DNA from: Amorphus orientalis
Lineage (GTDB): Bacteria > Pseudomonadota > Alphaproteobacteria > Rhizobiales > Amorphaceae
Assembly (NCBI RefSeq): GCF_030814015.1
Contig: NZ_JAUSUL010000004.1
Coordinates: 124,001-188,000, forward strand
Direction: 5' to 3'
DNA: 64,000 nucleotides
This document shows, one piece after another, positions 1-64,000 of the stretch. Each line of letters opens with the position of its first letter. Within the stretch, counting starts at the first letter, position 1. The notes under the pieces are model-generated. The model saw only the letters and a program-made list of their open reading frames with translations. It had not been told where the DNA came from and did no database searches. Position numbers and translations under genes: made by a program.

Positions 1-266
1 TGCGGGTTTACGGCCGCAAGGTCGCCGAAGGCGAATGGCGCGACTACGCCATCGACCATGGCCGCGACGAAGCGACCTTCTCCATTTTCCGGCGCACGGC
101 GGAGGTGCCGCTCTACCGCATCACCAAGACGCCGGCCAACGCCCGCAAGCAGGGCGCCTATGCGGTGGTGAACGCCGGCAACGTGGTGCTGAAGCGCGGT
201 CACGATCTCGCGAAGGTGCTGCGCGTCTTCGAAAAGAAGCGCGATCTGAGGCTGGTCGGAACCTGA
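1..266 (+). CDS. DUF2794 family protein (C-terminal 87 residues; 5' end outside window)
   Basis: The reading frame is open from the window edge (first complete codon at position 3) to a TGA at 264-266. The visible part contains the family's recognisable core: GEWRDYAIDH near the start, FSIFRR, PLYRI, KQGAYAVV and LKRGHDL, followed by a short basic tail. DUF2794 proteins are small (about 110-130 residues), cytosolic and largely confined to alphaproteobacteria, so most of the protein is present. No function is established for the family and the sequence suggests no catalytic site. The next gene is convergent, ending 22 bp downstream. Identity rests on recalled family motifs and is fairly secure. 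Confidence 0.8.
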   Translation, partial: RVYGRKVAEGEWRDYAIDHGRDEATFSIFRRTAEVPLYRITKTPANARKQGAYAVVNAGNVVLKRGHDLAKVLRVFEKKRDLRLVGT

Positions 267-288
267 TCCGGCCAGTTCGGGACTTGGG

Positions 289-1467
289 TCAGGCTGCCTG
301 CCGGATCGGCATGGCGGTCTCCGCCAGGCGAACCCAGTACGAGCAGCCGTAGGGGATGACCTCGTCGTTGAAGTCGTAGGCGGGGTGATGCAGGCCCGCG
401 CTGTCGCCGTTGCCCACGAACAGGAACGCCCCCGGCCGCGCCTCGAGCATGAAGGCGAAATCCTCAGCCCCCATCATCGGCGTGGCATCGCCATCGACGT
501 TGTCGGCGCCGGCCACGTCCGTCGCGACCGCAGTGGCAAACTCCGTCGCCGACGGATCGTTGACGACCACCGGGTAGCCGCGCCGGTAGGTGAACTTGGC
601 CGTTGCGCCGTAGGCCGCCGCCGTGGCGGTCACCAGATCCCGCAGACGACCTTCCACGAGATCCCGGACGCCGGGATCGAGAGTGCGCACGGTGCCGCTC
701 AGCTCGGCGCGGGGCGGAATCACGTTGTCGGTATCGCCGGCATGGAACTGGGTCACGGAGACGACCGCCGACTGCAGAGGATCGACCGAGCGCGCCGCGA
801 CCGACTGGATCGCCGTCACGATGGCGGAGCCGACCAGGATCGGATCGACGCCCTTGTGGGGCCAGGCCGCATGGCCCCCGACGCCTTCCACGACGATCCG
901 GATTCCGTCCGCCGACGCCATGCACGCCCCCGGCCGCGCCCCGAACGCCCCCACCGGGACCCCGGGCAGGTTATGCAGGCCGTAGACCTCCTGGATGCCG
1001 AACCGGTCCATCAGCCCGTCCCTCACCATCGCCCGGCCGCCGGCGCCGCCTTCCTCCGCCGGCTGGAAAATCACGACGACGGTGCCGTCGAAATTGCGGG
1101 TTTCGGCCAGATAGCGCGCCGCCCCGAGCAGCATCGCCGAATGGCCGTCGTGGCCGCAGGCGTGCATCTTGCCGGGCACCGTCGAGGCATAAGGCTTTCC
1201 GGTGGTCTCCTTGATCGGCAGGGCGTCCATGTCGGCCCTGAGCCCGATCACACGGCCGGAGCCTGAGGCGCGTCCGCGGATCACGCCGACGACGCCCGTC
1301 CGGCCGATGCCGGTCGCCACCTCGTCGACCCCGAAGCTCTCGAGCAGCTCCGCGACACGGCCGGCGGTGCGGTTCACGTCGTACTGCAGTTCCGGGTGTC
1401 GGTGGAAATCGTGCCGCCAGGCGGTGATTTCGGGCAGCATTTCGGCAAAACGGTTCAGGATCGGCAT
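289..1467 (-). CDS. M20 family metallopeptidase / amidohydrolase (hippurate hydrolase-like)
   Basis: This 392-residue protein is full length for the M20D amidohydrolases, zinc- or manganese-dependent enzymes that hydrolyse N-acyl amino acids such as hippurate or N-acetyl amino acids. The family motifs are present: WRHDFHRHPEL near residue 17, the HACGHDGH metal-binding segment at 102-109 with its metal-ligand cysteine and histidines, and FQPAEEGG at 134-141 carrying the catalytic glutamates. There is no signal peptide, so it should be cytoplasmic. It stands alone between convergent DUF2794 and the TAXI protein gene. The exact substrate cannot be read from the sequence; N-acyl-L-amino acid, hippurate and indole-3-acetyl-amino acid hydrolases all look alike at this level. 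Confidence 0.9.
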   Translation of the reverse strand: MPILNRFAEMLPEITAWRHDFHRHPELQYDVNRTAGRVAELLESFGVDEVATGIGRTGVVGVIRGRASGSGRVIGLRADMDALPIKETTGKPYASTVPGKMHACGHDGHSAMLLGAARYLAETRNFDGTVVVIFQPAEEGGAGGRAMVRDGLMDRFGIQEVYGLHNLPGVPVGAFGARPGACMASADGIRIVVEGVGGHAAWPHKGVDPILVGSAIVTAIQSVAARSVDPLQSAVVSVTQFHAGDTDNVIPPRAELSGTVRTLDPGVRDLVEGRLRDLVTATAAAYGATAKFTYRRGYPVVVNDPSATEFATAVATDVAGADNVDGDATPMMGAEDFAFMLEARPGAFLFVGNGDSAGLHHPAYDFNDEVIPYGCSYWVRLAETAMPIRQAA

Positions 1468-1551
1468 GGATGAAGCCTCGGAGGAAGACCGGTCGATCTC
1501 GCCGCATTATCGCAGGGCGCAGGGTCGGCGTCGACCGGTGCGCGCGCCGCG

Positions 1552-2844
1552 TCAGGACGGATCGGGACGCCGGTCGGACAGCAGCAGCTGGCGGTGGTTG
1601 AGGGTCGAGGACGCCACCTGCCAGGCGAAGGAGAACGAGGTGAGCGACTTCTCCTCGATCCGGTCCGTGTCCAGGTCGACGATCACCTTCTGGAAGATGG
1701 CGAAGAGTTCGCGCCGCAGTTCCTCGAGTTCGTCGCTCGTCGTCGCCGCCTCGATCCTGTCCACCAGGGCGGCGATCTCGAGATTGTGGTGATCCGCGCG
1801 ATTCTTGCGGGCGTTGGCCAGCCAGATCCGGGCCTGCCAGAGCAGCGACAGGAGCAGCGCCAGGAAGGAGAGCGCGAAGGCCATCGGCTCGGCATATTCC
1901 ACCACGAACAGCGGATCGTCCTTGGAATAGTAGGCCTCGGCGCCGGGATGCACGCCGAACGCCAGCCGGTCCGTCTCCGTAGGCGGCGAGATGAACGCGA
2001 CCTGGTCCAGGGAGCGCACCATCTCCTGGCGGCTTTCGAACAGGGTGCGCGTGAAGGTCTCGATCGTCTCGGCGGGAACGCTGCGCCCGGCCACGAGCAG
2101 ACTGTCGACCGCAACCACGTTGATGGCTTCGGCCGGAACCGGCCCCTCGCCGGAATAGGTGCCCACGGGGACCACGGTTGCCCGCAGCGCCGGATCGAAC
2201 AGGGCGAGCGCCTCCGCCTGATCGACGCCGACGAGCCGCACCGGCGAGGACCGGATGAGCTGCTCGATGGTCTTGTTGCCGAGCGCGATGACGACGAAGA
2301 GCGCGTCCACGTCGCCGTCTGCCAGGCGTTCGGTGCCCTCCAGAAGGCTGCCGGGAACCTGGTCGACCGCATCCGGTGCGACGAGATAGTGCTCCAGAAG
2401 ATCGGCAAACAGCACGTTGGAGCCGGAGCCTTCCGGCATGACGGCGACCCGGCGCCCCTCGAGGTCTCCAACCGATTCGATCCCGGACCCGTCGCGCACG
2501 ATCAGGTGGAAGATCTCCGGAAAGAGCCGGGCCACGAGGCTGACATTGTTGCCCCCCGACGTGTCGCTCTGAATGAGGCCCAGATCGATCTCGCCGGCCT
2601 GGACCCGCGCCGCATTCTCACGGGCCCCGGCCGAGGCGACCGGCACGATGGAAAGCCCGGCGTCCTCGCCGGCGAAAGCCTCCTCCACCACCCGCCCGAA
2701 CGCGGAATAGGTGCCCCCCTCCGTTCCGGTGCCGAGCGTCAGGTCCGAGATGACGTCGCGGCTCCATAGCCAGTAGCTGCCGCCCGCCGCGACGACTGCG
2801 GCGATCAGCAGAGTGGCGGCGATGAAGACACGGAGGCGTGGCAT
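1552..2844 (-). CDS. TAXI family TRAP-type solute-binding protein with C-terminal membrane segment
   Basis: The 430-residue product starts with a hydrophobic anchor or signal at about residues 7-27, followed by TLGTGTEGGTYSAFG, the typical opening of TAXI (TRAP-associated extracytoplasmic immunogenic) binding proteins. VASAGARENAARVQAGEIDLGLIQSD and VAVMPEGSGS, split over the next 100 residues, fit the family. A second strongly hydrophobic stretch (FALSFLALLLSLLW, near residue 330) is followed by a charged, probably helical cytoplasmic tail of about 85 residues. Ordinary TAXI proteins lack this tail. No TRAP permease gene lies beside it, so it may sense a ligand and signal inward rather than feed a transporter; this is inference. 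It is divergent from a TetR regulator that could control it. Confidence 0.85.
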   Translation of the reverse strand: MPRLRVFIAATLLIAAVVAAGGSYWLWSRDVISDLTLGTGTEGGTYSAFGRVVEEAFAGEDAGLSIVPVASAGARENAARVQAGEIDLGLIQSDTSGGNNVSLVARLFPEIFHLIVRDGSGIESVGDLEGRRVAVMPEGSGSNVLFADLLEHYLVAPDAVDQVPGSLLEGTERLADGDVDALFVVIALGNKTIEQLIRSSPVRLVGVDQAEALALFDPALRATVVPVGTYSGEGPVPAEAINVVAVDSLLVAGRSVPAETIETFTRTLFESRQEMVRSLDQVAFISPPTETDRLAFGVHPGAEAYYSKDDPLFVVEYAEPMAFALSFLALLLSLLWQARIWLANARKNRADHHNLEIAALVDRIEAATTSDELEELRRELFAIFQKVIVDLDTDRIEEKSLTSFSFAWQVASSTLNHRQLLLSDRRPDPS

Positions 2845-3004
2845 GCGACGGGTCTCGGTGATCGACGGGACTTGTCACATGCTACAGGCAGCCGGCCAAC
2901 ACCAAAAACCAAGGACGGGCAGGCAATCGCGTCGACGCGCGCGATGGTTGCGTTTCCCCAGCCATTCCTGTTTGATCATTTCAGAACGACCTTAGGGACC
3001 GTCG

Positions 3005-3619
3005 ATGCCGCAGGTCAAAAAGCAGGCGGTTGCGGACGCAATTCTGGCCGCCGCAACAGATCTGTTCCGAAAGCAAGGCTATACACAGACCTCGATGGCC
3101 GAGATCGCGCGCGCGGCCAACACATCGACTTCCAACCTTTACGTCTATTTCTTTTCCAAGCTCGACATCCTGCTGGCGATCTACGAGCCGTGGTTGCAGA
3201 ACAGTCTGGACCGGCTGGAGCTGGAGCTGGCCGACATCGCCGACCCGCGCGCCCGTCTCGAGCACCTGCTTCTGACTCTGTGGCGCGACATGCCGCGCGC
3301 GAACGACGGCTTCGCCATCAATTTCATTCAGGCGCTGTCGACGTCCGCGGCCAATGAACGGTGCGACCCCGCCCTCTTGAGATGGGCCACCAAGCGGGTG
3401 GCCGGCATGCTGCGCGCCGCGCTGCCGCCGGAGCGGATGCACGCCGCGACGCCGGACCAGCTGGCGTCGTTCGTCATGATGGCGTTCGACGGGTTCAACC
3501 TGAACCACAACCTGCGCGGCGTGGCCGTCTCCGCCGAGATGTCGGTCAACACGATGGTGACGCTGCTCCTGGGCCAGACCGCACCGCCACGCGCGGCCGG
3601 CAGCTCCGTCTCCGCCTGA
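3005..3619 (+). CDS. TetR/AcrR family transcriptional regulator
   Basis: A 204-residue protein of normal TetR length. The N-terminal helix-turn-helix lies at about residues 10-55 (AILAAATDLFRKQGY, then TSMAEIARAANTSTSNLYVYF), and the rest is an all-helical ligand-binding and dimerisation domain with no recognisable ligand signature. TetR proteins usually repress a neighbouring operon until a small molecule binds. The only divergent neighbour is the TAXI-type binding protein gene 160 bp away, making it the likeliest target, but I see no clear operator palindrome. The ATG at 3005 is preferred because it starts directly before the DNA-binding domain. Confidence 0.9.
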   Translation: MPQVKKQAVADAILAAATDLFRKQGYTQTSMAEIARAANTSTSNLYVYFFSKLDILLAIYEPWLQNSLDRLELELADIADPRARLEHLLLTLWRDMPRANDGFAINFIQALSTSAANERCDPALLRWATKRVAGMLRAALPPERMHAATPDQLASFVMMAFDGFNLNHNLRGVAVSAEMSVNTMVTLLLGQTAPPRAAGSSVSA

Positions 3620-3653
3620 CGCATTTTCTCATTCGGCTGTACCACCGGCCGCT

Positions 3654-4577
3654 TCAGCGCTTCGGCGGCTCGCCGCTCCCGGGCGCCTTTTCCCCTGCCG
3701 TGCGTTCGGTGGTGCCCAGCGCATCGGCGAGCCGCACCGAAGCCGAGCCCGGCTTGAGGGGCTTCTGCTGGCTTTCGTGGGGACGCCAGCCCGACAGGGC
3801 CACCAGATCGAACGTCGCCCTGAGGCGTCCGTCCGGATCGGCGAACCGCTCCCGGTAGATTTCTTCGGCACGGCGCAGGACACGCCGCGGCAGGGGCCGG
3901 CGGTCGCGTCCCCTCAGCACGTTGGTCGCCCCCATCGCCCTGAGGTCGGCGACCAGATCCGCGAGCGCCCCGTAGCGGACGGTGTAGCGATCGACGTCGG
4001 CCACCGGAATGGCGAAGCCGACGCGCTGCAGGAGAGCCGCCGCATCGCGCAGATCGACCAGTGGATGCACGCGCGGACTGGCGCCGCCGCTGATCTCCGC
4101 TTCGGCAGCCGTCAGGGCCGATCTCAGCTCGATGAGGGTCTCGCCGCCGCAGAAGGCCGCCAGAAAGAGCCCGTCGGGAACCAGAACACGGACCACCTGG
4201 GCGAAGAAGCCCGGCAGGTCGGTGACCGCGTGGGCCTGGAGAAGGGAGACGACCAGATCGGCCGAGGCGGGCGCGAACGGCAACGCCTCCTCGTCGACGA
4301 CGAGATCGGGACGACCGCCGGCTCCGGCCACCAGGCTGTCGGCACGCACGACACGGTCGACGCGGCCGGTCTCGCGCAGGAGCCGGTCCAGCGCGCCACT
4401 GTGCCCCCCGAGATCGATGGCGACCGGAAAGGATCTCTGGACTGCGGCGATCCGGTCGATCGTGTCCTCCACGGCCACCTGCATCAGGAAGTCCGCCCCC
4501 TTGCGCGGCCGGTCGAGTGCGCGGCGGCGCCTTTGAGCCAGCAGCCCCCGGTCGAACAGTTCCTCGCTCCGCGCCAT
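3654..4577 (-). CDS. BioC-like / NDUFAF5-like SAM-dependent methyltransferase
   Basis: The 307-residue protein starts MARSEELFDRGLLAQRRRRA, an opening shared with alphaproteobacterial relatives of mitochondrial NDUFAF5. It contains a class I SAM-binding fold: AIDLGGHSG as motif I, the FAPASADLVVSLLQAHAV segment, and RVLVPDGLFLAAFCGGETL. In mitochondria NDUFAF5 hydroxylates an arginine of complex I; bacterial members are annotated generically as methyltransferases and the substrate is unknown. The motif-I glycine pattern is slightly unusual. An upstream in-frame start would add 11 residues, but the ATG at 4577 gives the conserved N-terminus. It is divergent from comF, with 74 bp between start codons. 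Confidence 0.82.
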   Translation of the reverse strand: MARSEELFDRGLLAQRRRRALDRPRKGADFLMQVAVEDTIDRIAAVQRSFPVAIDLGGHSGALDRLLRETGRVDRVVRADSLVAGAGGRPDLVVDEEALPFAPASADLVVSLLQAHAVTDLPGFFAQVVRVLVPDGLFLAAFCGGETLIELRSALTAAEAEISGGASPRVHPLVDLRDAAALLQRVGFAIPVADVDRYTVRYGALADLVADLRAMGATNVLRGRDRRPLPRRVLRRAEEIYRERFADPDGRLRATFDLVALSGWRPHESQQKPLKPGSASVRLADALGTTERTAGEKAPGSGEPPKR

Positions 4578-4651
4578 TATTCCTCCGGTTGCAGATCGCC
4601 CTGCCCGCAATCCGCTTCGAGAGCGGGTCGGTCTCCGCTACACTTAAGCCC

Positions 4652-5467
4652 ATGAGCGACGTGCACAACGATGGAATGGACCCTGCCGGTGCCACCGCCG
4701 GGCTCATGCTCGCCGCAGTCGGGGGCCTCCTCCGCACCGGCGGACGCCGGCTGCTCGATCTGGCGGTTCCGCCGGCCTGCGCCGCCTGCCGCGCTCCGGT
4801 GGCGGATCAGGAGGGGCTTTGCGCCCGCTGCTGGGGCGAGATGGGGCTGATCGAGCGGCCCTACTGCGAGCGGCTCGGCATTCCGTTCGCCTACGATCTC
4901 GGCCCGGGCGCGCTGTCGGCCCAGGCGATCGCCGATCCCCCCGCCTTCGACAGGGCGCGGGCCGTGGCACGCTACGACGAGACGGCCGGACGTCTCGTGC
5001 GCGCCCTCAAATACCGGGACCGGCAGGACGTCGGCCGTGTCATGGGCCGGATGATGGCGCGCGCGGGATCGGAATTGCTGGAATACGCCGATCTGCTGGT
5101 TCCCATCCCGCTTCATCGCACCCGGCTCCTGATGCGGCGGTTCAACCAGTCGGCGCTGCTGGCGGCGGCGATCAGTCGGGCGAGCGGCGTTCCCGTCTCC
5201 ATCGACAGCCTGGTCCGGGTGCGCTCCACCAAACATCAGGTCGGCCTCAGCGCCACCGAACGCGAGACCAACGTCCGCGGCGCCTTCCGGGTGCGGCCGC
5301 AGGCGCTGCCGGAGATCTCTGGCCGCAGGCTCGTCGTGGTCGACGACGTGCTGACGTCCGGGGCGACCGCCACTGCGGCGGTTCGCACCCTGAAGCGCGC
5401 CGGGGCGGCGCGGGTCGACGTGCTCGTGTTCGCCCGGGTTGTTGGTCCCGAGGCGGAGCCCATATAA
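4652..5467 (+). CDS. ComF family protein (phosphoribosyltransferase-fold amidophosphoribosyltransferase-like)
   Basis: The 271-residue product shows both ComF hallmarks. A four-cysteine zinc motif lies near the N-terminus (C43, C46, C57, C60; PACAACRAPV then LCARCW). A type I phosphoribosyltransferase PRPP loop lies near residues 228-239 (VVVDDVLTSGAT). ALKYRDR and LLMRRFNQ are conserved ComF blocks. In naturally competent bacteria ComF is needed for DNA uptake; in most alphaproteobacteria its role is unproven. The ATG at 4652 is chosen over an upstream start because the extra 45 residues lack family character and overlap the divergent methyltransferase gene. It is followed by grxC after 40 bp and may be co-transcribed with it. 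Confidence 0.9.
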   Translation: MSDVHNDGMDPAGATAGLMLAAVGGLLRTGGRRLLDLAVPPACAACRAPVADQEGLCARCWGEMGLIERPYCERLGIPFAYDLGPGALSAQAIADPPAFDRARAVARYDETAGRLVRALKYRDRQDVGRVMGRMMARAGSELLEYADLLVPIPLHRTRLLMRRFNQSALLAAAISRASGVPVSIDSLVRVRSTKHQVGLSATERETNVRGAFRVRPQALPEISGRRLVVVDDVLTSGATATAAVRTLKRAGAARVDVLVFARVVGPEAEPI

Positions 5468-5507
5468 CAGGCTTCGCTTTTCAATCGGGATTGTTAGTCT
5501 GATCGTC

Positions 5508-5774
5508 ATGACAAACGTGACAATCTATACGCGACAACTCTGCGGCTTCTGCGTCGCCGCCAAGCGCCTTCTCGACCAGAAGGGCGTCTCCTACGAGGAG
5601 ATCGACGCCACGTTCGACAACGATCGGCGGACAGAAATGATGGAGCGCTCCAACGGCGGGCGCACCTTTCCGCAGATCTTCATCGGCGACGTGCATGTGG
5701 GCGGGTGTGACGAACTCTACGCCCTCGACCGCAAGGGCGGCCTCGATCCTCTCCTGAGCGGCGCAGCGCAATGA
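5508..5774 (+). CDS. grxC: glutaredoxin 3
   Basis: This 88-residue glutaredoxin is the normal single-domain size. It begins MTNVTIYTRQLCGFC, with the dithiol active site CGFC at residues 12-15, and has TFPQIFI (the cis-proline loop) and GGCDEL (glutathione binding). It reduces protein disulfides and mixed disulfides with electrons from glutathione in the cytoplasm. CGFC differs from the CPYC of E. coli Grx3, but a glycine at that place is common in alphaproteobacterial homologues, so no loss of activity is implied. The stop codon overlaps the start of the next gene in an ATGA arrangement, so grxC, nit and the DUF1178 gene should form one transcript. Confidence 0.93.
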   Translation: MTNVTIYTRQLCGFCVAAKRLLDQKGVSYEEIDATFDNDRRTEMMERSNGGRTFPQIFIGDVHVGGCDELYALDRKGGLDPLLSGAAQ

Positions 5775-6634
5775 GCGATACATCCGGAGACACTGTCCGC
5801 GTCGCCGCGATCCAGATGCGCGGCACCAAGGACGCCGAGCAGAATGCCCGCGACGCCGAACGGCTCATTCGCGAGGCGGCGTCCGACGGCGCTGTCTATG
5901 TGCAGACGCCCGAAATCACCAATCTCGTCGACCGCGACGGCAAGCGGATGCGGGCGGCCATGCGCACGGAAGCCGACGATCCGGTGCTGGCGCGCCTGAG
6001 GGAGCTCGCCCGGGAGCTGGAAATCCATCTCCATGTGGGCTCCCTGGCGCTCGCCGACGGTGACGCCGCCGTCAATCGCGGCTTTCTCATTGGTCCCGAC
6101 GGATCGATCCTGGCCCGCTACGACAAGATCCACATGTTCGACGTCGACCTTCCCGACGGCGAATCCTGGCGCGAATCGCGCACCTACCGGCCCGGCGAGC
6201 GTGCCGTCGCCGTGCAGCTTCCATTTGCCGGCCTCGGCATGACGATCTGCTATGACCTGCGCTTTCCGGCCCTCTACCGGGCCCTGGCCGAAGCCGGCGC
6301 GGACATCCTGACGGTGCCGGCCTGCTTCACCAAGCAGACCGGCGAGGCCCACTGGCACGTGCTCACCCGGGCGCGGGCGATCGAGACGGGCAGCTTCGTG
6401 ATCGCCGCCACCCAGGGCGGCCACCACGAGGACGGCCGCGACACCTATGGCCACGCGATCATCATCGATCCATGGGGCAAGGTGATTGCGGAAGGCGGCA
6501 CGGATCCCTGCGTGGTGGCGGCAGACATCGAGCTGGGCAAGGTCGCCTCAGCCCGCCGAAGGGTACCGGCGCTCGCCAACGCGCGGCCCTTCGCGGAGCC
6601 GGTGCCGCTTGCGGGCGAGGACGTCGGCGCGTGA
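5771..6634 (+). CDS. carbon-nitrogen hydrolase (Nit1-like, probable deaminated-glutathione amidase)
   Basis: The 287-residue protein is a complete nitrilase-superfamily amidase with the E-K-C triad: E48 (TPEITN), K119 (YDKIHMFD) and C160 (MTICYDLRFPALYR). YDLRFPALYR, HWHVLTRARAIE and YGHAIIIDPWG match the Nit1/Nit2 branch. Nit1 members hydrolyse deaminated glutathione, a toxic by-product of transaminases, which fits the neighbouring glutaredoxin gene; omega-amidase (Nit2) is the main alternative. It overlaps grxC by 4 bp and the DUF1178 gene by 4 bp, consistent with translational coupling. Confidence 0.88.
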   Translation: MSDTSGDTVRVAAIQMRGTKDAEQNARDAERLIREAASDGAVYVQTPEITNLVDRDGKRMRAAMRTEADDPVLARLRELARELEIHLHVGSLALADGDAAVNRGFLIGPDGSILARYDKIHMFDVDLPDGESWRESRTYRPGERAVAVQLPFAGLGMTICYDLRFPALYRALAEAGADILTVPACFTKQTGEAHWHVLTRARAIETGSFVIAATQGGHHEDGRDTYGHAIIIDPWGKVIAEGGTDPCVVAADIELGKVASARRRVPALANARPFAEPVPLAGEDVGA

Positions 6635-7092
6635 TCCGCTATCGCCTCGCCTGCCCGGATCGGCACGATTTCGAAGGGTGGTTCCGCTCCTACGACGACT
6701 GCACCGACCAGATCGAATCGGGCATCCTCACCTGCCCCGTCTGCGGATCGGACCGGATCGAGCGGGCCCTTATGGCGCCGGCGGTCGCCAAGTCGTCCGC
6801 CCTCGCGCAACAGGGCGAAGCTGAACGGCACGCGCCTCCGGATCAGGCCATGCTGGCATCCAATCCGAAGCTCGCCGAGATCGCCGCGGCCTTCCGGGAG
6901 CTGCGCGAAAAAGTGGTTGCGCACGCCGACGACGTGGGAGAGCGGTTCCCCGAAGAGGCGCGCCGCATTCATTACGGCGAAGCGGAAGCCCGGGGCATTT
7001 ACGGGCAGGCCTCTGCCGAAGAGGCCTCCTCGCTTCTGGAGGAAGGCATCGCGGTCATGCCGCTCCCCCGCCTGCCCGAGGACCACAACTGA
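6631..7092 (+). CDS. DUF1178 family zinc-ribbon-like protein
   Basis: The 153-residue product begins at a GTG that overlaps the stop of the amidase gene (GTGA), so start choice is set by both conservation and coupling. The N-terminal half is the DUF1178 signature: IRYRLACPD, HDFEGWF, SYDDC, then LTCPVCGS. The cysteines at about 8, 24, 35 and 38 could bind zinc. The rest is a charged helical region ending in a loop rich in Ala and Glu. DUF1178 genes regularly follow glutaredoxin and nitrilase genes in Rhizobiales, but the function is unknown. Confidence 0.87.
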   Translation: MIRYRLACPDRHDFEGWFRSYDDCTDQIESGILTCPVCGSDRIERALMAPAVAKSSALAQQGEAERHAPPDQAMLASNPKLAEIAAAFRELREKVVAHADDVGERFPEEARRIHYGEAEARGIYGQASAEEASSLLEEGIAVMPLPRLPEDHN

Positions 7093-7161
7093 CGGCACGC
7101 GCCCCCGTCGCTCCGACCCCGAACCGCCAGACCGTGCCGCGCTTGAGCAGGAAACAGCAGA

Positions 7162-7956
7162 TCAGCGCCCGGCGAGCACCGCGCGAACCTGTTCGAAGAG
7201 CTGGGGATCGCCGACGGCCAGTGCGGTCCCGTCCTCGGCGGCGCGGCCGCCGTCCCAGGAGGTCAGTGCCCCGCCCGCCTCGGCCAGCATGGGAACGAAC
7301 GGCGCCACGTCGTAGAGCTGGACGTCGGCTTCCACGACGATGTCGCCGTGGCCGGCTGCGACCATCGCGTAGCCGTAGCAATCGGTGCCATAGCGGACGG
7401 TCTTCACCTGCGCCGCAAGCCGCTCGAACGCCGCCTTGCGCGCACCGTTGAACATCGCCGGCGTGGTGGCGAACAGGGTGGCTTCGGCAAGCGAGGGGCA
7501 CGGCCGGGCGGACAGCGCCTCGCGCTCTTCGCCCCGGGCCCAGAAGACGCCGTTTCCCTCGGTCCAGAACCGTTCGCCCACGAAGGGCTGCGACATCATC
7601 CCGGCGACAGGCTCGCCCCGCTCCATCAGGGCGATCAGAGTGCCCCAGCTCGGCAGGCCGGTGATGAAGGCCCGGGTGCCGTCGATCGGATCGAGCACCC
7701 AGACCCGCTCGGCTTCCGGCCGCATCATGCCGAATTCCTCGCCGATGATGCCGTCCTCGGGAAACACCTCCTCGATCAGCGACCGCATCACCTTTTCCGC
7801 ACCGCGATCGGCAACCGTCACCGGATCGAAGCCGGCATCGTCCTTCGAATCGACCGTGTCGAGTTTGCGAAAATGCGGCAGCACCGCCGCAGCGGCGGCA
7901 TCCGCCAGCCGATGCATGAGATTCACAGCCTGTTGCAGGTCTCGCATATCAGCCAT
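7162..7956 (-). CDS. hisN: histidinol-phosphatase, inositol-monophosphatase family
   Basis: The 264-residue product is an IMPase-fold phosphatase with the magnesium-binding motifs GEE (72-74), WVLDPIDGTRAF (about 87-97) and the C-terminal YDVAPFVPMLAEAGG. The segment TRAFITGLPSWGTLIAL is typical of the HisN branch, which removes phosphate from histidinol phosphate in histidine synthesis, rather than of SuhB. The start at 7956 is preferred over one 33 bp upstream because AAAGGAA sits just before it and the shorter N-terminus matches the family. The gene converges with the DUF1178 gene and lies beside a small RNA of the kind named after a nearby suhB-like phosphatase gene. Confidence 0.85.
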   Translation of the reverse strand: MADMRDLQQAVNLMHRLADAAAAAVLPHFRKLDTVDSKDDAGFDPVTVADRGAEKVMRSLIEEVFPEDGIIGEEFGMMRPEAERVWVLDPIDGTRAFITGLPSWGTLIALMERGEPVAGMMSQPFVGERFWTEGNGVFWARGEEREALSARPCPSLAEATLFATTPAMFNGARKAAFERLAAQVKTVRYGTDCYGYAMVAAGHGDIVVEADVQLYDVAPFVPMLAEAGGALTSWDGGRAAEDGTALAVGDPQLFEQVRAVLAGR

Positions 7957-8174
7957 GCGTTCCTTTGAATCCGGTCGGCCTGCAGTCAACCGACAACATT
8001 AGAGAACCCTTCAAGTCCCTCAAAAGCCCGACATTTCCAGGGCCGCACATCCGTCCAACGTTTCAGGAGGCGCGGTGACGGCGTCCTGGGAAGGCGCGTT
8101 CCGTTCGCCACCGAACGGTTCGGAAGCCCACCGACCCTTGACCTTTGTGCAGCGCAATGCCAGTTTATTGCAAT

Positions 8175-8260
8175 GCGATATGACGTTGTCGTATCGCAGC
8201 CCTCCTTGGGCGTTTCCTCCCTAGACTTGGGCCGCTTCGCCAGAAGCGGCCCTTTTTTTT
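8175..8260 (+). ncRNA. mmgR: suhB/mmgR (alpha-r8) family small RNA
   Basis: Three features support a trans-acting small RNA. A perfect 10-bp hairpin (8175-8184 pairing with 8188-8197, loop GTT) starts it. A single-stranded pyrimidine-rich stretch follows, with CCTCC twice (8201-8205 and 8216-8220) and CTTGGGCGTTTCCTCCCTAG in between, which resembles the conserved core of the rhizobial suhB/mmgR family. It ends in a Rho-independent terminator: a perfect 10-bp stem (8229-8238 with 8243-8252) and eight T residues. The place between an IMPase-type gene and N-formylglutamate amidohydrolase matches what I recall of that family. In Sinorhizobium mmgR limits polyhydroxybutyrate storage. A TTGACC at 8138-8143 may be the -35 element; the -10 is poor. 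The exact 5' end is estimated. Confidence 0.85.
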
Positions 8261-8319
8261 GGCACGCTCAATACCGCGTCACCGGGCGGCCCAAAGTCGG
8301 AGCCGGGCACGGTTCTGGT

Positions 8320-9207
8320 TCACTCTGCGGCGTCTGCCACAGCTCCGGAATAAAGGGCAAGCGCCATCAGGCGTTCGGCGAAGAGCGCGAGATCCTGGGC
8401 CAGCGCATCGAAGCCCGCCGTCTTGCGGAAGCGCTGCTCGTCCATGTAGAGGCCCCGGTTCACTTCGATCTGGAGCGCATGCAGGCCGCTCTGGGGGCGG
8501 CCATAGTGTTCGGTGATGTAGCCGCCGGCATAGGGACGGTTGCGGCCCACGTGGTAGCCGAGATCCGACAGCAGAGCGATGGCCGTATCGGCGAGCCCCG
8601 GCGCGCAGCTGGTTCCGAACCGGTCGCCGATGATCAGGTCCGGGCGGGGCCGGTTCTCCAGACCGCGCGCCGTCGACGGCATCGAATGGCAATCCACCAG
8701 AACCGCCACTCCGAAGTTGGCCATCGTTTCGGCGAGACGGTCCCTGAGCGCCGCGTGATAGGGCTTGTAGATCCGCTCGATCCGGTCCAGCCCCTCCGCC
8801 ACCGGCAGACGGTCGCGGTAGATCTCCTCCGAATCCGCCACGACCCGCGCGATGGTTCCGAGCCCCCCCGCGACTCTGATCGAGCGGGCGTTCACGTAGG
8901 CCGGCAGCCGGCCGCTGAACATCGCAGGATCGAGTTCGTAGGGCTCCCGGTTCACGTCGAGAAAGGCGCGCGGGAAATGGGCCCGCATCAGCGGCGCGCC
9001 CAGCTCGACGACCCCTGCGAACAGCTCGTCGACGAAGGTATCCTCGGATCGCCGGATGCTTGAGGAATCAAGCCGCGAGCTGTTCAGGAAGCTTCGCGGA
9101 TAGGCGGTGCCGGAATGCGGGGAATTGAAGACGAACGGCGAGCATTGCGCGGCAGGTTCGACAATCTCAAACGGGGAAGAACTCACAAAATCGTCGATTG
9201 TCCGCAT
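8320..9207 (-). CDS. N-formylglutamate amidohydrolase family protein
   Basis: The 295-residue protein has the family blocks in order: FNSPHSGTAYP near residue 25, DVNREPYELD, LVDCHSMP (probable metal ligands D and H), NRPYAGGYITEHYG and LQIEVNRGLYMDE. N-formylglutamate amidohydrolase releases formate and glutamate in the five-step histidine degradation route; however, no other hut gene is nearby, so the physiological substrate is uncertain. The start at 9207 is preferred: a start 90 bp further upstream adds a low-complexity leader without family similarity. It is divergent from cpdR, an arrangement I recall from other Rhizobiales. Confidence 0.87.
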   Translation of the reverse strand: MRTIDDFVSSSPFEIVEPAAQCSPFVFNSPHSGTAYPRSFLNSSRLDSSSIRRSEDTFVDELFAGVVELGAPLMRAHFPRAFLDVNREPYELDPAMFSGRLPAYVNARSIRVAGGLGTIARVVADSEEIYRDRLPVAEGLDRIERIYKPYHAALRDRLAETMANFGVAVLVDCHSMPSTARGLENRPRPDLIIGDRFGTSCAPGLADTAIALLSDLGYHVGRNRPYAGGYITEHYGRPQSGLHALQIEVNRGLYMDEQRFRKTAGFDALAQDLALFAERLMALALYSGAVADAAE

Positions 9208-9421
9208 ACTGCTCGCCTTGAAGAGGAGACCCGGCTGCCCCGCGACAGCCGACACTTTGCCGTCCGTTGACCGGTTGTGTCCATCAGTCTTGCACACTTG
9301 GCGGCAACTTTCCGGAAACCTTGTTTTTTGACGCCGCTTTTACGCGCCCGGGGGCAAGAGGGAGAGCGAGACGGCGCGAAAAGACGTCGTGGGCGGCTCG
9401 AACGACACAAGGGGTTTTTCG

Positions 9422-9781
9422 TTGCGCATCCTTCTGGCCGAAGACGATCAAGACATGCGCACGTTCCTGACCAAGGCGCTGGAACGGGCGGGATATCATG
9501 TCCAGGCCTTCGACAACGGCCTGTCGGCATATGAGCGATTGCGGGAGGAGCCGTTCTCGCTGCTTCTGACCGACATCGTCATGCCCGAGATGGACGGCAT
9601 CGAGCTCGCGCGGCGCGCCACCCGCCTCGATCCCGACCTCAAGGTCATGTTCATCACCGGCTTCGCCGCCGTCGCCCTCAATCATGAAAACGACGTGCCG
9701 CGCCCCGCAAAGGTGCTGTCCAAGCCGTTCCATCTGCGCGAACTGGTGCGCGAAGTGGGCCGTATGCTGGAAGCCGCCTGA
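9422..9781 (+). CDS. cpdR: single-domain response regulator CpdR
   Basis: The 119-residue product is a lone receiver domain with the acidic pair D8-D9, the phospho-acceptor D51 (LLLTDIVMPEMDG), T79 and K101 (VLSKPF). In Caulobacter, unphosphorylated CpdR primes the ClpXP protease to degrade CtrA and other cell-cycle proteins, and phosphorylation by the CckA-ChpT relay turns it off. A TTG start at 9422 is chosen: AAGGGG lies at a suitable distance, the protein then begins directly with RILLAEDD, and the aspartate falls at position 51, the number used for Caulobacter CpdR. The alternative ATG at 9389 adds 11 unrelated residues. It ends with two alanines, which I recall as part of the ClpXP recognition tail. 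Confidence 0.9.
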   Translation: MRILLAEDDQDMRTFLTKALERAGYHVQAFDNGLSAYERLREEPFSLLLTDIVMPEMDGIELARRATRLDPDLKVMFITGFAAVALNHENDVPRPAKVLSKPFHLRELVREVGRMLEAA

Positions 9782-9853
9782 CCGCGGATCGCCGAACACA
9801 CGCTCCGCGCGCCTCCGTCATCCCCAGCCGGCGCGGGATTTTTCCCGAACGTT

Positions 9854-9882
9854 CTTGCGAGCGCCGACGAACCTCGCTATAC
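9854..9882 (+). promoter_or_regulatory. candidate sigma-70 promoter for tRNA-Val
   Basis: CTTGCG at 9854-9859 and CTATAC at 9877-9882 are separated by 17 bases, close to the alphaproteobacterial consensus CTTGAC-N17-CTATAT. The predicted transcript would start near 9889, giving a leader of about 110 bases ahead of the tRNA. That is long, so the match is only suggestive. Confidence 0.4.
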
Positions 9883-9999
9883 GCACGGGTCTCGATTGGC
9901 TGCGGGCGCCGGGCGCTCGACGGTCTCGGGTTTCTGCCACATTCCGATCTGCGGCATCTCCCCTCCGGAGGCCTGAAGTCAGATCCGGATGGGCACATC

Positions 10000-10074
10000 G
10001 GGCGGTTAGCTCAGCGGGAGAGCGCTACCTTGACACGGTAGAGGTCACTGGTTCAATCCCAGTACCGCCCACCA
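10000..10074 (+). tRNA. tRNA-Val (anticodon GAC)
   Basis: The sequence folds into a complete cloverleaf. The acceptor stem is GGGCGGT (10000-10006) with ACCGCCC (10064-10070), the D-arm is TAGCTCAGCGGGAGAGC, and the anticodon arm is CTACC-TTGACAC-GGTAG with anticodon GAC. The T-arm contains GGTTCAATCC. The terminal CCA is encoded (10072-10074). It reads GUC and, by G-U wobble, GUU valine codons. It lies just after cpdR on the same strand. I see no integrase or repeated tRNA 3' end that would suggest use as an integration site. Confidence 0.97.
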
Positions 10075-10140
10075 TCTGCTCCACCGGAAAACGCGGTTTG
10101 CGGGCATCGGATCGGAGCACCGGTCCGGACAGTCCAGCCG

Positions 10141-10713
10141 ATGACGAGAACCTGGTTTCTGCAGAACTGGATGAACACCGGCTTCATCGCGGGCCTGTTT
10201 CTCCTCGCCGTCATCCCGTTTCTCGACCAGGCGCGGGATCCCGCCTTCCTGCTGATCTATCTCCAGCTTCCGCTCTACATGCTGCATCAGCTCGAGGAGC
10301 ACACCGGCGACCGCTTTCGCCGCTATCTCAACGCGACGATGGCCGGCGGCAAGCCCGCGCTGACCCCGACGGCCGTGGTCGTGATCAATGTGGGCGGCGT
10401 GTGGCTGGTCGACCTGGCCGCGATCTACCTTGCTGCGTTCGTCTCGCTCGGTCTCGGGCTGATCGCCATCTATCTCACCCTGGTCAACGCCCTGGTGCAT
10501 GTCGCCGGCGCGGTCCGGGAGCGGCGCTACAATCCGGGGCTGGTGACCGCGATCGTCCTGTTTCTTCCCGCCAGCATCGTCGGCCTGGCGACGATCTCGG
10601 GACGCCCGGGCGTCACCCCGACCGAGCATGGGATCGGTCTCGCCGTGGCGATCCTGATCCATGTCGCGATCATCGTGCATGTGAAGCGGCGGGCAGCTTC
10701 TCTTCCGGCCTGA
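10141..10713 (+). CDS. HXXEE domain-containing membrane protein
   Basis: The 190-residue protein has about five hydrophobic segments and the motif HQLEEH at residues 49-54, which names the HXXEE family. A conserved basic/aromatic stretch (DRFRRYLN) follows, and a later histidine in NALVHVAGAVRERRYNPG completes the pattern. The acidic and histidine residues lie near membrane helices and could bind a metal, but the family has no known function. It starts 66 bp after the tRNA and stands alone. Confidence 0.8.
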   Translation: MTRTWFLQNWMNTGFIAGLFLLAVIPFLDQARDPAFLLIYLQLPLYMLHQLEEHTGDRFRRYLNATMAGGKPALTPTAVVVINVGGVWLVDLAAIYLAAFVSLGLGLIAIYLTLVNALVHVAGAVRERRYNPGLVTAIVLFLPASIVGLATISGRPGVTPTEHGIGLAVAILIHVAIIVHVKRRAASLPA

Positions 10714-10859
10714 CCGCGGACCATCCGGAGCCCGGATTCATCACATCCCGTTCAGAAGCGGCCCGCCGGGGTGTCAACGACGGGTGCGCGATCACACCTC
10801 TTGCCTTGGATCTTTTTGGCGGTCACCGCCATTACCCATCCATCGCAAAGGAGGTGTTC

Positions 10860-12086
10860 ATGCGCCCGCTGACCCCGTCGCTTGCCCTGGTCGTTCTCAT
10901 GGCCGCTGCCCCTGCCCTGGCCCAGTCCGGCCGCGCGCCTGCCGTCTCCGGCCCACCCAACGCGCCCGACCAGCAACCGGCGTTCGAGGCCCAGACGCGG
11001 GCGCCGCAGCCGCCGCGGGATGCAGCGGTCTCAGTGGAAACCGTCGCCCAGCGGCTGCCCCAGGTATGGGCGATGGAACTCCTGCCCGACGGGCGCATGC
11101 TGGTGACGGCCAAGAGCGGCGCCATGCACATCGTCGGCCAGAACGGGCGCGCCGGACCGCCGATCAGAGGCGTTCCGCAGGTGGACTCCCGGGGACAGGG
11201 CGGTCTTCTCGACGTGGCGCTCGCCCCGGACTTCGACACCAGCAACACCATCTTCTTCTCCTTCTCCGAACCCCGCGGCAACCGCACGAACGCCACCAGC
11301 GTCGCCCGTGCGCAGCTGTCCACGAACGACCAGGGCGGTGGACAGCTTTCCGATGTCGAGGTGATCTTCCAGCAGACGCCGGCCTATGCCGGAACCAAGC
11401 ACTTCGGCTCCCGGCTCGCATTCGCCCCGGACGGGACGCTTTTCGTGACCGTCGGCGAGCGCTCGGACACGCCGATCCGGGACCAGGCCCAGGACCTGGA
11501 TTCCGGCCTCGGCAAGGTGTTCCGGATCAATCCGGACGGATCGATCCCGTCCGACAATCCGTTCGTCGGCAATGACGCCGCTCAGCCGGCGATCTGGTCC
11601 TACGGCCACCGCAATCTTCAGTCCGCGACGATGGACGATGAGGGCCGGCTGTGGACCGTCGAGCACGGTCCGCGCGGCGGCGACGAACTCAACCAGCCGC
11701 AGCCGGGTCTGAACTACGGCTGGCCGGTCATCACCTACGGCATCAACTACGGCGGCTCGCCGGTCGGCCAGGGCATCACCGCCCAGGAAGGGATGGAGCA
11801 GCCAGTCTATTACTGGGATCCGGTCATCGCCCCGTCGGGTATGGACTACTACGCCGATGGGCCGATCGAGGCATGGCGCGGCGCCTTCCTCGTGGGCGGC
11901 CTCCAGAGCCGGGGCATCGTGATCCTGCACATGGAGGACGGCCAGGTCGCCTATGAGGAGCGCCTGCCGCTGCAGGCCCGCACCCGCGACGTCAAGGTCG
12001 GCCCGGACGGTGCGGTTTATGCGGTCACCGAAGGCGGCGGCGGCAGTTCCATCGTCCGCATCACCAGTTCCGCGCAAGCCGATTGA
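10860..12086 (+). CDS. secreted PQQ-dependent aldose sugar dehydrogenase (YliI-like)
   Basis: The 408-residue protein carries a Sec signal peptide (about residues 1-22, ending ALAQ) and a soluble glucose/sorbosone dehydrogenase beta-propeller. Recognisable blocks are WAMELLPDGRMLVT, GLLDVALAPDF, GSRLAFAPDGTLFVTVGERS, WSYGHRNLQ, WTVEHGPRGGDE and LNYGWPVITYG. Relatives such as E. coli YliI oxidise aldose sugars in the periplasm using PQQ and calcium. No PQQ synthesis genes lie in this window. The start is set by a strong AAGGAGG 6 bases before the ATG at 10860. The same frame stays open far upstream, across the tRNA, but that part is not coding. A strong terminator follows. Confidence 0.92.
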   Translation: MRPLTPSLALVVLMAAAPALAQSGRAPAVSGPPNAPDQQPAFEAQTRAPQPPRDAAVSVETVAQRLPQVWAMELLPDGRMLVTAKSGAMHIVGQNGRAGPPIRGVPQVDSRGQGGLLDVALAPDFDTSNTIFFSFSEPRGNRTNATSVARAQLSTNDQGGGQLSDVEVIFQQTPAYAGTKHFGSRLAFAPDGTLFVTVGERSDTPIRDQAQDLDSGLGKVFRINPDGSIPSDNPFVGNDAAQPAIWSYGHRNLQSATMDDEGRLWTVEHGPRGGDELNQPQPGLNYGWPVITYGINYGGSPVGQGITAQEGMEQPVYYWDPVIAPSGMDYYADGPIEAWRGAFLVGGLQSRGIVILHMEDGQVAYEERLPLQARTRDVKVGPDGAVYAVTEGGGGSSIVRITSSAQAD

Positions 12087-12115
12087 GCCAGACAAGGCGC
12101 ACAAGATTGCAGGCG

Positions 12116-12145
12116 GGGCCGCATTCATCGGATGCGGCCCTTTTT
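12116..12145 (+). terminator. Rho-independent terminator after the sugar dehydrogenase gene
   Basis: A perfect 9-bp stem GGGCCGCAT (12116-12124) pairs with ATGCGGCCC (12132-12140) across a 7-base loop and is followed by five T residues. It lies 30 bp after the stop codon of the sugar dehydrogenase gene and separates it from the downstream diguanylate cyclase. Confidence 0.88.
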
Positions 12146-12306
12146 CTCGCTCGCGCCAGACGGACTTCTTTTCATGCCGGACCCAAAACCGTCACAGGGC
12201 CCTGCCACGATCACAGTCACGGTGAGGCGAAACCGCCGATCTCTCGGTATCGGTTTCCTCACCTCGGCGGACGCGGATCCGCGACGGGCAGAGAGGATCT
12301 GACCGG

Positions 12307-13389
12307 TTGATTGAACTCGGGCTCGAGCTGTTCAGCAATCTAGGCCTGCTCGCGTTCATCGCAGTCGCCTACTCAATTCTACCGCGCGATCGGAGCCAGC
12401 GACCGCGTCCCGTCCCGCTCGGTCTGCTTTTCGGGATCGGAGCGATCCTGACGATGCTCGACCCGGTGCGCATCGGACCGGATCTGCACATCGATTCGCG
12501 AACCACGATCATCGTCCTGGCTGGCTATTTCGGGGGACCGGTGGCCGGCCTCCTTGCGGCGGTCATTGCAGCCATTTTCCGGGCGGGAATCGGTGGCATC
12601 GGAGCACAGCCGGGCATTCTCGCGATCGGAATTGCCGCCGGAATCGGCCTGTTCGGCTATTTCTTCATGCGGCGGCCCGGCCAGCCGCCCACCTACCGCG
12701 CCCTTATCCTGTTCTCCCTGTTGTCTCCCATTCCGACCGTCGCGGTGTTGCTCCTGCCCTGGGAGCTCGCCATGTCGACCCTCGCCGTGACCCTACTGCC
12801 GACCGCCATCCTGAGAGCCCTCGGCGTGGTCCTTCTCGGCACCATCATGATCCACGAAGAGCGGCGGATCGCGGCGGAGGCGCGGGTCCGGCAACTGGCC
12901 TCGACCGACGAACTCAGCGGCCTCGCCAACCGGCGGTGTTTCTATTCGGAACTCGGGCACGAACTGGAACGCCGGGAAATATCCGGAGGCAGCGTCTCGG
13001 TACTGCTGGTCGACATCGATCGCTTCAAGTCGATCAACGACAGCTATGGCCACCCCCGTGGCGATGACGTCATCCGCCGGCTGGCGGACGCGCTGCGGCG
13101 GACGTGCCGGGCATCGGATCTGTCGGCCCGGATCGGCGGCGAGGAATTCGCCGTCCTTCTTCCCGAGACCGGCGCGAAACCGGCGCAGGAGCTGGCCGAA
13201 AGGATACGCTCCACCGTCGAGCAGGAAACCGTAGCGACCCCGCAGGGCAACATCCACTTCACCGTGAGCATAGGCGTCGGAACCAGCACACCCGTCGCTC
13301 CGACCATCGAGACCCTTATGAATGCAGCCGACAGCGCCCTCTACGCTGCCAAGCAGGGCGGACGCAATCAGATCGCGTTCGGCTTCTGA
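12307..13389 (+). CDS. diguanylate cyclase with LytS-type 5TM sensor (5TMR_LYT-GGDEF)
   Basis: The 360-residue protein has an N-terminal hydrophobic region (about 1-180) with the LytS/YhcK-type receptor pattern, including HIDSRTTIIVLAGYFGGP and FRAGIGGIGAQPG. A C-terminal GGDEF domain follows from about residue 198 (STDELSGLANRR). The active-site motif is GGEEF (277-281), and an inhibitory-site RASD lies exactly five residues before it (268-271), so the enzyme should make cyclic di-GMP and be subject to product inhibition. The translation start is a TTG at 12307 preceded by AGAGAGGA. The gene converges with a second diguanylate cyclase gene 54 bp away. The signal sensed is unknown. Confidence 0.9.
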   Translation: MIELGLELFSNLGLLAFIAVAYSILPRDRSQRPRPVPLGLLFGIGAILTMLDPVRIGPDLHIDSRTTIIVLAGYFGGPVAGLLAAVIAAIFRAGIGGIGAQPGILAIGIAAGIGLFGYFFMRRPGQPPTYRALILFSLLSPIPTVAVLLLPWELAMSTLAVTLLPTAILRALGVVLLGTIMIHEERRIAAEARVRQLASTDELSGLANRRCFYSELGHELERREISGGSVSVLLVDIDRFKSINDSYGHPRGDDVIRRLADALRRTCRASDLSARIGGEEFAVLLPETGAKPAQELAERIRSTVEQETVATPQGNIHFTVSIGVGTSTPVAPTIETLMNAADSALYAAKQGGRNQIAFGF

Positions 13390-13443
13390 AGTCGCTCTGC
13401 GCCGCTCCGAGGCTGCCGGCAGCGCAGGGTCGCACGCCGCCAC

Positions 13444-14469
13444 TCAGGCCGGACGATTCCCGTAGGTCTCGATCCGGTCCCTGCCCCCGACCTTCGCCAG
13501 ATAGAGGGCACGATCGGCGCGCTCGTAGACGTTCGTGAGATCTTCGCCGCCGAGCGCCTCGGTCAGCCCGGCTGAGAACGTGTAGCGGAAATCCGGAACA
13601 TCGGGCAGCGGCGCCGACTCCCGGATGCGCTCGAGCATTCTGATCAGGATCTGCCGAGCCACCTCCAGCGGCGCTCCGGGAACGACCAGAGCGAACTCTT
13701 CGCCGCCGACGCGGCCCAGACAATCGCCGCGACGAACGAGCTCCTGGGTCTTCGTCGTGAAGTCCTTGAGGATCGCATCGCCGATGTGATGGCCGAACCG
13801 GTCGTTGATCGACTTGAAGCGGTCCAGGTCGAGGATCGCGAAACTGCCCACGACCTTCCCCTGCACCGATCCCTGCAGCATGTCGTTGGCGCGCGCCAGG
13901 GTGAAGCGCCGGTTCGCGAGCCCCGTCAGATCGTCGGTCTGGGCGGCCTTGAGGGCAAAATCGCGGTCCTGGCGCACCGAGCGTTCGTCGGCCTTCATGG
14001 AGGTCACGTCGCTGGCCACGCACAGCATCCATCCCTCCGCGTCGACGGTCTCCGTCATCCACAGCCACCGCCCGTCGACGACGTCGGTCTCGAACGCCCG
14101 GAACGGCACCTTTCCCCGCCGTGAAATCGTACTGTGGAGCCAGGCTTCGAAATCTTCGGTCTGGATGACGGTGCCGCGACCGGCGTGAAAGTTCCGGCGC
14201 ATCAGCTCTGACCAGAGCGGTGTCTCGCCACGCTCAAGGAAGAAGGTGGTCCGGAACGCGCGGTTGGCCCAGCGCAGCCGGTCGGATCCGTCGAACAGCG
14301 CCATCAGGACGGCTGAGTTTTCAGCCAGTCGCGGCACCCGCATCAGGACGCTTTCGTCGAGGCCTTGGGGACCATGGCGCTGCGGAACTTCGTCAGAAGG
14401 CGGATCTACATGCCGCAAAGTCGGCCTCCACACTCCCCGGGAGCATCGCCTCTTCAGACCGTATCGCAC
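13444..14469 (-). CDS. PAS-type sensor diguanylate cyclase (PAS-GGDEF)
   Basis: The 341-residue frame has a PAS-like sensor at about residues 43-160 (NSAVLMALFDGSDRLRWANR, then WLWMTETVDAEGWMLCVASD) and a GGDEF domain from about residue 177. The catalytic motif GGEEF (255-259) and the inhibitory RRGD (246-249) are intact, predicting an active, feedback-inhibited cyclase. There is no membrane segment, so it should be cytosolic. The start is uncertain: a GTG at 14469 gives the longest form, a GTG at about residue 13 or a TTG at 18 could also serve, and an ATG at 14343 would cut into the conserved LDESVL segment. The gene faces the other diguanylate cyclase gene tail to tail. Confidence 0.87.
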   Translation of the reverse strand: MRYGLKRRCSRGVWRPTLRHVDPPSDEVPQRHGPQGLDESVLMRVPRLAENSAVLMALFDGSDRLRWANRAFRTTFFLERGETPLWSELMRRNFHAGRGTVIQTEDFEAWLHSTISRRGKVPFRAFETDVVDGRWLWMTETVDAEGWMLCVASDVTSMKADERSVRQDRDFALKAAQTDDLTGLANRRFTLARANDMLQGSVQGKVVGSFAILDLDRFKSINDRFGHHIGDAILKDFTTKTQELVRRGDCLGRVGGEEFALVVPGAPLEVARQILIRMLERIRESAPLPDVPDFRYTFSAGLTEALGGEDLTNVYERADRALYLAKVGGRDRIETYGNRPA

Positions 14470-14634
14470 CCAATCGGAATGAACCGCTCAAGCACCTCAA
14501 TTGCAGGCCATGTCAGATTCGATTGCCCTCCCGGCTCCCTCGGGAAGACCTCCGGCGGCATCCGCAATGCAGCCCGCAGTCGAAATCTAGCAGACTCGGC
14601 TTGACTGGTGCACGCCTCATGTCATTGTCCATAT

Positions 14635-15204
14635 ATGAGCGAATTTCCCATTTCAGAGAATATCGATCGTCGCCTCGCCGTCCGGCTGCGCGCGCTCCGG
14701 CTGGAGCGGGGCTGGTCCCTCGACACGCTGGCGGGCCTGAGCGGGGTCAGCCGGGCGACACTGTCCCGGCTCGAGAACGCCGAAGTCAGCGGCACCGCAA
14801 GCGTTCTCGGCCGGTTGTGCGCCGCCTACGAGATCCCGCTTTCCCGGCTGATGCTCCTGGCCGAGGGCGATTTTGCCGCCCGGATCGAGCCGGATGCGCA
14901 ACCGGTATGGACCGACCCGGAAACCGGATTTCGCCGTCGCTCCGTGTCGCCGCCCGCCCACCTGCTTGCCGGCGAGGTCCTGGAAGGAACGCTGCCGGCT
15001 GCGACGCGGATCTCCTATCCGGCCCCGCCCCGGCAGGGCCTGGAACATCATCTCGTGATGATCGAGGGCCGGCTCGACCTGACCGTCGACGACGAGCGGC
15101 ACGGACTGACCGGCGGCGACTGCCTGCGCTACCGCCTGTTCGGCGCGAGCCATTTCGAAACGCCCGCCGATGCCGGCGCGCGCTACTTCCTGTTCATGGT
15201 GTGA
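14635..15204 (+). CDS. XRE family transcriptional regulator with C-terminal cupin sensor
   Basis: The 189-residue protein combines an XRE helix-turn-helix at about residues 10-65 (LRALRLERGWSLDTLAGLSGVSRATLSRLEN) with a double-stranded beta-helix cupin domain (about 105-189; LEHHLVMIEGRLDLTV, LTGGDCLRYRLFG). Such regulators bind a small molecule in the cupin pocket and control nearby genes. The following acetyltransferase gene starts 10 bp after its stop, so it is probably the co-transcribed partner. The ATG at 14635 fits the family N-terminus better than the frame's upstream start. Confidence 0.9.
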   Translation: MSEFPISENIDRRLAVRLRALRLERGWSLDTLAGLSGVSRATLSRLENAEVSGTASVLGRLCAAYEIPLSRLMLLAEGDFAARIEPDAQPVWTDPETGFRRRSVSPPAHLLAGEVLEGTLPAATRISYPAPPRQGLEHHLVMIEGRLDLTVDDERHGLTGGDCLRYRLFGASHFETPADAGARYFLFMV

Positions 15205-15214
15205 GGACCCACCG

Positions 15215-15754
15215 ATGGCACAAGCCGTTCACATCTCGATCCTGGCGCCCGCGGCCTTCGACGCGCGCATGGGCGACCTGGCGAGCCTTCTGCTGGCGTG
15301 CGTGGAGGACGGCGCCAGCGTGAATTTCATCCTGCCCTTCACCGAACCGCAAGCGCTGGCGTACTGGGAAGCGAAGGTGCGCGCGCCCGTGCAGTCCGGG
15401 GCCCGGATCGTCTGGATCGCGGAGACCGGGGGACGGATCGTCGGAACGGTCCAGCTCGACATCGACACGCCGCCCAACCAGCCGCACCGCGCCGAGGTGA
15501 CCAAGCTGCTGGTTCACCCCGAGGCCCGCAGGCAGGGCATCGCCCGCCGGCTGATGCAGACCCTGGAGGCGCACGCCGCCGGTCTCGGGCGCACGCTGCT
15601 GACCCTCGACACGCGCACCGGCGACAAGGCTGAGCCGCTCTATTCCTCGCTCGGGTTCGTCACGGTCGGCACCATCCCCCGGTTCTGCCGTGACACGATC
15701 GAAGAGCGGTGGGACGCGACAACCCTGATGTACAAGCATCTGGACGCGGCCTGA
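15215..15754 (+). CDS. GNAT family N-acetyltransferase
   Basis: The 179-residue protein has the GNAT fold. The acetyl-CoA-binding motif lies at VTKLLVHPEARRQGIARRLM (R-x-x-G-I-A/G), followed by LLTLDTRTGDKAEPLYSSLGF, the usual motif B. The central part contains GTVQLDIDTPPNQPHRAEV. The acceptor is unknown; relatives are often annotated as acetyltransferases for small amines or antibiotics, without proof. It is translated 10 bp after the XRE-cupin regulator gene, probably from the same mRNA. Confidence 0.9.
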   Translation: MAQAVHISILAPAAFDARMGDLASLLLACVEDGASVNFILPFTEPQALAYWEAKVRAPVQSGARIVWIAETGGRIVGTVQLDIDTPPNQPHRAEVTKLLVHPEARRQGIARRLMQTLEAHAAGLGRTLLTLDTRTGDKAEPLYSSLGFVTVGTIPRFCRDTIEERWDATTLMYKHLDAA

Positions 15755-15918
15755 GATCGTCGCCGTCCCCGCTGGGATCGCCCGTGCGGCGGAATGGTCG
15801 GCAAGGCTGAACGGAGGAACCGGTTGCGCGCAACGGTGTTTGCCGTTTGTCTGGCGACACCTGCGGGCGCCCCCGCGCGCTTGCGTGCCCTTCCCCCACC
15901 CGGTGTCGGAGTTCCTCC

Positions 15919-16623
15919 ATGACCGACCTTTCCGCATTCCCGATCGCCAAGCGCTGGCCTGCCCAGCATCCCGACCGCCTGCAGCTCTATTCCTTCCCGA
16001 CCCCGAACGGCGTGAAGGTGTCGATCGCGCTGGAGGAAACCGGCCTGCCCTACGAGGCGCACAAGGTCGACATCACCAACGACGAGACCTGGACGGACGA
16101 CTTCCTGGCGCTCAACCCGAACGGAAAGATCCCCGCGATCATCGATCCCGACGGCCCGGGCGGACAACCGTTCGGCCTGTTCGAATCCGGCGCCATCCTC
16201 GTTTATCTCGCCGACAAGACGGGCAAGCTGGTGCCAACGGATCCGGCTCTGCGCTACGAAACCATCCAGTGGGTGTTCTTCCAGATGGGCCATATCGGCC
16301 CGATGTTCGGGCAGCTCGGCTTCTTCTACAAATTCGCCGGCAAGGACATCGAGGACAAGCGGCCGCTGGAGCGCTACGCCAACGAGACCAAGCGGCTGCT
16401 GGGCGTGCTGGAAACCCGGCTCGACGGACGCGAGTGGATCATGGGCGACACCTATTCGATCGCCGACATCTCGATGATGGGCTGGGTGCGCGGCCTCGTT
16501 CAGTTTTACGAGGCGGGCGACCTGGTCGGCTACGGCGACCTGAAGAACGTTCCGGCCTGGCTCGATCGCTGCCTCACCCGTCCTGCCGTCGAGCGCGGCC
16601 TGCAGATTCCGCCGCGCGGCTGA
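15919..16623 (+). CDS. glutathione S-transferase (YfcG/Nu-class-like)
   Basis: The 234-residue protein has an N-terminal thioredoxin-like GST domain (LQLYSFPTPNGVKVSIALEETGLPYE; ALNPNGKIPAIIDPD; LFESGAILVYLADK) and a C-terminal helical domain (DTYSIADISMMGWV, the N-capping box). The motif TPNGVKVSIALEE and the length resemble E. coli YfcG and YghU, which have disulfide-bond oxidoreductase activity with glutathione. The ATG at 15919 is preferred because the family N-terminus follows it. A 12-bp stem-loop between this gene and the convergent carbonic anhydrase gene probably ends transcription. Confidence 0.92.
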   Translation: MTDLSAFPIAKRWPAQHPDRLQLYSFPTPNGVKVSIALEETGLPYEAHKVDITNDETWTDDFLALNPNGKIPAIIDPDGPGGQPFGLFESGAILVYLADKTGKLVPTDPALRYETIQWVFFQMGHIGPMFGQLGFFYKFAGKDIEDKRPLERYANETKRLLGVLETRLDGREWIMGDTYSIADISMMGWVRGLVQFYEAGDLVGYGDLKNVPAWLDRCLTRPAVERGLQIPPRG

Positions 16624-16640
16624 TCGGAGACGCCATTGAG

Positions 16641-16667
16641 AAAGCGGCGCCAGGCTGGCGCCGCTTT
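16641..16667. terminator. probable bidirectional terminator between GST and carbonic anhydrase genes
   Basis: A perfect 12-bp inverted repeat, AAAGCGGCGCCA (16641-16652) and TGGCGCCGCTTT (16656-16667), has a 3-base loop GGC. Each arm ends in three A or T residues, so a short U tract follows the stem on either strand. It lies between two convergent genes. Confidence 0.65.
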
Positions 16668-16743
16668 CGTCATCTCGACCGCCGGCCCGACGGCCTCGGC
16701 CACACTGCCGGACGCAGGCCGTTTCAGCCTGAACCGGCGTGCC

Positions 16744-17472
16744 CTAGAGCCACTCGACCTTGCCGGTGGAGAGTTCGTAGACGCCGCCGACGACCATCAC
16801 CTTGCCGCTGGCAACCGCCTCCGACACGATCGGGCTCTCGCTTTTCAGCTGTTCGACGTTGTAGCGAACGTTCTCGATGGTCGCCGCCTTCATCGGGTCC
16901 GCCGGCTTCTCCGCCAGCGCCCGCTCGACGCCCGGCTTCAGATGGTTGATCAGAGCGGGCAGGCTCCCGGGCAGTTCGGTCCCGTTCTCGATCACGTCGA
17001 TGGTCGCAGAGATCGCACCGCAGCTCGAATGTCCGAGCACCAGCAGAAGCGGGATTCCAAGCACCGCCACGCCGAACTCGATGCTGGCGAGACCGTTCGT
17101 GTCCACGGCATTGCCTGCGTCGCGGACCACGAAGAGTTCACCCGGCCCCTGATCGAAGGCGAGTTCCGGAGCCACCCGGGAATCGGCGCACGACAGGATG
17201 CCCGCGAACGGGTGCTGGGACTGGGCACGGGCCGCCCGGCCGGCGGAGAAATCCCGCTCGTTCAGATTGTTCGCCGCATAACGGACGTTGCCGTCCTTGA
17301 GACGCTGCAGCGCCTCATCCGGGCTGATGTCGTTCGGCGCGGCGGGCGTATCCCCGCCCGACTGGGCATAGGCCGGTGCGATGAGCCCCGACATGAGGGC
17401 AGCCGATGCAACGCCGGCGCCAACTCCAAGAAGGTTTCTACGCGAAAAGACGAAACGGTGTTCCTCACACAT
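16744..17472 (-). CDS. Tat-exported beta-class carbonic anhydrase
   Basis: The 242-residue protein begins with a twin-arginine signal: SRRNLLGVGAG at residues 10-20, then a hydrophobic core ending near PAYAQ (37). The mature part has the beta-carbonic anhydrase zinc residues C95 with D97 and R99 (LSCADSRVAPE) and H148 with C151 (GHSSCGA). It should convert carbon dioxide and bicarbonate in the periplasm, unlike the more common cytoplasmic beta enzymes. Tat export implies folding and zinc loading before transport. The ATG at 17472 is chosen because it puts the RR motif at the usual distance; the open frame upstream adds 41 residues without family character. Confidence 0.9.
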   Translation of the reverse strand: MCEEHRFVFSRRNLLGVGAGVASAALMSGLIAPAYAQSGGDTPAAPNDISPDEALQRLKDGNVRYAANNLNERDFSAGRAARAQSQHPFAGILSCADSRVAPELAFDQGPGELFVVRDAGNAVDTNGLASIEFGVAVLGIPLLLVLGHSSCGAISATIDVIENGTELPGSLPALINHLKPGVERALAEKPADPMKAATIENVRYNVEQLKSESPIVSEAVASGKVMVVGGVYELSTGKVEWL

Positions 17473-17916
17473 TTTATTGCGTGCTCCCCTGACACGATAT
17501 TCGGTCGCCGAAGATAGCCCGAAAATCGGGAAAAACGTGCGAAATTTCCGGACCGAGCGGACGCCCCGCACCGATCGTGTCCCAGAGATGGTCAAGCCGT
17601 CTCGTCAGCCCCCCGATCGCAGGCCGCAGTTTTGGGCCAATTGCGGTGGCAGGCGATGCAAATTGGCGTGAACGCCCTTGCGGACGCCAGGAACCTGCCC
17701 CCTGGGCTCGCCCGTCCCTCACGCCCGGTCGCGCCGAACCGCGGTCATCGGGGAACCGGCCCGTAGCCCCCGCGTTGCCTCTCTGTCCAATCTGGAGCGT
17801 GCCCCGTTCAAACCGGACGTCCTGAAAGACAACGGAACGCTCACGTCACCACTTGAAACCATTTCCTTTTCGCTCGGATGGAACAGCCTGAGCGAAACGG
17901 CTCGAAGCGGGGAAGC
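17473..17916. other. 444-bp intergenic region
   Basis: This gap separates the divergent carbonic anhydrase and DUF1206 genes. I see no convincing ORF or RNA gene. The first 300 bases show only short GC-rich imperfect repeats. The right-hand part (17792-17907) is a copy of a dispersed repeat listed separately. Confidence 0.7.
17792..17907. repeat. dispersed intergenic repeat, copy 1
   Basis: This segment aligns along its whole length with 48665-48782. The copies share ends CTRGAGCRTG and GGCTC, interior CTGAA, and an exact 12-base block TCGCTCGGATGG (17870-17881 here, 48745-48756 there) at nearly the same offset (78 and 80 bases). The first and last bases form a short inverted repeat (GAGC and GCTC). 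Related elements are common in Rhizobiales intergenic regions; none encodes protein. This copy is more diverged and covers the ATG at 17878, arguing against that codon as the start of the DUF1206 gene. Confidence 0.6.
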
Positions 17917-18726
17917 ATGGGTGTCTCGACCGGACTGAATCGCGCCGCGCGGGGCGGCTACGCGGCACGCGGTGTCGTCTACGTCATCGTCGGTGCGCTG
18001 GCGGTTCTGGCCGCGATCGGCGCCGGTCAGGCGGAGAACACGCGGGGGGCCCTTCGCGAACTCTTGAACCAGCCTTTCGGAAGCGTGCTTCTGGTCGTGG
18101 TCGGGATCGGGCTGTTCGCCTTTGCGGGCTGGCGGTTCATCCAGGCGATCGGCGATCCGGACGGTGCCGGCACGGACGCAAAGGGCCTCCTGGTGCGGGT
18201 GGGCCACTTCGCCAGCGGGCTGATCCACGTCGGTCTGGCGGTTTTCGCCATCAGCGTCGTTTTCAGCCTCAGCGCCGGCTCCGGCGACGGAGGTGGGGGC
18301 GATCCGACCAGCGGCTGGCTTTCGTGGCTCTTCGGCCATGAATGGGGGCGCTATATCGCCCTGGCGCTCGCCTGCATTCCGATCGGGATCGGGGTCGCTC
18401 ACATCTACAAGGCCTACAAGGCCGGATTCGAGAAGTATCTGAGACCCGGCTACAACAAGGCGGGCGTGGTCAAGCCCGTCTGCAGGTTCGCCCTCGTCGC
18501 CCGTGGCGTCGTGTTCATCGTGATCGGCATCCTCGCTCTGTATGGCGGCGGCATCTACGAGGCCAGCGACGCGCCGGGCATGGAGGATGCGCTGGCGTGG
18601 ATCCAGGGCCTGCCCTTCGGCTGGCTGGCCCTGCTCGCGATCGGCCTCGGACTCATCGCCTTTGCCATCTATGCGTTCGTTGAGGCGATCTTCCGCCGGA
18701 TCGGCATCGAGAAGGCCGGGGTGTGA
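17917..18726 (+). CDS. DUF1206 domain-containing integral membrane protein
   Basis: The 269-residue protein contains about six membrane helices arranged as three repeated DUF1206 units, each opening with a pattern like AARGGYAARGVVYVIVG, VGHFASGLIHVGLAV and RFALVARGVVFIVIG. A glycine- and aspartate-rich loop (SGDGGGGDPTS) separates the second and third units. The function is unknown. The start at 17917 (MGVSTGLNRAARGG) is preferred, because the ATG 39 bp upstream lies inside a dispersed repeat also found near 48.7 kb; GGGGA precedes the chosen ATG. Confidence 0.85.
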   Translation: MGVSTGLNRAARGGYAARGVVYVIVGALAVLAAIGAGQAENTRGALRELLNQPFGSVLLVVVGIGLFAFAGWRFIQAIGDPDGAGTDAKGLLVRVGHFASGLIHVGLAVFAISVVFSLSAGSGDGGGGDPTSGWLSWLFGHEWGRYIALALACIPIGIGVAHIYKAYKAGFEKYLRPGYNKAGVVKPVCRFALVARGVVFIVIGILALYGGGIYEASDAPGMEDALAWIQGLPFGWLALLAIGLGLIAFAIYAFVEAIFRRIGIEKAGV

Positions 18727-18778
18727 CGATACCGGCGGCAACCCGGCTCCTGCTGGCCGGGCCGCCTCCCGCTCCCGC

Positions 18779-19558
18779 CTACTGCGCCGTGTAGCCGCCG
18801 TCGATGACCAGTTCGGCGCCGGTCATGAACTTGGATTCGTCGGACGCCAGATACAGCACACCGTAGGCGATGTCGTCGGGCTCGCCCACGTGACCGATCG
18901 GATGCTTCTCGTCGAGCGCCTTGCGGCCGAGTTCGACACTGCCGGCCTCGCGCAGATAGTTCTCCACCATCGGCGTCCAGATGTAGCCGGGATGGACCGA
19001 GTTCACCCGGATGCCGAGCCGGTTGATCGCACAATGGAGCGCGACGGACTTGGTGTAGATCCGAACGCCGCCCTTCGACGCGTTGTAGGCGCCGAGGTTC
19101 GGGTCGCCGACCAGTCCCTCGATGGAGGACAGGTTGATGATCGATCCCATCGTCTGCGGCTTGTGGGCCTTCATCGCGCGGATGGCATGCTTGGTGCCAA
19201 GGAAAACCCCGTCGAGATTGATCGACATCAGCCGCCGCCAGTCCTCGAGCGTCTGGTCTTCCGGTGCGCAGCCAACCCCGATCCCGGCATTGTTCACGAC
19301 CACGTCCAGCCGGCCGAACCGCTCGACCGCCCTGGCGACGACGCTCTCCCACTCGGGCTCGGAGGCCACGTCGTGGTGGAGAAAGATCGCCTCGCGCCCG
19401 GCGTCGGAAAGCTCCTTCGCCAGCGCTTCGCCCGGCCCGTCCTGAATGTCGGTGACGACCACTTTCGCGCCTTCCGACGACAGCATCCGGACCATCGCCT
19501 CGCCGAGCCCGACCGATCCTCCGGTCACCAGCGCCACCTTGTCCTGAACACGCCCCAT
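18779..19558 (-). CDS. short-chain dehydrogenase/reductase (SDR family oxidoreductase)
   Basis: The 259-residue protein is a classical SDR. It has the NAD(P)-binding TGGSVGLGE near residue 13, VVTDIQDG with an aspartate favouring NAD over NADP, NNAGIG, the catalytic serine in INLSSIEG, and the YNASK catalytic tyrosine and lysine. The C-terminus (FMTGAELVIDGGYTAQ) is also typical. The sequence resembles enzymes annotated as cyclohexanol or hydroxysteroid dehydrogenases, but the substrate cannot be assigned. AAAGGAG lies 8 bases before the ATG at 19558, supporting this start. It faces the DUF1206 gene tail to tail. Confidence 0.9.
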   Translation of the reverse strand: MGRVQDKVALVTGGSVGLGEAMVRMLSSEGAKVVVTDIQDGPGEALAKELSDAGREAIFLHHDVASEPEWESVVARAVERFGRLDVVVNNAGIGVGCAPEDQTLEDWRRLMSINLDGVFLGTKHAIRAMKAHKPQTMGSIINLSSIEGLVGDPNLGAYNASKGGVRIYTKSVALHCAINRLGIRVNSVHPGYIWTPMVENYLREAGSVELGRKALDEKHPIGHVGEPDDIAYGVLYLASDESKFMTGAELVIDGGYTAQ

Positions 19559-19729
19559 CGAACTGCTCCTTTTACTGAAATCTGGCGCGCAGATCCTGCG
19601 CGACCCGGATTGGACAAAGGCAGACAAGCCGGCCCCGAGCCTTGAAATGGATCAAGCCCGCCCTCGATTCGTCCCAGTCCGCCACTAGCAAACCCTCATG
19701 GACCCCAATCTGGATTGCGTGCCACCGAT

Positions 19730-20578
19730 ATGACAAGGCGACGTTCTGCTCTGCTCCCCTCGTGCGTCCGCGGCCGTGCGGCGGCGATCATCTCGCTGGT
19801 GCTGATGGGGCCCGCGCTCGCCCTTCCCGCCTCCGCCGCCACCTTCAAGAGCCGGTTCGACATCTCGATCGCCGGCTACGTGATCGGAGAGGCGGACGTC
19901 ACGGCGGAGGTCTCCGACACGGCCTATTCCCTGTCGGGCGAAGCCAGGGCCAAGGGCTTCAGCCGGATCGTCACCGACGCTCGCGGCACGGCGGAAGCGG
20001 ACGGTCGCATCGCGGACACCCGCGTGGTCCCTGCCTCCTACGGCTATCGCTACCAGGAAGGCGACGACGACGAGCGCCTGTCCATGACCATTCGCGGCGG
20101 CGCGGTGTCCGGCCTGACCGTCGTGCCTGAACCGGAGGACAAGGAGCCCGAACCCGACCGGATCGTGCTGGAGCCGAAGCACAAGCGCGACATCATCGAT
20201 CCCGTCTCGGCCCTCGTCTGGCAGGCGAAGGCGCCTGTGGACGGCTCGGTATGCAATCGCACGGTCCCCATCTTCGACGGCGAGCAGCGCTACGACATTG
20301 CGCTGTCCTACAAGCGCCGCGACCGCTTCGATGGCGGCGACGAGGCCTACCAGGGCCCGGTGATCGTCTGCCGGATCGACTATCGGCCGATCGCCGGCCA
20401 CCGGACCGGAAAGCGGGAGATCCAGGAATTGAAGAAGACCACCGGCATGGAGGTCTGGCTCGCCCCGCTTCCGGGTCCGGAGGGCCGCACGGTGTTCCTT
20501 GTTCCGGTACGCACCATCATCCCGACCCGCTTCGGCACCCTCGAGGTGGCCATGGACCGGCTGTCCATCGATCCGTAG
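19730..20578 (+). CDS. DUF3108 family exported protein
   Basis: The 282-residue protein has a signal peptide or anchor (positively charged start, then AAAIISLVLMGPALALPASA, ending near residue 37). The mature part begins FKSRFDISIAGYVIGEADVT, the DUF3108 pattern, and continues as a beta-rich domain with a conserved IIDPVSALVW segment and VVPVR-like strands near the end. Two cysteines (VCNRTVPIFDG and VIVCRIDYRPIAGH) could form a disulfide in the periplasm. The function is unknown. The ATG at 19730 is preferred over a TTG at 19715. Confidence 0.82.
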   Translation: MTRRRSALLPSCVRGRAAAIISLVLMGPALALPASAATFKSRFDISIAGYVIGEADVTAEVSDTAYSLSGEARAKGFSRIVTDARGTAEADGRIADTRVVPASYGYRYQEGDDDERLSMTIRGGAVSGLTVVPEPEDKEPEPDRIVLEPKHKRDIIDPVSALVWQAKAPVDGSVCNRTVPIFDGEQRYDIALSYKRRDRFDGGDEAYQGPVIVCRIDYRPIAGHRTGKREIQELKKTTGMEVWLAPLPGPEGRTVFLVPVRTIIPTRFGTLEVAMDRLSIDP

Positions 20579-20644
20579 GGCCGGCAAGCCGGGCAGGTCG
20601 TCCTTACCGAAACAGAGCATTCCAGACGGGACATGCGCCAGCGC

Positions 20645-21409
20645 TCAGGCGATCCCGAGCCCGCGCATCGCCAGCACGAGGCCGACCGCCGCGAGCACCA
20701 CGTTGATCAGCCGCCTGAGCGCGATCACCGACATGCGGTCCCGCACCCTGAGGCCGATCCTCTGGCCGAAGAAGCTCGGAACGCAACACAGGATCCCGAC
20801 CACCAGCTCGGCCGGCCCGAAATGGCCGAGCAGCGTGAGCCCACCCCCCAGCATCGACATGGTGATGAAGAACATGATCGAAGTGACGAGCGCGAACAGG
20901 GCCCGGTCCAGCCGGTAGGCGATCAGGACCGGCAGGGACGGGAACCCGACGAACGAGGTCGTGCCGGCACACACTCCGGAGACGAGCCCGGTCACGGCGA
21001 GCACCCCGCGATGCGGCGGCGGCGTCAGCGGCGGCGACACTCCGAGAAGCTGCGTCAGGGCGAACACCACCAACAGGCAGCCGATCGCGGCGCGCAGGGC
21101 GTCCTGGTTCAGGAGCGCGAAGATGCTGAGACCGATCACTACCCCGACGACGAGCGCGAGATAGAAGATCGCGTAGGGCTTGAGCTGCGAGACGGCCCGC
21201 CAGCTGCCCCAGGCCTGGACGGCGTTCGACAGGAAGGCCGGCACGATGGCGATTGCGATGGCGGCGGGAACCGGGATGAACAGGACGCCGAGCGAAATCG
21301 TCACCATCGGCTGTCCGAAGGAAGCCGCTCCCTTCACGAAGCCGCCGGCCAGATACAGCAGCAGCAGAACGGCGATGACGAAGAGCGTATAGGGGGTGTC
21401 GGCGAACAT
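20645..21409 (-). CDS. TauE/SafE family sulfite/sulfonate exporter-like permease
   Basis: The 254-residue protein has about eight membrane helices in two related halves, the TauE/SafE layout. The first half begins LAGGFVKGAASFGQPMVT and the second TGLVSGVCAGTTSFVGFP, the paired glycine-rich motifs of this family. Members export sulfite, sulfoacetate or other organosulfur anions. No sulfur metabolism gene is near, so the substrate is open. It is divergent from pheT, with 277 bp between the two start codons. Confidence 0.88.
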   Translation of the reverse strand: MFADTPYTLFVIAVLLLLYLAGGFVKGAASFGQPMVTISLGVLFIPVPAAIAIAIVPAFLSNAVQAWGSWRAVSQLKPYAIFYLALVVGVVIGLSIFALLNQDALRAAIGCLLVVFALTQLLGVSPPLTPPPHRGVLAVTGLVSGVCAGTTSFVGFPSLPVLIAYRLDRALFALVTSIMFFITMSMLGGGLTLLGHFGPAELVVGILCCVPSFFGQRIGLRVRDRMSVIALRRLINVVLAAVGLVLAMRGLGIA

Positions 21410-21686
21410 CGGGTTCCTGCGGGCAAGCGGACCGTCCGGGCGATCGCCTGCCGGTGGCCATCCGTGTTGTCGCCTGCCGTCCGCACCGGATCAATGCCGT
21501 GCGCTCATCGCTGCAATGCGCCAGCCGCAGACCAGAGCGCCGACGGGCGGGTGCAGCAGACCCGGCCGGGCCCTCGCACGGCTTTCGTACCGTCCGGCCC
21601 GGATCGCCGGGTGACAGGCAAAACAAAAATGCTCTAGATCAGGCCGACGATTTCGGTTCCCGTTCAAAGGCCCAAGTGTCGCGCCC

Positions 21687-24101
21687 ATGAAGTTCACCCT
21701 GTCCTGGCTCAAGGATCACCTTGAGACCGATGCCTCGCTCGACGACATCGCAACGACGTTGACCATGATCGGCCTGGAGGTCGAGGAGGTCACCGACGCG
21801 AGCCGGGCCCTGGCGCCGTTCGTGATCGCGAAGGTGATCTCCGCGGAGCAGCACCCGAACGCGGACCGGCTCCGGGTCTGCATGGTCGACACCGGCGCCG
21901 GCGACCCGGTGCAGGTCGTCTGCGGCGCGCCCAACGCCCGCGCCGGCATGACCGGCGTGTTCGCGGCACCCGGCACCCACGTGCCGGGCACCGGTGTGGA
22001 CCTGAAGGTCGGCGAGATCCGCGGCGTGGAAAGCCGGGGCATGCTCCTGTCGGAACGCGAGCTCGGCCTGTCGGACGAGCATTCCGGCATCATCGACCTG
22101 CCGGACGACGCGCCGAAGGGAACGCCCTACGCCGCCTGGCTCGGCCTCGACGATCCGGTGATCGAGATCGCGATCACGCCGAACCGCGCCGACTGTCTGG
22201 GCGTGTCGGGCGTGGCCCGGGATCTCGCGGCCGCCGGTCTCGGCCGGCTCAAGGACGCGCCGGTGGCACCGGTCGCCGGCAACGGACCGTGCCCGGTTTC
22301 GGTGACGCTGTCCTTCCCCGAAGGCAATCCGATCTGCCCGGCGTTCGCGCTGCGCAAGGTCTCCGGCGTGAAGAACGGCCCGTCGCCGGAATGGCTCAAG
22401 CGTCGGCTGATGGCCATCGGCCTGCGCCCGATCAATGCGCTGGTCGACATCACCAACCTTCTGACCTTCGATCGCAACCGGCCGCTGCACGTCTTCGACG
22501 CCGCCAAGGTGAAGGGCGACCTCACGGTCCGCCGCGCGAAGCAGGGCGAAAGCCTGCTCGCCCTCGACGGCCGCACCTACACCCTCGACGACACCATGTG
22601 CGTGATCGCCGACGAGGCGGGCGTGGAATCGCTGGCCGGCATCATGGGCGGCGAGGAAACCGGCTGCTCGGAGGAGACGACCGACGTCCTGATCGAATCG
22701 GCGCTGTGGGATCCGCTGGCGATCGCCCGCACCGGCCGCAGCCTGAACATCGTCTCCGATGCCCGCTTCCGCTTCGAGCGCGGCATCGACCCGGCCTTCA
22801 CCCTGCCCGGACTGGAGCTGGCGACGGCGCTGGTGCTGGAGCTGTGCGGCGGCACCGCGTCCGAGGTGGTGCTCGCCGGCGAGATCCCGGCGGACCGGCG
22901 GACCATCGCCTTCCCCGTGGCGGAGGTCGCGCGGCTCTCCGGCATCACGGTGCCGGACGCACGGATCGTCGAGATCCTGACGGCGCTCGGCTTCGAGGTG
23001 GCCGGTTCCGGCGACACCCTCGACGTGACGGTGCCGAGCTGGCGCGCCGATGTGGAAGGCAAGGCGGACCTGGTGGAGGAAGTTGTCCGGATCGTCGGTC
23101 TCGACGCCATCCCGGCGGAACCGATGCCGCGCCTGTCGTCGGTCGCCCACAAGGTGCTGACGCCGATGCAGGTGCGTACCCGGCTGGCAAGGCGGACGCT
23201 GGCCGCGCGGGGATTCGTCGAGGCGATCACCTGGTCGTTCCTCTCCGCGCCGGAGGCCGAGGCCTTTGGCGGCGGACAGGCGGAGCTGAAGCTCGCCAAT
23301 CCGATCGCAAGCGACCTGTCCGACATGCGGCCGAGCCAGGTGCCCGGGCTGGTCCGGTCCCTGCAAAAGAACGCCGACCGCGGCATGACAGACCAGCCGC
23401 TGTTCGAGGTCGGGCAGGTCTTTCTCGGTGACAGGCCGGAGGATCAGAAGACCGCCGCGACAGGTGTCCGGCGCGGCACGGCGAAGCCGGGCGGAGCCGG
23501 CCGGCACTGGTCCGGCAACGCCGGGTCCGTCGACGTCTTTGATGCCAAGGCCGACGCCCTCGCCGTGCTGTCGGCGGCAGGCGCACCCGCCGAGCGGGTT
23601 CAGGTGACCCGCGACGCCCCGGCCTGGCTGCATCCCGGCCGGTCCGGCACGCTGCGCCTCGGCCCGATCGTGCTCGGCCACTTCGGCGAGCTTCACCCGA
23701 AGGCGCTGGAGGTCGTCGATGCGGACGGCCCGGTCGTCGCCTTCGAGCTGCACCTGGACGCGATCCCTGCGGCGAAATCCAAGCCCACCAAGGCGAAGCC
23801 GGCGCTCTCGGTCAGCGACCAGATGCCTGTCCGGCGCGATTTCGCCTTCGTGGTGGAGGACGCCGTGGAGGCGGTCGACATCCTGCGGTCCGCCCGGGGC
23901 GCGGAGAAGACGCTGATCTCCGACGTCGACGTGTTCGACGTCTATCGCGGCAAGGGGATCGAGGACGGCAAGAAGTCGGTGGCCATCGAGGTGACACTTC
24001 AGCCGCGTGACCGCACCCTGACCGACGAGGAGATCGACGCGGTCGCCGAGAAGGTCGTGGCGGCGGTCTCGAAGGCCACGGGCGGCGTCCTGCGGGGATA
24101 A
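21687..24101 (+). CDS. pheT: phenylalanine--tRNA ligase beta subunit
   Basis: The 804-residue protein is full length for the bacterial PheT. In order it shows the N-terminal segment [15 protein letters not shown], a tRNA-binding EMAP-II-like domain (about 40-150, [12 protein letters not shown]), the B3/B4 editing domain (about 205-375, with [13 protein letters not shown] and [11 protein letters not shown]), B5, the catalytic-like core and a C-terminal ferredoxin-fold anticodon-binding domain ([29 protein letters not shown]). It forms an alpha2-beta2 enzyme with PheS. Unusually, pheS is not directly upstream; the neighbour is the divergent TauE gene. Confidence 0.96.
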
Positions 24102-24212
24102 GACGCCCGTCCCGACCTTGCGGCAAACGGGTGCGACCGCTATGTGACGGCAGGCGCGCCCGCCATGTCGGCGGGTGGCGTGCACCCGTTCACATCCGGC
24201 TGGGGAGCCTCA

Positions 24213-24503
24213 ATGCTCTCGCTTATTCAGGTCCTTCTGCTCGCGATCAAGATCTACACGTGGATCATCATCGCTTCGGCCATCTTCTCGTGGCTGTATG
24301 CCTTCAATGTCGTCAATCCGCGCAACCAGTTCATTTCCATGATCGGCAACGCGCTCTACAGCCTGACCGAGCCAGCGCTGAGACCGATCCGGAGCATCCT
24401 GCCGGACCTGGGCGGGATCGACATCTCTCCGATCGTCCTGCTTCTGATCCTGTTCTTCGTGCAGCAGCTGATCGTGAACAACCTGGCGCCGCTCGCGCTC
24501 TAG
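24213..24503 (+). CDS. YggT family membrane protein
   Basis: The 96-residue protein is a single YggT domain with two hydrophobic helices ([22 protein letters not shown] and [15 protein letters not shown]) flanking the conserved [10 protein letters not shown] and [14 protein letters not shown]. YggT proteins are linked to osmotic tolerance or to cell shape and division in other bacteria; no activity is established. GGGGAG lies 7 bases before the ATG at 24213, supporting this start. The DUF167 gene follows after 3 bp, so the two are co-translated, as in many proteobacteria. Confidence 0.9.
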
Positions 24504-24506
24504 GTC

Positions 24507-24827
24507 ATGGATCATCCGGCCGTGGCAGCACGCGACGGCGGCGGTCTCGCCGTGCGCGTGCGGCTGACCCCGAAGTCCGGGCGCGACGGCGTGGACGGGC
24601 TGAAGACGCTGTCCGACGGCAGCGTGGTGATCGCGGCCCGGGTCCGGGCCGTTCCGGACAAGAACGCGGCCAACCGGGCTCTGGAAGCGGTACTCGCGAA
24701 GCATTTCGCTTTGCCCAAATCGGCCGTCGGGATCAGCTCGGGCCATACCGCCCGCCTGAAGACCGTCCGGCTGGACGGCGATCCCGCGACCCTCGAGGCC
24801 GCCCTGGCTGACCTGCCGAAGCTGTAG
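24507..24827 (+). CDS. DUF167 (YggU) family protein
   Basis: The 106-residue protein has the DUF167 fold signature: LAVRVRLTPKSGRDGV near the start, VIAARVRAVPDKNAANRALEAVLAK, and VGISSGHTARLKTVRLDG. E. coli YggU is a small alpha/beta protein of unknown function. The gene begins 3 bp after the YggT stop codon, a pairing seen widely. Confidence 0.92.
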   Translation: MDHPAVAARDGGGLAVRVRLTPKSGRDGVDGLKTLSDGSVVIAARVRAVPDKNAANRALEAVLAKHFALPKSAVGISSGHTARLKTVRLDGDPATLEAALADLPKL

Positions 24828-24946
24828 CCGTCCAGCAGACCGGCTGATGGCCGCCATCGGAAGCGCAAATGTCGCCTCCGGCGATTTCACCGGCCGTCGG
24901 CTTGATTTAGGAAGGGCGCGTCCCTTCCGCCTGAACGGAGTCTCCC

Positions 24947-25846
24947 ATGACCGCCACGATCATCGACGGCAAGAGCCGCGCCGCCGCTCTCGACGAAAAG
25001 GTAGCCGCAGCCGTTGCCGGCCTGAAGTCCGCGCACGGCATGGTCCCGGGCCTGGCCGTGGTGCTCGTGGGCGACGATCCGGCAAGCGACATCTACGTCT
25101 CCAACAAGGTGAAGCGGACCGAGGCGGCGGGAATGCGCTCCATCGAGCACCGGCTTCCGGGCGACACCGCCGAAGACGACCTGATCGCTCTCGTGGAAGC
25201 GCTGAATGCGGATCCGGAGGTCGACGGGATCCTCGTCCAGATGCCGCTGCCCAAGCACATCGATTCCGACCGGGTGGTGATGACAATCGATCCCGCCAAG
25301 GACGTGGACGGCCTTCATCCGATGAACGCCGGACTTCTGGTCCTGGGCCGCTCGGCGCTGGTGGCCTGCACCCCGCAGGGCTGCGTCGATCTCGCGAAGC
25401 AGGCGCGCGGCGGCGATCTCACCGGCCTCGATGCGGTGGTGATCGGCCGGTCCATCCTGGTGGGCAAGCCGGTCTCGCTCCTGCTGCAGAATGAGAACTG
25501 CACCGTCACGATGGCCCACTCCCGCACCAAGGATCTGGCCGGTCTGTGCAGCCGGGCCGACATCGTCGTGGCCGCCGTCGGCCGCCCGGGCTACGTGAAG
25601 GCGGACTGGCTGAAGGCCGGCGCCACGGTGATCGACGTCGGCATCAACCGCATCCCGGCACCGGAGCGCGGCGAAGGCAAGACGCGGATCGTCGGCGACG
25701 TGGACACGGAAGCCGCCAAACAGGTGGCCGGCGCGATCACGCCGGTGCCCGGCGGCGTCGGCCCGATGACCATCGGCTTCCTGCTGGTCAACACGGTGAT
25801 GGCCGCCTGCCGCCGCCGCGGCCTGCCCGAACCAACGATCGCGTGA
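24947..25846 (+). CDS. folD: bifunctional methylenetetrahydrofolate dehydrogenase/methenyltetrahydrofolate cyclohydrolase
   Basis: The 299-residue protein is a complete FolD. It has the catalytic lysine in [14 protein letters not shown], the signature [13 protein letters not shown], the dinucleotide-binding GRSILVGKP segment, and the C-terminal PGGVGPMT. It interconverts methylene-, methenyl- and formyl-tetrahydrofolate with NADP, supplying one-carbon units for purine, thymidylate and methionine synthesis. GAACGGAG lies just before the ATG. A perfect stem-loop separates it from the convergent egtD. Confidence 0.97.
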
Positions 25847-25853
25847 CGCCAAA

Positions 25854-25875
25854 GGCGGAGCCGTGAGGCTCCGCC
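25854..25875. terminator. probable bidirectional terminator between folD and egtD
   Basis: GGCGGAGCC (25854-25862) pairs perfectly with GGCTCCGCC (25867-25875) across the loop GTGA. AAA precedes it, so a transcript from egtD (minus strand) would have a short U run after the stem. It lies 8 bp after the folD stop and 26 bp from the egtD stop. Confidence 0.6.
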
Positions 25876-25900
25876 ATCCGGCGCAATTTGCCCGGCCGCG

Positions 25901-26872
25901 TCAGCCCGCCTTCAGGAGATGCAGGCTGAACAGGCCGTCGGAATCTTTCCAGTAGGTGTCCGGCCGCCAGCCGGCGCGGCCGGCAAGCACCTGGAACTCC
26001 TCGGGGCTGTATTTGTGGGAGCTTTCCGTGTGGATGCTCTCGCCTTGGGAAAAGCTGAACCTGCGGCCCCACACCTCGACGGTCTGGTCCCTGTCGGAGA
26101 CCAGATGCATCTCCACCCGGCTCCGGTCCGGATTGAACCGCGCTTCGTGGTGGAAGGTGTCGAGATCGAAGGTGCCGTCGAGCTCCCGATTGATCCGGTT
26201 GAGGAGGTTCTTGTTGAACGCCGCGGTGACACCGACCGGATCGTCATAAGCGGCGACCAGCCGGTCCTCGTCCTTGCAGGTGTCGATCCCGATCAGGAGC
26301 GCGTCGGCGCGGCTCTCTTCCCGCAGCCGCTTCAGGAGCTCCGAAGCGACCTCCGGCTCGAAATTGCCGATGGTCGAGCCGGGAAAGAACAGCACCCGGC
26401 GGCCGGGGGGCAGATCGGCCGGGATCTCGAAGGTGCCGGTGAAGTCCGCCACCACCGGCGCGACCAGCATATCGGGATAGGCCGCACTGATCGTCTCGCC
26501 CAGATAGACCAGCTGCTCGGCGGCGATGTCCACGGGGACGTAGACCGTCACCTGCCCGCCGAGCGCGTCGAGCAGATAGCGCACCTTGATGCCCTCGCCG
26601 CTGCCGGGCTCGATCAGGATGATATCGTTGCCCAGATGACCGGCGATCTCACCGGCGCGGTCGGCCAGCACGGTCATCTCGTTGCGGGTCGGATAGTAGG
26701 TGTCGACCTCGCAGATCGCCTCGAACAGCTTCGCGCCCAGCGCGTCGTAGAGCCATTTCGGCTCGGCGGTCTTGGGCGAGGCGGACAGGCCCTCCAGAAC
26801 CGACGATGCGAAATCGTCCTGAAACGGAAGCGGATCGTCTTGACTGTCTGCTGCGGTGCCTGCGAGCGCCAT
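25901..26872 (-). CDS. egtD: L-histidine N-alpha-methyltransferase (ergothioneine biosynthesis)
   Basis: The 323-residue protein matches EgtD, which trimethylates histidine to hercynine with three SAM molecules. Conserved parts are PKWLYDALGAKLFEAICEVDTYYPTRNE, IELGSGE-like LIEPGSGEGIKVRYLL for SAM binding, VPVDIAAEQL, RRVLFFPGSTIGNFEP and LLIGIDTCKDEDRLVAAYDD (all read in short stretches). The C-terminus with WKDSDGLFSLHLL is also typical. A strong GGAGG precedes the ATG. It is downstream of egtB on the same strand, 177 bp apart, giving a two-gene route to the antioxidant ergothioneine. Confidence 0.95.
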   Translation of the reverse strand: MALAGTAADSQDDPLPFQDDFASSVLEGLSASPKTAEPKWLYDALGAKLFEAICEVDTYYPTRNEMTVLADRAGEIAGHLGNDIILIEPGSGEGIKVRYLLDALGGQVTVYVPVDIAAEQLVYLGETISAAYPDMLVAPVVADFTGTFEIPADLPPGRRVLFFPGSTIGNFEPEVASELLKRLREESRADALLIGIDTCKDEDRLVAAYDDPVGVTAAFNKNLLNRINRELDGTFDLDTFHHEARFNPDRSRVEMHLVSDRDQTVEVWGRRFSFSQGESIHTESSHKYSPEEFQVLAGRAGWRPDTYWKDSDGLFSLHLLKAG

Positions 26873-27049
26873 GGGCGCCTCCTCTCTATGGGATTGATTG
26901 GGCGACCCTGTCGTCGGCTGGGGCGATCCGCGGGTGCACTGCTTCGGGGAGAGCCGAACCGGACACGGGCATTGCGTGGCGCTGCCGCCCGAACCGCCGC
27001 CGGCGGGTGTTCAGGTCAAAAACCATGTCCATATGTCGGGAGGACGACC

Positions 27050-28333
27050 CTATGCGTCCCGGGCGAGCCTGAGGCCCGCGAACTGCCAGCGCTGGTGCGG
27101 GTGGAAGAAGTTGCGGTAGCTCGCCCGCGCATGGGCCCGCGGCGTGGCGCACGAGGCCCCGCGCAGAACCCACTGGTTCACCATGAACTTGCCGTTGTAC
27201 TCGCCGATTGCGCCCTCGGGCGGCGTGAAGCCCGGATAGGGCGAATAGGCCGACTGAGTCCACTGCCAGACATCGCCGAACATCTGGGACAGCCCGGAAG
27301 CAAGCGCAGGCCGGGGCCGGAAATGGCCGCCTTCCAGGAAGTTGCCGTCGACTGCCACCGTTTCGGCCGCATGCTCCCATTCCGCCTCGCGGGGAAGCCG
27401 GGCGCCGGCCCAGCGCGCGAAAGCGTCGGCCTCGTAGTAGCTCACATGGGTCACCGGCGCGTCCGGATCGACCGGCTGAGCGCCCCTCAGCCCGAAGCTC
27501 CACCACTCCCCGTCCTGCTCGAACCAGTAGAGCGGCGCGGTCCAGCCCTGAGCTTCCCGTTCCGCCCAGCCGTCGGAAAGCCAGAGGGGGGCGCGCTCGT
27601 AGCCGCCATCCTCCATGAAGGCGCACCATTCCCGGTTGGTCACCAGGCGGCCGGCCAGGTCGAACGGCTCGAGATAGACCTTGTGGCGCGGGCCTTCGTT
27701 GTCGAAGGCGAAGCCCTCGCCGTCATGCCCGATTTCGACAAGGCCGCCCTCGAAGGCGCACCACTCGAGGGTTTCGGCGCGGCTCTGCACAGCCAGCGGC
27801 TCGGGGGCCCGGAAAGCCGGGCGGGTCGGATTGAAGGAGAAGGCGTGCAGGAGATCGGTCAGCAGCAGTTCCTGATGCTGCATCTCGTGATGACAGCCGA
27901 GCTCGATCAACTCGCAGATCTCGGGAAACGCCTCCTCTGAGGCGGACGCCAGGAGGTCGTCGATCGCGGCGTCGACCGCATGGCGGTAGTCGAGAACCTC
28001 GTTCACCGTGGGCCGGCTTACGAGCCCCCGGTGCGGCCTTGAAAACCGGGCACCCGCCTGCACGTAGTAGGAATTGAAAAGATAGAGATAGCGCTCGTCG
28101 ACGAACCGGTAGTCCGGCACGAACCGATCGAGCACGAACTGTTCGAAGAACCAGCTCGTGTGGGCCAGGTGCCATTTGGCCGGACTGGCATCCTCCATGG
28201 ACTGCAGGCCGAGATCTTCCGGCGCCAGCCCTTCGACCAGGTGGAGCGATCGGTCGCGCGTGCGCGAATAGAGCGTCGAGACATGGTCTCGCGCGTCGTC
28301 TGCGACCTCGAAACGGGCTTTGGATCCGGCCAC
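27050..28333 (-). CDS. egtB: ergothioneine biosynthesis sulfoxide synthase EgtB
   Basis: The 427-residue protein has the EgtB domain order: an N-terminal DinB-like domain with the iron ligands (WHLAHTSWFFE near residue 54, and HHEMQHQE near 147), and a C-terminal FGE-sulfatase-like domain (EGGLVEIGHDG, NREWCAFMEDGGY, LPREAEWEHAA, GDVWQWTQS, VLRGASCATP). It oxidatively joins hercynine to a thiol, either gamma-glutamylcysteine or cysteine; I cannot tell which, and no egtA, egtC or egtE lies here. A GTG start at 28333 follows GAGAGGG. Confidence 0.94.
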   Translation of the reverse strand: MAGSKARFEVADDARDHVSTLYSRTRDRSLHLVEGLAPEDLGLQSMEDASPAKWHLAHTSWFFEQFVLDRFVPDYRFVDERYLYLFNSYYVQAGARFSRPHRGLVSRPTVNEVLDYRHAVDAAIDDLLASASEEAFPEICELIELGCHHEMQHQELLLTDLLHAFSFNPTRPAFRAPEPLAVQSRAETLEWCAFEGGLVEIGHDGEGFAFDNEGPRHKVYLEPFDLAGRLVTNREWCAFMEDGGYERAPLWLSDGWAEREAQGWTAPLYWFEQDGEWWSFGLRGAQPVDPDAPVTHVSYYEADAFARWAGARLPREAEWEHAAETVAVDGNFLEGGHFRPRPALASGLSQMFGDVWQWTQSAYSPYPGFTPPEGAIGEYNGKFMVNQWVLRGASCATPRAHARASYRNFFHPHQRWQFAGLRLARDA

Positions 28334-28472
28334 GGTGTTGTCCCTCTCGGCTCTGCTTCCAGACCAACGCCCTAAGGCCTGGTCGGTTGCACTCGATTAT
28401 CGAGAGGACCGCTGTCGAAACGTGTCAGCAGCGGACGCTCGGGATCTCGGCAAGGACGCGGCTGCGTCCGGC

Positions 28473-28661
28473 TCAGTCCTGGAGCGGGCGTGCCTCGTCC
28501 GGCAGCATGATCGGGATGCCGTCGCGGATCGGATAGGCCAGCTTTGCCGCCTGAGAGACCAGTTCCTGCCGCTCCGCGTCATATTCGAGCGTGGTCTTGG
28601 TCACCGGACACACCAGCATTTCCAGAAGCTTCGGATCGACTTTGTGCTTGGTCTCGGTCAT
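28473..28661 (-). CDS. Trm112 family small zinc-ribbon-like protein
   Basis: The 62-residue protein contains the Trm112 pattern: [21 protein letters not shown], then [21 protein letters not shown]. Only one of the usual cysteines is kept (CPVTK), as in many bacterial members such as YcaR, so it may not bind zinc. Eukaryotic Trm112 activates methyltransferases; the bacterial role is unknown. It is the last gene of an apparent group with the LON-domain and thioredoxin-like proteins (gap 48 bp). Confidence 0.9.
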
Positions 28662-28709
28662 CGGATCTTTCCCCGTGCGCTCCGCATCGGAGCCCGCTTC
28701 AACGGTCGT

Positions 28710-29390
28710 TCAATTGATCGTGGTCGTCTGGTCGGAGGCGGATCGCGCCAGCTCGATCTCGGTGATGGCGACCAGGGTCTCCGCCCGCTCCTTGAGGTTG
28801 GCGGCTTCCAGCAGGGCCTGCTTCTCCGCCGGCCCGTACGGGCTCATCATGGCGAGCGTGTTGACCAGCGCCTCATTGGACGCCTCGCGCACGCTCTTCC
28901 AGTCTGCCTCCAGATCGTTGGCGGCAAGATAGTCCCCGAACGCCTTGAGCACCGCATCCCGGTCCACGTCCGCGCCCTCGGTCTCCTCGTCCAGATCGCT
29001 CGCGAAAGGCTCGGTCGTGATCCGGCACATCCGGTAGGGCGTCGCCGTGTCCAACTCCTCCTCGATGCGGAACCGGGTGATGCCCGACAGGGTGATCAGA
29101 TAGCGGCCGTCGCCGGATTCCTGCAGCGTCGTGACACGGCCGAGACAGCCCACCGCGCACAGCGCCGGATGGTCGCCCTCGTCGCCGTCGGGTTCATCGA
29201 ACCGGGGCTGGACCATGCCGATCACGCGCTCGGTGCGCATGGCGGCGTCGATCATCGCCATGTAGCGCGGCTCGAAGATGTTCAGGGGGAGTTGGACCTT
29301 CGGCAGCAACAGGGCCCCCGAAAGCGGGAAGACGGGAATCGTGGCCGGGATGTCCCCGGCCCGCTCGTAAACCTGATTGCCTGCACGCAT
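28710..29390 (-). CDS. LON peptidase substrate-binding domain protein
   Basis: The 226-residue protein consists of the Lon N-terminal domain only (IPVFPLSGALLLPKVQLPLNIFEPRY near residue 17, VGCLGRVTTLQESGDGRYLITLSG), plus a helical tail. The ATPase and protease domains of Lon are absent, which is normal for this stand-alone family. It may bind unfolded proteins or act as an adaptor; this is inferred from homology. It sits between the thioredoxin-like and Trm112 genes, an order I recall from other Rhizobiales. Confidence 0.9.
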   Translation of the reverse strand: MRAGNQVYERAGDIPATIPVFPLSGALLLPKVQLPLNIFEPRYMAMIDAAMRTERVIGMVQPRFDEPDGDEGDHPALCAVGCLGRVTTLQESGDGRYLITLSGITRFRIEEELDTATPYRMCRITTEPFASDLDEETEGADVDRDAVLKAFGDYLAANDLEADWKSVREASNEALVNTLAMMSPYGPAEKQALLEAANLKERAETLVAITEIELARSASDQTTTIN

Positions 29391-29487
29391 GCGCTTACCC
29401 TCCAGTTCCCCGACACCCGGACCATCCGGCCGCAGAAGCGGGGACTGCTACGATTTCAAACACCTGACCGGTGCATATAGGGCGCAC

Positions 29488-30426
29488 TCAGGAGAACAGC
29501 AGCGACGACATCTTCCGCCGCCCGGCGATTGTGGCGGGATCCTTCGGACCCCAGGCCTCGAAGAACGCGATGAGACGGGCCTGGGCGGCCCCCTCGTTCC
29601 ACTCCCGATCCGCCTTCATGATCTGCAGCAGATGGGCGACCGCGTCCTCGCGCCGTCCGGCCGCAGCCAGCGCGACAGCCAGGTCGAGACGGGCCTGATG
29701 ATCGTCGGGATTGGCCTGAACCTGCGCTTCCAGGGTGGCCACGTCGCCCGCTTCGGCCGCCTCGTCGGCCAGCTCGAACGCGGCGTGCACCGGCGCCAAG
29801 GCGGGATCGCCCACCCGGTCCAGCGGGACCATGGACAGGGTCTCCTGAGCGCCGTTCATGTCCCCCGCGTCGATCTGGCACAGGGCGAGACCGGCCACGG
29901 CCGCGATGGAGTCCGGCTCGGCCTGGAGCGCGGCCATGTAGAGCTGGGCCGCCGCCTGGGGATCGCCGGCCGCCCGCGTCTCGTCCGCCTGGGCGAGCAG
30001 CTCGGCCGCGCCGCCGCCGACCGGTCCGGCGAGCTTCTCGATGAACTGCTTGATCTGGCTTTCCGGCAGCGCGCCCATGAAGCCGTCCACGGGCTGGCCG
30101 TCCTTGAAGGCGATGACCGCCGGGATCGACTGGATGCCGAGCTGCTGGGCGATCTGCGGCTCGTCGTCGATGTTCATCTTGGCGAGCTTGACGGCACCCT
30201 TGGCCGCCTTCACGACGCTTTCCAGCACCGGCGTCAGCTGCTTGCACGGCCCGCACCACGGCGCCCAGAAGTCGACGAGGACCGGAACTTGGCGCGAGGC
30301 ATCCAGAACCTCGGCCTGGAAGTTGGCCATGGTGACGTCGCAGATCACGCTGTCGACGGTGCCGGTTTGCGCCCCCGTCGAAACCTGCTGTCCGTCGCTC
30401 CCGAGAATGATCGGCGTGTCGCTCAT
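29488..30426 (-). CDS. thioredoxin-TPR protein (CnoX/YbbN-like)
   Basis: The 312-residue protein begins with a thioredoxin domain with an intact CGPC active site at residues 58-61 (FWAPWCGPCKQL) and the cis-proline segment IQSIPAVIAF. A C-terminal helical tetratricopeptide-like region follows (about 150-312). E. coli CnoX has the same layout and acts as a redox-linked holdase that hands clients to GroEL, but lacks the first active-site cysteine. The intact pair here suggests real oxidoreductase activity, as reported for some other CnoX proteins. It heads the group with the LON-domain and Trm112 genes. Confidence 0.9.
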   Translation of the reverse strand: MSDTPIILGSDGQQVSTGAQTGTVDSVICDVTMANFQAEVLDASRQVPVLVDFWAPWCGPCKQLTPVLESVVKAAKGAVKLAKMNIDDEPQIAQQLGIQSIPAVIAFKDGQPVDGFMGALPESQIKQFIEKLAGPVGGGAAELLAQADETRAAGDPQAAAQLYMAALQAEPDSIAAVAGLALCQIDAGDMNGAQETLSMVPLDRVGDPALAPVHAAFELADEAAEAGDVATLEAQVQANPDDHQARLDLAVALAAAGRREDAVAHLLQIMKADREWNEGAAQARLIAFFEAWGPKDPATIAGRRKMSSLLFS

Positions 30427-30599
30427 GGATCGATCCTATTCGTGTCGAGCGGTCTACGTCGCTTGGTCCGAAACCCAGCCGGCCCATGACCTAGATGATT
30501 TGAGCTCCGGCGTCATCCCAAGCGCAGGACGCCTGCACGTCGCCGCCCCCCAAGGGCGACGGCGCGCGGTCGCACAGAGATAAGCGTCGGCGACGACGT

Positions 30600-31118
30600 T
30601 TACAAACCGGCGGCGATCGCCTCGTCGGTGACCGCAAGGATCTTGGGGGGATGCCCCTCCTCGGTCAGGAAGCGCACCATATCCTGCGAAGCGATGCTGG
30701 TGGTCGCGGTGTTTTCCAGCGGATGGAAGTTGACCACGTCGTGGGCCATCAGGGCGGCGTCGAGGATGACGGACACCCTCCCTTCGCGGTCGTTGACGAT
30801 CCCGAACGGCGTGACCGACCCCGGTTCCACGCCAAGAAGTTCCATCAGGAGATCCGGCTTGCCGAAGCTGACGCGGCCCTGGGCGCCGATCAGCGTGTGG
30901 ATCTTCTTCAGATCGACGGTCGCGTCGGCGAGCACGGTGACCAGAAACACCCGGTCCTTCTTGTCCTTGAGAAAAAGGTTCTTGGAGTGCCCACCAGGGA
31001 TCTGGTCGTGAAGCTCCTCCGATTCTCCGACCGTGAAGACGGCGGGATGATCGGTGGTCGTGGTGTCGATACCGAGTTGCGAAAGGCGGTCGAGGAGATC
31101 GGCGCGGGTGAGCGGCAT
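30600..31118 (-). CDS. prolyl-tRNA deacylase (YbaK/ProX-type editing protein)
   Basis: The 172-residue protein is a free-standing aminoacyl-tRNA editing domain. Key parts are HPAVFTVGESEEL, GGHSKNLFLKDKKDRVFLVTVLAD, RVSFGKPDLLMELLGVEPGSVTPFGI (with the GxxxP loop), and VNFHPLENTATTSI. The lysine in SKNLFLKD is the conserved catalytic one. PrdX/ProXp-ala proteins hydrolyse Ala-tRNA-Pro mischarged by prolyl-tRNA synthetase. It stands alone on the minus strand. Confidence 0.9.
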   Translation of the reverse strand: MPLTRADLLDRLSQLGIDTTTTDHPAVFTVGESEELHDQIPGGHSKNLFLKDKKDRVFLVTVLADATVDLKKIHTLIGAQGRVSFGKPDLLMELLGVEPGSVTPFGIVNDREGRVSVILDAALMAHDVVNFHPLENTATTSIASQDMVRFLTEEGHPPKILAVTDEAIAAGL

Positions 31119-31242
31119 GGAGACGGTCCGGAACGCTGGAAAGGAAGGTTCGGAGAAGACAGGCAGGTCTCTCCCCCTCTTTCTAGCCGCCCACGGACGG
31201 TGACCGCCAGCCCCGGCGCCCCAATCCCGAACGCAATCGGGC

Positions 31243-31270
31243 GCCCCCGGGATTTGCGGTCCCGGGGGGC
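31243..31270. terminator. strong hairpin downstream of the small secreted protein gene
   Basis: GCCCCCGGGA (31243-31252) can pair with TCCCGGGGGGC (31260-31270, one bulged G) over a 7-base loop. It lies 26 bp after the stop of the minus-strand secreted protein gene, where a terminator is expected. There is no T tract, so intrinsic termination is doubtful. Confidence 0.35.
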
Positions 31271-31295
31271 GGCGTGACCGGATGGAACACGATCG

Positions 31296-31631
31296 TCAGT
31301 AGCCGCGGAAGCAGACCCGCTCACGGACCCAGACCCGGCGGCCGAGATAGGGATCGTAGACCTTGACCCGCTGGATGCGGCAGCGGCGCGGCGGATAGAA
31401 GCCGACATAGCCCGGTCCCCAGTGACCGTGAAAGGCGGGACCGCGGCCATGACCGTGGTACTTGTGGTGCTTGCCGGGATGCTTCCCCTTCTTGATGGCG
31501 ATGGTGGTGGTTTCCACAGCCCTCTTCGCACCGGCCAGCGAGCCGGCGGTGGGCGCCGCATTGGCGGTCAGGGACCCACCCGCAACGGCGAGCGTGGTGG
31601 CGACGATGATCAGGCTCTTCTTGATAAGCAT
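31296..31631 (-). CDS. small secreted His/Gly-rich cationic protein
   Basis: The 111-residue protein has a signal peptide (KKSLIIVATTLAVAGGSLTANA, cleavage near residue 26). A basic segment with many His, Lys and Gly follows (KKGKHPGKHHKYHGHGRG, residues 47-64), and a C-terminal part has two cysteines (C84, C107) around VYDPYLGRRVWVRERVC. The cysteines could form a disulfide in the periplasm, and the histidines could bind metal. Similar short exported proteins occur in Rhizobiales without known function. AGAGGAGA lies just before the ATG. I do not recognise a named family. Confidence 0.75.
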   Translation of the reverse strand: MLIKKSLIIVATTLAVAGGSLTANAAPTAGSLAGAKRAVETTTIAIKKGKHPGKHHKYHGHGRGPAFHGHWGPGYVGFYPPRRCRIQRVKVYDPYLGRRVWVRERVCFRGY

Positions 31632-31788
31632 CTGTCTCTCCTCTGTGTGTCGGCGGAGATGTTTCCCTCGCCGATGTCCAGAGGATGGGGAGCAGCCGTC
31701 CGGATCCGAGTGACCGCCGTCACGAACCGGCCCCGGGCCGCTCCGAAACGCGCCGGAAGGTGACCGGGATCACGCTTTGGAAGGCGGA

Positions 31789-32217
31789 TCAGACGATCAG
31801 ATCAATCAAATGGGAGATCAGGGGTTCGTCGGCCGGCGGCATCTCGATGTCGCGCAGGGCCTTGGGCCGGACCCACCGCATCGCCTGGTTCTCAAGGCTC
31901 TGCGGAACGCCCTCCCAGCGCCGGCAGACATAAAGCGGCATCAGGAGGTGGAAATCATCGTAGGCGTGGCTGGCGAAGGTGAGCGGCGCCAGACAGGGCG
32001 GCGTGACCGTGATGCCGATTTCCTCGGCCAGTTCCCGCACGAGCGTGTCTTCCGGCCGCTCGCCGGCTTCGACCTTGCCGCCGGGGAATTCCCACATCCC
32101 GGCAAGCGCCTTGCCTTCGGGGCGCTGGGTGATCAGCACCCGCCCGTCCACATCGATCAGCGCGCAGGCGACCACGAGCACGAGGCGGACCGACGCACCC
32201 TCTCCGATGGCTGCCAC
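31789..32217 (-). CDS. mutT: NUDIX hydrolase, MutT-type 8-oxo-dGTP diphosphatase
   Basis: The 142-residue protein carries a perfect Nudix box at residues 46-69 (GGKVEAGERPEDT, then RELAEEIGI), matching GX5EX7REUXEEXGU. The segments VLITQRPEGKALAGMWEFPGG and the overall size match MutT, which removes oxidised dGTP so that it is not built into DNA. The start is a GTG at 32217, 6 bp after the argJ stop, so it is the last gene of the ppi-argJ-mutT operon. Confidence 0.92.
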   Translation of the reverse strand: MAAIGEGASVRLVLVVACALIDVDGRVLITQRPEGKALAGMWEFPGGKVEAGERPEDTLVRELAEEIGITVTPPCLAPLTFASHAYDDFHLLMPLYVCRRWEGVPQSLENQAMRWVRPKALRDIEMPPADEPLISHLIDLIV

Positions 32218-32223
32218 CCGGAT

Positions 32224-33456
32224 CTAGCTCCGATAATCGCCGTTGATGGCGACATATTCCTTGGTGAGATCGCAGGTCCACACCGTGGCGGTTCCGCGCC
32301 CGAGGCCGAGATCCACCCGGATCCGGATCTCCGGCTCCTTCATCACCTGCGATGCCGCAGCCTCGGAGTAGCCCGGATCGCGCTCGCCCTCGACCGCAAC
32401 CCGCACGTCGCCGAACCAGATCGCCAGCCGGTCGCGCTCCGCCGGCTCGCCGGCCTTGCCCACCGCCATGACGATGCGGCCCCAGTTGGCGTCCTCTCCG
32501 GCGATCGCCGTCTTCACAAGCGGCGAATCCGCGATGGAGCGCGCGATGACGCGGGCGGACCCGTCGGAGTCCGCCCCCTCGACCGTGATCTCGACGAACT
32601 TGCGCGCTCCCTCACCGTCCTTGACCACCTGGTGAGCAAGATCGAGCAGCAGATCGTCGAGCGCCGCCCTAAAGCTCCGGGCGTCGTCGGACACGTCGGA
32701 GGCGATCTCCGGATTACCGGCCTCGCCAGTGGCGAAGAGAAGCACCGTGTCGGAGGTCGAGGTGTCGGAATCGATGGTGATGGCGTTGAAGCTGCCGTTC
32801 ACTCCGGCCTTGAGGAACCGGGTCAGCACCTCCGGTGCGACCGCCGCGTCCGTCGCGATGAAGGACAGCATCGTGGCCATGTCCGGCGCGATCATGCCGG
32901 CGCCCTTGGCGATGCCGTTGAGGGTGACGGTTGTTCCGCCGACGGTCGCCGTGCGGGTTGCCACCTTCGGATAGGTGTCGGTGGTCATGATAGCCCGGGC
33001 GGCGTCGAGCCAGCCCGCGCCCTCAAGACGGGTTGCCGTCTCGCCCAGGACACCATCGAACTTGAAGGGATCGAGCGGTTCCCCGATCACGCCGGTCGAC
33101 GCCAGGAAGACCTCGCCGGTCGGAACCGAGAGCGCATCGCCGACCAGATCGGCGGAGACGGAAACCGCCTCGCGCCCCTTCTTGCCGGTGAAGGCATTGG
33201 CATTGCCGGAATTGACCAGAAGCGCCTGGGCCTTGCCGCCGGAGAGGCGCTCGCGGCACCAGTCGACGGCCGCCGATGGACACTTCGAGCGGGTCAGCAC
33301 GCCCGCGACCGAGGTACCCTCGGCAAACCGCATCAGGAGAACGTCGGTGCGGCCGGCATATTTGATGCCGGCCTGGGCCGTCGCCATGGTGACGCCGGCA
33401 ATCGCCGGCATGGCCGGGTAGGAGTCCGGCGCGAACGGGGAGACGGCCTCGCTCAT
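32224..33456 (-). CDS. argJ: bifunctional glutamate N-acetyltransferase / ornithine acetyltransferase
   Basis: The 410-residue protein is a complete ArgJ precursor. Conserved segments are [41 protein letters not shown] and [14 protein letters not shown], where the precursor cuts itself before Thr195 (AT|ML context) to form alpha and beta subunits. It transfers acetyl groups from N-acetylornithine to glutamate, recycling them in arginine synthesis. argH, the last enzyme of the same pathway, is at 57.5 kb. It lies 14 bp after the isomerase gene and 6 bp before mutT. Confidence 0.96.
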
Positions 33457-33470
33457 CCGCAGCCCCGCCG

Positions 33471-34319
33471 TTACTGCTGGCTCTCGCCGGACGCATCCGG
33501 CGTGTCGGTCGCAGCCTCGCCCACGATCTCGATGTCGGCGTCGGCCTTCAGGCTTTCCAGCGTCTCGGTGAAGCGCTCGCGCACCATCGCCTGGCGGAGC
33601 TGGTCCGCGACCTCCTCGAAGGCCGGCGGCGCCTGCTCGCGGCGATCCTCGACTTTGATGACATGGTAGCCGAACTCGGTCTGCACCGGCTCTTCGGTGT
33701 AGCTGCCGGCATCGAGGGCGAATGCGGCCTCCTCGAACGGCGGCACCATCTGCCCCTGGGTGAAGTAGCCGAGGTCGCCGCCCTGGCTGGCCGACGGTCC
33801 GGTCGAATGCTCGCTCGCGAGTTCGGCGAAATCCGCGCCCTCGTCGAGCTGCTCGATGAGCGCCTTCGCCTCGTCCTCAGTCTCCACGAGAATGTGGCGC
33901 GCGTGAATCTCCTCCTGGGGATCGAGCTTGGCCACTTCCTCGTCGTAGCGGGCGCGCACGTCGTCGTCGCTCACCGCGCCGGCGATGTTCTCCTGGAAAT
34001 AGATGTCGCGCAGCGCCTGGGCGACCAGGAAGTCCCGCTCGGCCTGGAAGGCGGCGCTGTCTTCGAGGCCGGCTTCGCGCGCGGCGTCGGCAACGACCTG
34101 AAGATCGATGAGCGCCTGGATCAAAACGTCGCGACGCTGGTTCTGAGGCACCTGAGACAGACGCTCGCCGAGCATCTCGCCAGCGCGCTCGACATCGGTC
34201 TCGGTGATCTCGGTATCGCCGACCCGGGCGACCACGCCGTCCTGGGCCAAAGTTGCGGAAGCGGGAAGCGCGACCGCTGCCGCAAGGGCCAGAGCACGGA
34301 CGAAAGAGCGTTGCAGCAT
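33471..34319 (-). CDS. exported parvulin-type peptidyl-prolyl cis-trans isomerase
   Basis: The 282-residue protein has a signal peptide ([20 protein letters not shown], cleavage near TLAQ at 25), a SurA-like N-terminal helical chaperone part and a parvulin (PpiC) domain at about 130-225. The latter includes [42 protein letters not shown] and [14 protein letters not shown]. It should help outer-membrane or periplasmic proteins fold. The ATG at 34319 is used rather than the adjacent TTG at 34322. It heads the operon with argJ and mutT, and is divergent from secA, with 254 bp between them. Confidence 0.93.
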
Positions 34320-34386
34320 CAAGATTGCCTTTCAGATTGGACGTCGGTCACCCGAAGCGCGGGCACACTGTCGGAAAGCAGTTACG

Positions 34387-34415
34387 TTGACAACCACCAG
34401 GCCCCCTCTTATGTC
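34387..34415 (+). promoter_or_regulatory. candidate sigma-70 promoter for secA
   Basis: TTGACA at 34387-34392 and TATGTC at 34410-34415 are separated by exactly 17 bases in the divergent ppi-secA region. The -35 is a perfect consensus. Transcription would begin near 34422, leaving a leader of about 150 bases, long enough to hold secA translation control, though I see no specific structure. Confidence 0.6.
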
Positions 34416-34573
34416 TCGCATGCCGCCTCGGAGCGCCGCGCAAGCCGCGCCCGGTCCGCTCCGTCCGGTGGGAGCCTTTCCCTCGATCGGTCGTGCAGGT
34501 CGGCCCCCGGACCCCGGCGAGGCACCCCGACCGGCAAAGTCAGACAGCGTCTCCATCGGAGGTTAGAGCGGCC

Positions 34574-37390
<2,817 letters not shown>

Positions 37391-37396
37391 GATCGA

Positions 37397-37441
37397 CCGG
37401 GATGACGGCGGGACTCGGGTTCCCAATCCCCCTCATCCCGG
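37397..37441 (+). terminator. inverted repeat downstream of secA, possible terminator
   Basis: CCGGGATGA (37397-37405) is the exact reverse complement of TCATCCCGG (37433-37441), with 27 bases between. It starts 6 bp after the secA stop. No T tract follows, so it may instead protect the mRNA 3' end. Confidence 0.4.
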
Positions 37442-37511
37442 CCGCACCTGACCCGGCGCAGGTGCGCGCCGGGCGTGGCTCTGGCACGACGTGCGGGGCT
37501 CGGATTCCGGC

Positions 37512-39281
37512 ATGAGCTACCAGCTCACGGCGCTTTTCGCGCTTTTCGTCGCGGTCTTCGCATTCCTCATCTGGGGCCGGTTCCGTTACGATCTGGTTGC
37601 GTTCGCCGCACTCGTGATCGGCGTCATCATCGGCGCCGTTCCAACCGACGTCGCCTTCACCGGGTTCGGCCATCCGGCCACGCTGATCGTCGCCCTGGTC
37701 CTGGTGGTCTCGCGCGGTCTGGTGAACGCCGGCGCCATCGCCTACCTGGCGCGCCTGGTCCGGCGCAGCGGCGACAGCATTCCGCGGCACGTGGCCACGA
37801 TCGGCGGGATCGGCGCACTCCTGTCCGCCTTCATCAACAACGTGGCCGCCCTCGCCCTGCTGATGCCAGTGGACCTGGAAGCCGCCAAGCGCGCTTCACG
37901 GCCGGCCAGCGACACCCTGATGGCCCTGTCGTTCGCCACCATCCTCGGCGGCCTGGTCACCATGATCGGCACGCCGCCCAACATCATCGTCGCCCAGTAT
38001 CGCGCCACCGTCGAAGGCGCCCCCTTCTCCATGTTCGACTTCACGCCGGTCGGCCTCGTCTGCGCCGGCGTCGGCCTCGCCTTCATCGCGCTGATCGGCC
38101 GCCGGCTCGTGCCGCACCGCGAGGGGCTCTCGCCCGACCCGCTGTCCGCGATCAACGACTATTTCGGCGAGCTCGAGGTTCAGGAAGGCTCCAAGTCCAT
38201 CGGCCGGCAGGTGAGCGAGCTGGACGCAAAGGCCCAGGAGAACGAGGCCCGGATCCTCGGCCTGGTCCGGAACGGCAAGAACCTGCCCGGCCGCGCTCTG
38301 GCCGCCGAGATCGAAGAAGGCGACCTGCTCCTGGTCGAAGGCTCTCCGGAGGCGCTCGACCGGCTGCGCAGCGAAGAGGAACTCTCCATCGTCGGCAGCA
38401 ACGTCATCGAGGATATCGGCGGCGGCGACATGACCCTCGTGGAGGCCGTGGTTACGCGCGAAGGACGCGCCGAGGGCCGCTCCGTGGCCCAGATCGGCCT
38501 GCTCCACAATCACGGCGTCAGCCTGCTCGGCGTCTCGCGCCAGGGCAAGCGCATCTACGGCCGGGTGCCGGGGCTGCGGCTCAGGGCCGGCGACATCCTG
38601 CTGCTCTACGGACCGGCCGAACGGATGGACGACGTGGTCGCCTGGCTCGGGACCCTTCCCCTCGCCGAGCGCGGGCTGAACGTCACCCAGGGTCACCGCG
38701 CGTGGCTGGCGGCCGGTCTTTTCGGCATCGCGGTGGGCTGCGCCAGCTTCGGCATCATCGATCTGGCGATCGCGCTGGCGGCCGTCGCCGTCCTGTATGT
38801 GGTTCTCGACATCGTCCCGATCCGAGAGGTCTACGACCACATCGAGTGGCCCGTGATCGTCCTGCTCGGTTCGATGATCCCGCTGGGGGCCGCCCTGGAG
38901 GAGGCGGGAGGAACCGCGCTGATCGCCGAATGGATCGTGGCGGGAACACAGGGCCTGCCGGCCGCGGCCATCCTGGCCGTCGTCATGATCGTCACCATGA
39001 CCCTGTCGGACGTCCTCAACAACACGGCAACGGCGGTGGTGGCGGCGCCCACCGGCTACGAGATCGCCACCCGGCTCGACGTCTCCCCCGATCCGTTCCT
39101 GATGGCCGTGGCGGTCGCCGCCTCGTGCGCCTTCCTGACCCCGATCGGGCACAAGAACAACACGCTGGTCCTTGGTCCCGGCGGATATCAGTTCGGCGAC
39201 TACTGGCGGATGGGACTGCCGCTGGAAATCCTGATCGTCGCGGTCGGCGTCCCGGCGATCCTGACGTTCTGGCCGCTCTAG
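37512..39281 (+). CDS. SLC13 family permease with two TrkA-C domains
   Basis: The 589-residue protein has the SLC13/DASS ion-transporter layout. About five N-terminal helices carry the motif FINNVAALALLMPV and TMIGTPPNIIVA. Two cytoplasmic TrkA-C (RCK-C) domains follow at about 200-390, and a second helical half contains LSDVLNNTATAVV and ASCAFLTPIGHKNNTLV. The paired asparagine motifs form the ion and substrate sites. Relatives move dicarboxylates, sulfate or other anions with sodium; the TrkA-C domains may bind a regulatory ligand. ATG 37512 is preferred over one 21 bp upstream. It converges with the yrbG-like gene. Confidence 0.9.
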   Translation: MSYQLTALFALFVAVFAFLIWGRFRYDLVAFAALVIGVIIGAVPTDVAFTGFGHPATLIVALVLVVSRGLVNAGAIAYLARLVRRSGDSIPRHVATIGGIGALLSAFINNVAALALLMPVDLEAAKRASRPASDTLMALSFATILGGLVTMIGTPPNIIVAQYRATVEGAPFSMFDFTPVGLVCAGVGLAFIALIGRRLVPHREGLSPDPLSAINDYFGELEVQEGSKSIGRQVSELDAKAQENEARILGLVRNGKNLPGRALAAEIEEGDLLLVEGSPEALDRLRSEEELSIVGSNVIEDIGGGDMTLVEAVVTREGRAEGRSVAQIGLLHNHGVSLLGVSRQGKRIYGRVPGLRLRAGDILLLYGPAERMDDVVAWLGTLPLAERGLNVTQGHRAWLAAGLFGIAVGCASFGIIDLAIALAAVAVLYVVLDIVPIREVYDHIEWPVIVLLGSMIPLGAALEEAGGTALIAEWIVAGTQGLPAAAILAVVMIVTMTLSDVLNNTATAVVAAPTGYEIATRLDVSPDPFLMAVAVAASCAFLTPIGHKNNTLVLGPGGYQFGDYWRMGLPLEILIVAVGVPAILTFWPL

Positions 39282-39320
39282 GAGCAGATCCCAGGAAAAG
39301 TGGGACCCGTTTTCTCTCGC
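39277..39320. repeat. fragment of a common Rhizobiales intergenic repeat
   Basis: The bases around 39283-39316 (GAGCAGATCCCAGGAAAAGT, then GGGACCCGTTTTC) resemble a well-known rhizobial intergenic repeat whose copies read like GAGCATGATCCCGAAAAGTG and continue GGAACCGGTTTTC. It covers the gap between two convergent transporter genes. Recognition is from memory and the copy is degenerate. Confidence 0.45.
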
Positions 39321-39332
39321 CCGATACCGGGC

Positions 39333-40289
39333 TCAGGAAATCCCGAGATAGAGCACGCCGATATAGGCCGCGTAGGCGCCCAGAAGAACGCCGCCTTCGA
39401 TCCGGGTCACCCGGGCGCCTGTGGCCACCATTGCCACCATGACCACCGACACCCCCACCATGATGGGAATGTCGAAGGTCAGCATGTCCAGGGACACCGG
39501 GACCGGGTGGACCAGCGCGGTGATGCCGCCGATCCCAAGCACGTTGTAGACGTTCGAGCCGAGCACGTTGCCGAGCGCGATCTCGGAGTGCTTGCGCACG
39601 GCCGCCACGATCGAGGTCGCCAGTTCCGGAAGCGAGGTGCCAAGCGCGACCAGCGACAGTCCGATCACGTCCTCGGAGATGTTGAACAGCCGCGCGATCG
39701 TCACCGACCCGTCCACCAGCTGGTTGGCACCGATCACGACGACGGCGCAGCCGACGACCACCAGGATCGCATCGAGGTACCAGGGCTTGGCCGTCACCTC
39801 GCCGGGATCGGGAACCTCCGCGGCCTCGGTGTCCACGAGATCGCCGGACTTGCGCTCGCTGAAATAGAGCCAGCCCAGATAGAGGACGAGCCCGGCCACG
39901 AAGAGACCGCCGATCCAGCGCCCCAGCTCGCCGGTCATCGCGGCAAGCCCGAACGCGATCGCCGTCACGATGACCAGCAATCCGTCGCGCGTCGCCGCCT
40001 TCCGCGAGCAGGCGAACGGCCTGAGGGCGGCGGCCACGCCGAGAATCAGAAGGATGTTGGCGATGTTGGACCCGACGATGTTGCCGACGGCGATGCCCGG
40101 CGCACCGCGCCATGCGGCTTCCAGGCAGGTGACGAGTTCGGGGACGGAGGTTCCGAAACCGACGATCGTCACGCCCACCACGAGGGGTGACATGCCGAGG
40201 CGGACGGCGAGGCGCGAAGCACCGCGCACAAGAAACTCACCGCCGATCAGGAGACCGGCCACACCGGCCAAGATCTGGAAAAGGATCAT
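39333..40289 (-). CDS. calcium/sodium antiporter, YrbG family
   Basis: The 318-residue protein has about ten membrane helices in two inverted halves. Each half carries an alpha-repeat of the calcium/cation antiporter family: GTSVPELVTCLEA with GNIVGSNIANILLILG in the first, and GTSLPELATSIVA with GNVLGSNVYNVLGIGG in the second. The paired glutamates bind the ions. It probably exchanges sodium or protons for calcium at the inner membrane. It is a single gene converging with the SLC13 gene. Confidence 0.94.
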   Translation of the reverse strand: MILFQILAGVAGLLIGGEFLVRGASRLAVRLGMSPLVVGVTIVGFGTSVPELVTCLEAAWRGAPGIAVGNIVGSNIANILLILGVAAALRPFACSRKAATRDGLLVIVTAIAFGLAAMTGELGRWIGGLFVAGLVLYLGWLYFSERKSGDLVDTEAAEVPDPGEVTAKPWYLDAILVVVGCAVVVIGANQLVDGSVTIARLFNISEDVIGLSLVALGTSLPELATSIVAAVRKHSEIALGNVLGSNVYNVLGIGGITALVHPVPVSLDMLTFDIPIMVGVSVVMVAMVATGARVTRIEGGVLLGAYAAYIGVLYLGIS

Positions 40290-40456
40290 TCAATCGTCCG
40301 GGAAAGGGCGAAACGGGCCAGAGCATCGGGACATGCATGCGAGCGACCGACAGCCCCGAGGGGATCGGTCAGGTCCGTTGACTTAGATTGGGGCGGCGGA
40401 CCCGATTCGCCAGTGCGAACCGTTGGAAAACCGACGCAGCCGACGATCTTCGTCCC

Positions 40457-40903
40457 TTATCCGCGCGGATCGCGGGGCACGGGCCGCCAGTCGGGCGGGG
40501 CAAGCTCGAACCCGTCGAAGGAGAACCCGGGCGAGACGGTGCACCCGACCAGCGTCCACTGGCCGAGGCTTTCGGCTGTCTGCCAGACGTGGGGCTGAAT
40601 GATCACCTGAGGGCGTTCGCCGGCGAGGATATTGGGGCCGAGCCGGTGGGCCGCGGCGTCGTGGCCGTCGGGGGAGAGGGTCAGCGCGAGCGGGCCGCCC
40701 GCGTACCAGTGCCAGACCTCGGTGGCGTCGACACGGTGCCAGGCGGACACGTCGCCGGCGGCGAGAAGATAGTAGATGGTTGTGGAATGATCCCGGCCGC
40801 CCGCCGGATTGGGCTCGCGATGGGTTTCGCGGAAGAACCCGCCCTCCGGATGCGGCGCCAGCTGCAGCTCGCGGACGAGCGCCTCGGCCGATGTGTCATT
40901 CAT
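40457..40903 (-). CDS. cupin domain-containing protein (DUF985)
   Basis: The 148-residue protein matches DUF985 cupins: LQLAPHPEGGFFRETHR near the start, STTIYYLLAAGDVSAWHRVDATEVWHWYAG, and VAPGFSFDGFEL-like VSPGFSFDGFELA near the end. The histidines and glutamates form the usual cupin metal or ligand pocket. Members are close to sugar epimerase-like cupins, but no activity is known. It starts 24 bp after the gloB stop and may share its transcript. Confidence 0.9.
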   Translation of the reverse strand: MNDTSAEALVRELQLAPHPEGGFFRETHREPNPAGGRDHSTTIYYLLAAGDVSAWHRVDATEVWHWYAGGPLALTLSPDGHDAAAHRLGPNILAGERPQVIIQPHVWQTAESLGQWTLVGCTVSPGFSFDGFELAPPDWRPVPRDPRG

Positions 40904-40927
40904 TCAGGTGGTCCTTTTTCTGATTGA

Positions 40928-41701
40928 TCAGGCAACGTCCCGGCGCCCGCGGAGCTCGGCAAACACGGCTTCCGGGCTTTCGCCCGCCAGTCCGACCGCT
41001 TCCGCCAGGGCCGGGTCGTCCGCCCGCAGGAACGGGTTGGTCGCCTTCTCGTCCGCCATGGTCGTCGGGATCGTTGGCTCGCCCCTCGCCCGGGCCGCGT
41101 TCACCGCAGCGACCCGCTCACGAAGCGTGGCGTTGTCCGGATCCACTCCGGAGGCGAACTCGGCGTTCTTCTGGGTGTACTCGTGACCGCAGTAGATCCG
41201 CGTCTCGTCGGGCAGGACGTCGCGCAGCGTCTTCAGGGACGCCCACATGGTTGCCGCGTCTCCCTCGAACAGCCGCCCACAGCCCATGGCGAACAGGGTG
41301 TCCCCGGTGAAGGCGACCCCGAGGTCGGGAAACCAGTAGGAGAGCGGCCCGGCCGTGTGGCCCGGCGTTGCGATCGCCCGTACCGCCCACGGCCCGAGCG
41401 TCGTGGACGCGCCGTCTTCGAGGAACTCGTCCAGCACCTCGATCCGGCTCGCCTCCTCCTTCGGGCCGGTAACCAGTGCGCCGTTCCGGGCCTTCAGGTC
41501 CGGAACGCCCGCCACATGATCGGCGTGGTGGTGCGTGATCAGGATGTGGTCGAGCGACCAGCCCGTCTCGTCGAGCACTGCCGCGATGGGCCCGGCTTCC
41601 GGCGCATCGACCAGAATTGTCGTCTTGCTGTCGGGATCGTGGATCAGAACGGCATAGTTGTCCGAGCGGCAGGGAATCAGTCGGATATCGGCGTCGGCCA
41701 T
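40928..41701 (-). CDS. gloB: hydroxyacylglutathione hydrolase (glyoxalase II)
   Basis: The 257-residue protein is a metallo-beta-lactamase-fold hydrolase with LITHHHADHVAG (the THxHxDH di-metal site), ATPGHTAGPLSYWF, FTGDTLFAMGCGRLFEGD and YCGHEYTQKNAEFA. The C-terminal helical domain (NPFLRADDP) binds glutathione. It hydrolyses S-lactoylglutathione to lactate in methylglyoxal detoxification. Two adjacent ATGs exist (41704 and 41701); GGGGAG stands 6 bases before the second, so 41701 is chosen. It is divergent from a methyltransferase gene, with 146 bp between. Confidence 0.94.
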   Translation of the reverse strand: MADADIRLIPCRSDNYAVLIHDPDSKTTILVDAPEAGPIAAVLDETGWSLDHILITHHHADHVAGVPDLKARNGALVTGPKEEASRIEVLDEFLEDGASTTLGPWAVRAIATPGHTAGPLSYWFPDLGVAFTGDTLFAMGCGRLFEGDAATMWASLKTLRDVLPDETRIYCGHEYTQKNAEFASGVDPDNATLRERVAAVNAARARGEPTIPTTMADEKATNPFLRADDPALAEAVGLAGESPEAVFAELRGRRDVA

Positions 41702-41847
41702 CATGGTCTCCCCACTGTCCTGTTGCGGAATTGTCCTATCATTCCGACCTGCGCAGCGCCACAGTATCAGCGCAGTCGGAGATCGCCGATCATGCCGGGC
41801 CGGAACGGAACCCGGCGGGCACGCGAGAGGATGGAGCGACTTCGGAA

Positions 41848-42657
41848 ATGCATCTCGACGCCATCGAGATCCGCAATTTCTATCTTTCCCCGCGCGGCCG
41901 GATCGTCCGGCAGCTGCTGTCACTCCGTATCCGGGAGATCTGGCCCGATGTCCGCGGCCAGCGTCTGGTCGGGCTCGGGCATGCGACGCCCTTCCTGCGT
42001 CCGTTCAAGGACGAAGCCGAGCGCGTTCTCGGCTTCATGCCGGCCCAGCAGGGCGTGATCGCCTGGCCGGCGGAAGGTCCGCTGGTCACCTCGCTCGTCC
42101 ACGATGCCTGTCTGCCGCTTCCCGACGCTTCCGTGGAGCGGGTCCTGCTGATTCATGCCTTGGAGGGTGCCCACGCGCCCCAGGCCATGTTGCGGGATGT
42201 GTGGCGGATTCTCGCGCCCGGCGGCCGCGTGCTGGTGGTGGTGGCCAACCGGGCCGGGCTCTGGTCCCGCGTCGAATCGACCCCGTTCGGGGTGGGGCGG
42301 CCCTTCAGCCGCAGCCAGATCGCCCGGGCTCTGGAGGACCTCTCCTTCACGCCGGGACGCATCGAGACCGCGCTCCACGTACCGCCCTCCACCACCCGCT
42401 TCGTGCTGGGATCGGCGCGCGGCTGGGACCGGATGGGCAGCCGGGTGTGGCCCGGTCTAGCCGGCGTCGTCGTCGTGGAAGCGGAGAAGCGGCTCGTGCA
42501 GCCGATCAATCCGGGCAAGAAGCTGCGGGTGCCGGCGCTGGTTCCCGCGCTGCGGCCGAACCCGGCGCCGGCTCCGCGGTCTCAGACCCGTTTCAGCGGT
42601 GAAGAAGGAACACAGCCTGTTGGCCGAACATGTTCCAGAACCACCACGGTGCTCTGA
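41848..42657 (+). CDS. class I SAM-dependent methyltransferase-like protein
   Basis: The 269-residue protein starts MHLDAIEIRNFYLSPRGRIV, as in a conserved alphaproteobacterial family always found near gloB. It has a degenerate SAM-binding motif (QRLVGLGHATPFL), then LPLPDASVERVLLIHALEGA and LRDVWRILAPGGRVLVVVANRAGLW, typical of class I methyltransferases. The glycine-rich loop is weaker than in active enzymes. The C-terminus is a proline-rich, probably disordered tail (PALVPALRPNPAPAPR). Its last 65 bp overlap the 3' end of the convergent metW gene. The substrate is unknown. Confidence 0.82.
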   Translation: MHLDAIEIRNFYLSPRGRIVRQLLSLRIREIWPDVRGQRLVGLGHATPFLRPFKDEAERVLGFMPAQQGVIAWPAEGPLVTSLVHDACLPLPDASVERVLLIHALEGAHAPQAMLRDVWRILAPGGRVLVVVANRAGLWSRVESTPFGVGRPFSRSQIARALEDLSFTPGRIETALHVPPSTTRFVLGSARGWDRMGSRVWPGLAGVVVVEAEKRLVQPINPGKKLRVPALVPALRPNPAPAPRSQTRFSGEEGTQPVGRTCSRTTTVL

Positions 42658-43213
42658 TCGGCATCCGCCCGCCGGTGGCGTTGAGGGCGATCGCCTCCTG
42701 CACGGTGGCGTCGAGCTCCTCGCAGAGGCTCACGAAATCCCGGATCGTACAGAAATGGATGTTGGGCGTGGCGTACCATGGCTCCGGCAGATGCGGCGTG
42801 ATCGGCATCCGGCCCTGGAAAAGGAGCTGCATCCGCATGCGCCAGTGCCCGAAATTCGGAAACGACACGATCGCGTAGCTGCCGATGCGCAGAAGATTCT
42901 GAAGCACGGTCTTGGGATCGCGGGTCGCCTGCAGCGTCTGGCTCAGGATCACATAGTCGAAGGATTCGTCCAGATAGGCGTCCAGATCGGCGTCGGCGTC
43001 CCCCTGGATCACCGACAGACCGCGGGCCACGCACTCGTTCACACCGGTCTGGGAGAGTTCGATGCCGCGCGCGTCCACGCCCTTGTCGAGGGCGAGCCGC
43101 TCCATCAGTTCGCCGTCGCCGCATCCGACGTCGAGCACGCGCGAGCCGGGCGCGACCAGGCTCGCCACGACTTCCAGGTCGAAACGGGAACCGTTGTGGG
43201 TGATGATGGTCAT
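42593..43213 (-). CDS. metW: methionine biosynthesis protein MetW
   Basis: The 206-residue protein has the SAM-binding motif [17 protein letters not shown] and the MetW blocks [33 protein letters not shown] (in short parts), [11 protein letters not shown] and [24 protein letters not shown]. In alpha- and betaproteobacteria MetW works with MetX, apparently by activating or stabilising the acyltransferase. Its ATG overlaps the metX stop codon (ATGA), so the two are translationally coupled. The open frame upstream lies inside metX and is not used. The 3' end overlaps the convergent methyltransferase gene. Confidence 0.95.
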
Positions 43214-44418
43214 TCGGCGTCCGGATCCGCTGCAGGCGGCTCGATCCCCCGCACATGGGCGGCGCCGGTCAGGAAGCCGCGCGTCACACGGAAAAGTTCC
43301 GGCTCGTTGAGCAGAAAGGAATCGTGGCCGCGGTCGGTCTCGATCTCGACGAAGGAGACGTTGGCGCCGGCAGCGTTCAGCGCGTGCACCACGTTGCGGC
43401 TTTCCTTGGTCGGGAACAGCCAGTCCGACGTGAACGAGATCACGCAGAAGCGTGTCGGCGACCGGCGGAAGGCGTTGGCCAGCACGCCGCGATGGTCGAT
43501 GGCGAGGTCGAAATAGTCCATCGCCCGGGTGACGTAGAGATAGGAGTTCGCGTCGAACCGGTCGACGAAGGTCGAGCCCTGGTGGCGCAGATAGCTCTCG
43601 ATCTGGAAATCGGCGTCGAACCCGAACGTGATCTGATCCCGGTCCTGCAGCGCACGGCCGAACTTGCTGTGCAAGGCCTCCTCCGAGACATAGGTGATGT
43701 GCGCGGCCATGCGCGCCACCGACAGTCCCTTCTTCGGGATCAGGCCCTCTTCCAGATAACGGCCGCCGCGCCAGTTCGGATCGGCCATGATCGCCTGCCG
43801 GCCGACTTCGTGAAACGCGATGTTCTGGGAGGAATGACGCGCGCCGGCGGCGATCGGCACCGCAGCGAACACCCGCTCCGGATAGCTCGCCGCCCATTCC
43901 AGGACCTGCATGCCGCCCATCGATCCGCCGACCACGGCGAACAGCGTGTCGATCCCGAGACGGTCGATCAGCATCGCCTGGGCCCGGACCATGTCGGCGA
44001 TGGTGACAACCGGCAGCTTCAGTCCGTAGCGCCCGCCTTCCGGGTCGCGCGAGGCCGGGCCGGTCGTGCCGGCGCAGCCGCCGAGCACGTTGGCGCAGAT
44101 GACGAAGAAACGGTCGGTATCGACCGGACGGCCCGGCCCGACCATCAGGCTCCACCAGCCCGGCTTGCCGGTGATCGGGTGCGTCGACGCAGCGTACTGG
44201 TCGCCGGTCAGCGCATGGCAGACAAGAATGGCGTTGGAGCGGTCGGCGTTCAGCTCGCCGTAGGTTTCGTAGGCGATCTGCCAGGGCGCCAGCGTCCGGC
44301 CCGCGTCGAGGACCAGCGGCTCATCGACACCGAAGCGCTCGACCGGGCTCGACGGGGAATCGACCTCCCTGAGCCGTGCCTGTGACACGGCGTCCTCATG
44401 GTCGGGGTGGTGGGTCAT
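43210..44418 (-). CDS. metX: homoserine O-acyltransferase
   Basis: The 402-residue alpha/beta-hydrolase has the catalytic serine in [10 protein letters not shown] (S166), the aspartate in [11 protein letters not shown] and the histidine in DRGHDSFLL. It acylates homoserine for methionine synthesis; acetyl is the usual annotation, but succinyl cannot be ruled out by eye. The start at 44418 is chosen because a good promoter (44463-44491) would start the mRNA near 44456, which leaves the upstream ATG at 44460 outside or at the very edge of the transcript. I found no SAM riboswitch ahead of it. Confidence 0.94.
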
Positions 44419-44462
44419 ACGGGGTCCGGACAAGGGAAGGTCAGCTGCTCGCTGGGTCATGT

Positions 44463-44491
44463 AGCTAGGAAACGGGGTCGCCGGGTGTCAA
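44463..44491 (-). promoter_or_regulatory. candidate sigma-70 promoter of metXW
   Basis: On the minus strand, TTGACA (44491-44486) and CTAGCT (44468-44463) are separated by 17 bases. The -35 is perfect and the -10 is close to the alphaproteobacterial CTATAT. Transcription should start near 44456, about 38 bases before the chosen metX start. Confidence 0.65.
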
Positions 44492-44576
44492 TGTTTTCTT
44501 TGATTTTGCGGCTCCACTCTTCTAAGGGTGTCGGCTCGCGTCAGGCTTGGTTCGCCGACGACTTATGGTACCCCTC

Positions 44577-45416
44577 ATGTCTCTTACGACCTCACGGGGG
44601 TCATCGGATTCGGCCCCGGTGACGCTCGATGCTCTCCGGAACCGGATCGATACGATCGACGCCGAGGTTCACGCCCTGTTGATGGAGCGTGCCCGCATGG
44701 CGGCTGACATCGCCGCCACCAAGGGCGACCTGCGGTCGGCGACAATCATCCAGCCGGATCGCGAGGCGCGTGTCCTCAAGCGGCGCTTCGACGATCATGA
44801 CGGCGTCCTGCCTCTCCCAATCATCGCGCATATCTGGCGCACCGTCATCTCGGGCGTGTCGGGTCTGCAAAGGCCGTTCCAGATTCACCTCTCCGATTCA
44901 GGCGACGGCGTGGCACGCGACGTCGCGCGCTTCTGGTTCGGCTTCCAGGCCGGGCTCGTTCCGGCCGACACGGCGGCATCGGCGCTCGCCTCACTGGCCT
45001 CCAACCCCGGGGACCTGGCGGTGGTGCCGCTTGCCGGGGGCGACGGCTGGTGGACCGGGCTCGGCGAGACCGCCCATGTGGTCGCCCGGCTGCATGCCCC
45101 CGGACGCGAATCCGATCACTGCTTCCTGATCGGCGGCGCGCTGATCGGACGGTCGACGGAAGGGGCGACCCTTTACCGGGCCGCGCTCGGGTCAACCGGC
45201 GACGTCCCGGACATCGACGGCGTGGACATCATCGACACCGTATCGGGCCCTGGCGGAGCGCATGCGCTGATCGCCTCGAGGCTCCCGGAAGAGACGGTGG
45301 ACAAGGCGTGGCGAGAGGCCACGGGGATCGACAGCCGGCCGCTGGCCATCGGCGGCTTCGATCCGGATCTGATTTCGGTTGCCGGTGTCGCCGCGCAATC
45401 CAGTAGGAGTGAATGA
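44577..45416 (+). CDS. chorismate mutase (AroQ class) with extra C-terminal domain
   Basis: The 279-residue protein opens with an AroQ-type chorismate mutase (about 17-97): [26 protein letters not shown], then an [14 protein letters not shown] segment and [12 protein letters not shown]. It turns chorismate to prephenate, the branch point to phenylalanine and tyrosine. Residues 100-279 are not needed for that. They resemble the order of elements in prephenate dehydratase (for example [13 protein letters not shown] where the enzyme has GVVPIENS), but the catalytic TRF motif is missing. hisC follows 1 bp after the stop and tyrC overlaps hisC, so the three form one operon. The start is the ATG at 44577. 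Confidence 0.88.
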
Positions 45417-45417
45417 G

Positions 45418-46551
45418 ATGACTGATGGCAACACGGTGAATCGTCCCGTCGCCCGCCCCGGCGTCATGGCGATCGCGCCCTATGTCCCGGGCAAGTCCAA
45501 GGGCAGCCGTGTCCGCACCTATCACAAGCTCTCCTCCAACGAGACGCCGCTCGGGCCGAGCCCGAAGGCGGTCGAGGCCTACAAGACGGCGGCATCCCAC
45601 CTCGAGCTTTATCCGGACGGCTCGACGGCGGAGCTGCGCGAAGCCATCGCCGGCGCGATGGGCATCAATCCGGCCCAGATCATCTGCGGCAACGGCTCCG
45701 ACGACCTGCTCGGCATGATCACGCACGCCTATATCGGCGAGGGCGACGAGACGATCTTCACCGAGCACGGGTTCCTGATGTACCGCATCGTCACCCTGGC
45801 GGCGGGCGGCACCCCTGTCGTGATCCCGGAAACCGACAAGAAGGCCGATGTCGACGCGATCCTCGCCGCGGTGACGCCGCGCACCAAGATCGTGTTCCTC
45901 GCCAATCCCAACAATCCGACGGGCACCTACCTGCCCCAGTCGGAGGTGCGCCGCCTGCACGCGGGCCTGCCGAAGAACGTGGTGCTCGTGCTCGACGCGG
46001 CCTATGCGGAATATGTCCGGCGCAACGACTACGAGGCGGGCATCGAGCTCGTCGGCCAGAGCGAGAACGTGATCATGACCCGCACCTTCTCCAAGGTGCA
46101 CGGACTGGCGGCGCTGCGCGTCGGCTGGGCCTACGGTCCGGAGCACATGATCGACGCGCTGAACCGGATCCGCGGCCCGTTCAACATCAACGCGCCGGGG
46201 CTTGCCGCCGCGACCGCCGCGATCAAGGACCGCGCCTTCCTGGAGGCTGCGGTGGACCACAATGCCAAATGGCTGCCGTGGCTCACCGAGGCGTTCACGG
46301 AGCTGGGCATCGAGGTGACGCCGAGCGTCGGAAACTTCCTGCTTCTCAATTTCCCGGAAGGTTCCGGCCTCACGGCGGAAGCCGCCGACCTGTTCCTGCT
46401 CGAGGAAGGGATCGTGCTGCGCCGGCTGGAGCCCTACAACCTGCCGAACGCGCTGCGCATGTCGATCGGGAGCGAAGAAGCCAACCGCGCCACCGTGGAT
46501 GCGCTCGCCCGCTTCATGAAGGGCGGCGGGGAACAGGCCGCCCATGGCTGA
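45418..46551 (+). CDS. hisC: histidinol-phosphate / aromatic aminotransferase
   Basis: The 377-residue protein is a class I/II PLP aminotransferase of the HisC type: [41 protein letters not shown] and the PLP-binding K226 in [17 protein letters not shown]. HisC enzymes make histidinol phosphate from imidazole-acetol phosphate, and many also transaminate aromatic keto acids. Placed between chorismate mutase and TyrC, this copy probably serves tyrosine or phenylalanine synthesis. TAGGAG precedes the ATG at 45418. The 3' end overlaps tyrC by 8 bp. Confidence 0.92.
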
Positions 46552-47548
46552 TCCCCTGTTTCGCCGTGTCGCCATCATCGGCATCGGCCTGATCGGTTCC
46601 TCCATCGCCCGCAAGGTGATGAAGGAAGGTCTGGCCGAGGAAATCGCGATCTGCGACCGGGGCGCCGCCGCGCTTGCGGAAGCCCGCGAGCTCGGCCTCG
46701 GGCACGTCTACGAGGAGAATCCGGGCGACGCCGTCAAGGGCGCCGGCCTGGTCGTCTCCTGCGTTCCGGTCGGGGCCGCCGGCGACGTGGCCGTGTCGAT
46801 CGCGCCCTGGCTGGAGCCGGACGCGCTGGTCACCGACACCGGATCGGTCAAGGCAAGCGTGGTGCGGCAGATGCTGCCTCACCTGCCCGATGCCTCGCGC
46901 TTCGTGCCGGCTCATCCGGTTGCGGGAACGGAGAATTCCGGCCCCTCCGCCGGGTTTGCCGACCTGTTCGAGAACCGCTGGTGCATCCTGACGCCCACCC
47001 GCGAGACCGATCTGCGGGCGCTCGACCGGGTGTCGGAGTTCTGGCGGCGGCTGGGCGCGGACGTCGAGACGATGACACCGGAGCACCACGATCTGGTGCT
47101 GGCCATCACCAGCCATCTGCCGCATCTGATCGCCTACAACATCGTCGGCACCGCGGACGACCTCGAAGAGGTGACCCAGTCCGAGGTCATCAAGTTCTCC
47201 GCGGGCGGCTTTCGCGACTTCACGCGCCTGGCCGCCTCGGATCCGACCATGTGGCGCGACGTCTTCCTGCACAACCGCGAGGCAGTGCTGGAGGCGCTCG
47301 GCCGCTTCTCCGAGGATCTGGCCGCCCTGCAGCGGGCGATCCGGTGGAGCGACGGCACCACCCTGTTCGACACCTTTACCCGCACCCGTGCGATCCGCCG
47401 CGGCATCATCGATGCCGGCCAGGAAATCGCCGAGCCCGATTTCGGACGGCGCGCGGCGACGTCGAAATCAGCGGACGCGGATGGCGTCGACGGGGACCGG
47501 GGGGATGCGCCCGAGCGGAAACAGGCCGGCGCTCACCCGTCCCGCTGA
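46544..47548 (+). CDS. tyrC: prephenate/arogenate dehydrogenase (cyclohexadienyl dehydrogenase)
   Basis: The 334-residue protein has the NAD(P)-binding [13 protein letters not shown] (GxGxxG at 13-18), [11 protein letters not shown], the substrate-binding [14 protein letters not shown], and [19 protein letters not shown]. It oxidatively decarboxylates prephenate or arogenate in tyrosine synthesis. It overlaps hisC by 8 bp. The last roughly 30 residues, after PDFGRR, look unlike the family end; they are rich in Asp, Gly and Lys and run 81 bp into the 3' end of the convergent DUF2125 gene, suggesting stop-codon drift. Confidence 0.93.
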
Positions 47549-48514
47549 GATCGCCAGCGGGAAGCTCCGCGCCTGAACGCCCTCGATTTCCGTCGGCCGG
47601 CCCAGCTTGAGGATGGTGTCGATCAGGCTGCGAAGATTGTCCGCGCGGCCGGCGGCCAGCGTATCGAGATAGGGCAGGCTCTGTCCGTCGGCGGCGACAG
47701 CCACGTCGACGGAACCGTCCAGATAGCCGTCCGGACGCACCGTGAGGTCGCCGGCGGCCGACAGCCGGGCCTCGCCCGCCTGCAGCGAGAACAGGGACAG
47801 TTCGATCGGCACGCCGCCGAGTTCGGCAAGAACCTGCTGCGCGGTCGCGTTCCCTGCGCCGGACAGACCGGCGAGACCCTCGATCGCGGTGACCAGCGTC
47901 GCGTCGATGGGCGGGCCGTCTACTGCGGGCTCCACGCCGCCGAGGCGCACGGCGACGTCGACCGTGTCGCTCACGTCCGGGTCCATGCGGACATGCAGTT
48001 CCGCCAGCCTTGCCGCGAAGACCTCGCTGCCGAGCGTGGCGATGCGCGGGTCCTCGACCGACAGGGAAAACCGCCCGAGCTGATCGCCTCGCACCGAGAT
48101 GCTGGCGCGGGCGAGGCTCCAGTCGGCTGTCGTCTCGGGAAAGTCACCGTCGCTGATGACAGCCGGGCCGGCGAAGCCGACGATCACATGGCGGGGATTG
48201 TAGATCAGGCCGACGGCGCTGAGCCCATCGAGCGTGATGGTCGCGTCGGGGAGCGTGAGGCTGGTGGCTTCGCCGCAGCGCAGCTCGATGCGGAACGGGT
48301 AGCCGCTGATCGTCCGGTCCGTGCAGTCGAGAACGACACCCTGCTGCGACGCGTCGTCCAGAACCGTCAGGAACATGCGTTCGGCGTAGGCGGCGGCGAC
48401 GAACCAGAACACGGACCATGCGACGGCCACGACGACCACCACCGCCGCAAGAATGGCGATCCGCCGTCCAAACCGGGGTCGTCTGGTTTGGGAGCCGGTT
48501 TCATAGTGCGCCAC
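47468..48514 (-). CDS. DUF2125 domain-containing membrane-anchored protein
   Basis: The 348-residue protein has one N-terminal membrane anchor (ILAAVVVVVAVAWSVFWFV, about 21-39) and a large periplasmic beta-rich DUF2125 domain. Landmarks are DCTDRTISGYPFRIELRC (two cysteines likely to form a disulfide), GLIYNPRHVIVGFAGPA and [22 protein letters not shown]. The family occurs in alphaproteobacteria and recalls AsmA-like lipid-transfer or assembly proteins, which is a guess. The GTG at 48514 is chosen because AAGGA lies 8 bases ahead; an upstream frame adds 48 residues of poor quality. Confidence 0.83.
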   Translation of the reverse strand: MAHYETGSQTRRPRFGRRIAILAAVVVVVAVAWSVFWFVAAAYAERMFLTVLDDASQQGVVLDCTDRTISGYPFRIELRCGEATSLTLPDATITLDGLSAVGLIYNPRHVIVGFAGPAVISDGDFPETTADWSLARASISVRGDQLGRFSLSVEDPRIATLGSEVFAARLAELHVRMDPDVSDTVDVAVRLGGVEPAVDGPPIDATLVTAIEGLAGLSGAGNATAQQVLAELGGVPIELSLFSLQAGEARLSAAGDLTVRPDGYLDGSVDVAVAADGQSLPYLDTLAAGRADNLRSLIDTILKLGRPTEIEGVQARSFPLAISAGRVSAGLFPLGRIPPVPVDAIRVR

Positions 48515-48871
48515 GCAGACATCCTTCCCTGTTCCCGCAGAGTTGCGGCCCGAAGATCCCCGAACCCGGTCTCTGGATAGCCTGAATCCGCGCCGCATCC
48601 CATCGCCCGATCCGCGACGAAAAGCCGTCCACCGGCCTGGCGGTTCCCGGCGCGCCAATCCGTGCTAGAGCATGTCGTGTTCGAATTGAATCGGTCTGAA
48701 CGATAAAAATCTGCCCAAGTCATTGAATCTGGATCTGTTTGTTATCGCTCGGATGGTTCCGTCTGGGCGGAAAAGGCTCCAGGGCCTGACCGGGCCGGAC
48801 GACGACCATCGGCACTCACGGACCGAAGCCGGCCAAACGGGCGACGTGAACGAAGCGCGGGGTATGACGGA
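48515..48871. other. 357-bp intergenic region
   Basis: This gap lies between the divergent DUF2125 and cyclotransferase genes. I see no gene in it. It contains the second copy of the dispersed repeat (48665-48782). Promoters for both genes are expected but none stands out. Confidence 0.7.
48665..48782. repeat. dispersed intergenic repeat, copy 2
   Basis: Collinear with 17792-17907: the ends are CTAGAGCATG and GGCTCCAG, and the exact 12-base block TCGCTCGGATGG is at 48745-48756. It is noticeably richer in A and T than the surrounding DNA (for example GATAAAAATC), as expected for a separate element. The terminal GAGC and GCTC are inverted. It resembles the short non-coding repeats scattered between genes in Rhizobiales. 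A possible third trace is ATGCTCTAGA near 21630, just before pheT. Confidence 0.6.
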
Positions 48872-49432
48872 TTGACCGCACCGGAGGATCTCTGGGTATT
48901 CGGCTACGGCTCTCTGATGTGGAGGCCGGGCTTTCCCTATCTCGAGGCCGCACCCGCCCGGATCAAGGGCCGGCACCGGCGATTGTGCGTCTACTCCTGG
49001 GTCCACCGCGGGACCCAGGACCATCCCGGGCTGGTCCTCGGGCTCGACCGCGGCGGTTCGTGTCTCGGCCGCGCCTTCCGCGTGGCGGCGTCCGACCGGG
49101 AGGCGACGATCGACTATCTCCGGGCCCGCGAGCAGGTGACCATGGTCTATCTGGAGCGCACCGTGCAGGCCGCACTTCAGGATGACACGGGGCGGGTCGT
49201 GGGGGCACTGACCTACGTGGTCGACCGCAAGCACCCGCAATATGCCGGGCTCCTTCCGCTTGAGACCCAGCTCGATCTGGTGAGCCGGGCCACCGGCCAG
49301 TCGGGTCCCAATCCGGACTATGTGCTGGCGACCACCGATCATCTGGAAGAGATCGGCTTTCGCGACGACGGCCTGCACTGGATCAGCGAACGCCTGCGTC
49401 GGAACCGGGAGCGCGCTGCCCGCAGCGCCTGA
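48872..49432 (+). CDS. gamma-glutamylcyclotransferase, ChaC-like
   Basis: The 186-residue protein has the cyclotransferase signature LWVFGYGSLMWRPGF (YGSL at 12-15), VHRGTQDHPGLVLGLDRGG, and EATIDYLRAREQ with the catalytic-type glutamate. ChaC proteins cleave glutathione to 5-oxoproline and Cys-Gly. The length is slightly short of E. coli ChaC but contains the whole fold. The start appears to be TTG at 48872, which has no strong ribosome-binding site; an alternative in this frame was not found. It converges with plsC, 18 bp apart. Confidence 0.9.
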   Translation: MTAPEDLWVFGYGSLMWRPGFPYLEAAPARIKGRHRRLCVYSWVHRGTQDHPGLVLGLDRGGSCLGRAFRVAASDREATIDYLRAREQVTMVYLERTVQAALQDDTGRVVGALTYVVDRKHPQYAGLLPLETQLDLVSRATGQSGPNPDYVLATTDHLEEIGFRDDGLHWISERLRRNRERAARSA

Positions 49433-49450
49433 GCCGCATTTCGGGCTGCG

Positions 49451-50218
49451 TCACGCGGAGGCGGCCTCCCGGTCCGCCCCGCCCGGCGGCGTCATGCCGA
49501 GTTCGGCAAGCCCTTCCCGGTAGAGCCGGTCGGAGGACGTCTCGATCTCGTCGACGAGCCGGTTGCGGAACGTCTTGAGCGGAAGCCCCGGCGGGATCGC
49601 CGGCTTGAACTCCACGACGATGGTGCCCGGACGCCGCAGGATCGAGCCGCGCACCCAGAACAGCCCGGAATTCAGCGCCACGGGAACCACGGGCCGCTCC
49701 AGCCGGTGATAGAGATGGGCGATGCCGTTCTTGTAGGCCGGCTCCGCGCCGGGCCGGGTCCGGGTGCCTTCCGGGAAGATGATCACCTGCCGCCCCTGAT
49801 CGATCGCCGCCTGTCCCTTCTCGGAAATCTCGCTCAGCGCCTTGGAGCCGGCGCTGCGATCGACCCCGATCATGTCGAACTTCCGGGCGTACCAGCCGAA
49901 CAGCGGCAGCAGGAACAGCTCCTTTTTCAGGATGAAGGCCGGATCGGGCAGGATCGGCATCAGCGCGAACGTCTCCCAGGCAGCCTGGTGCTTGGACGCG
50001 ATCAGCGCTCCGTCGGTCGGAATGTTCTCCCGCCCGCGGATCTCCATCTTCACCCCGCAGATCACCCGCAGCAGGAAGAGATTGATCCGCGCCCAGATCT
50101 GCATCGGGCGGATGCCCGCCTTTCGCGGCAGCACGAACAGCGGCAGCGACACGATGCAGACGATCGCGACATTCAGGAAGAAGGCGACAAGGAAGACGAT
50201 CGAGCGGATGCGGAGCAT
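49451..50218 (-). CDS. plsC: 1-acyl-sn-glycerol-3-phosphate acyltransferase
   Basis: The 255-residue protein has an N-terminal membrane anchor (IRSIVFLVAFFLNVAIVCIV), then the acyltransferase motifs. Motif I is KHQAAWETF (H77-x4-E82, the HX4E form common in alphaproteobacteria rather than HX4D), and motif III is IFPEGTRTRPG (147-155). VPVALNSGLFW also matches the family. It makes phosphatidic acid from lysophosphatidic acid at the inner membrane. The ATG at 50218 gives the conserved start. It follows ydcF on the same strand. Confidence 0.94.
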   Translation of the reverse strand: MLRIRSIVFLVAFFLNVAIVCIVSLPLFVLPRKAGIRPMQIWARINLFLLRVICGVKMEIRGRENIPTDGALIASKHQAAWETFALMPILPDPAFILKKELFLLPLFGWYARKFDMIGVDRSAGSKALSEISEKGQAAIDQGRQVIIFPEGTRTRPGAEPAYKNGIAHLYHRLERPVVPVALNSGLFWVRGSILRRPGTIVVEFKPAIPPGLPLKTFRNRLVDEIETSSDRLYREGLAELGMTPPGGADREAASA

Positions 50219-50364
50219 GCGGGAACCAGTCGGGTGGATCGGTCTGAAACGACGCGCCGTCCGGCGCGGGCTGCCCACACATGCCGAATTTGAAGGGGAA
50301 AGAGAAGACTGCAATCCCCATCCCGTCAGCCGGAAACGAGGAACGTCGGCGCAGCGCGGCCGGC

Positions 50365-51069
50365 TCAATCGTGCCGGTGCACCTGGGCCAGGCGGATCAG
50401 CTCGCGCGTCGGCGCGCTTTCCTCGAGGCTGAGGCGGAGCCGGGCGAGCGCGTATTTGACGTATTCGCGCACCATGACCTTCATGGCCGCCCCGTCGCTG
50501 TACCAGTTCGCAAGCTTGAGGTTCTCGTGCATCACCGGGAACGGGATCAGTTCCTGATCCGGCAGTTCCCGCTTCAGCTCCGCCAGCGTCCGGGGCATGT
50601 GATAGGCGCTGGTGACGATGATCAGCCTATGGAAGCCGCGATCTGAAGCCCAGTAGCGGGTCTGGCGGGCGTTCTCGATCGTGTCGAGCGCCTCGCGGTC
50701 GATATCGACGCAGCAGTCGAAGATGGTCTTCTGGGCGGAGACGGCCGTGGCGATCTGGCCTTCCGTGGTCGCCGGATTCACACCGGTGATCAGAAGCCGC
50801 TCGGCGCGGCCTTCTTCCAGAAGCGCAATGGCCCCGTTGATGCGCTGGGCGCCGCCGGTGAGCACCACGATCGCGTCGCCGTGGGGATCGGCCGGGGTCT
50901 GGGCCGAGGCGACCTGGTCGGCGAACCACAAAAACCCTGCGACGACGAAAGCGCTCAAGACGCCAAGGGTGAACAGGCACGCGCGCGGAAGCACCGCCGC
51001 CCGCGTTGCGGTCGTCGTTTCGAGATCAGCCGGATAATGTGATTCGAGCCTTCCGACATCTTCAGTCAT
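50365..51069 (-). CDS. YdcF family (DUF218/ElyC-like) membrane protein
   Basis: The 234-residue protein has one N-terminal membrane helix (ACLFTLGVLSAFVVAGFLWF) and a DUF218 domain: GDAIVVLTGGAQRINGAIALLEEGRAERLLITGVN, then NARQTRYWASDRGFHRLIIVTSAYHMPRT (quoted in parts). DUF218 proteins such as SanA and ElyC affect envelope integrity and peptidoglycan or lipid-carrier metabolism. Its place between ftsX and plsC is regular in Rhizobiales and supports an envelope role. Confidence 0.9.
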   Translation of the reverse strand: MTEDVGRLESHYPADLETTTATRAAVLPRACLFTLGVLSAFVVAGFLWFADQVASAQTPADPHGDAIVVLTGGAQRINGAIALLEEGRAERLLITGVNPATTEGQIATAVSAQKTIFDCCVDIDREALDTIENARQTRYWASDRGFHRLIIVTSAYHMPRTLAELKRELPDQELIPFPVMHENLKLANWYSDGAAMKVMVREYVKYALARLRLSLEESAPTRELIRLAQVHRHD

Positions 51070-51159
51070 TGCCCGACAGACTACCCCCGATTGCGGCAGC
51101 CAGAAGGCGTTTCTTGCGCGAAACTTGGCTGTTGTCCCAAGGTGCCCGGTGGCGGCCGC

Positions 51160-52158
51160 TCAATCAAGCCTGGTCAGATGGCGATAGACGGCAATGCGCG
51201 AGGACACCGCCGTCAGGATCGCCACCGCAAATACGATCCCGAGCGTGGCGACGTAGCCCTCGTACCCGATGGCCAGAGGGCCGAGAAGTGCCTGGGCCTG
51301 GGCCACGGCGACCGTCCCGCGCGCCGACCCGGCCACGATTTCCAGCGCCACGAACAGGACCAGCGCAACCCCGCCGCCGATCAGGCCCCCGACAAACCCT
51401 TTCAGCAGAAAATGCTTCTGGAATTCCCGGGCCACGAAGCTGTTCTCCGCGCCGACGAAATGCAGCACCTCGATCACCTGGATGTTGGATGCGATCGCCG
51501 CCCGGGTCGCGAACACGATCGAAAAGGCAAGCGCGGTCAGCATCAATGCCACCACCGCGCCCCCCGTGAAGATCACCGAGCGGGCGACACTGGCCAGCTG
51601 GCCGCTCCACATGGTGTGGTCGTCGAGGCTGGCCCCGGGCACTTCCGCTTCCAGCCGTGCCTTGAGGGCGGCCGTGTCCAATTGCCGCGGATCGGAGATG
51701 GTCACCACCACCAGTCGGGGCACGGGCAGCGCGTCGAGGGAGAGCCCTTCGCCGAGCCAGGGCTCCAAGAGCGCGTCGTTGTCGGACTTGGACAGCGCCC
51801 GGGCCGCCCTTACCCCCGGCGCCGCTTCGGCGATGCGCACAGCCTGCTCCAGCCGCGGCAGCATCTCCTGTCCGTCGATGGGCCGGATCTGGATGGAGAG
51901 TTCGCGCGCGATCTCCGACTGCCAGTCGCCGGCGGCGGAGGTCACCAGGCTGACGACGCCGATCGTCAGGCAGGACAGCAGCGTCATGATCGCCACGACC
52001 ACGGTCAGGGCCCGTCCGGCGACGCTGCTCGCCGGGACAATCGACCCGGTGCGCCCGCTCGCTGCCGCGCCTCCGTCCGCGGCCTGGGCAGCGCGCTCCT
52101 CCTCGGCGAACGGATTGTCCTCCGTCTCGGCCTTCTTGCGACGGGGCAACCGCACCAT
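51160..52158 (-). CDS. ftsX: cell division ABC transporter permease-like subunit FtsX
   Basis: The 332-residue protein has a charged cytoplasmic N-terminus (about 1-55), four membrane helices (near 60, 210, 255 and 300) and the periplasmic loop between the first two, the FtsX layout. With FtsE it forms a complex that links ATP use to activation of cell-wall hydrolases at the division site. It begins 3 bp after the ftsE stop. The conserved motif content is low, as usual for FtsX, so the ftsE context is the main support. Confidence 0.92.
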   Translation of the reverse strand: MVRLPRRKKAETEDNPFAEEERAAQAADGGAAASGRTGSIVPASSVAGRALTVVVAIMTLLSCLTIGVVSLVTSAAGDWQSEIARELSIQIRPIDGQEMLPRLEQAVRIAEAAPGVRAARALSKSDNDALLEPWLGEGLSLDALPVPRLVVVTISDPRQLDTAALKARLEAEVPGASLDDHTMWSGQLASVARSVIFTGGAVVALMLTALAFSIVFATRAAIASNIQVIEVLHFVGAENSFVAREFQKHFLLKGFVGGLIGGGVALVLFVALEIVAGSARGTVAVAQAQALLGPLAIGYEGYVATLGIVFAVAILTAVSSRIAVYRHLTRLD

Positions 52159-52161
52159 GGC

Positions 52162-52821
52162 CTACTCCGAGATCTCGAGCCGGCCGTCGAACAGGATCAG
52201 CCGGCGCGCGTCGACCTGGTCCATCAGGCCGATGTCGTGGGTCGCGATCACGACGGAGGTGCCGAGGCGGTTGAGCTCGAGAAACAGGCGCAGGAGGCGG
52301 CGCGCCAGCGGCGGATCGACGTTGCCGGTCGGCTCGTCGGCCAGAAGCAGTTCCGGCTGGGTGATGAGGGCGCGCGCGATCGCCGCGCGCTGCTTCTCGC
52401 CGCCCGACAGGATCGGCGGATAGGCGTGCATCCGGTGCCCGAGGCCGACCCAGCGCAGAAGCTCGACCACGTCGGTGCGGTAGTCCGCCTCCTCCTTGCC
52501 GGTCACGCGCAACGGCAGGGCCACGTTGTCGAACGTCGTGAGATGGTCGAGCAGGCGGAAATCCTGGAAGACGACCCCGATCCGGCGGCGCAGGGCCGGC
52601 AGTTCGGCCGGGTTGATGCGGGAGACATCCTTGCCGAACGCGCTCATGAACCCGCGCGTGGGCTTCAGCGACAGGAACATCAGCCGGATCAGCGACGTCT
52701 TGCCGGCGCCCGACGGTCCGGTCAGGAACTGGAAGGAGCGCGGCGGAATGTGGAAGCTGACGTCCTTCAGGACCTCGGTTCCCATCCCGTAGCGAAGTCC
52801 GACATTCTCGAAGCGGATCAC
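52162..52821 (-). CDS. ftsE: cell division ATP-binding protein FtsE
   Basis: The 219-residue protein is a complete ABC ATPase: Walker A GPSGAGKTS (35-43), Q-loop GVVFQDFRLL, signature LSGGEKQRAAIARAL and Walker B LLLADEPTGNVD, then the His switch (VIATHDIGLMD). RFENVGLRYG at the start and the length match FtsE. The GTG at 52821 has GGGGAG just upstream; the longer open frame adds 41 arginine-rich residues that are not conserved. ftsE, ftsX, ydcF and plsC run in the same direction and probably form an envelope operon. Confidence 0.95.
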   Translation of the reverse strand: MIRFENVGLRYGMGTEVLKDVSFHIPPRSFQFLTGPSGAGKTSLIRLMFLSLKPTRGFMSAFGKDVSRINPAELPALRRRIGVVFQDFRLLDHLTTFDNVALPLRVTGKEEADYRTDVVELLRWVGLGHRMHAYPPILSGGEKQRAAIARALITQPELLLADEPTGNVDPPLARRLLRLFLELNRLGTSVVIATHDIGLMDQVDARRLILFDGRLEISE

Positions 52822-53042
52822 TTCGGCTCCCCGGCGAGATCTGGGCAGTTGGCGAGCCGGCTCCGGTCGGGTCGAGACACCGGATCGGGAACGGCTCCAG
52901 GGGCACACGCGGCAAGCGAATCGCCTGCGCGCGCCATCGCCCAATCCTGTGGATGCGCCCGGTTCAAATCAAGGTGCAGCAGACAGACGGATCGGGGCGC
53001 GCGGCATCCCGGCCTCGCGCCCCGTCGGACTCACCCGGCGGG

Positions 53043-55610
53043 TCAGTTTCCGGGAAGCAGCCGTTCCAGATAGTCGAGCTCCAGCGCCGGACGCTGCGGA
53101 TCGCTCAGCCGGTTGCGCAATTCCTCCAGGATGCGGCGCGCGCGCTGCACGTCGATCTCGTCGGGAATCTGCACCCGGCTCGTCATGTCCGACCCTTCGT
53201 TGCGCCGGAAGCGCCCGAGCGGATCGCGTTCCTGGCCCTGGGCCGTCTGTCCGGGCTGGTTACCGCCGGGCTGGGTCCCGTCGCCGGCCATCTGCTGCGC
53301 CATCGACTGGGCGCCCTCACGCAGCTGTTCGAGCGCGTCCGCCTGATCGCCGATCGCCTCGCCCGGCTGGCCCTGGCCGAGTTCGCCTTCGGCGCGGCCC
53401 ATGGACTGGCCGGCGTCGCCGAGCTGCTGGTTCGGTTCCAGACCCTGGTCAAGCAGGCGCTCCATGAGCTCCTGCAGGCTCTGCCCGAGCTGGCCCTGGC
53501 TCTCCTGCAGGCGGCGCAGCTCGTCGGCCAGTTCCTGGGGGCTGCGGCTCATGCCGTCCTGACCTTGCTGCCCCTCGCCCTGCTGACCTTGCTGGCCCTG
53601 CTGGCCACGCTGCCGGTCGAGCCGGTGGGTGTCGTTCATCAGCTCCTGCTGGCGCTGGATCATCTTGCCCAGCTCGTCGAGCATCTGCTCCATCTGCCCC
53701 ATTCCGGACTGGGGCATCATCTGGGGCTGGCCGGCCTGCAGGTTCTCCATCATGCGCTGCATCTCCGACAGGAGCTGCTCGGCCTGATCGCGCGCGCCCG
53801 ACTTCGCCAGTTCCTCGATCTGGGACAGCATGCGGTCGAGATCCTGCGAGGTCATGGTCTGCGCGTTCGGATCCATCTGCTGCATGGACTGGGGATTGCG
53901 CATCGCCTGCTGCGCCAGCTCGCGCATGTAGCGGTTCATCGCCTCGCGCAGTTCCCGGGTGAGCCGTGAGATCTCCTCGTCGGAGGCGCCGTTCTGCAAT
54001 GCCTGCCGAAGCGCCTCCTGGGCTGCCTTGAGGGCGCGCTCGGCGTCGGACAGCTCGCCGTCCTCGATCAGGACCGCGACCTCCCAGAGCGAATCAAGGA
54101 CGTTGCGCAACGCCTCATCGTCGCGGGCGGCCACGAGTTGGCGGTAGACGAAATCGACGGCCAGGAAATGCCCGTCGGTGGCGAAGACCGGATCGGGATA
54201 GAGCATCAGGGACGACAGCGCGTCGATCACCCGCGGCTGGCTGTTCGCATCGTAGGCCTGGATCCGGCGCTGCTCGATCAGAGCCTGAGCCAACGGCTGA
54301 TAGAACGGCCGCATCGGCAGCACGAATTGGCGCGTTTCGCTTCGCCCTTCCTGGCCCTGCTCGTCGGTGGCAACCAGCGTCACCGCGACGCGCGCACCGG
54401 CCCAGGGATGGCCGGAGAGATCCTGGGTCGTGCGGGCGTCGCCCAGACCGTCCCGGCGTCCGGGAAGAGACAGCGCGAAATCAGGCGCCTCGATCAGCGG
54501 CCGGCGATCCTCTTCGGCGGAGATGCCCGACGGCGGCTCGACCAGCCGGAATTCGGCCCGGGCCTCGGTCACGCCGTAGTCATCCTCGGTCTGGTAGCGC
54601 AGCTCGAGCGCGCCGCGCGCCGTCGCCGTGGGGTCCTCGGTGAACCGGATCGCCGGGGCCCCATCGGCCTCCACCGCGAACGGCCAGCGCTGCAGGGACC
54701 GGCCGCCGCTGGCCACCTCCACCGTCGAATCGGAATCCAGAACGATGGTCGCTTCGCGCGGGCCGTCGGGCGCGGCATCGCCCGTCGTCCCCTCGCTGAC
54801 GGCGACCGGCTCGATCGCCTCGGTGGCGTCTCCGGCCGCCCGCGAGACGGTCACATCGTCGACGCCCTGAATCCGCAGCACCAGTTCGCTGCCAACCGGG
54901 ACCCGGATCGGGCCCGCATCGGCCGGCCGGTTCGCGCCGGTGAGGAAGATCGGAGCCATCCCCGTATAGGCCGGCGGCGAGACCCAGGCATCGAGACGCA
55001 GGGTGGGACCGGCCGAACTCGGCTCGGGCATGACGAAGGCGGCCCGCACGCGCTCCCAGTATTGTCCGGAACCGGCGGCCAGACCGATGAACAGAAGAAT
55101 GCCGACGACCGAGCGCAGGGCATAGGGATCGCGGCGGAAGAGCTGCGGAGACGGCAGACGGGCAGAGACGCGATCGAGCGCTGCTGCCATGCGCGTGCGG
55201 TGCGCCGTCCACAGCGCGCGAGACGCCGGGTCGAGGTCGGCGGACGGCGCGTCGCGATAGGCGGTGAGCGGACGGTGGGGGACGTCGGACTGGTGCTCCA
55301 GCCTGCGCACCGCCTCATTGCGGGTCGGCATGTTGAAGCGGGCCAGCGGCACCAGCGAGGCCAGGAAGCCCAGCCCCAGAATGGCGAGCACGGCCATGTG
55401 CAACCAGACCGGGGCAACCAGCCAGAATCCAAGCCACGAGACGGACAGGAAGAGGATTGCCACCCCGAGTGGCAGAGCCAGGGCCGGCCACAGCCGCTCC
55501 CAGAGCAGCGACAGCCGGGCTTGCCGGATCAGGCGTTCGACGCGCTCCGCGACCGGATCGCGCGCATCGGCGCCGCTGTCCTCGTCCGCTGTGCCATTCA
55601 ATCGGGCCAT
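53043..55610 (-). CDS. TIGR02302 family (DUF4175) membrane protein
   Basis: The 855-residue protein has two N-terminal membrane helices (about 45-80) and a third near residue 150 (SVVGILLFIGLAAGSG), then a large beta-rich region (about 180-440), a helical part, and a low-complexity C-terminal region (about 600-800) very rich in Gln, Gly and Met, for example QRGQQGQQGQQGEGQQGQ. It ends with a conserved ARRILEELRNRLSDPQRP and LDYLERLLPG. The family is typical of Rhizobiales and next to lysA or argH; its role is unknown. The ATG at 55610 is preferred over one 42 bp upstream. Confidence 0.9.
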   Translation of the reverse strand: MARLNGTADEDSGADARDPVAERVERLIRQARLSLLWERLWPALALPLGVAILFLSVSWLGFWLVAPVWLHMAVLAILGLGFLASLVPLARFNMPTRNEAVRRLEHQSDVPHRPLTAYRDAPSADLDPASRALWTAHRTRMAAALDRVSARLPSPQLFRRDPYALRSVVGILLFIGLAAGSGQYWERVRAAFVMPEPSSAGPTLRLDAWVSPPAYTGMAPIFLTGANRPADAGPIRVPVGSELVLRIQGVDDVTVSRAAGDATEAIEPVAVSEGTTGDAAPDGPREATIVLDSDSTVEVASGGRSLQRWPFAVEADGAPAIRFTEDPTATARGALELRYQTEDDYGVTEARAEFRLVEPPSGISAEEDRRPLIEAPDFALSLPGRRDGLGDARTTQDLSGHPWAGARVAVTLVATDEQGQEGRSETRQFVLPMRPFYQPLAQALIEQRRIQAYDANSQPRVIDALSSLMLYPDPVFATDGHFLAVDFVYRQLVAARDDEALRNVLDSLWEVAVLIEDGELSDAERALKAAQEALRQALQNGASDEEISRLTRELREAMNRYMRELAQQAMRNPQSMQQMDPNAQTMTSQDLDRMLSQIEELAKSGARDQAEQLLSEMQRMMENLQAGQPQMMPQSGMGQMEQMLDELGKMIQRQQELMNDTHRLDRQRGQQGQQGQQGEGQQGQDGMSRSPQELADELRRLQESQGQLGQSLQELMERLLDQGLEPNQQLGDAGQSMGRAEGELGQGQPGEAIGDQADALEQLREGAQSMAQQMAGDGTQPGGNQPGQTAQGQERDPLGRFRRNEGSDMTSRVQIPDEIDVQRARRILEELRNRLSDPQRPALELDYLERLLPGN

Positions 55611-55839
55611 ACCTGCTCCAAGCCTGTGCCCCGCCCCGTTGCCGCATGCCACACGCGACTGAACGGTAGCATGCGCCGTGCCAAAGGGTCATCCGCCCCG
55701 CGATCACGATCCGTTTGAACCGGGTCCGCACGCACGGGCCGGCTCCGCGCCGCATCGGGGGCGATCCGTCAGTCTGTCGGGTAATTGAGACTGGGACGTG
55801 ATCGGTCAAGGCTTTCGGAGCGCTGCGGGCAGGCTCCGG

Positions 55840-57108
55840 TCAGTCGAGCCAGGGCGGCAGGCTGTCGAGCCCGATCAACTCTTCGTAAGATGGCCGCCGG
55901 CGGATGACGTGGAACTTGTCGCCGTTCACCAGCACCTCCGGCACCAGCCGGCGGGTGTTGTAGGTGCCCGCCTGGACCGCACCGTAGGCGCCGGCGGTCA
56001 TCACCGCCAGGAAATCGCCCCGCTCGGCGGCCGGCAGCATCCGGTCGAGCGCCAGATAGTCGCCGGTTTCGCAGACCGGTCCGACCACGTCGGTGCGCAC
56101 CGCCGAGCGCGCGGCGACCCGCTCGTCCACCGCGACGATGCGGTGATAGGCATCGTAGAGCGTGGGACGGACGAGATCGTTCATGGCCGCGTCGACGATC
56201 AGGAAATCCTTGTCCTCTCCGGTCTTCCGGAAGATGACCTGGGTGACCAGGATCCCCGCGTTTCCGGCGATCATCCGGCCCGGCTCCAGCAGGATCGAGC
56301 AGCCGAACCGGTTGCCGTGGCGGCGGATCACCTCGGCGTAGGCCTCCGGCCGCGGCGGATCGGCCTCGGTCTCGTCATAGGGGACGCCGAGCCCGCCGCC
56401 GAGATCGACGTGCTCGATCGTGTGGCCGTCGGCGCGCAGGTCCTCCACCAGGCCGCCGATCACCTGAAAGGCCTGGTCGAACGGCTCCAGATCGGTGATC
56501 TGCGAGCCGATGTGCATGTCGACGCCGATCACGCGGATCCCGGGCAGCCGAGCGGCACGGGCATAGACTTCGCGCGCCGCGTTGAAGGGAATGCCGAACT
56601 TCGTTTCGCGGTGTCCCGTGGCGATCTTCTTGTGGGTCTTGGGGTCGACGTCCGGGTTGATGCGCACGGAGACCGGCGCGACCCGCCCCATCTCGACGGC
56701 CACCGCGGACAGCCGGTCGAGTTCGGGTTCGGATTCCACGTTGAAGCAGAGGATGCCGGCGTCCAGCGCCGCCGCCATTTCGTGGTCGGTCTTGCCGACG
56801 CCCGAAAAGACGATGCGCTCGGCAGGCACGCCGGCCTTGAGCGCGCGGCGCAGTTCGCCCTCCGAGACCACGTCCATGCCCGCGCCATGCCGGGCGAGCG
56901 TGGCGATCACCGCCTGGTTCGAGTTCGCCTTCATGGCGTAGCACACCAGCGCCGGCAGGCCCGCCATCGCCTCGGTGAAGACCGTCAGGTGGCGGGTCAA
57001 CGTCGCCGTCGAATAGACGTAGAACGGGGTGCCCACTGCCGCCGCGATCTCGGGAAGCGGCACGTCCTCGGCATGCAGAACGCCATTGCGATAGTCGAAA
57101 TGATGCAC
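55840..57108 (-). CDS. lysA: diaminopimelate decarboxylase
   Basis: The 422-residue protein has the two LysA domains. The PLP lysine is K60 in CYAMKANSNQAV; further motifs are VVSEGELRRAL, NPDVDPKTHKKIATG, HIGSQITDLEPF, LGGGLGVPY, EPGRMIAGNAG and GPVCETGDYLA. It decarboxylates meso-diaminopimelate to lysine, the last step of lysine synthesis. A GTG start at 57108 follows CCGGAG at good spacing. It is downstream of lptM on the same strand. Confidence 0.97.
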   Translation of the reverse strand: MHHFDYRNGVLHAEDVPLPEIAAAVGTPFYVYSTATLTRHLTVFTEAMAGLPALVCYAMKANSNQAVIATLARHGAGMDVVSEGELRRALKAGVPAERIVFSGVGKTDHEMAAALDAGILCFNVESEPELDRLSAVAVEMGRVAPVSVRINPDVDPKTHKKIATGHRETKFGIPFNAAREVYARAARLPGIRVIGVDMHIGSQITDLEPFDQAFQVIGGLVEDLRADGHTIEHVDLGGGLGVPYDETEADPPRPEAYAEVIRRHGNRFGCSILLEPGRMIAGNAGILVTQVIFRKTGEDKDFLIVDAAMNDLVRPTLYDAYHRIVAVDERVAARSAVRTDVVGPVCETGDYLALDRMLPAAERGDFLAVMTAGAYGAVQAGTYNTRRLVPEVLVNGDKFHVIRRRPSYEELIGLDSLPPWLD

Positions 57109-57231
57109 CGGGAAACTCCGGAACCAGACCGTGACCGGCCGGGGCGTTTCCCCACGGCCGGCAAGCGGCTTGCGAATTGCGATGATGGACGACGGGCGGT
57201 CACGATCGGAACCGCGCCGCGGCCGGAGATG

Positions 57232-57444
57232 TCAGAGAAGCGGATCCGTGACGATCGGATCGAGGATGAATTTCCGGGTCGATCCCTGGCCCCAGGGCTC
57301 CTTGTAGGGCTGGTCGGGATTCTCCGCAGCCGTCGGAGGCGGGGGCGCATAGGGGCCGGCCTTGCGTCCGCAGGCCGAGAGCCCCACCGCGAGACACAGG
57401 GCGATCCCCACACCCACGACCGTCCGCCGCTTGAATTCAACCAC
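57232..57444 (-). CDS. lptM: small lipoprotein LptM (YifL-like)
   Basis: The 70-residue precursor has a lipoprotein signal (KRRTVVGVGIALCLAVGLSAC) with the lipobox LSAC ending at C25. The mature protein begins CGRKAGPYAPPPP, matching the LptM/YifL start (CGxKGPLxxPP). In E. coli LptM supports the LPS transport protein LptD, and its gene lies near lysA/dapF genes, as here. The start is a GTG at 57444. argH and lysA flank it on the same strand. Confidence 0.85.
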   Translation of the reverse strand: MVEFKRRTVVGVGIALCLAVGLSACGRKAGPYAPPPPTAAENPDQPYKEPWGQGSTRKFILDPIVTDPLL

Positions 57445-57477
57445 CGCTCTTCTCCCGCTTTCCGGCGCCGACCGGTC

Positions 57478-58899
57478 TCACCGTCCGTCCGCCTTCCTTG
57501 ATCGACCCGACGCGGCCTCCCGGTCAAGGCGCCGCCGCCAGCGTTTGACCTGGGCACGCACGTTTTTGGGCGCCGTGCCGCCGTAGCTGGTGCGGCTCGC
57601 GACCGACTTGGCCACCGAGAGCACGCCCTTGACGCGCTCGTCGATGCGGTCGTCGACCGCCTTCATCTCCTCCACCGAAAGCTGGTCGAGCGTGCGGCCG
57701 CTCTCCGATGCGATCGCCACGACGCGCCCCGTGACGTGGTGGGCTTCGCGGAACGGCAGCCCCGCCTCCCGCACGAGCCAGTCGGCAAGGTCGGTGGCCG
57801 TCGAATAGCCGCCGCCGGCGGCGCGCCGCATCGCCTTCTCGTTGGGAACGATGTCACGCACCATGCCGGTCATCGCGGCCACGCACAGGGTCAGCGTCGG
57901 GAGCGCGTCGAAGACCGGCTCCTTGTCCTCCTGCATGTCCTTGGAATAGGCCAGCGGCAGCCCCTTCATGACCGTGACCAGCGTGGTCAGCGCACCGAGA
58001 ATCCGACCGGTCTTGGCCCGCACCAGCTCGGCCGCGTCCGGGTTGCGCTTCTGCGGCATGATCGAGGAGCCGGTGGTGAACTTGTCCGACAGCGTCACGA
58101 ACGAGAACGGCGCCGAGCACCAGATCACGATCTCTTCGGCCAGCCGCGACAGGTGCAGCGCGGTGATCGTCGCCGCCGACATCGCCTCCAGCGCGAAATC
58201 CCGGTCGGAGACCGAATCGATGGAATTCGCCGTCGGACGGTCGAAGCCGAGTGCCGCCGCCGTCGCTTCCCGGTCGATCGGAAAGGCCGTGCCGGCAAGG
58301 GCGGCCGCACCGAGCGGACATTCGTTGAGCCGCGCGCGGGCATCGGCGAAGCGACCGCGGTCGCGCCCGATCATCTCCACATAGGCGAGAAGGTGATGCC
58401 CGAAGGTCACCGGCTGCGCGGTCTGGAGGTGGGTGAAGCCCGGCATGATGGTGGCCGAATGGGCCTCCGCCTGGTCGAGGAAGGCGGCCTGAAGCTCCTG
58501 CAGCCCGGTCTCGATCGCGTCGACGGCATCGCGCACCCAGAGGCGGAAATCGGTCGCGACCTGATCGTTTCGGGAGCGGCCGGTGTGCAGCCGGCCCGCC
58601 GCCGGTCCGATCAGTTCCGCCAGCCGCGATTCCACGTTCATGTGGATGTCCTCGAGCGCCCGGGAGAACTGGAACGATCCGTCGCGGATCTCCGCCTCGA
58701 TCCGGTCTAGACCTTCGAGGATCGCCTCTCCATCTTTCTGGTCGACGATGGACTGCGCCATGAGCATTGAGGCATGGGCGCGGGAGCCGGCGATATCCTG
58801 GGCGAACAGTGTCCTGTCGAAGTCGATGGAGGCATTGATCTCCTCCATGATGGCGTCGGGAGCGCTCTCGAAGCGTCCGCCCCACATCCGGTTGCTCAT
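57478..58899 (-). CDS. argH: argininosuccinate lyase
   Basis: The 473-residue protein is a full ArgH of the fumarase superfamily: [11 protein letters not shown] at the start, [27 protein letters not shown], the catalytic serine loop [13 protein letters not shown] and [14 protein letters not shown]. It splits argininosuccinate to arginine and fumarate. The C-terminal tail ([19 protein letters not shown]) is basic and a little longer than usual. It is divergent from the TlpA-type gene, with 55 bp between starts. Confidence 0.97.
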
Positions 58900-58954
58900 G
58901 TCACCATCGCCTTAGCTGCGGTTTCGAACCTGTTTGACAGTCATCACGAGGGTC

Positions 58955-59632
58955 ATGTCGGATTTCCCCCAGTCCCCTGCGCGCCGTCGCCGATTCCTGA
59001 CCATCGGCCTGGCTACCGTCGCCGGCATCGCGCTCGGGGTGGGCGCGGTATACGTGAGCGGCGGCTTTTCTGGCAACGCCAGAGCGGGAGAATGTGAGTT
59101 GGCCGCGGAGAATGCCGCCGGCCTGTCGGAGGTCGCGACCGGCACGCTCGCCGGATTCACGCCGACCGACAAGGCCACCGACCTCAGCAGTCTGTCCTTC
59201 CGCAACGGCGCCGGCGAGCCCGTCACGCTCGCGGATTTCTCCGGAAAGACCGTCCTTCTCAATCTCTGGGCCACCTGGTGTGCGCCCTGCCGGGCGGAAA
59301 TGCCGTCCCTCGACAACCTCGAGGACCAGCGCGGATCGGACGACTTCCAGGTCGTGGCGGTTTCGGTCGACACCAAGACCGACGGCCGGGCCGAAAAGTT
59401 CTACGAGGAAACCGGCATCGACGATCTCGTCTTCTTCATCGAACCGACCCTCACCCTGTTCAACACGCTGAAGGAAAACGGGCTCGCCTACGGCATGCCG
59501 ACCACCCTTCTGATCGACGGGAACGGCTGTCATGTCGGCAGCCTGAACGGGCCCGCGGAATGGGATGCGCCGGAAGCGCTCGCGCTGGTCGATGCGGCGC
59601 TCGCGGAACGGGACGGCACCTCCGCCGAATAG
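58955..59632 (+). CDS. TlpA family membrane-anchored thiol:disulfide oxidoreductase
   Basis: The 225-residue protein has a basic start (ARRRRFL) and one membrane anchor or signal (about 15-38), then a periplasmic thioredoxin fold with the WCAPC active site (108-112; LLNLWATWCAPCRAEMPSL) and YGMPTTLLID. TlpA reduces or matures cytochrome oxidase copper-site proteins in rhizobia. The ATG at 58955 is chosen; a TTG at 58934 would add seven residues. The downstream gene for a small two-cysteine protein lies 82 bp away. Confidence 0.9.
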   Translation: MSDFPQSPARRRRFLTIGLATVAGIALGVGAVYVSGGFSGNARAGECELAAENAAGLSEVATGTLAGFTPTDKATDLSSLSFRNGAGEPVTLADFSGKTVLLNLWATWCAPCRAEMPSLDNLEDQRGSDDFQVVAVSVDTKTDGRAEKFYEETGIDDLVFFIEPTLTLFNTLKENGLAYGMPTTLLIDGNGCHVGSLNGPAEWDAPEALALVDAALAERDGTSAE

Positions 59633-59714
59633 GGTGTTTCCAGACGGGGCCGCCACCAATAGGGTGCCGAACCAGTCGAACCTTTCCCATCTCACCGATC
59701 TGGAGGAATTCGCG

Positions 59715-59945
59715 ATGTGGGTCGTTACTGCGTTGGTCGTGCAGATGTTCGCGGCGCCGAATGCCTGGGTCGTCACCCAAGCCGGCAGCTTCGACACCCG
59801 CGAGGCCTGTGAGGCGGAGATCGCGAAGGCGGTTCCCGACCAGCTCGACGCCGACGACCGCAAGCGCTGGGAGGACGGTTTCCAGACCTATCAGTGCATC
59901 CGCGCGATCGGACCGGGCGACGACGAGCCCGCCGTCAACCAATAG
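59715..59945 (+). CDS. small two-cysteine protein of unknown function
   Basis: The 76-residue product has a hydrophobic start (MWVVTALVVQMFAAPNAWVV) that may be a signal or anchor, and two cysteines, C32 (TREACEAEI) and C61 (TYQCIRAI). CEAEIAKAV with a later YQC recalls small exported proteins with one disulfide. GGAGGA lies 8 bases before the ATG at 59715, giving clear translation support. I do not recognise a named family. It follows a TlpA-type gene, and could be a client, but that is a guess. Confidence 0.68.
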   Translation: MWVVTALVVQMFAAPNAWVVTQAGSFDTREACEAEIAKAVPDQLDADDRKRWEDGFQTYQCIRAIGPGDDEPAVNQ

Positions 59946-59960
59946 CGGCCGGCCGGCCGG
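59945..59960. other. 16-bp perfect GC palindrome between convergent genes
   Basis: GCGGCCGGCCGGCCGC is its own reverse complement. It overlaps the last base of the small protein gene's stop and lies 11 bp before the channel gene's stop. It could form a hairpin or cruciform that separates the two convergent transcripts. In DNA this GC-rich, some such palindromes arise by chance. Confidence 0.5.
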
Positions 59961-59970
59961 CCGCGCCGGC

Positions 59971-60819
59971 TCACCAGTCACCCTCGGTGGGAATGTTCAG
60001 CGTCTCGCCGCAATGCTTGCAGTGGACCGCGTCCGGGTCGTGTCGGCTCAGCCCGCACTCCGGGCACGGATAGCTGACCTTGGCGGGGCGGAAGATCGTC
60101 TGGACGAGACGCAGGAACAGTCCGACCCCGAACACCATGATCAGCACCGCCAGTACGCGGCCGGCGGTGTCGGTCAGGGTGATGTCGCCGAAGCCTGTGG
60201 TGGTGAGCGTGGCGACGGTGAAATAGAGCGCATCGAAATAGTTGTTGATCTGCGGATTGCGGCCGTCTTCCAGCACGAAGACCACAGCCGTGACGAGGAA
60301 GACGAAGACCGTCAGGTTGAGGGCCGACTGGATCACCTCCTCGTTGCGGATGAACCATTTCGAATAGCGCCGCATGTCGTTGACGACATGATAGGACCGC
60401 AAGAGCCTCAGCATGCGCACCACGCGCAGGAAGCCGAGATTGTCGATGAAGGCGCTCGCGAACAGGCTGACGATCACGATCAGATCCATGATCGCCGTGA
60501 AGCTCAGCATGAACCGCCATGGCCGGTTGGCGATGAGCATGCGGGCCAGATAGTCGAGGACGAGGGCAGCGCCGATCACGTAGTCGACGGCGTGCCAGAC
60601 CGGGCTCAGCTCGAAGGTCGCCGTCGCCAGGAAGTAGATGATCAGTACGACGTCGAGCACCAGCAGCGCCATCCGGACGCGGCGCGCCCTGGGTGTATTG
60701 CCGTAGTAGAGTTCGCGCAGATTTTCGCGCAGACGATCGAGAGGTCCCGAAGCGGGCGCGCTTTCCGCGTTTTCGGGGCCCGCCTCGCCAGCCGCGTCAT
60801 CGGCAGATTGCTGTGCCAT
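59971..60819 (-). CDS. potassium channel-like ion transporter with C-terminal zinc ribbon
   Basis: The 282-residue protein has a disordered start, then six helices of a voltage-gated-type channel. S4 is RVVRMLRLLRSY (132-143) with spaced arginines. The pore helix and filter read LTTTGFGDI (205-213), where potassium channels usually have TVGYGD. After S6 a short tail carries CPECG (252-256) and CKHCG (267-271), a four-cysteine zinc ribbon. The ATG at 60819 is preferred over an upstream start. It probably conducts potassium or other cations; the tail may sense zinc or redox state. Confidence 0.85.
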   Translation of the reverse strand: MAQQSADDAAGEAGPENAESAPASGPLDRLRENLRELYYGNTPRARRVRMALLVLDVVLIIYFLATATFELSPVWHAVDYVIGAALVLDYLARMLIANRPWRFMLSFTAIMDLIVIVSLFASAFIDNLGFLRVVRMLRLLRSYHVVNDMRRYSKWFIRNEEVIQSALNLTVFVFLVTAVVFVLEDGRNPQINNYFDALYFTVATLTTTGFGDITLTDTAGRVLAVLIMVFGVGLFLRLVQTIFRPAKVSYPCPECGLSRHDPDAVHCKHCGETLNIPTEGDW

Positions 60820-61024
60820 CGGTCTCTCGTCGGTCGTGACCCGGGGATCTCGGTGCGCCGCCCCATATCGCGCATTTGCGGATGACACGGCAACACGTGT
60901 GCCACGTCACTGTTTCGAAACCGCAATAGGGTCATGAAAACGGTTGCCGCTCGGTGTATCGTGACCGGGTCAGACTGGCCCCGGTGCAAACGGCGAAGCG
61001 GCCCGGAATTAAAGAGAGGCTTCC

Positions 61025-64000
61025 ATGGCTCGGCCCACCTTCCTCCGCATGATCCGACAGCTCGCGCTCGTCGCGGCAGCGACCCTCCTCGCCGCGCCCG
61101 CGGTCGCCCAGGATCGGGAGATCGTCACCTACCGGGACACCGACCTGCCGGGCTTCGACTACCAGACGCTGAAGGAAATCCCGCTGTCCGTCTGCGAATC
61201 CGCCTGCCTCGCGGACCAGACCTGCCAGGCCTTCACCTACAACGAGAGCGCGCGCTGGTGCTTCCTGAAGTCCGACGTGGGCGAGCGCAGCCGCTATGTC
61301 GGCGCGATCTCCGGCGAGGTCCGGGTGCGCAGCGGCACGCAGACGGCAACCGTGGATCCGCTGCCGCTGCCGGACGTGACCTTCCTGCCGGAGGACACCG
61401 TGCGCGACGCGACCCGGCTCCGCGCCCAGGCGCTCGCCGCCGTGCGCACCGGCCAGACCATCGGACGGTTCTCCCCGGCCTCCGCCCAGGCTCTCACCAA
61501 CGGCACCGCCTGGACCTGGATCGACATGGCCCGCCAGCTGCTGGGGGTTCAGTCCGACGACTGGCGCGAGCAGCAGCAGCTTCCCCGGGACGCCGCCTCC
61601 GCCGCCTATCTGGGCCTGACCCGCTCGACCACGCCCGACGAACAGGCCAGTTCCCTCGACGTCCTGAGCCAGGCGCTCGAGGCCCAGGCCCTGTGGCGTC
61701 CGGCGATCGAGGCGCTCAAGGCGAGCCTCGCCATCGTCGACGACCCCGACGCCCGCAACCGCTACGAGGCGCTCCGGGAGGAGCACGGATTCCGGATCGT
61801 CGACTACACCGTGGACTCCGACGTCGCGAGCCCTCGGATCTGCGTCCAGTTTTCCGAACTCCTGCAGGGTGCGCCGGCCGATCTCGCGAAATATGTGAGC
61901 GTGGAGGAGATCCGCGACCCGATCGTCTCGGCCGATGACAAGCAGCTCTGCCTCGACGGCCTGACCCATGGCGAGCGCTACAACCTGACCATTCGCGCCG
62001 GCCTGCCCTCGACCGTCGGCGAGAGCCTGCAGCGGGCCGCATCGTTCTCCGTCTATGTCCGCGATCAGGCGCCGGCCGCGCGGTTCTCCGGCGGGTCCTA
62101 CGTGCTGCCGGAGAGCGGCGCCGTCGGAATCCCCGTCACCACGGTGAACACCCGCAAGCTCGATATCCAGGTGCTCAGGATCGGCGACCGCGGACTGGTC
62201 GGCACCGTCCGCGACGGCGACTTCAAGCGCGGTCTCTCTTCCTGGGAGGTCGACCGGATCGCCGACGAAACCGGCGAACGGGTCTGGTCGGGCTCCATGG
62301 ACGTGGAGATGGAGCTCAACCAGGAGATCACCACCGCCTTTCCGGTCGACGAGGCAATCGGGACCCTGGAGCCCGGCGTCTACGTGATGACGGCGGAGCC
62401 GGTCGAGGACGACGAGCCCTACGGCACCCTGGCAACCCAGTGGTTCGTGGTCTCCGATCTGGGCCTTGCCGCCATGTCCGGCAGCGACGGCGTCGACGTC
62501 TTCGTGCGCTCCATCGCCTCCGCCGATGCGCTCGCAGCCGTGTCGGTCCGGCTGATCGCGCGCAACGATCAGATCCTGGCCGAGGCGGAGACCGACGCCA
62601 GCGGCCATGCCTTCCTGCCCGGACGCGCCGCGTCCGATGCGGGCGATGGCCTCACCCCGGCGCTTCTGGTCGCCGAAACCGCGGCCGGCGACTACGCCTT
62701 CCTCGACCTGACGTCGGCCGGCTTCGAACTCACCGATCGCGGCGACGACGGCCGCCCCGCCCCCGGTCCGCTCGATGCGTTCGTGGTCGCCGAGCGTGGC
62801 ATCTACCGCGGCGGGGAGACGGTCCATCTCACGGCCCTGCTGCGCCACGACACCGCGGAGGCCGCCGTCGACGTGCCGCTGACCCTGATCGTGCGGCGGC
62901 CGGACGGCGTGGAAGACCGCCGCATCGTCCTCACCGACGATAATGCCGGCGGCTCCACCGCCGAAATTGACCTTCTGTCGTCGGCTCAGACCGGCACCTG
63001 GCGGGTGGCGGCCTATGTCGACCCGAATGCGGCGCCGATCGGCGAGACCAGCTTCCTGGTCGAGGATTTTGTTCCCGAACGGATCGAGGCGACGCTCTCG
63101 GCCCCCGACGGCCCGGTCGACCAGGGCGGTGAACTGCCCATCGATGTCGATGCCCGATATCTCTACGGCGCCCCGGCCGCCGGACTGGCGTTGGAAGGCG
63201 AAACCGCGGTCCGGCCCGCCGAGACCGTCGCCGGGTTCGACGGCTACAGCTTCGGCCTCGACGACGACCCGGTCACGCCGATGCGCGCGCCGCTGGTCGA
63301 GCTGCCGCGCACCGATCCCGAGGGACGCGCGGCGATCGAGGCGCGCATCCCGACCCTGCCGGCGACGACCCGCCCGCTGGAAGCCGAGATCACCGTGCGC
63401 GTGCGCGAAGCCTCCGGCCGCGCTGTGGAGGAATCGCTGACCCGTGCGGTCACCCCATCCGCGCCGATGATCGGCATCCGGCCGCTGTTTTCGAACGGTC
63501 AGGTGAGCGAGGGGACCACCGCGTCCTTTGCGGTGATCGCGGTCGATCCCGCGCTCCGGCGCACCAATCTCGCCGGCGCCTCGTGGGAACTCCTGAAGGT
63601 CAACCGCCGGTTCCAGTGGTACCGGGAGGGCTCCAACTGGAGCTACGAGCCGATCACCTCGACCCAGCGGATCGACAGCGGCACCATCGACCTGGCCTCC
63701 GGCGATCCGGCGCGGATTTCCGTGCCCGTCGACTGGGGTACCTACCGCCTGGAAATCGTCGACCCCGACAGCGCAGCGACCGCCTCCAGCGTGACCTTCA
63801 CCGCAGGGTGGGTGAGCCTGACGGGCCAGGCGGACACGCCCGACATGCTGGAAGTCGGTCTCGACAAGGCCGACTATTCGCCCGGCGAGACGGCGACCGT
63901 GCGGCTCGATCCGCGCTTCGCCGGCACGGCCGTGATCTCGGTCGTCTCCGACCAGCTGCTCCACATGCAGACCGTCGACGTGCCCGCCGGCGGCACCTCG
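61025..64000 (+). CDS. alpha-2-macroglobulin family protein with N-terminal PAN/Apple domain (3' end outside window)
   Basis: The frame is open from the ATG at 61025 to the window edge, giving 992 residues. A signal peptide (about 1-28, ending AVAQ) is followed by a PAN/Apple-like domain with four cysteines (C57, C61, C67, C79; CESACLADQTCQAFTYN). The rest has bacterial alpha-2-macroglobulin features: LNYTIRAG-like RYNLTIRAGLPS, FVVAERGIYRGGETVHLTALLR (a macroglobulin repeat), FLVEDFVPERIEA, and KADYSPGETATVRL. Such proteins trap proteases in the periplasm and are often paired with PBP1C. The thioester region lies beyond the window. Confidence 0.92.
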   Translation, partial: MARPTFLRMIRQLALVAAATLLAAPAVAQDREIVTYRDTDLPGFDYQTLKEIPLSVCESACLADQTCQAFTYNESARWCFLKSDVGERSRYVGAISGEVRVRSGTQTATVDPLPLPDVTFLPEDTVRDATRLRAQALAAVRTGQTIGRFSPASAQALTNGTAWTWIDMARQLLGVQSDDWREQQQLPRDAASAAYLGLTRSTTPDEQASSLDVLSQALEAQALWRPAIEALKASLAIVDDPDARNRYEALREEHGFRIVDYTVDSDVASPRICVQFSELLQGAPADLAKYVSVEEIRDPIVSADDKQLCLDGLTHGERYNLTIRAGLPSTVGESLQRAASFSVYVRDQAPAARFSGGSYVLPESGAVGIPVTTVNTRKLDIQVLRIGDRGLVGTVRDGDFKRGLSSWEVDRIADETGERVWSGSMDVEMELNQEITTAFPVDEAIGTLEPGVYVMTAEPVEDDEPYGTLATQWFVVSDLGLAAMSGSDGVDVFVRSIASADALAAVSVRLIARNDQILAEAETDASGHAFLPGRAASDAGDGLTPALLVAETAAGDYAFLDLTSAGFELTDRGDDGRPAPGPLDAFVVAERGIYRGGETVHLTALLRHDTAEAAVDVPLTLIVRRPDGVEDRRIVLTDDNAGGSTAEIDLLSSAQTGTWRVAAYVDPNAAPIGETSFLVEDFVPERIEATLSAPDGPVDQGGELPIDVDARYLYGAPAAGLALEGETAVRPAETVAGFDGYSFGLDDDPVTPMRAPLVELPRTDPEGRAAIEARIPTLPATTRPLEAEITVRVREASGRAVEESLTRAVTPSAPMIGIRPLFSNGQVSEGTTASFAVIAVDPALRRTNLAGASWELLKVNRRFQWYREGSNWSYEPITSTQRIDSGTIDLASGDPARISVPVDWGTYRLEIVDPDSAATASSVTFTAGWVSLTGQADTPDMLEVGLDKADYSPGETATVRLDPRFAGTAVISVVSDQLLHMQTVDVPAGGTS

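Follow-up and report, generated by a model that had tools for sequence, protein, structure and literature searches.

A chorismate mutase of Amorphus orientalis very probably carries the dehydratase half of a P-protein without its middle lobe

In the proteobacterial P-protein (AroQ-PheA), a chorismate mutase (CM) domain of the CM_P2 subtype is followed in one chain by prephenate dehydratase (PDT; PF00800) and an ACT domain (PF01842). Passages of a 2005 paper give aroQ-pheA>hisHb>tyrA as an ancestral gene string and state that the alphaproteobacteria lost the aroQ-pheA fusion (PMC1173090). A second relevant system is SeGqqA, a Komagataeibacter PDT without a CM domain, whose middle subdomain, according to the structural report, was lost by proteolysis during crystallisation; what was left superposed at 0.76 A and retained L-Phe binding (PMC8192741). 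In that structure (7am0, same sequence as 7alz), the missing segment is the one that appears to be missing from the fusion described here, and lobe 1 and the ACT domain keep their fold. The loss in SeGqqA is a laboratory artefact of an active enzyme, whereas in the alphaproteobacterial fusion it would be genetic and ancient; the folded SeGqqA remainder nevertheless shows that a PDT can lose its middle lobe and still be a viable, folded structure. The closest annotation is NCBIfam PRK06034 (NF004695-NF004698, "hypothetical protein"), which has the same fused architecture as our protein, whose models name neither an origin nor a function, and whose related sequences reach beyond the order.

The gene studied here lies in a window of 64,000 nucleotides (the whole stretch of DNA that was analysed) from contig NZ_JAUSUL010000004.1 of Amorphus orientalis, and its features are collected in Table 1. 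Pfam CM_2 matches (E 5.3e-14) residues 20-98 as counted from the ATG, which are residues 30-108 in the TTG-start form, in agreement with the initial annotation, which had ended the AroQ domain at about residue 97. The best NCBI mutase model for this half is CM_P2 (TIGR01807; 62.4 bits), all other CM models scoring 33.3 bits or less. Residues R21, R38, K49, R62, E63, and Q98, which we take from E. coli CM to be catalytic, are invariant in the CM domain across a 50-row alignment (A1) of the Amorphus protein and 49 loci. A1 leaves out 11 more loci that have the gene (L016, L026, L035, L036, L038, L039, L049, L050, L052, L053, and L055), each being the same genome or a congener; L003 is the same locus as the Amorphus sequence. 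The fusion gene is the sole CM_2 match found in the genome (assembly 97% complete), so its product is presumably the working mutase, with a CM half that would make prephenate. The single PF00800 match in the same genome is a separate, complete, stand-alone PDT (L002, profile positions 1-178, TRF present).

Table 1. Features of the fusion gene and its surroundings, in positions of the window
Feature	Position	Strand	Basis or remark
aroQ-fusion ORF	44547/44577-45416	+	Open; TTG start at 44547 or ATG at 44577; 279 residues
AroQ (CM_2) chorismate mutase domain	44577..44870	+	Residues 1-98; Pfam CM_2, CM_P2
Putative PDT lobe 1 remnant	44871..45092	+	Residues 99-172; outside-order HMM, P-protein lobe 1 match
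Junction without PDT middle lobe (~85 residues, GqqA 86-170)	45093..45116	+	Boundary approximate
HCFLIGG strand, where PDT has its TRF-(F/L)IIG strand; T, R, and F lost	45117..45137	+	Profile alignment columns
Putative degenerate ACT-derived domain, end LAIGGFDP at the place of LGSYP	45138..45413	+	Profile comparison
hisC (HisHb-type aminotransferase), next gene	45418..46551	+	ORF; ATG 1 base after the aroQ-fusion stop
tyrA/tyrC-type dehydrogenase, third gene	46544..47548	+	ORF
metX-like gene, divergent, upstream	43210..44460	-	ORF

The neighborhood is shared by many relatives. Of 39 family loci, 32 have HisC downstream in the same orientation, 17 have a TyrA detected there as well (flanks of up to 1.5 kb), and 23 have MetX upstream in the opposite orientation. 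The relic thus sits where the ancestral aroQ-pheA>hisHb>tyrA string, as given in the passages cited above, would put the fusion. Open frames also run opposite metX (43255-44385, plus strand, 376 codons) and opposite aroQ/hisC (45229-46614, minus strand, 461 codons); these probably arise as a side effect of coding sequence rich in G+C.

In the TTG-start form, PRK06034 aligns with residues 21-202 at E 5.9e-31, which establishes homology, but the best model scores 107.7 bits where its cut-off is 355, so that the membership threshold is missed. Within the order, 219 of 297 genomes match NF004697, many of them weakly. Across the class, a profile built from 50 order members finds matches in 221 of 289 genomes: 181 have an E value of 1e-20 or better, and 40 have one of 1e-17 or worse and may represent the mutase domain alone. 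In the class members fetched, the C-terminal extension is open and conserved. Three class-family members (from G325, G303, and G439) pass the CM_P2 cut-off. In a sample of 58 genomes, 27 have a fusion-profile E value better than 1e-20 and 26 of these also have a PDT match, the exception (G487) being a draft of ~390 contigs that is 91% complete. None of 30 PDT loci has a CM domain on the PDT ORF, and 29 carry the TRF motif as judged by a simple pattern. The one named relative in a contig scan is Bradyrhizobium lablabi (L001), near-identical copies of whose gene occur in genomes of the same order; on these grounds the window is placed in the Hyphomicrobiales (Alphaproteobacteria). Two loci of class family f55 (L129 and L130) encode short, divergent fused mutases of 235 and 249 amino acids with no HisC or MetX detected in their neighborhood, and are possibly a further-reduced or relocated form of the fusion. 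These two and the divergent L132 are left out of the class family used below, L131 is a 100-base placeholder, and the "outside the order" profile comprises 32 sequences after removal of the same-order L133-L136.

Beyond the CM domain, the Amorphus protein matches no Pfam family up to E 10, including PF00800 and ACT. The initial annotation had nevertheless recognized in these residues a dehydratase-like order of elements, quoting peptide strings that are indeed present in the ORF translation, and this order is real. The C terminus scores 33.6 bits (residues 109-172) against the outside-order HMM, well beyond chance, the maximum among 2000 shuffles being 6.0 bits. To place this family, C-terminal parts of the 32 class members from outside the order were compared by hhalign with 18 P-proteins; a motif filter applied before the profiles were built had started from 30 loci of each kind and kept 22 for PDT and 18 for P-proteins. 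The region after the CM domain aligned with P-proteins from end to end (probability 96.5%, E 9.5e-10). Lobe 1 of the P-protein alone matched the class C terminus at E 7.5e-7, with column shuffles negative, as did the ACT domain alone at E 4.6e-8 and the TRF strand plus ACT at E 6.2e-9; the P-protein middle lobe (lobe 2; probability 0.5%) and the CM domain found no match there. The proposed dehydratase origin is therefore borne out, with the middle lobe gone, and the suggestion that an ACT domain is missing has to be reversed: the last ~80 residues appear to be a degenerate ACT domain, and this is the best-matching part of the extension. A class profile restricted to match columns scored 54.2 against P-proteins (E 1.6e-7); the maximum among 200 column shuffles was 23.8 (probability 3.8%), and the reversed profile reached 0.8%.

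Two other origins were weighed against these comparisons. The module might come from a stand-alone alphaproteobacterial PDT that was first stripped of its middle lobe and later joined to a free AroQ, and both parts of the module are indeed PDT-related. However, the match-column profile that finds P-proteins at 1.6e-7 matches alphaproteobacterial stand-alone PDTs at E 0.0035 (0.0022 with inserts), a weak match that points to a P-protein as the source, and the CM half belongs to the P-protein clade and the gene position fits a P-protein, making this order of events very improbable. A mixed profile of stand-alone and P-protein PDTs gave 79.5% and E 1.5e-5, which counts against the assignment. Equally hard to credit is an unrelated domain, of another type-2 periplasmic-binding-like or ACT-like fold, that merely resembles PDT. 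It draws on a two-sequence AlphaFold2 model (Amorphus and L001) with a pLDDT of 36, and on Pfam, which is silent on the Amorphus extension and reports PDT in 2 of the 32 class C termini (best E 0.0056) beside four other families with one or two members each, ACT not being among the families listed; an NCBIfam scan of the same C termini returned the PRK06034 models and single-member matches. A search of 177,635 PDB sequences with the profile had a PDT as its best match, aligned on the ACT domain at E 0.055. But the two pieces that flank the gap each match P-proteins, in the expected order and under shuffle control, the CM subtype and gene position agree with a P-protein, and truncated forms occur outside the alphaproteobacteria (see below). 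A genome scan with the C-terminal profile points the same way. Over 299 genomes of the phylum it matched 57 nonalphaproteobacterial genomes; all 35 matches with a listed CM_P2 place sit just downstream of CM_P2 on the same strand, and in the remaining 22 genomes the match overlaps or adjoins a PDT match. Together with the hhalign result and a CM half nearest CM_P2, this bears out the earlier proposal of descent from a CM-PDT fusion. As to the two-lobed type-2 periplasmic-binding fold, on which that proposal had been staked, sequence comparison yields one lobe and the two-sequence AlphaFold2 model has the low pLDDT given above.

The C-terminal part thus appears to be the dehydratase half of a P-protein (CM-PDT-ACT) minus its middle lobe. 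For Amorphus itself, the assignment rests on a chain from Amorphus through the class family to the P-protein, because the direct order-level match is weak: the Amorphus protein with that of its congener (L004) aligns with the class family from end to end (97.6%, E 3.2e-12), and 40 Hyphomicrobiales rows without the Amorphus family match P-proteins at E 0.0014, with lobe 1 at E 3.4e-4, ACT at E 2.3e-3, and lobe 2 unmatched. With the Amorphus sequence as master, the A1 C terminus matches at E 0.002, which counts against. The ACT domain of the Amorphus protein is accordingly seen at the profile level, through the Amorphus genus and then the class family, and the Amorphus copy of the module appears more worn than the class family.

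The segment that appears to have been removed corresponds to residues 86-170 of GqqA, 88-172 of L002, and about 198-282 of the P-protein L065, the borders GqqA 85/171 mapping to L065 197/283. Profile boundaries near the junction are uncertain, and RVVARLPF could be the ICGEVEL strand of PDT or a different one. Motifs have been lost as well. The E, N, and S of PIENS and the T, R, and F of TRF, which we take to be catalytic motifs of PDT, are present in 18 of 18 P-proteins and are replaced or gapped in the class family. The earlier observations that LAVVPLAGG stands in place of GVVPIENS and that TRF is absent both hold, the PIENS columns being replaced in the family and none of the three residues being kept at the TRF strand. 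With the middle lobe, TRF, and PIENS all gone, loss of dehydratase catalysis, as first proposed, seems probable. The same fate befell the motifs that presumably form the Phe site of the ACT domain: the G of GAL and the E, R, and P of ESRP occur in 18 of 18 P-proteins, and their columns are unconserved in the 32 class members. Set beside a P-protein, the class fusion has the same order of CM, lobe 1, TRF strand, and ACT, the same CM subtype, and the same place upstream of hisC/tyrA; of the parts that define a P-protein, the AroQ domain and a degenerate ACT domain are present, and a complete two-lobed PDT, PIENS/TRF, and GAL/ESRP are absent. Unlike a P-protein, it is without the ~85-residue middle lobe, and dehydratase activity would not be expected of it.

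These losses raise the question of whether the module is simply nonfunctional debris still wearing away, with the CM domain alone mattering. In addition to the lost Phe-site motifs, two lineages speak for such decay. In all eight sampled genomes of a second genus of the Amorphus family, the C-terminal part has shrunk to 126-139 amino acids, against 181 in the Amorphus protein; most of the ACT part is gone from these proteins (L005, L007, L009, L012, L014, L018, L019, and L022), while the WW and the final motif region partly persist. In the 14 genomes listed of family f23, of the same order, the module is unmatched. Hence, it is dispensable in places. In the f23 genomes among the listed CM_P2 matches, the mutase has a weak score (E about 1e-7), as if it had been replaced by another AroQ type. 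However, in class members the module is open and conserved, and has near-invariant residues of its own (R, G, WW, LP, D, and GxY). Moreover, among nine Bradyrhizobium-type sequences (36 pairs) dN/dS is 0.07-0.27 in the C-terminal part, compared with 0.035-0.22 in the CM half. Ratios well below 1, taken with these residues, argue against debris, at least in Bradyrhizobium-type sequences, and we regard wear without function as unlikely.

The same excision can be seen outside the class. Genome G815, of the same phylum but another class, has a 309-amino-acid frame (L176:2560-3447) comprising CM_2, PDT profile positions 1-78, and ACT, in a cluster that ORF reading gives as gyrA-serC-truncated P-protein-hisC. 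The class of G815 is inferred from this gene order, which, in the passages of the 2005 paper that treat it, fits the beta- and gammaproteobacteria (PMC1173090). The truncated P-protein finds matches in 192 of 194 genomes of the order of G815. Among the matches listed there, four are contiguous, in frames of 297-314 amino acids (G815, G1011, G887, and G968, all of family f254), and the others reach about residue 189 at most, typically in frames of at least 360 amino acids; among the matches listed for 370 genomes of its class, G815 alone is contiguous. All four truncated f254 proteins (L176 and L180-L182) consist of CM, PDT positions 1-78 or 1-80, and ACT. Lobe 1 stops after ICGEVEL and the sequence resumes at P/T-R-Y-L-V; PIENS and TRF are altered, PGAL is retained (PGVL in two), and ETRP/ESRP has become ETRS or ESRT, so that most of the ACT ligand-motif residues are still there. 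In L176, the sole one scanned, Pfam still finds both PDT and ACT. Thus, these proteins resemble the class fusion in that the middle lobe is cut at corresponding borders and a separate PDT is present, but they differ from it in keeping most Phe-site residues and, by their likeness to full-length sisters, in being more recent.

A complete PDT lies elsewhere in all four genomes with a truncated P-protein. Of 16 further genomes, nine combine a full-length P-protein with a complete PDT at another locus (G917, G942, G991, G888, G943, G969, G1012, G435, and G963, the first three being f254 sisters), six have a single PDT match, the P-protein itself, and one (G902) is fragmentary. The co-occurrence of a full P-protein and a PDT reads as the redundant state expected before truncation, and the whole reads as three steps, from P-protein only, through P-protein plus PDT, to truncated P-protein plus PDT. 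That most of the related genomes sampled seem to retain the relic, and that a few distant ones show the same excision, suggests that the leftovers still do a job, for example in control or assembly.

Overall, it is very probable, from profile and motif comparisons, that the Amorphus protein is the alphaproteobacterial descendant of a P-protein whose middle lobe was excised and whose lobe 1 and ACT domain were kept as a noncatalytic module. That P-protein (AroQ-PDT-ACT) would have been ancestral to the proteobacteria. By the time of the class ancestor, prephenate dehydration would have passed to a stand-alone PDT; the fused PDT would have lost the middle lobe that closes its catalytic cleft, and its lobe 1, linker strand, and ACT domain would have remained on the mutase as one module. 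This module would hold or adjust the mutase through dimerization and allosteric feedback, originally perhaps by Phe at the ACT interface, and a dimerization or feedback role is the most likely one. In the alphaproteobacteria the canonical Phe site is unconserved and has drifted, so that the module may now bind a different ligand, if it binds one at all, or may serve a mainly structural role. Control of the mutase at the enzyme level is a better guess than the control of the aroQ-hisC-tyrC operon that had been suggested for a retained ligand-binding domain.

In another reading, the module would mainly contact a second shikimate-pathway enzyme instead of sensing amino acids, much as the Mycobacterium tuberculosis mutase contacts DAHP synthase. 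Complexes of mutase and DAHP synthase exist (PMC7762937, PMC4281200), and the class family has acquired new invariant WW and LP residues. The truncated nonalphaproteobacterial forms, however, keep most Phe-site residues instead, and we think such a partner improbable as the main role. Returning to excision with retained control, lobe excision may be a repeatable route from a two-lobed catalytic domain to a regulatory or assembly module, in which a class-wide P-protein relic controls the main mutase through a retooled ACT/lobe-1 part (marked by WW and ARLP, and perhaps with a new ligand) and which a distant proteobacterial family took independently when it had a stand-alone dehydratase; this wider proposal we put forward tentatively, giving it slightly less than an even chance. 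We found no description of the truncated fusion in the open-licence literature, in a search whose recall is incomplete (one paper holding a search term was missed).

This reading accounts for an unannotated domain that most of the class genomes sampled carry on their chorismate mutase (the 181 of 289 noted above). It also revises the statement, made in those passages of the 2005 paper, that aroQ-pheA was lost in the alphaproteobacterial ancestor (PMC1173090): the fusion appears to be still there, but gutted. Family f254, with full P-protein and PDT in some members beside truncated P-protein and PDT in others, offers a natural series on why regulatory parts outlive catalytic parts, and control of the Phe/Tyr branch in the class becomes directly testable.
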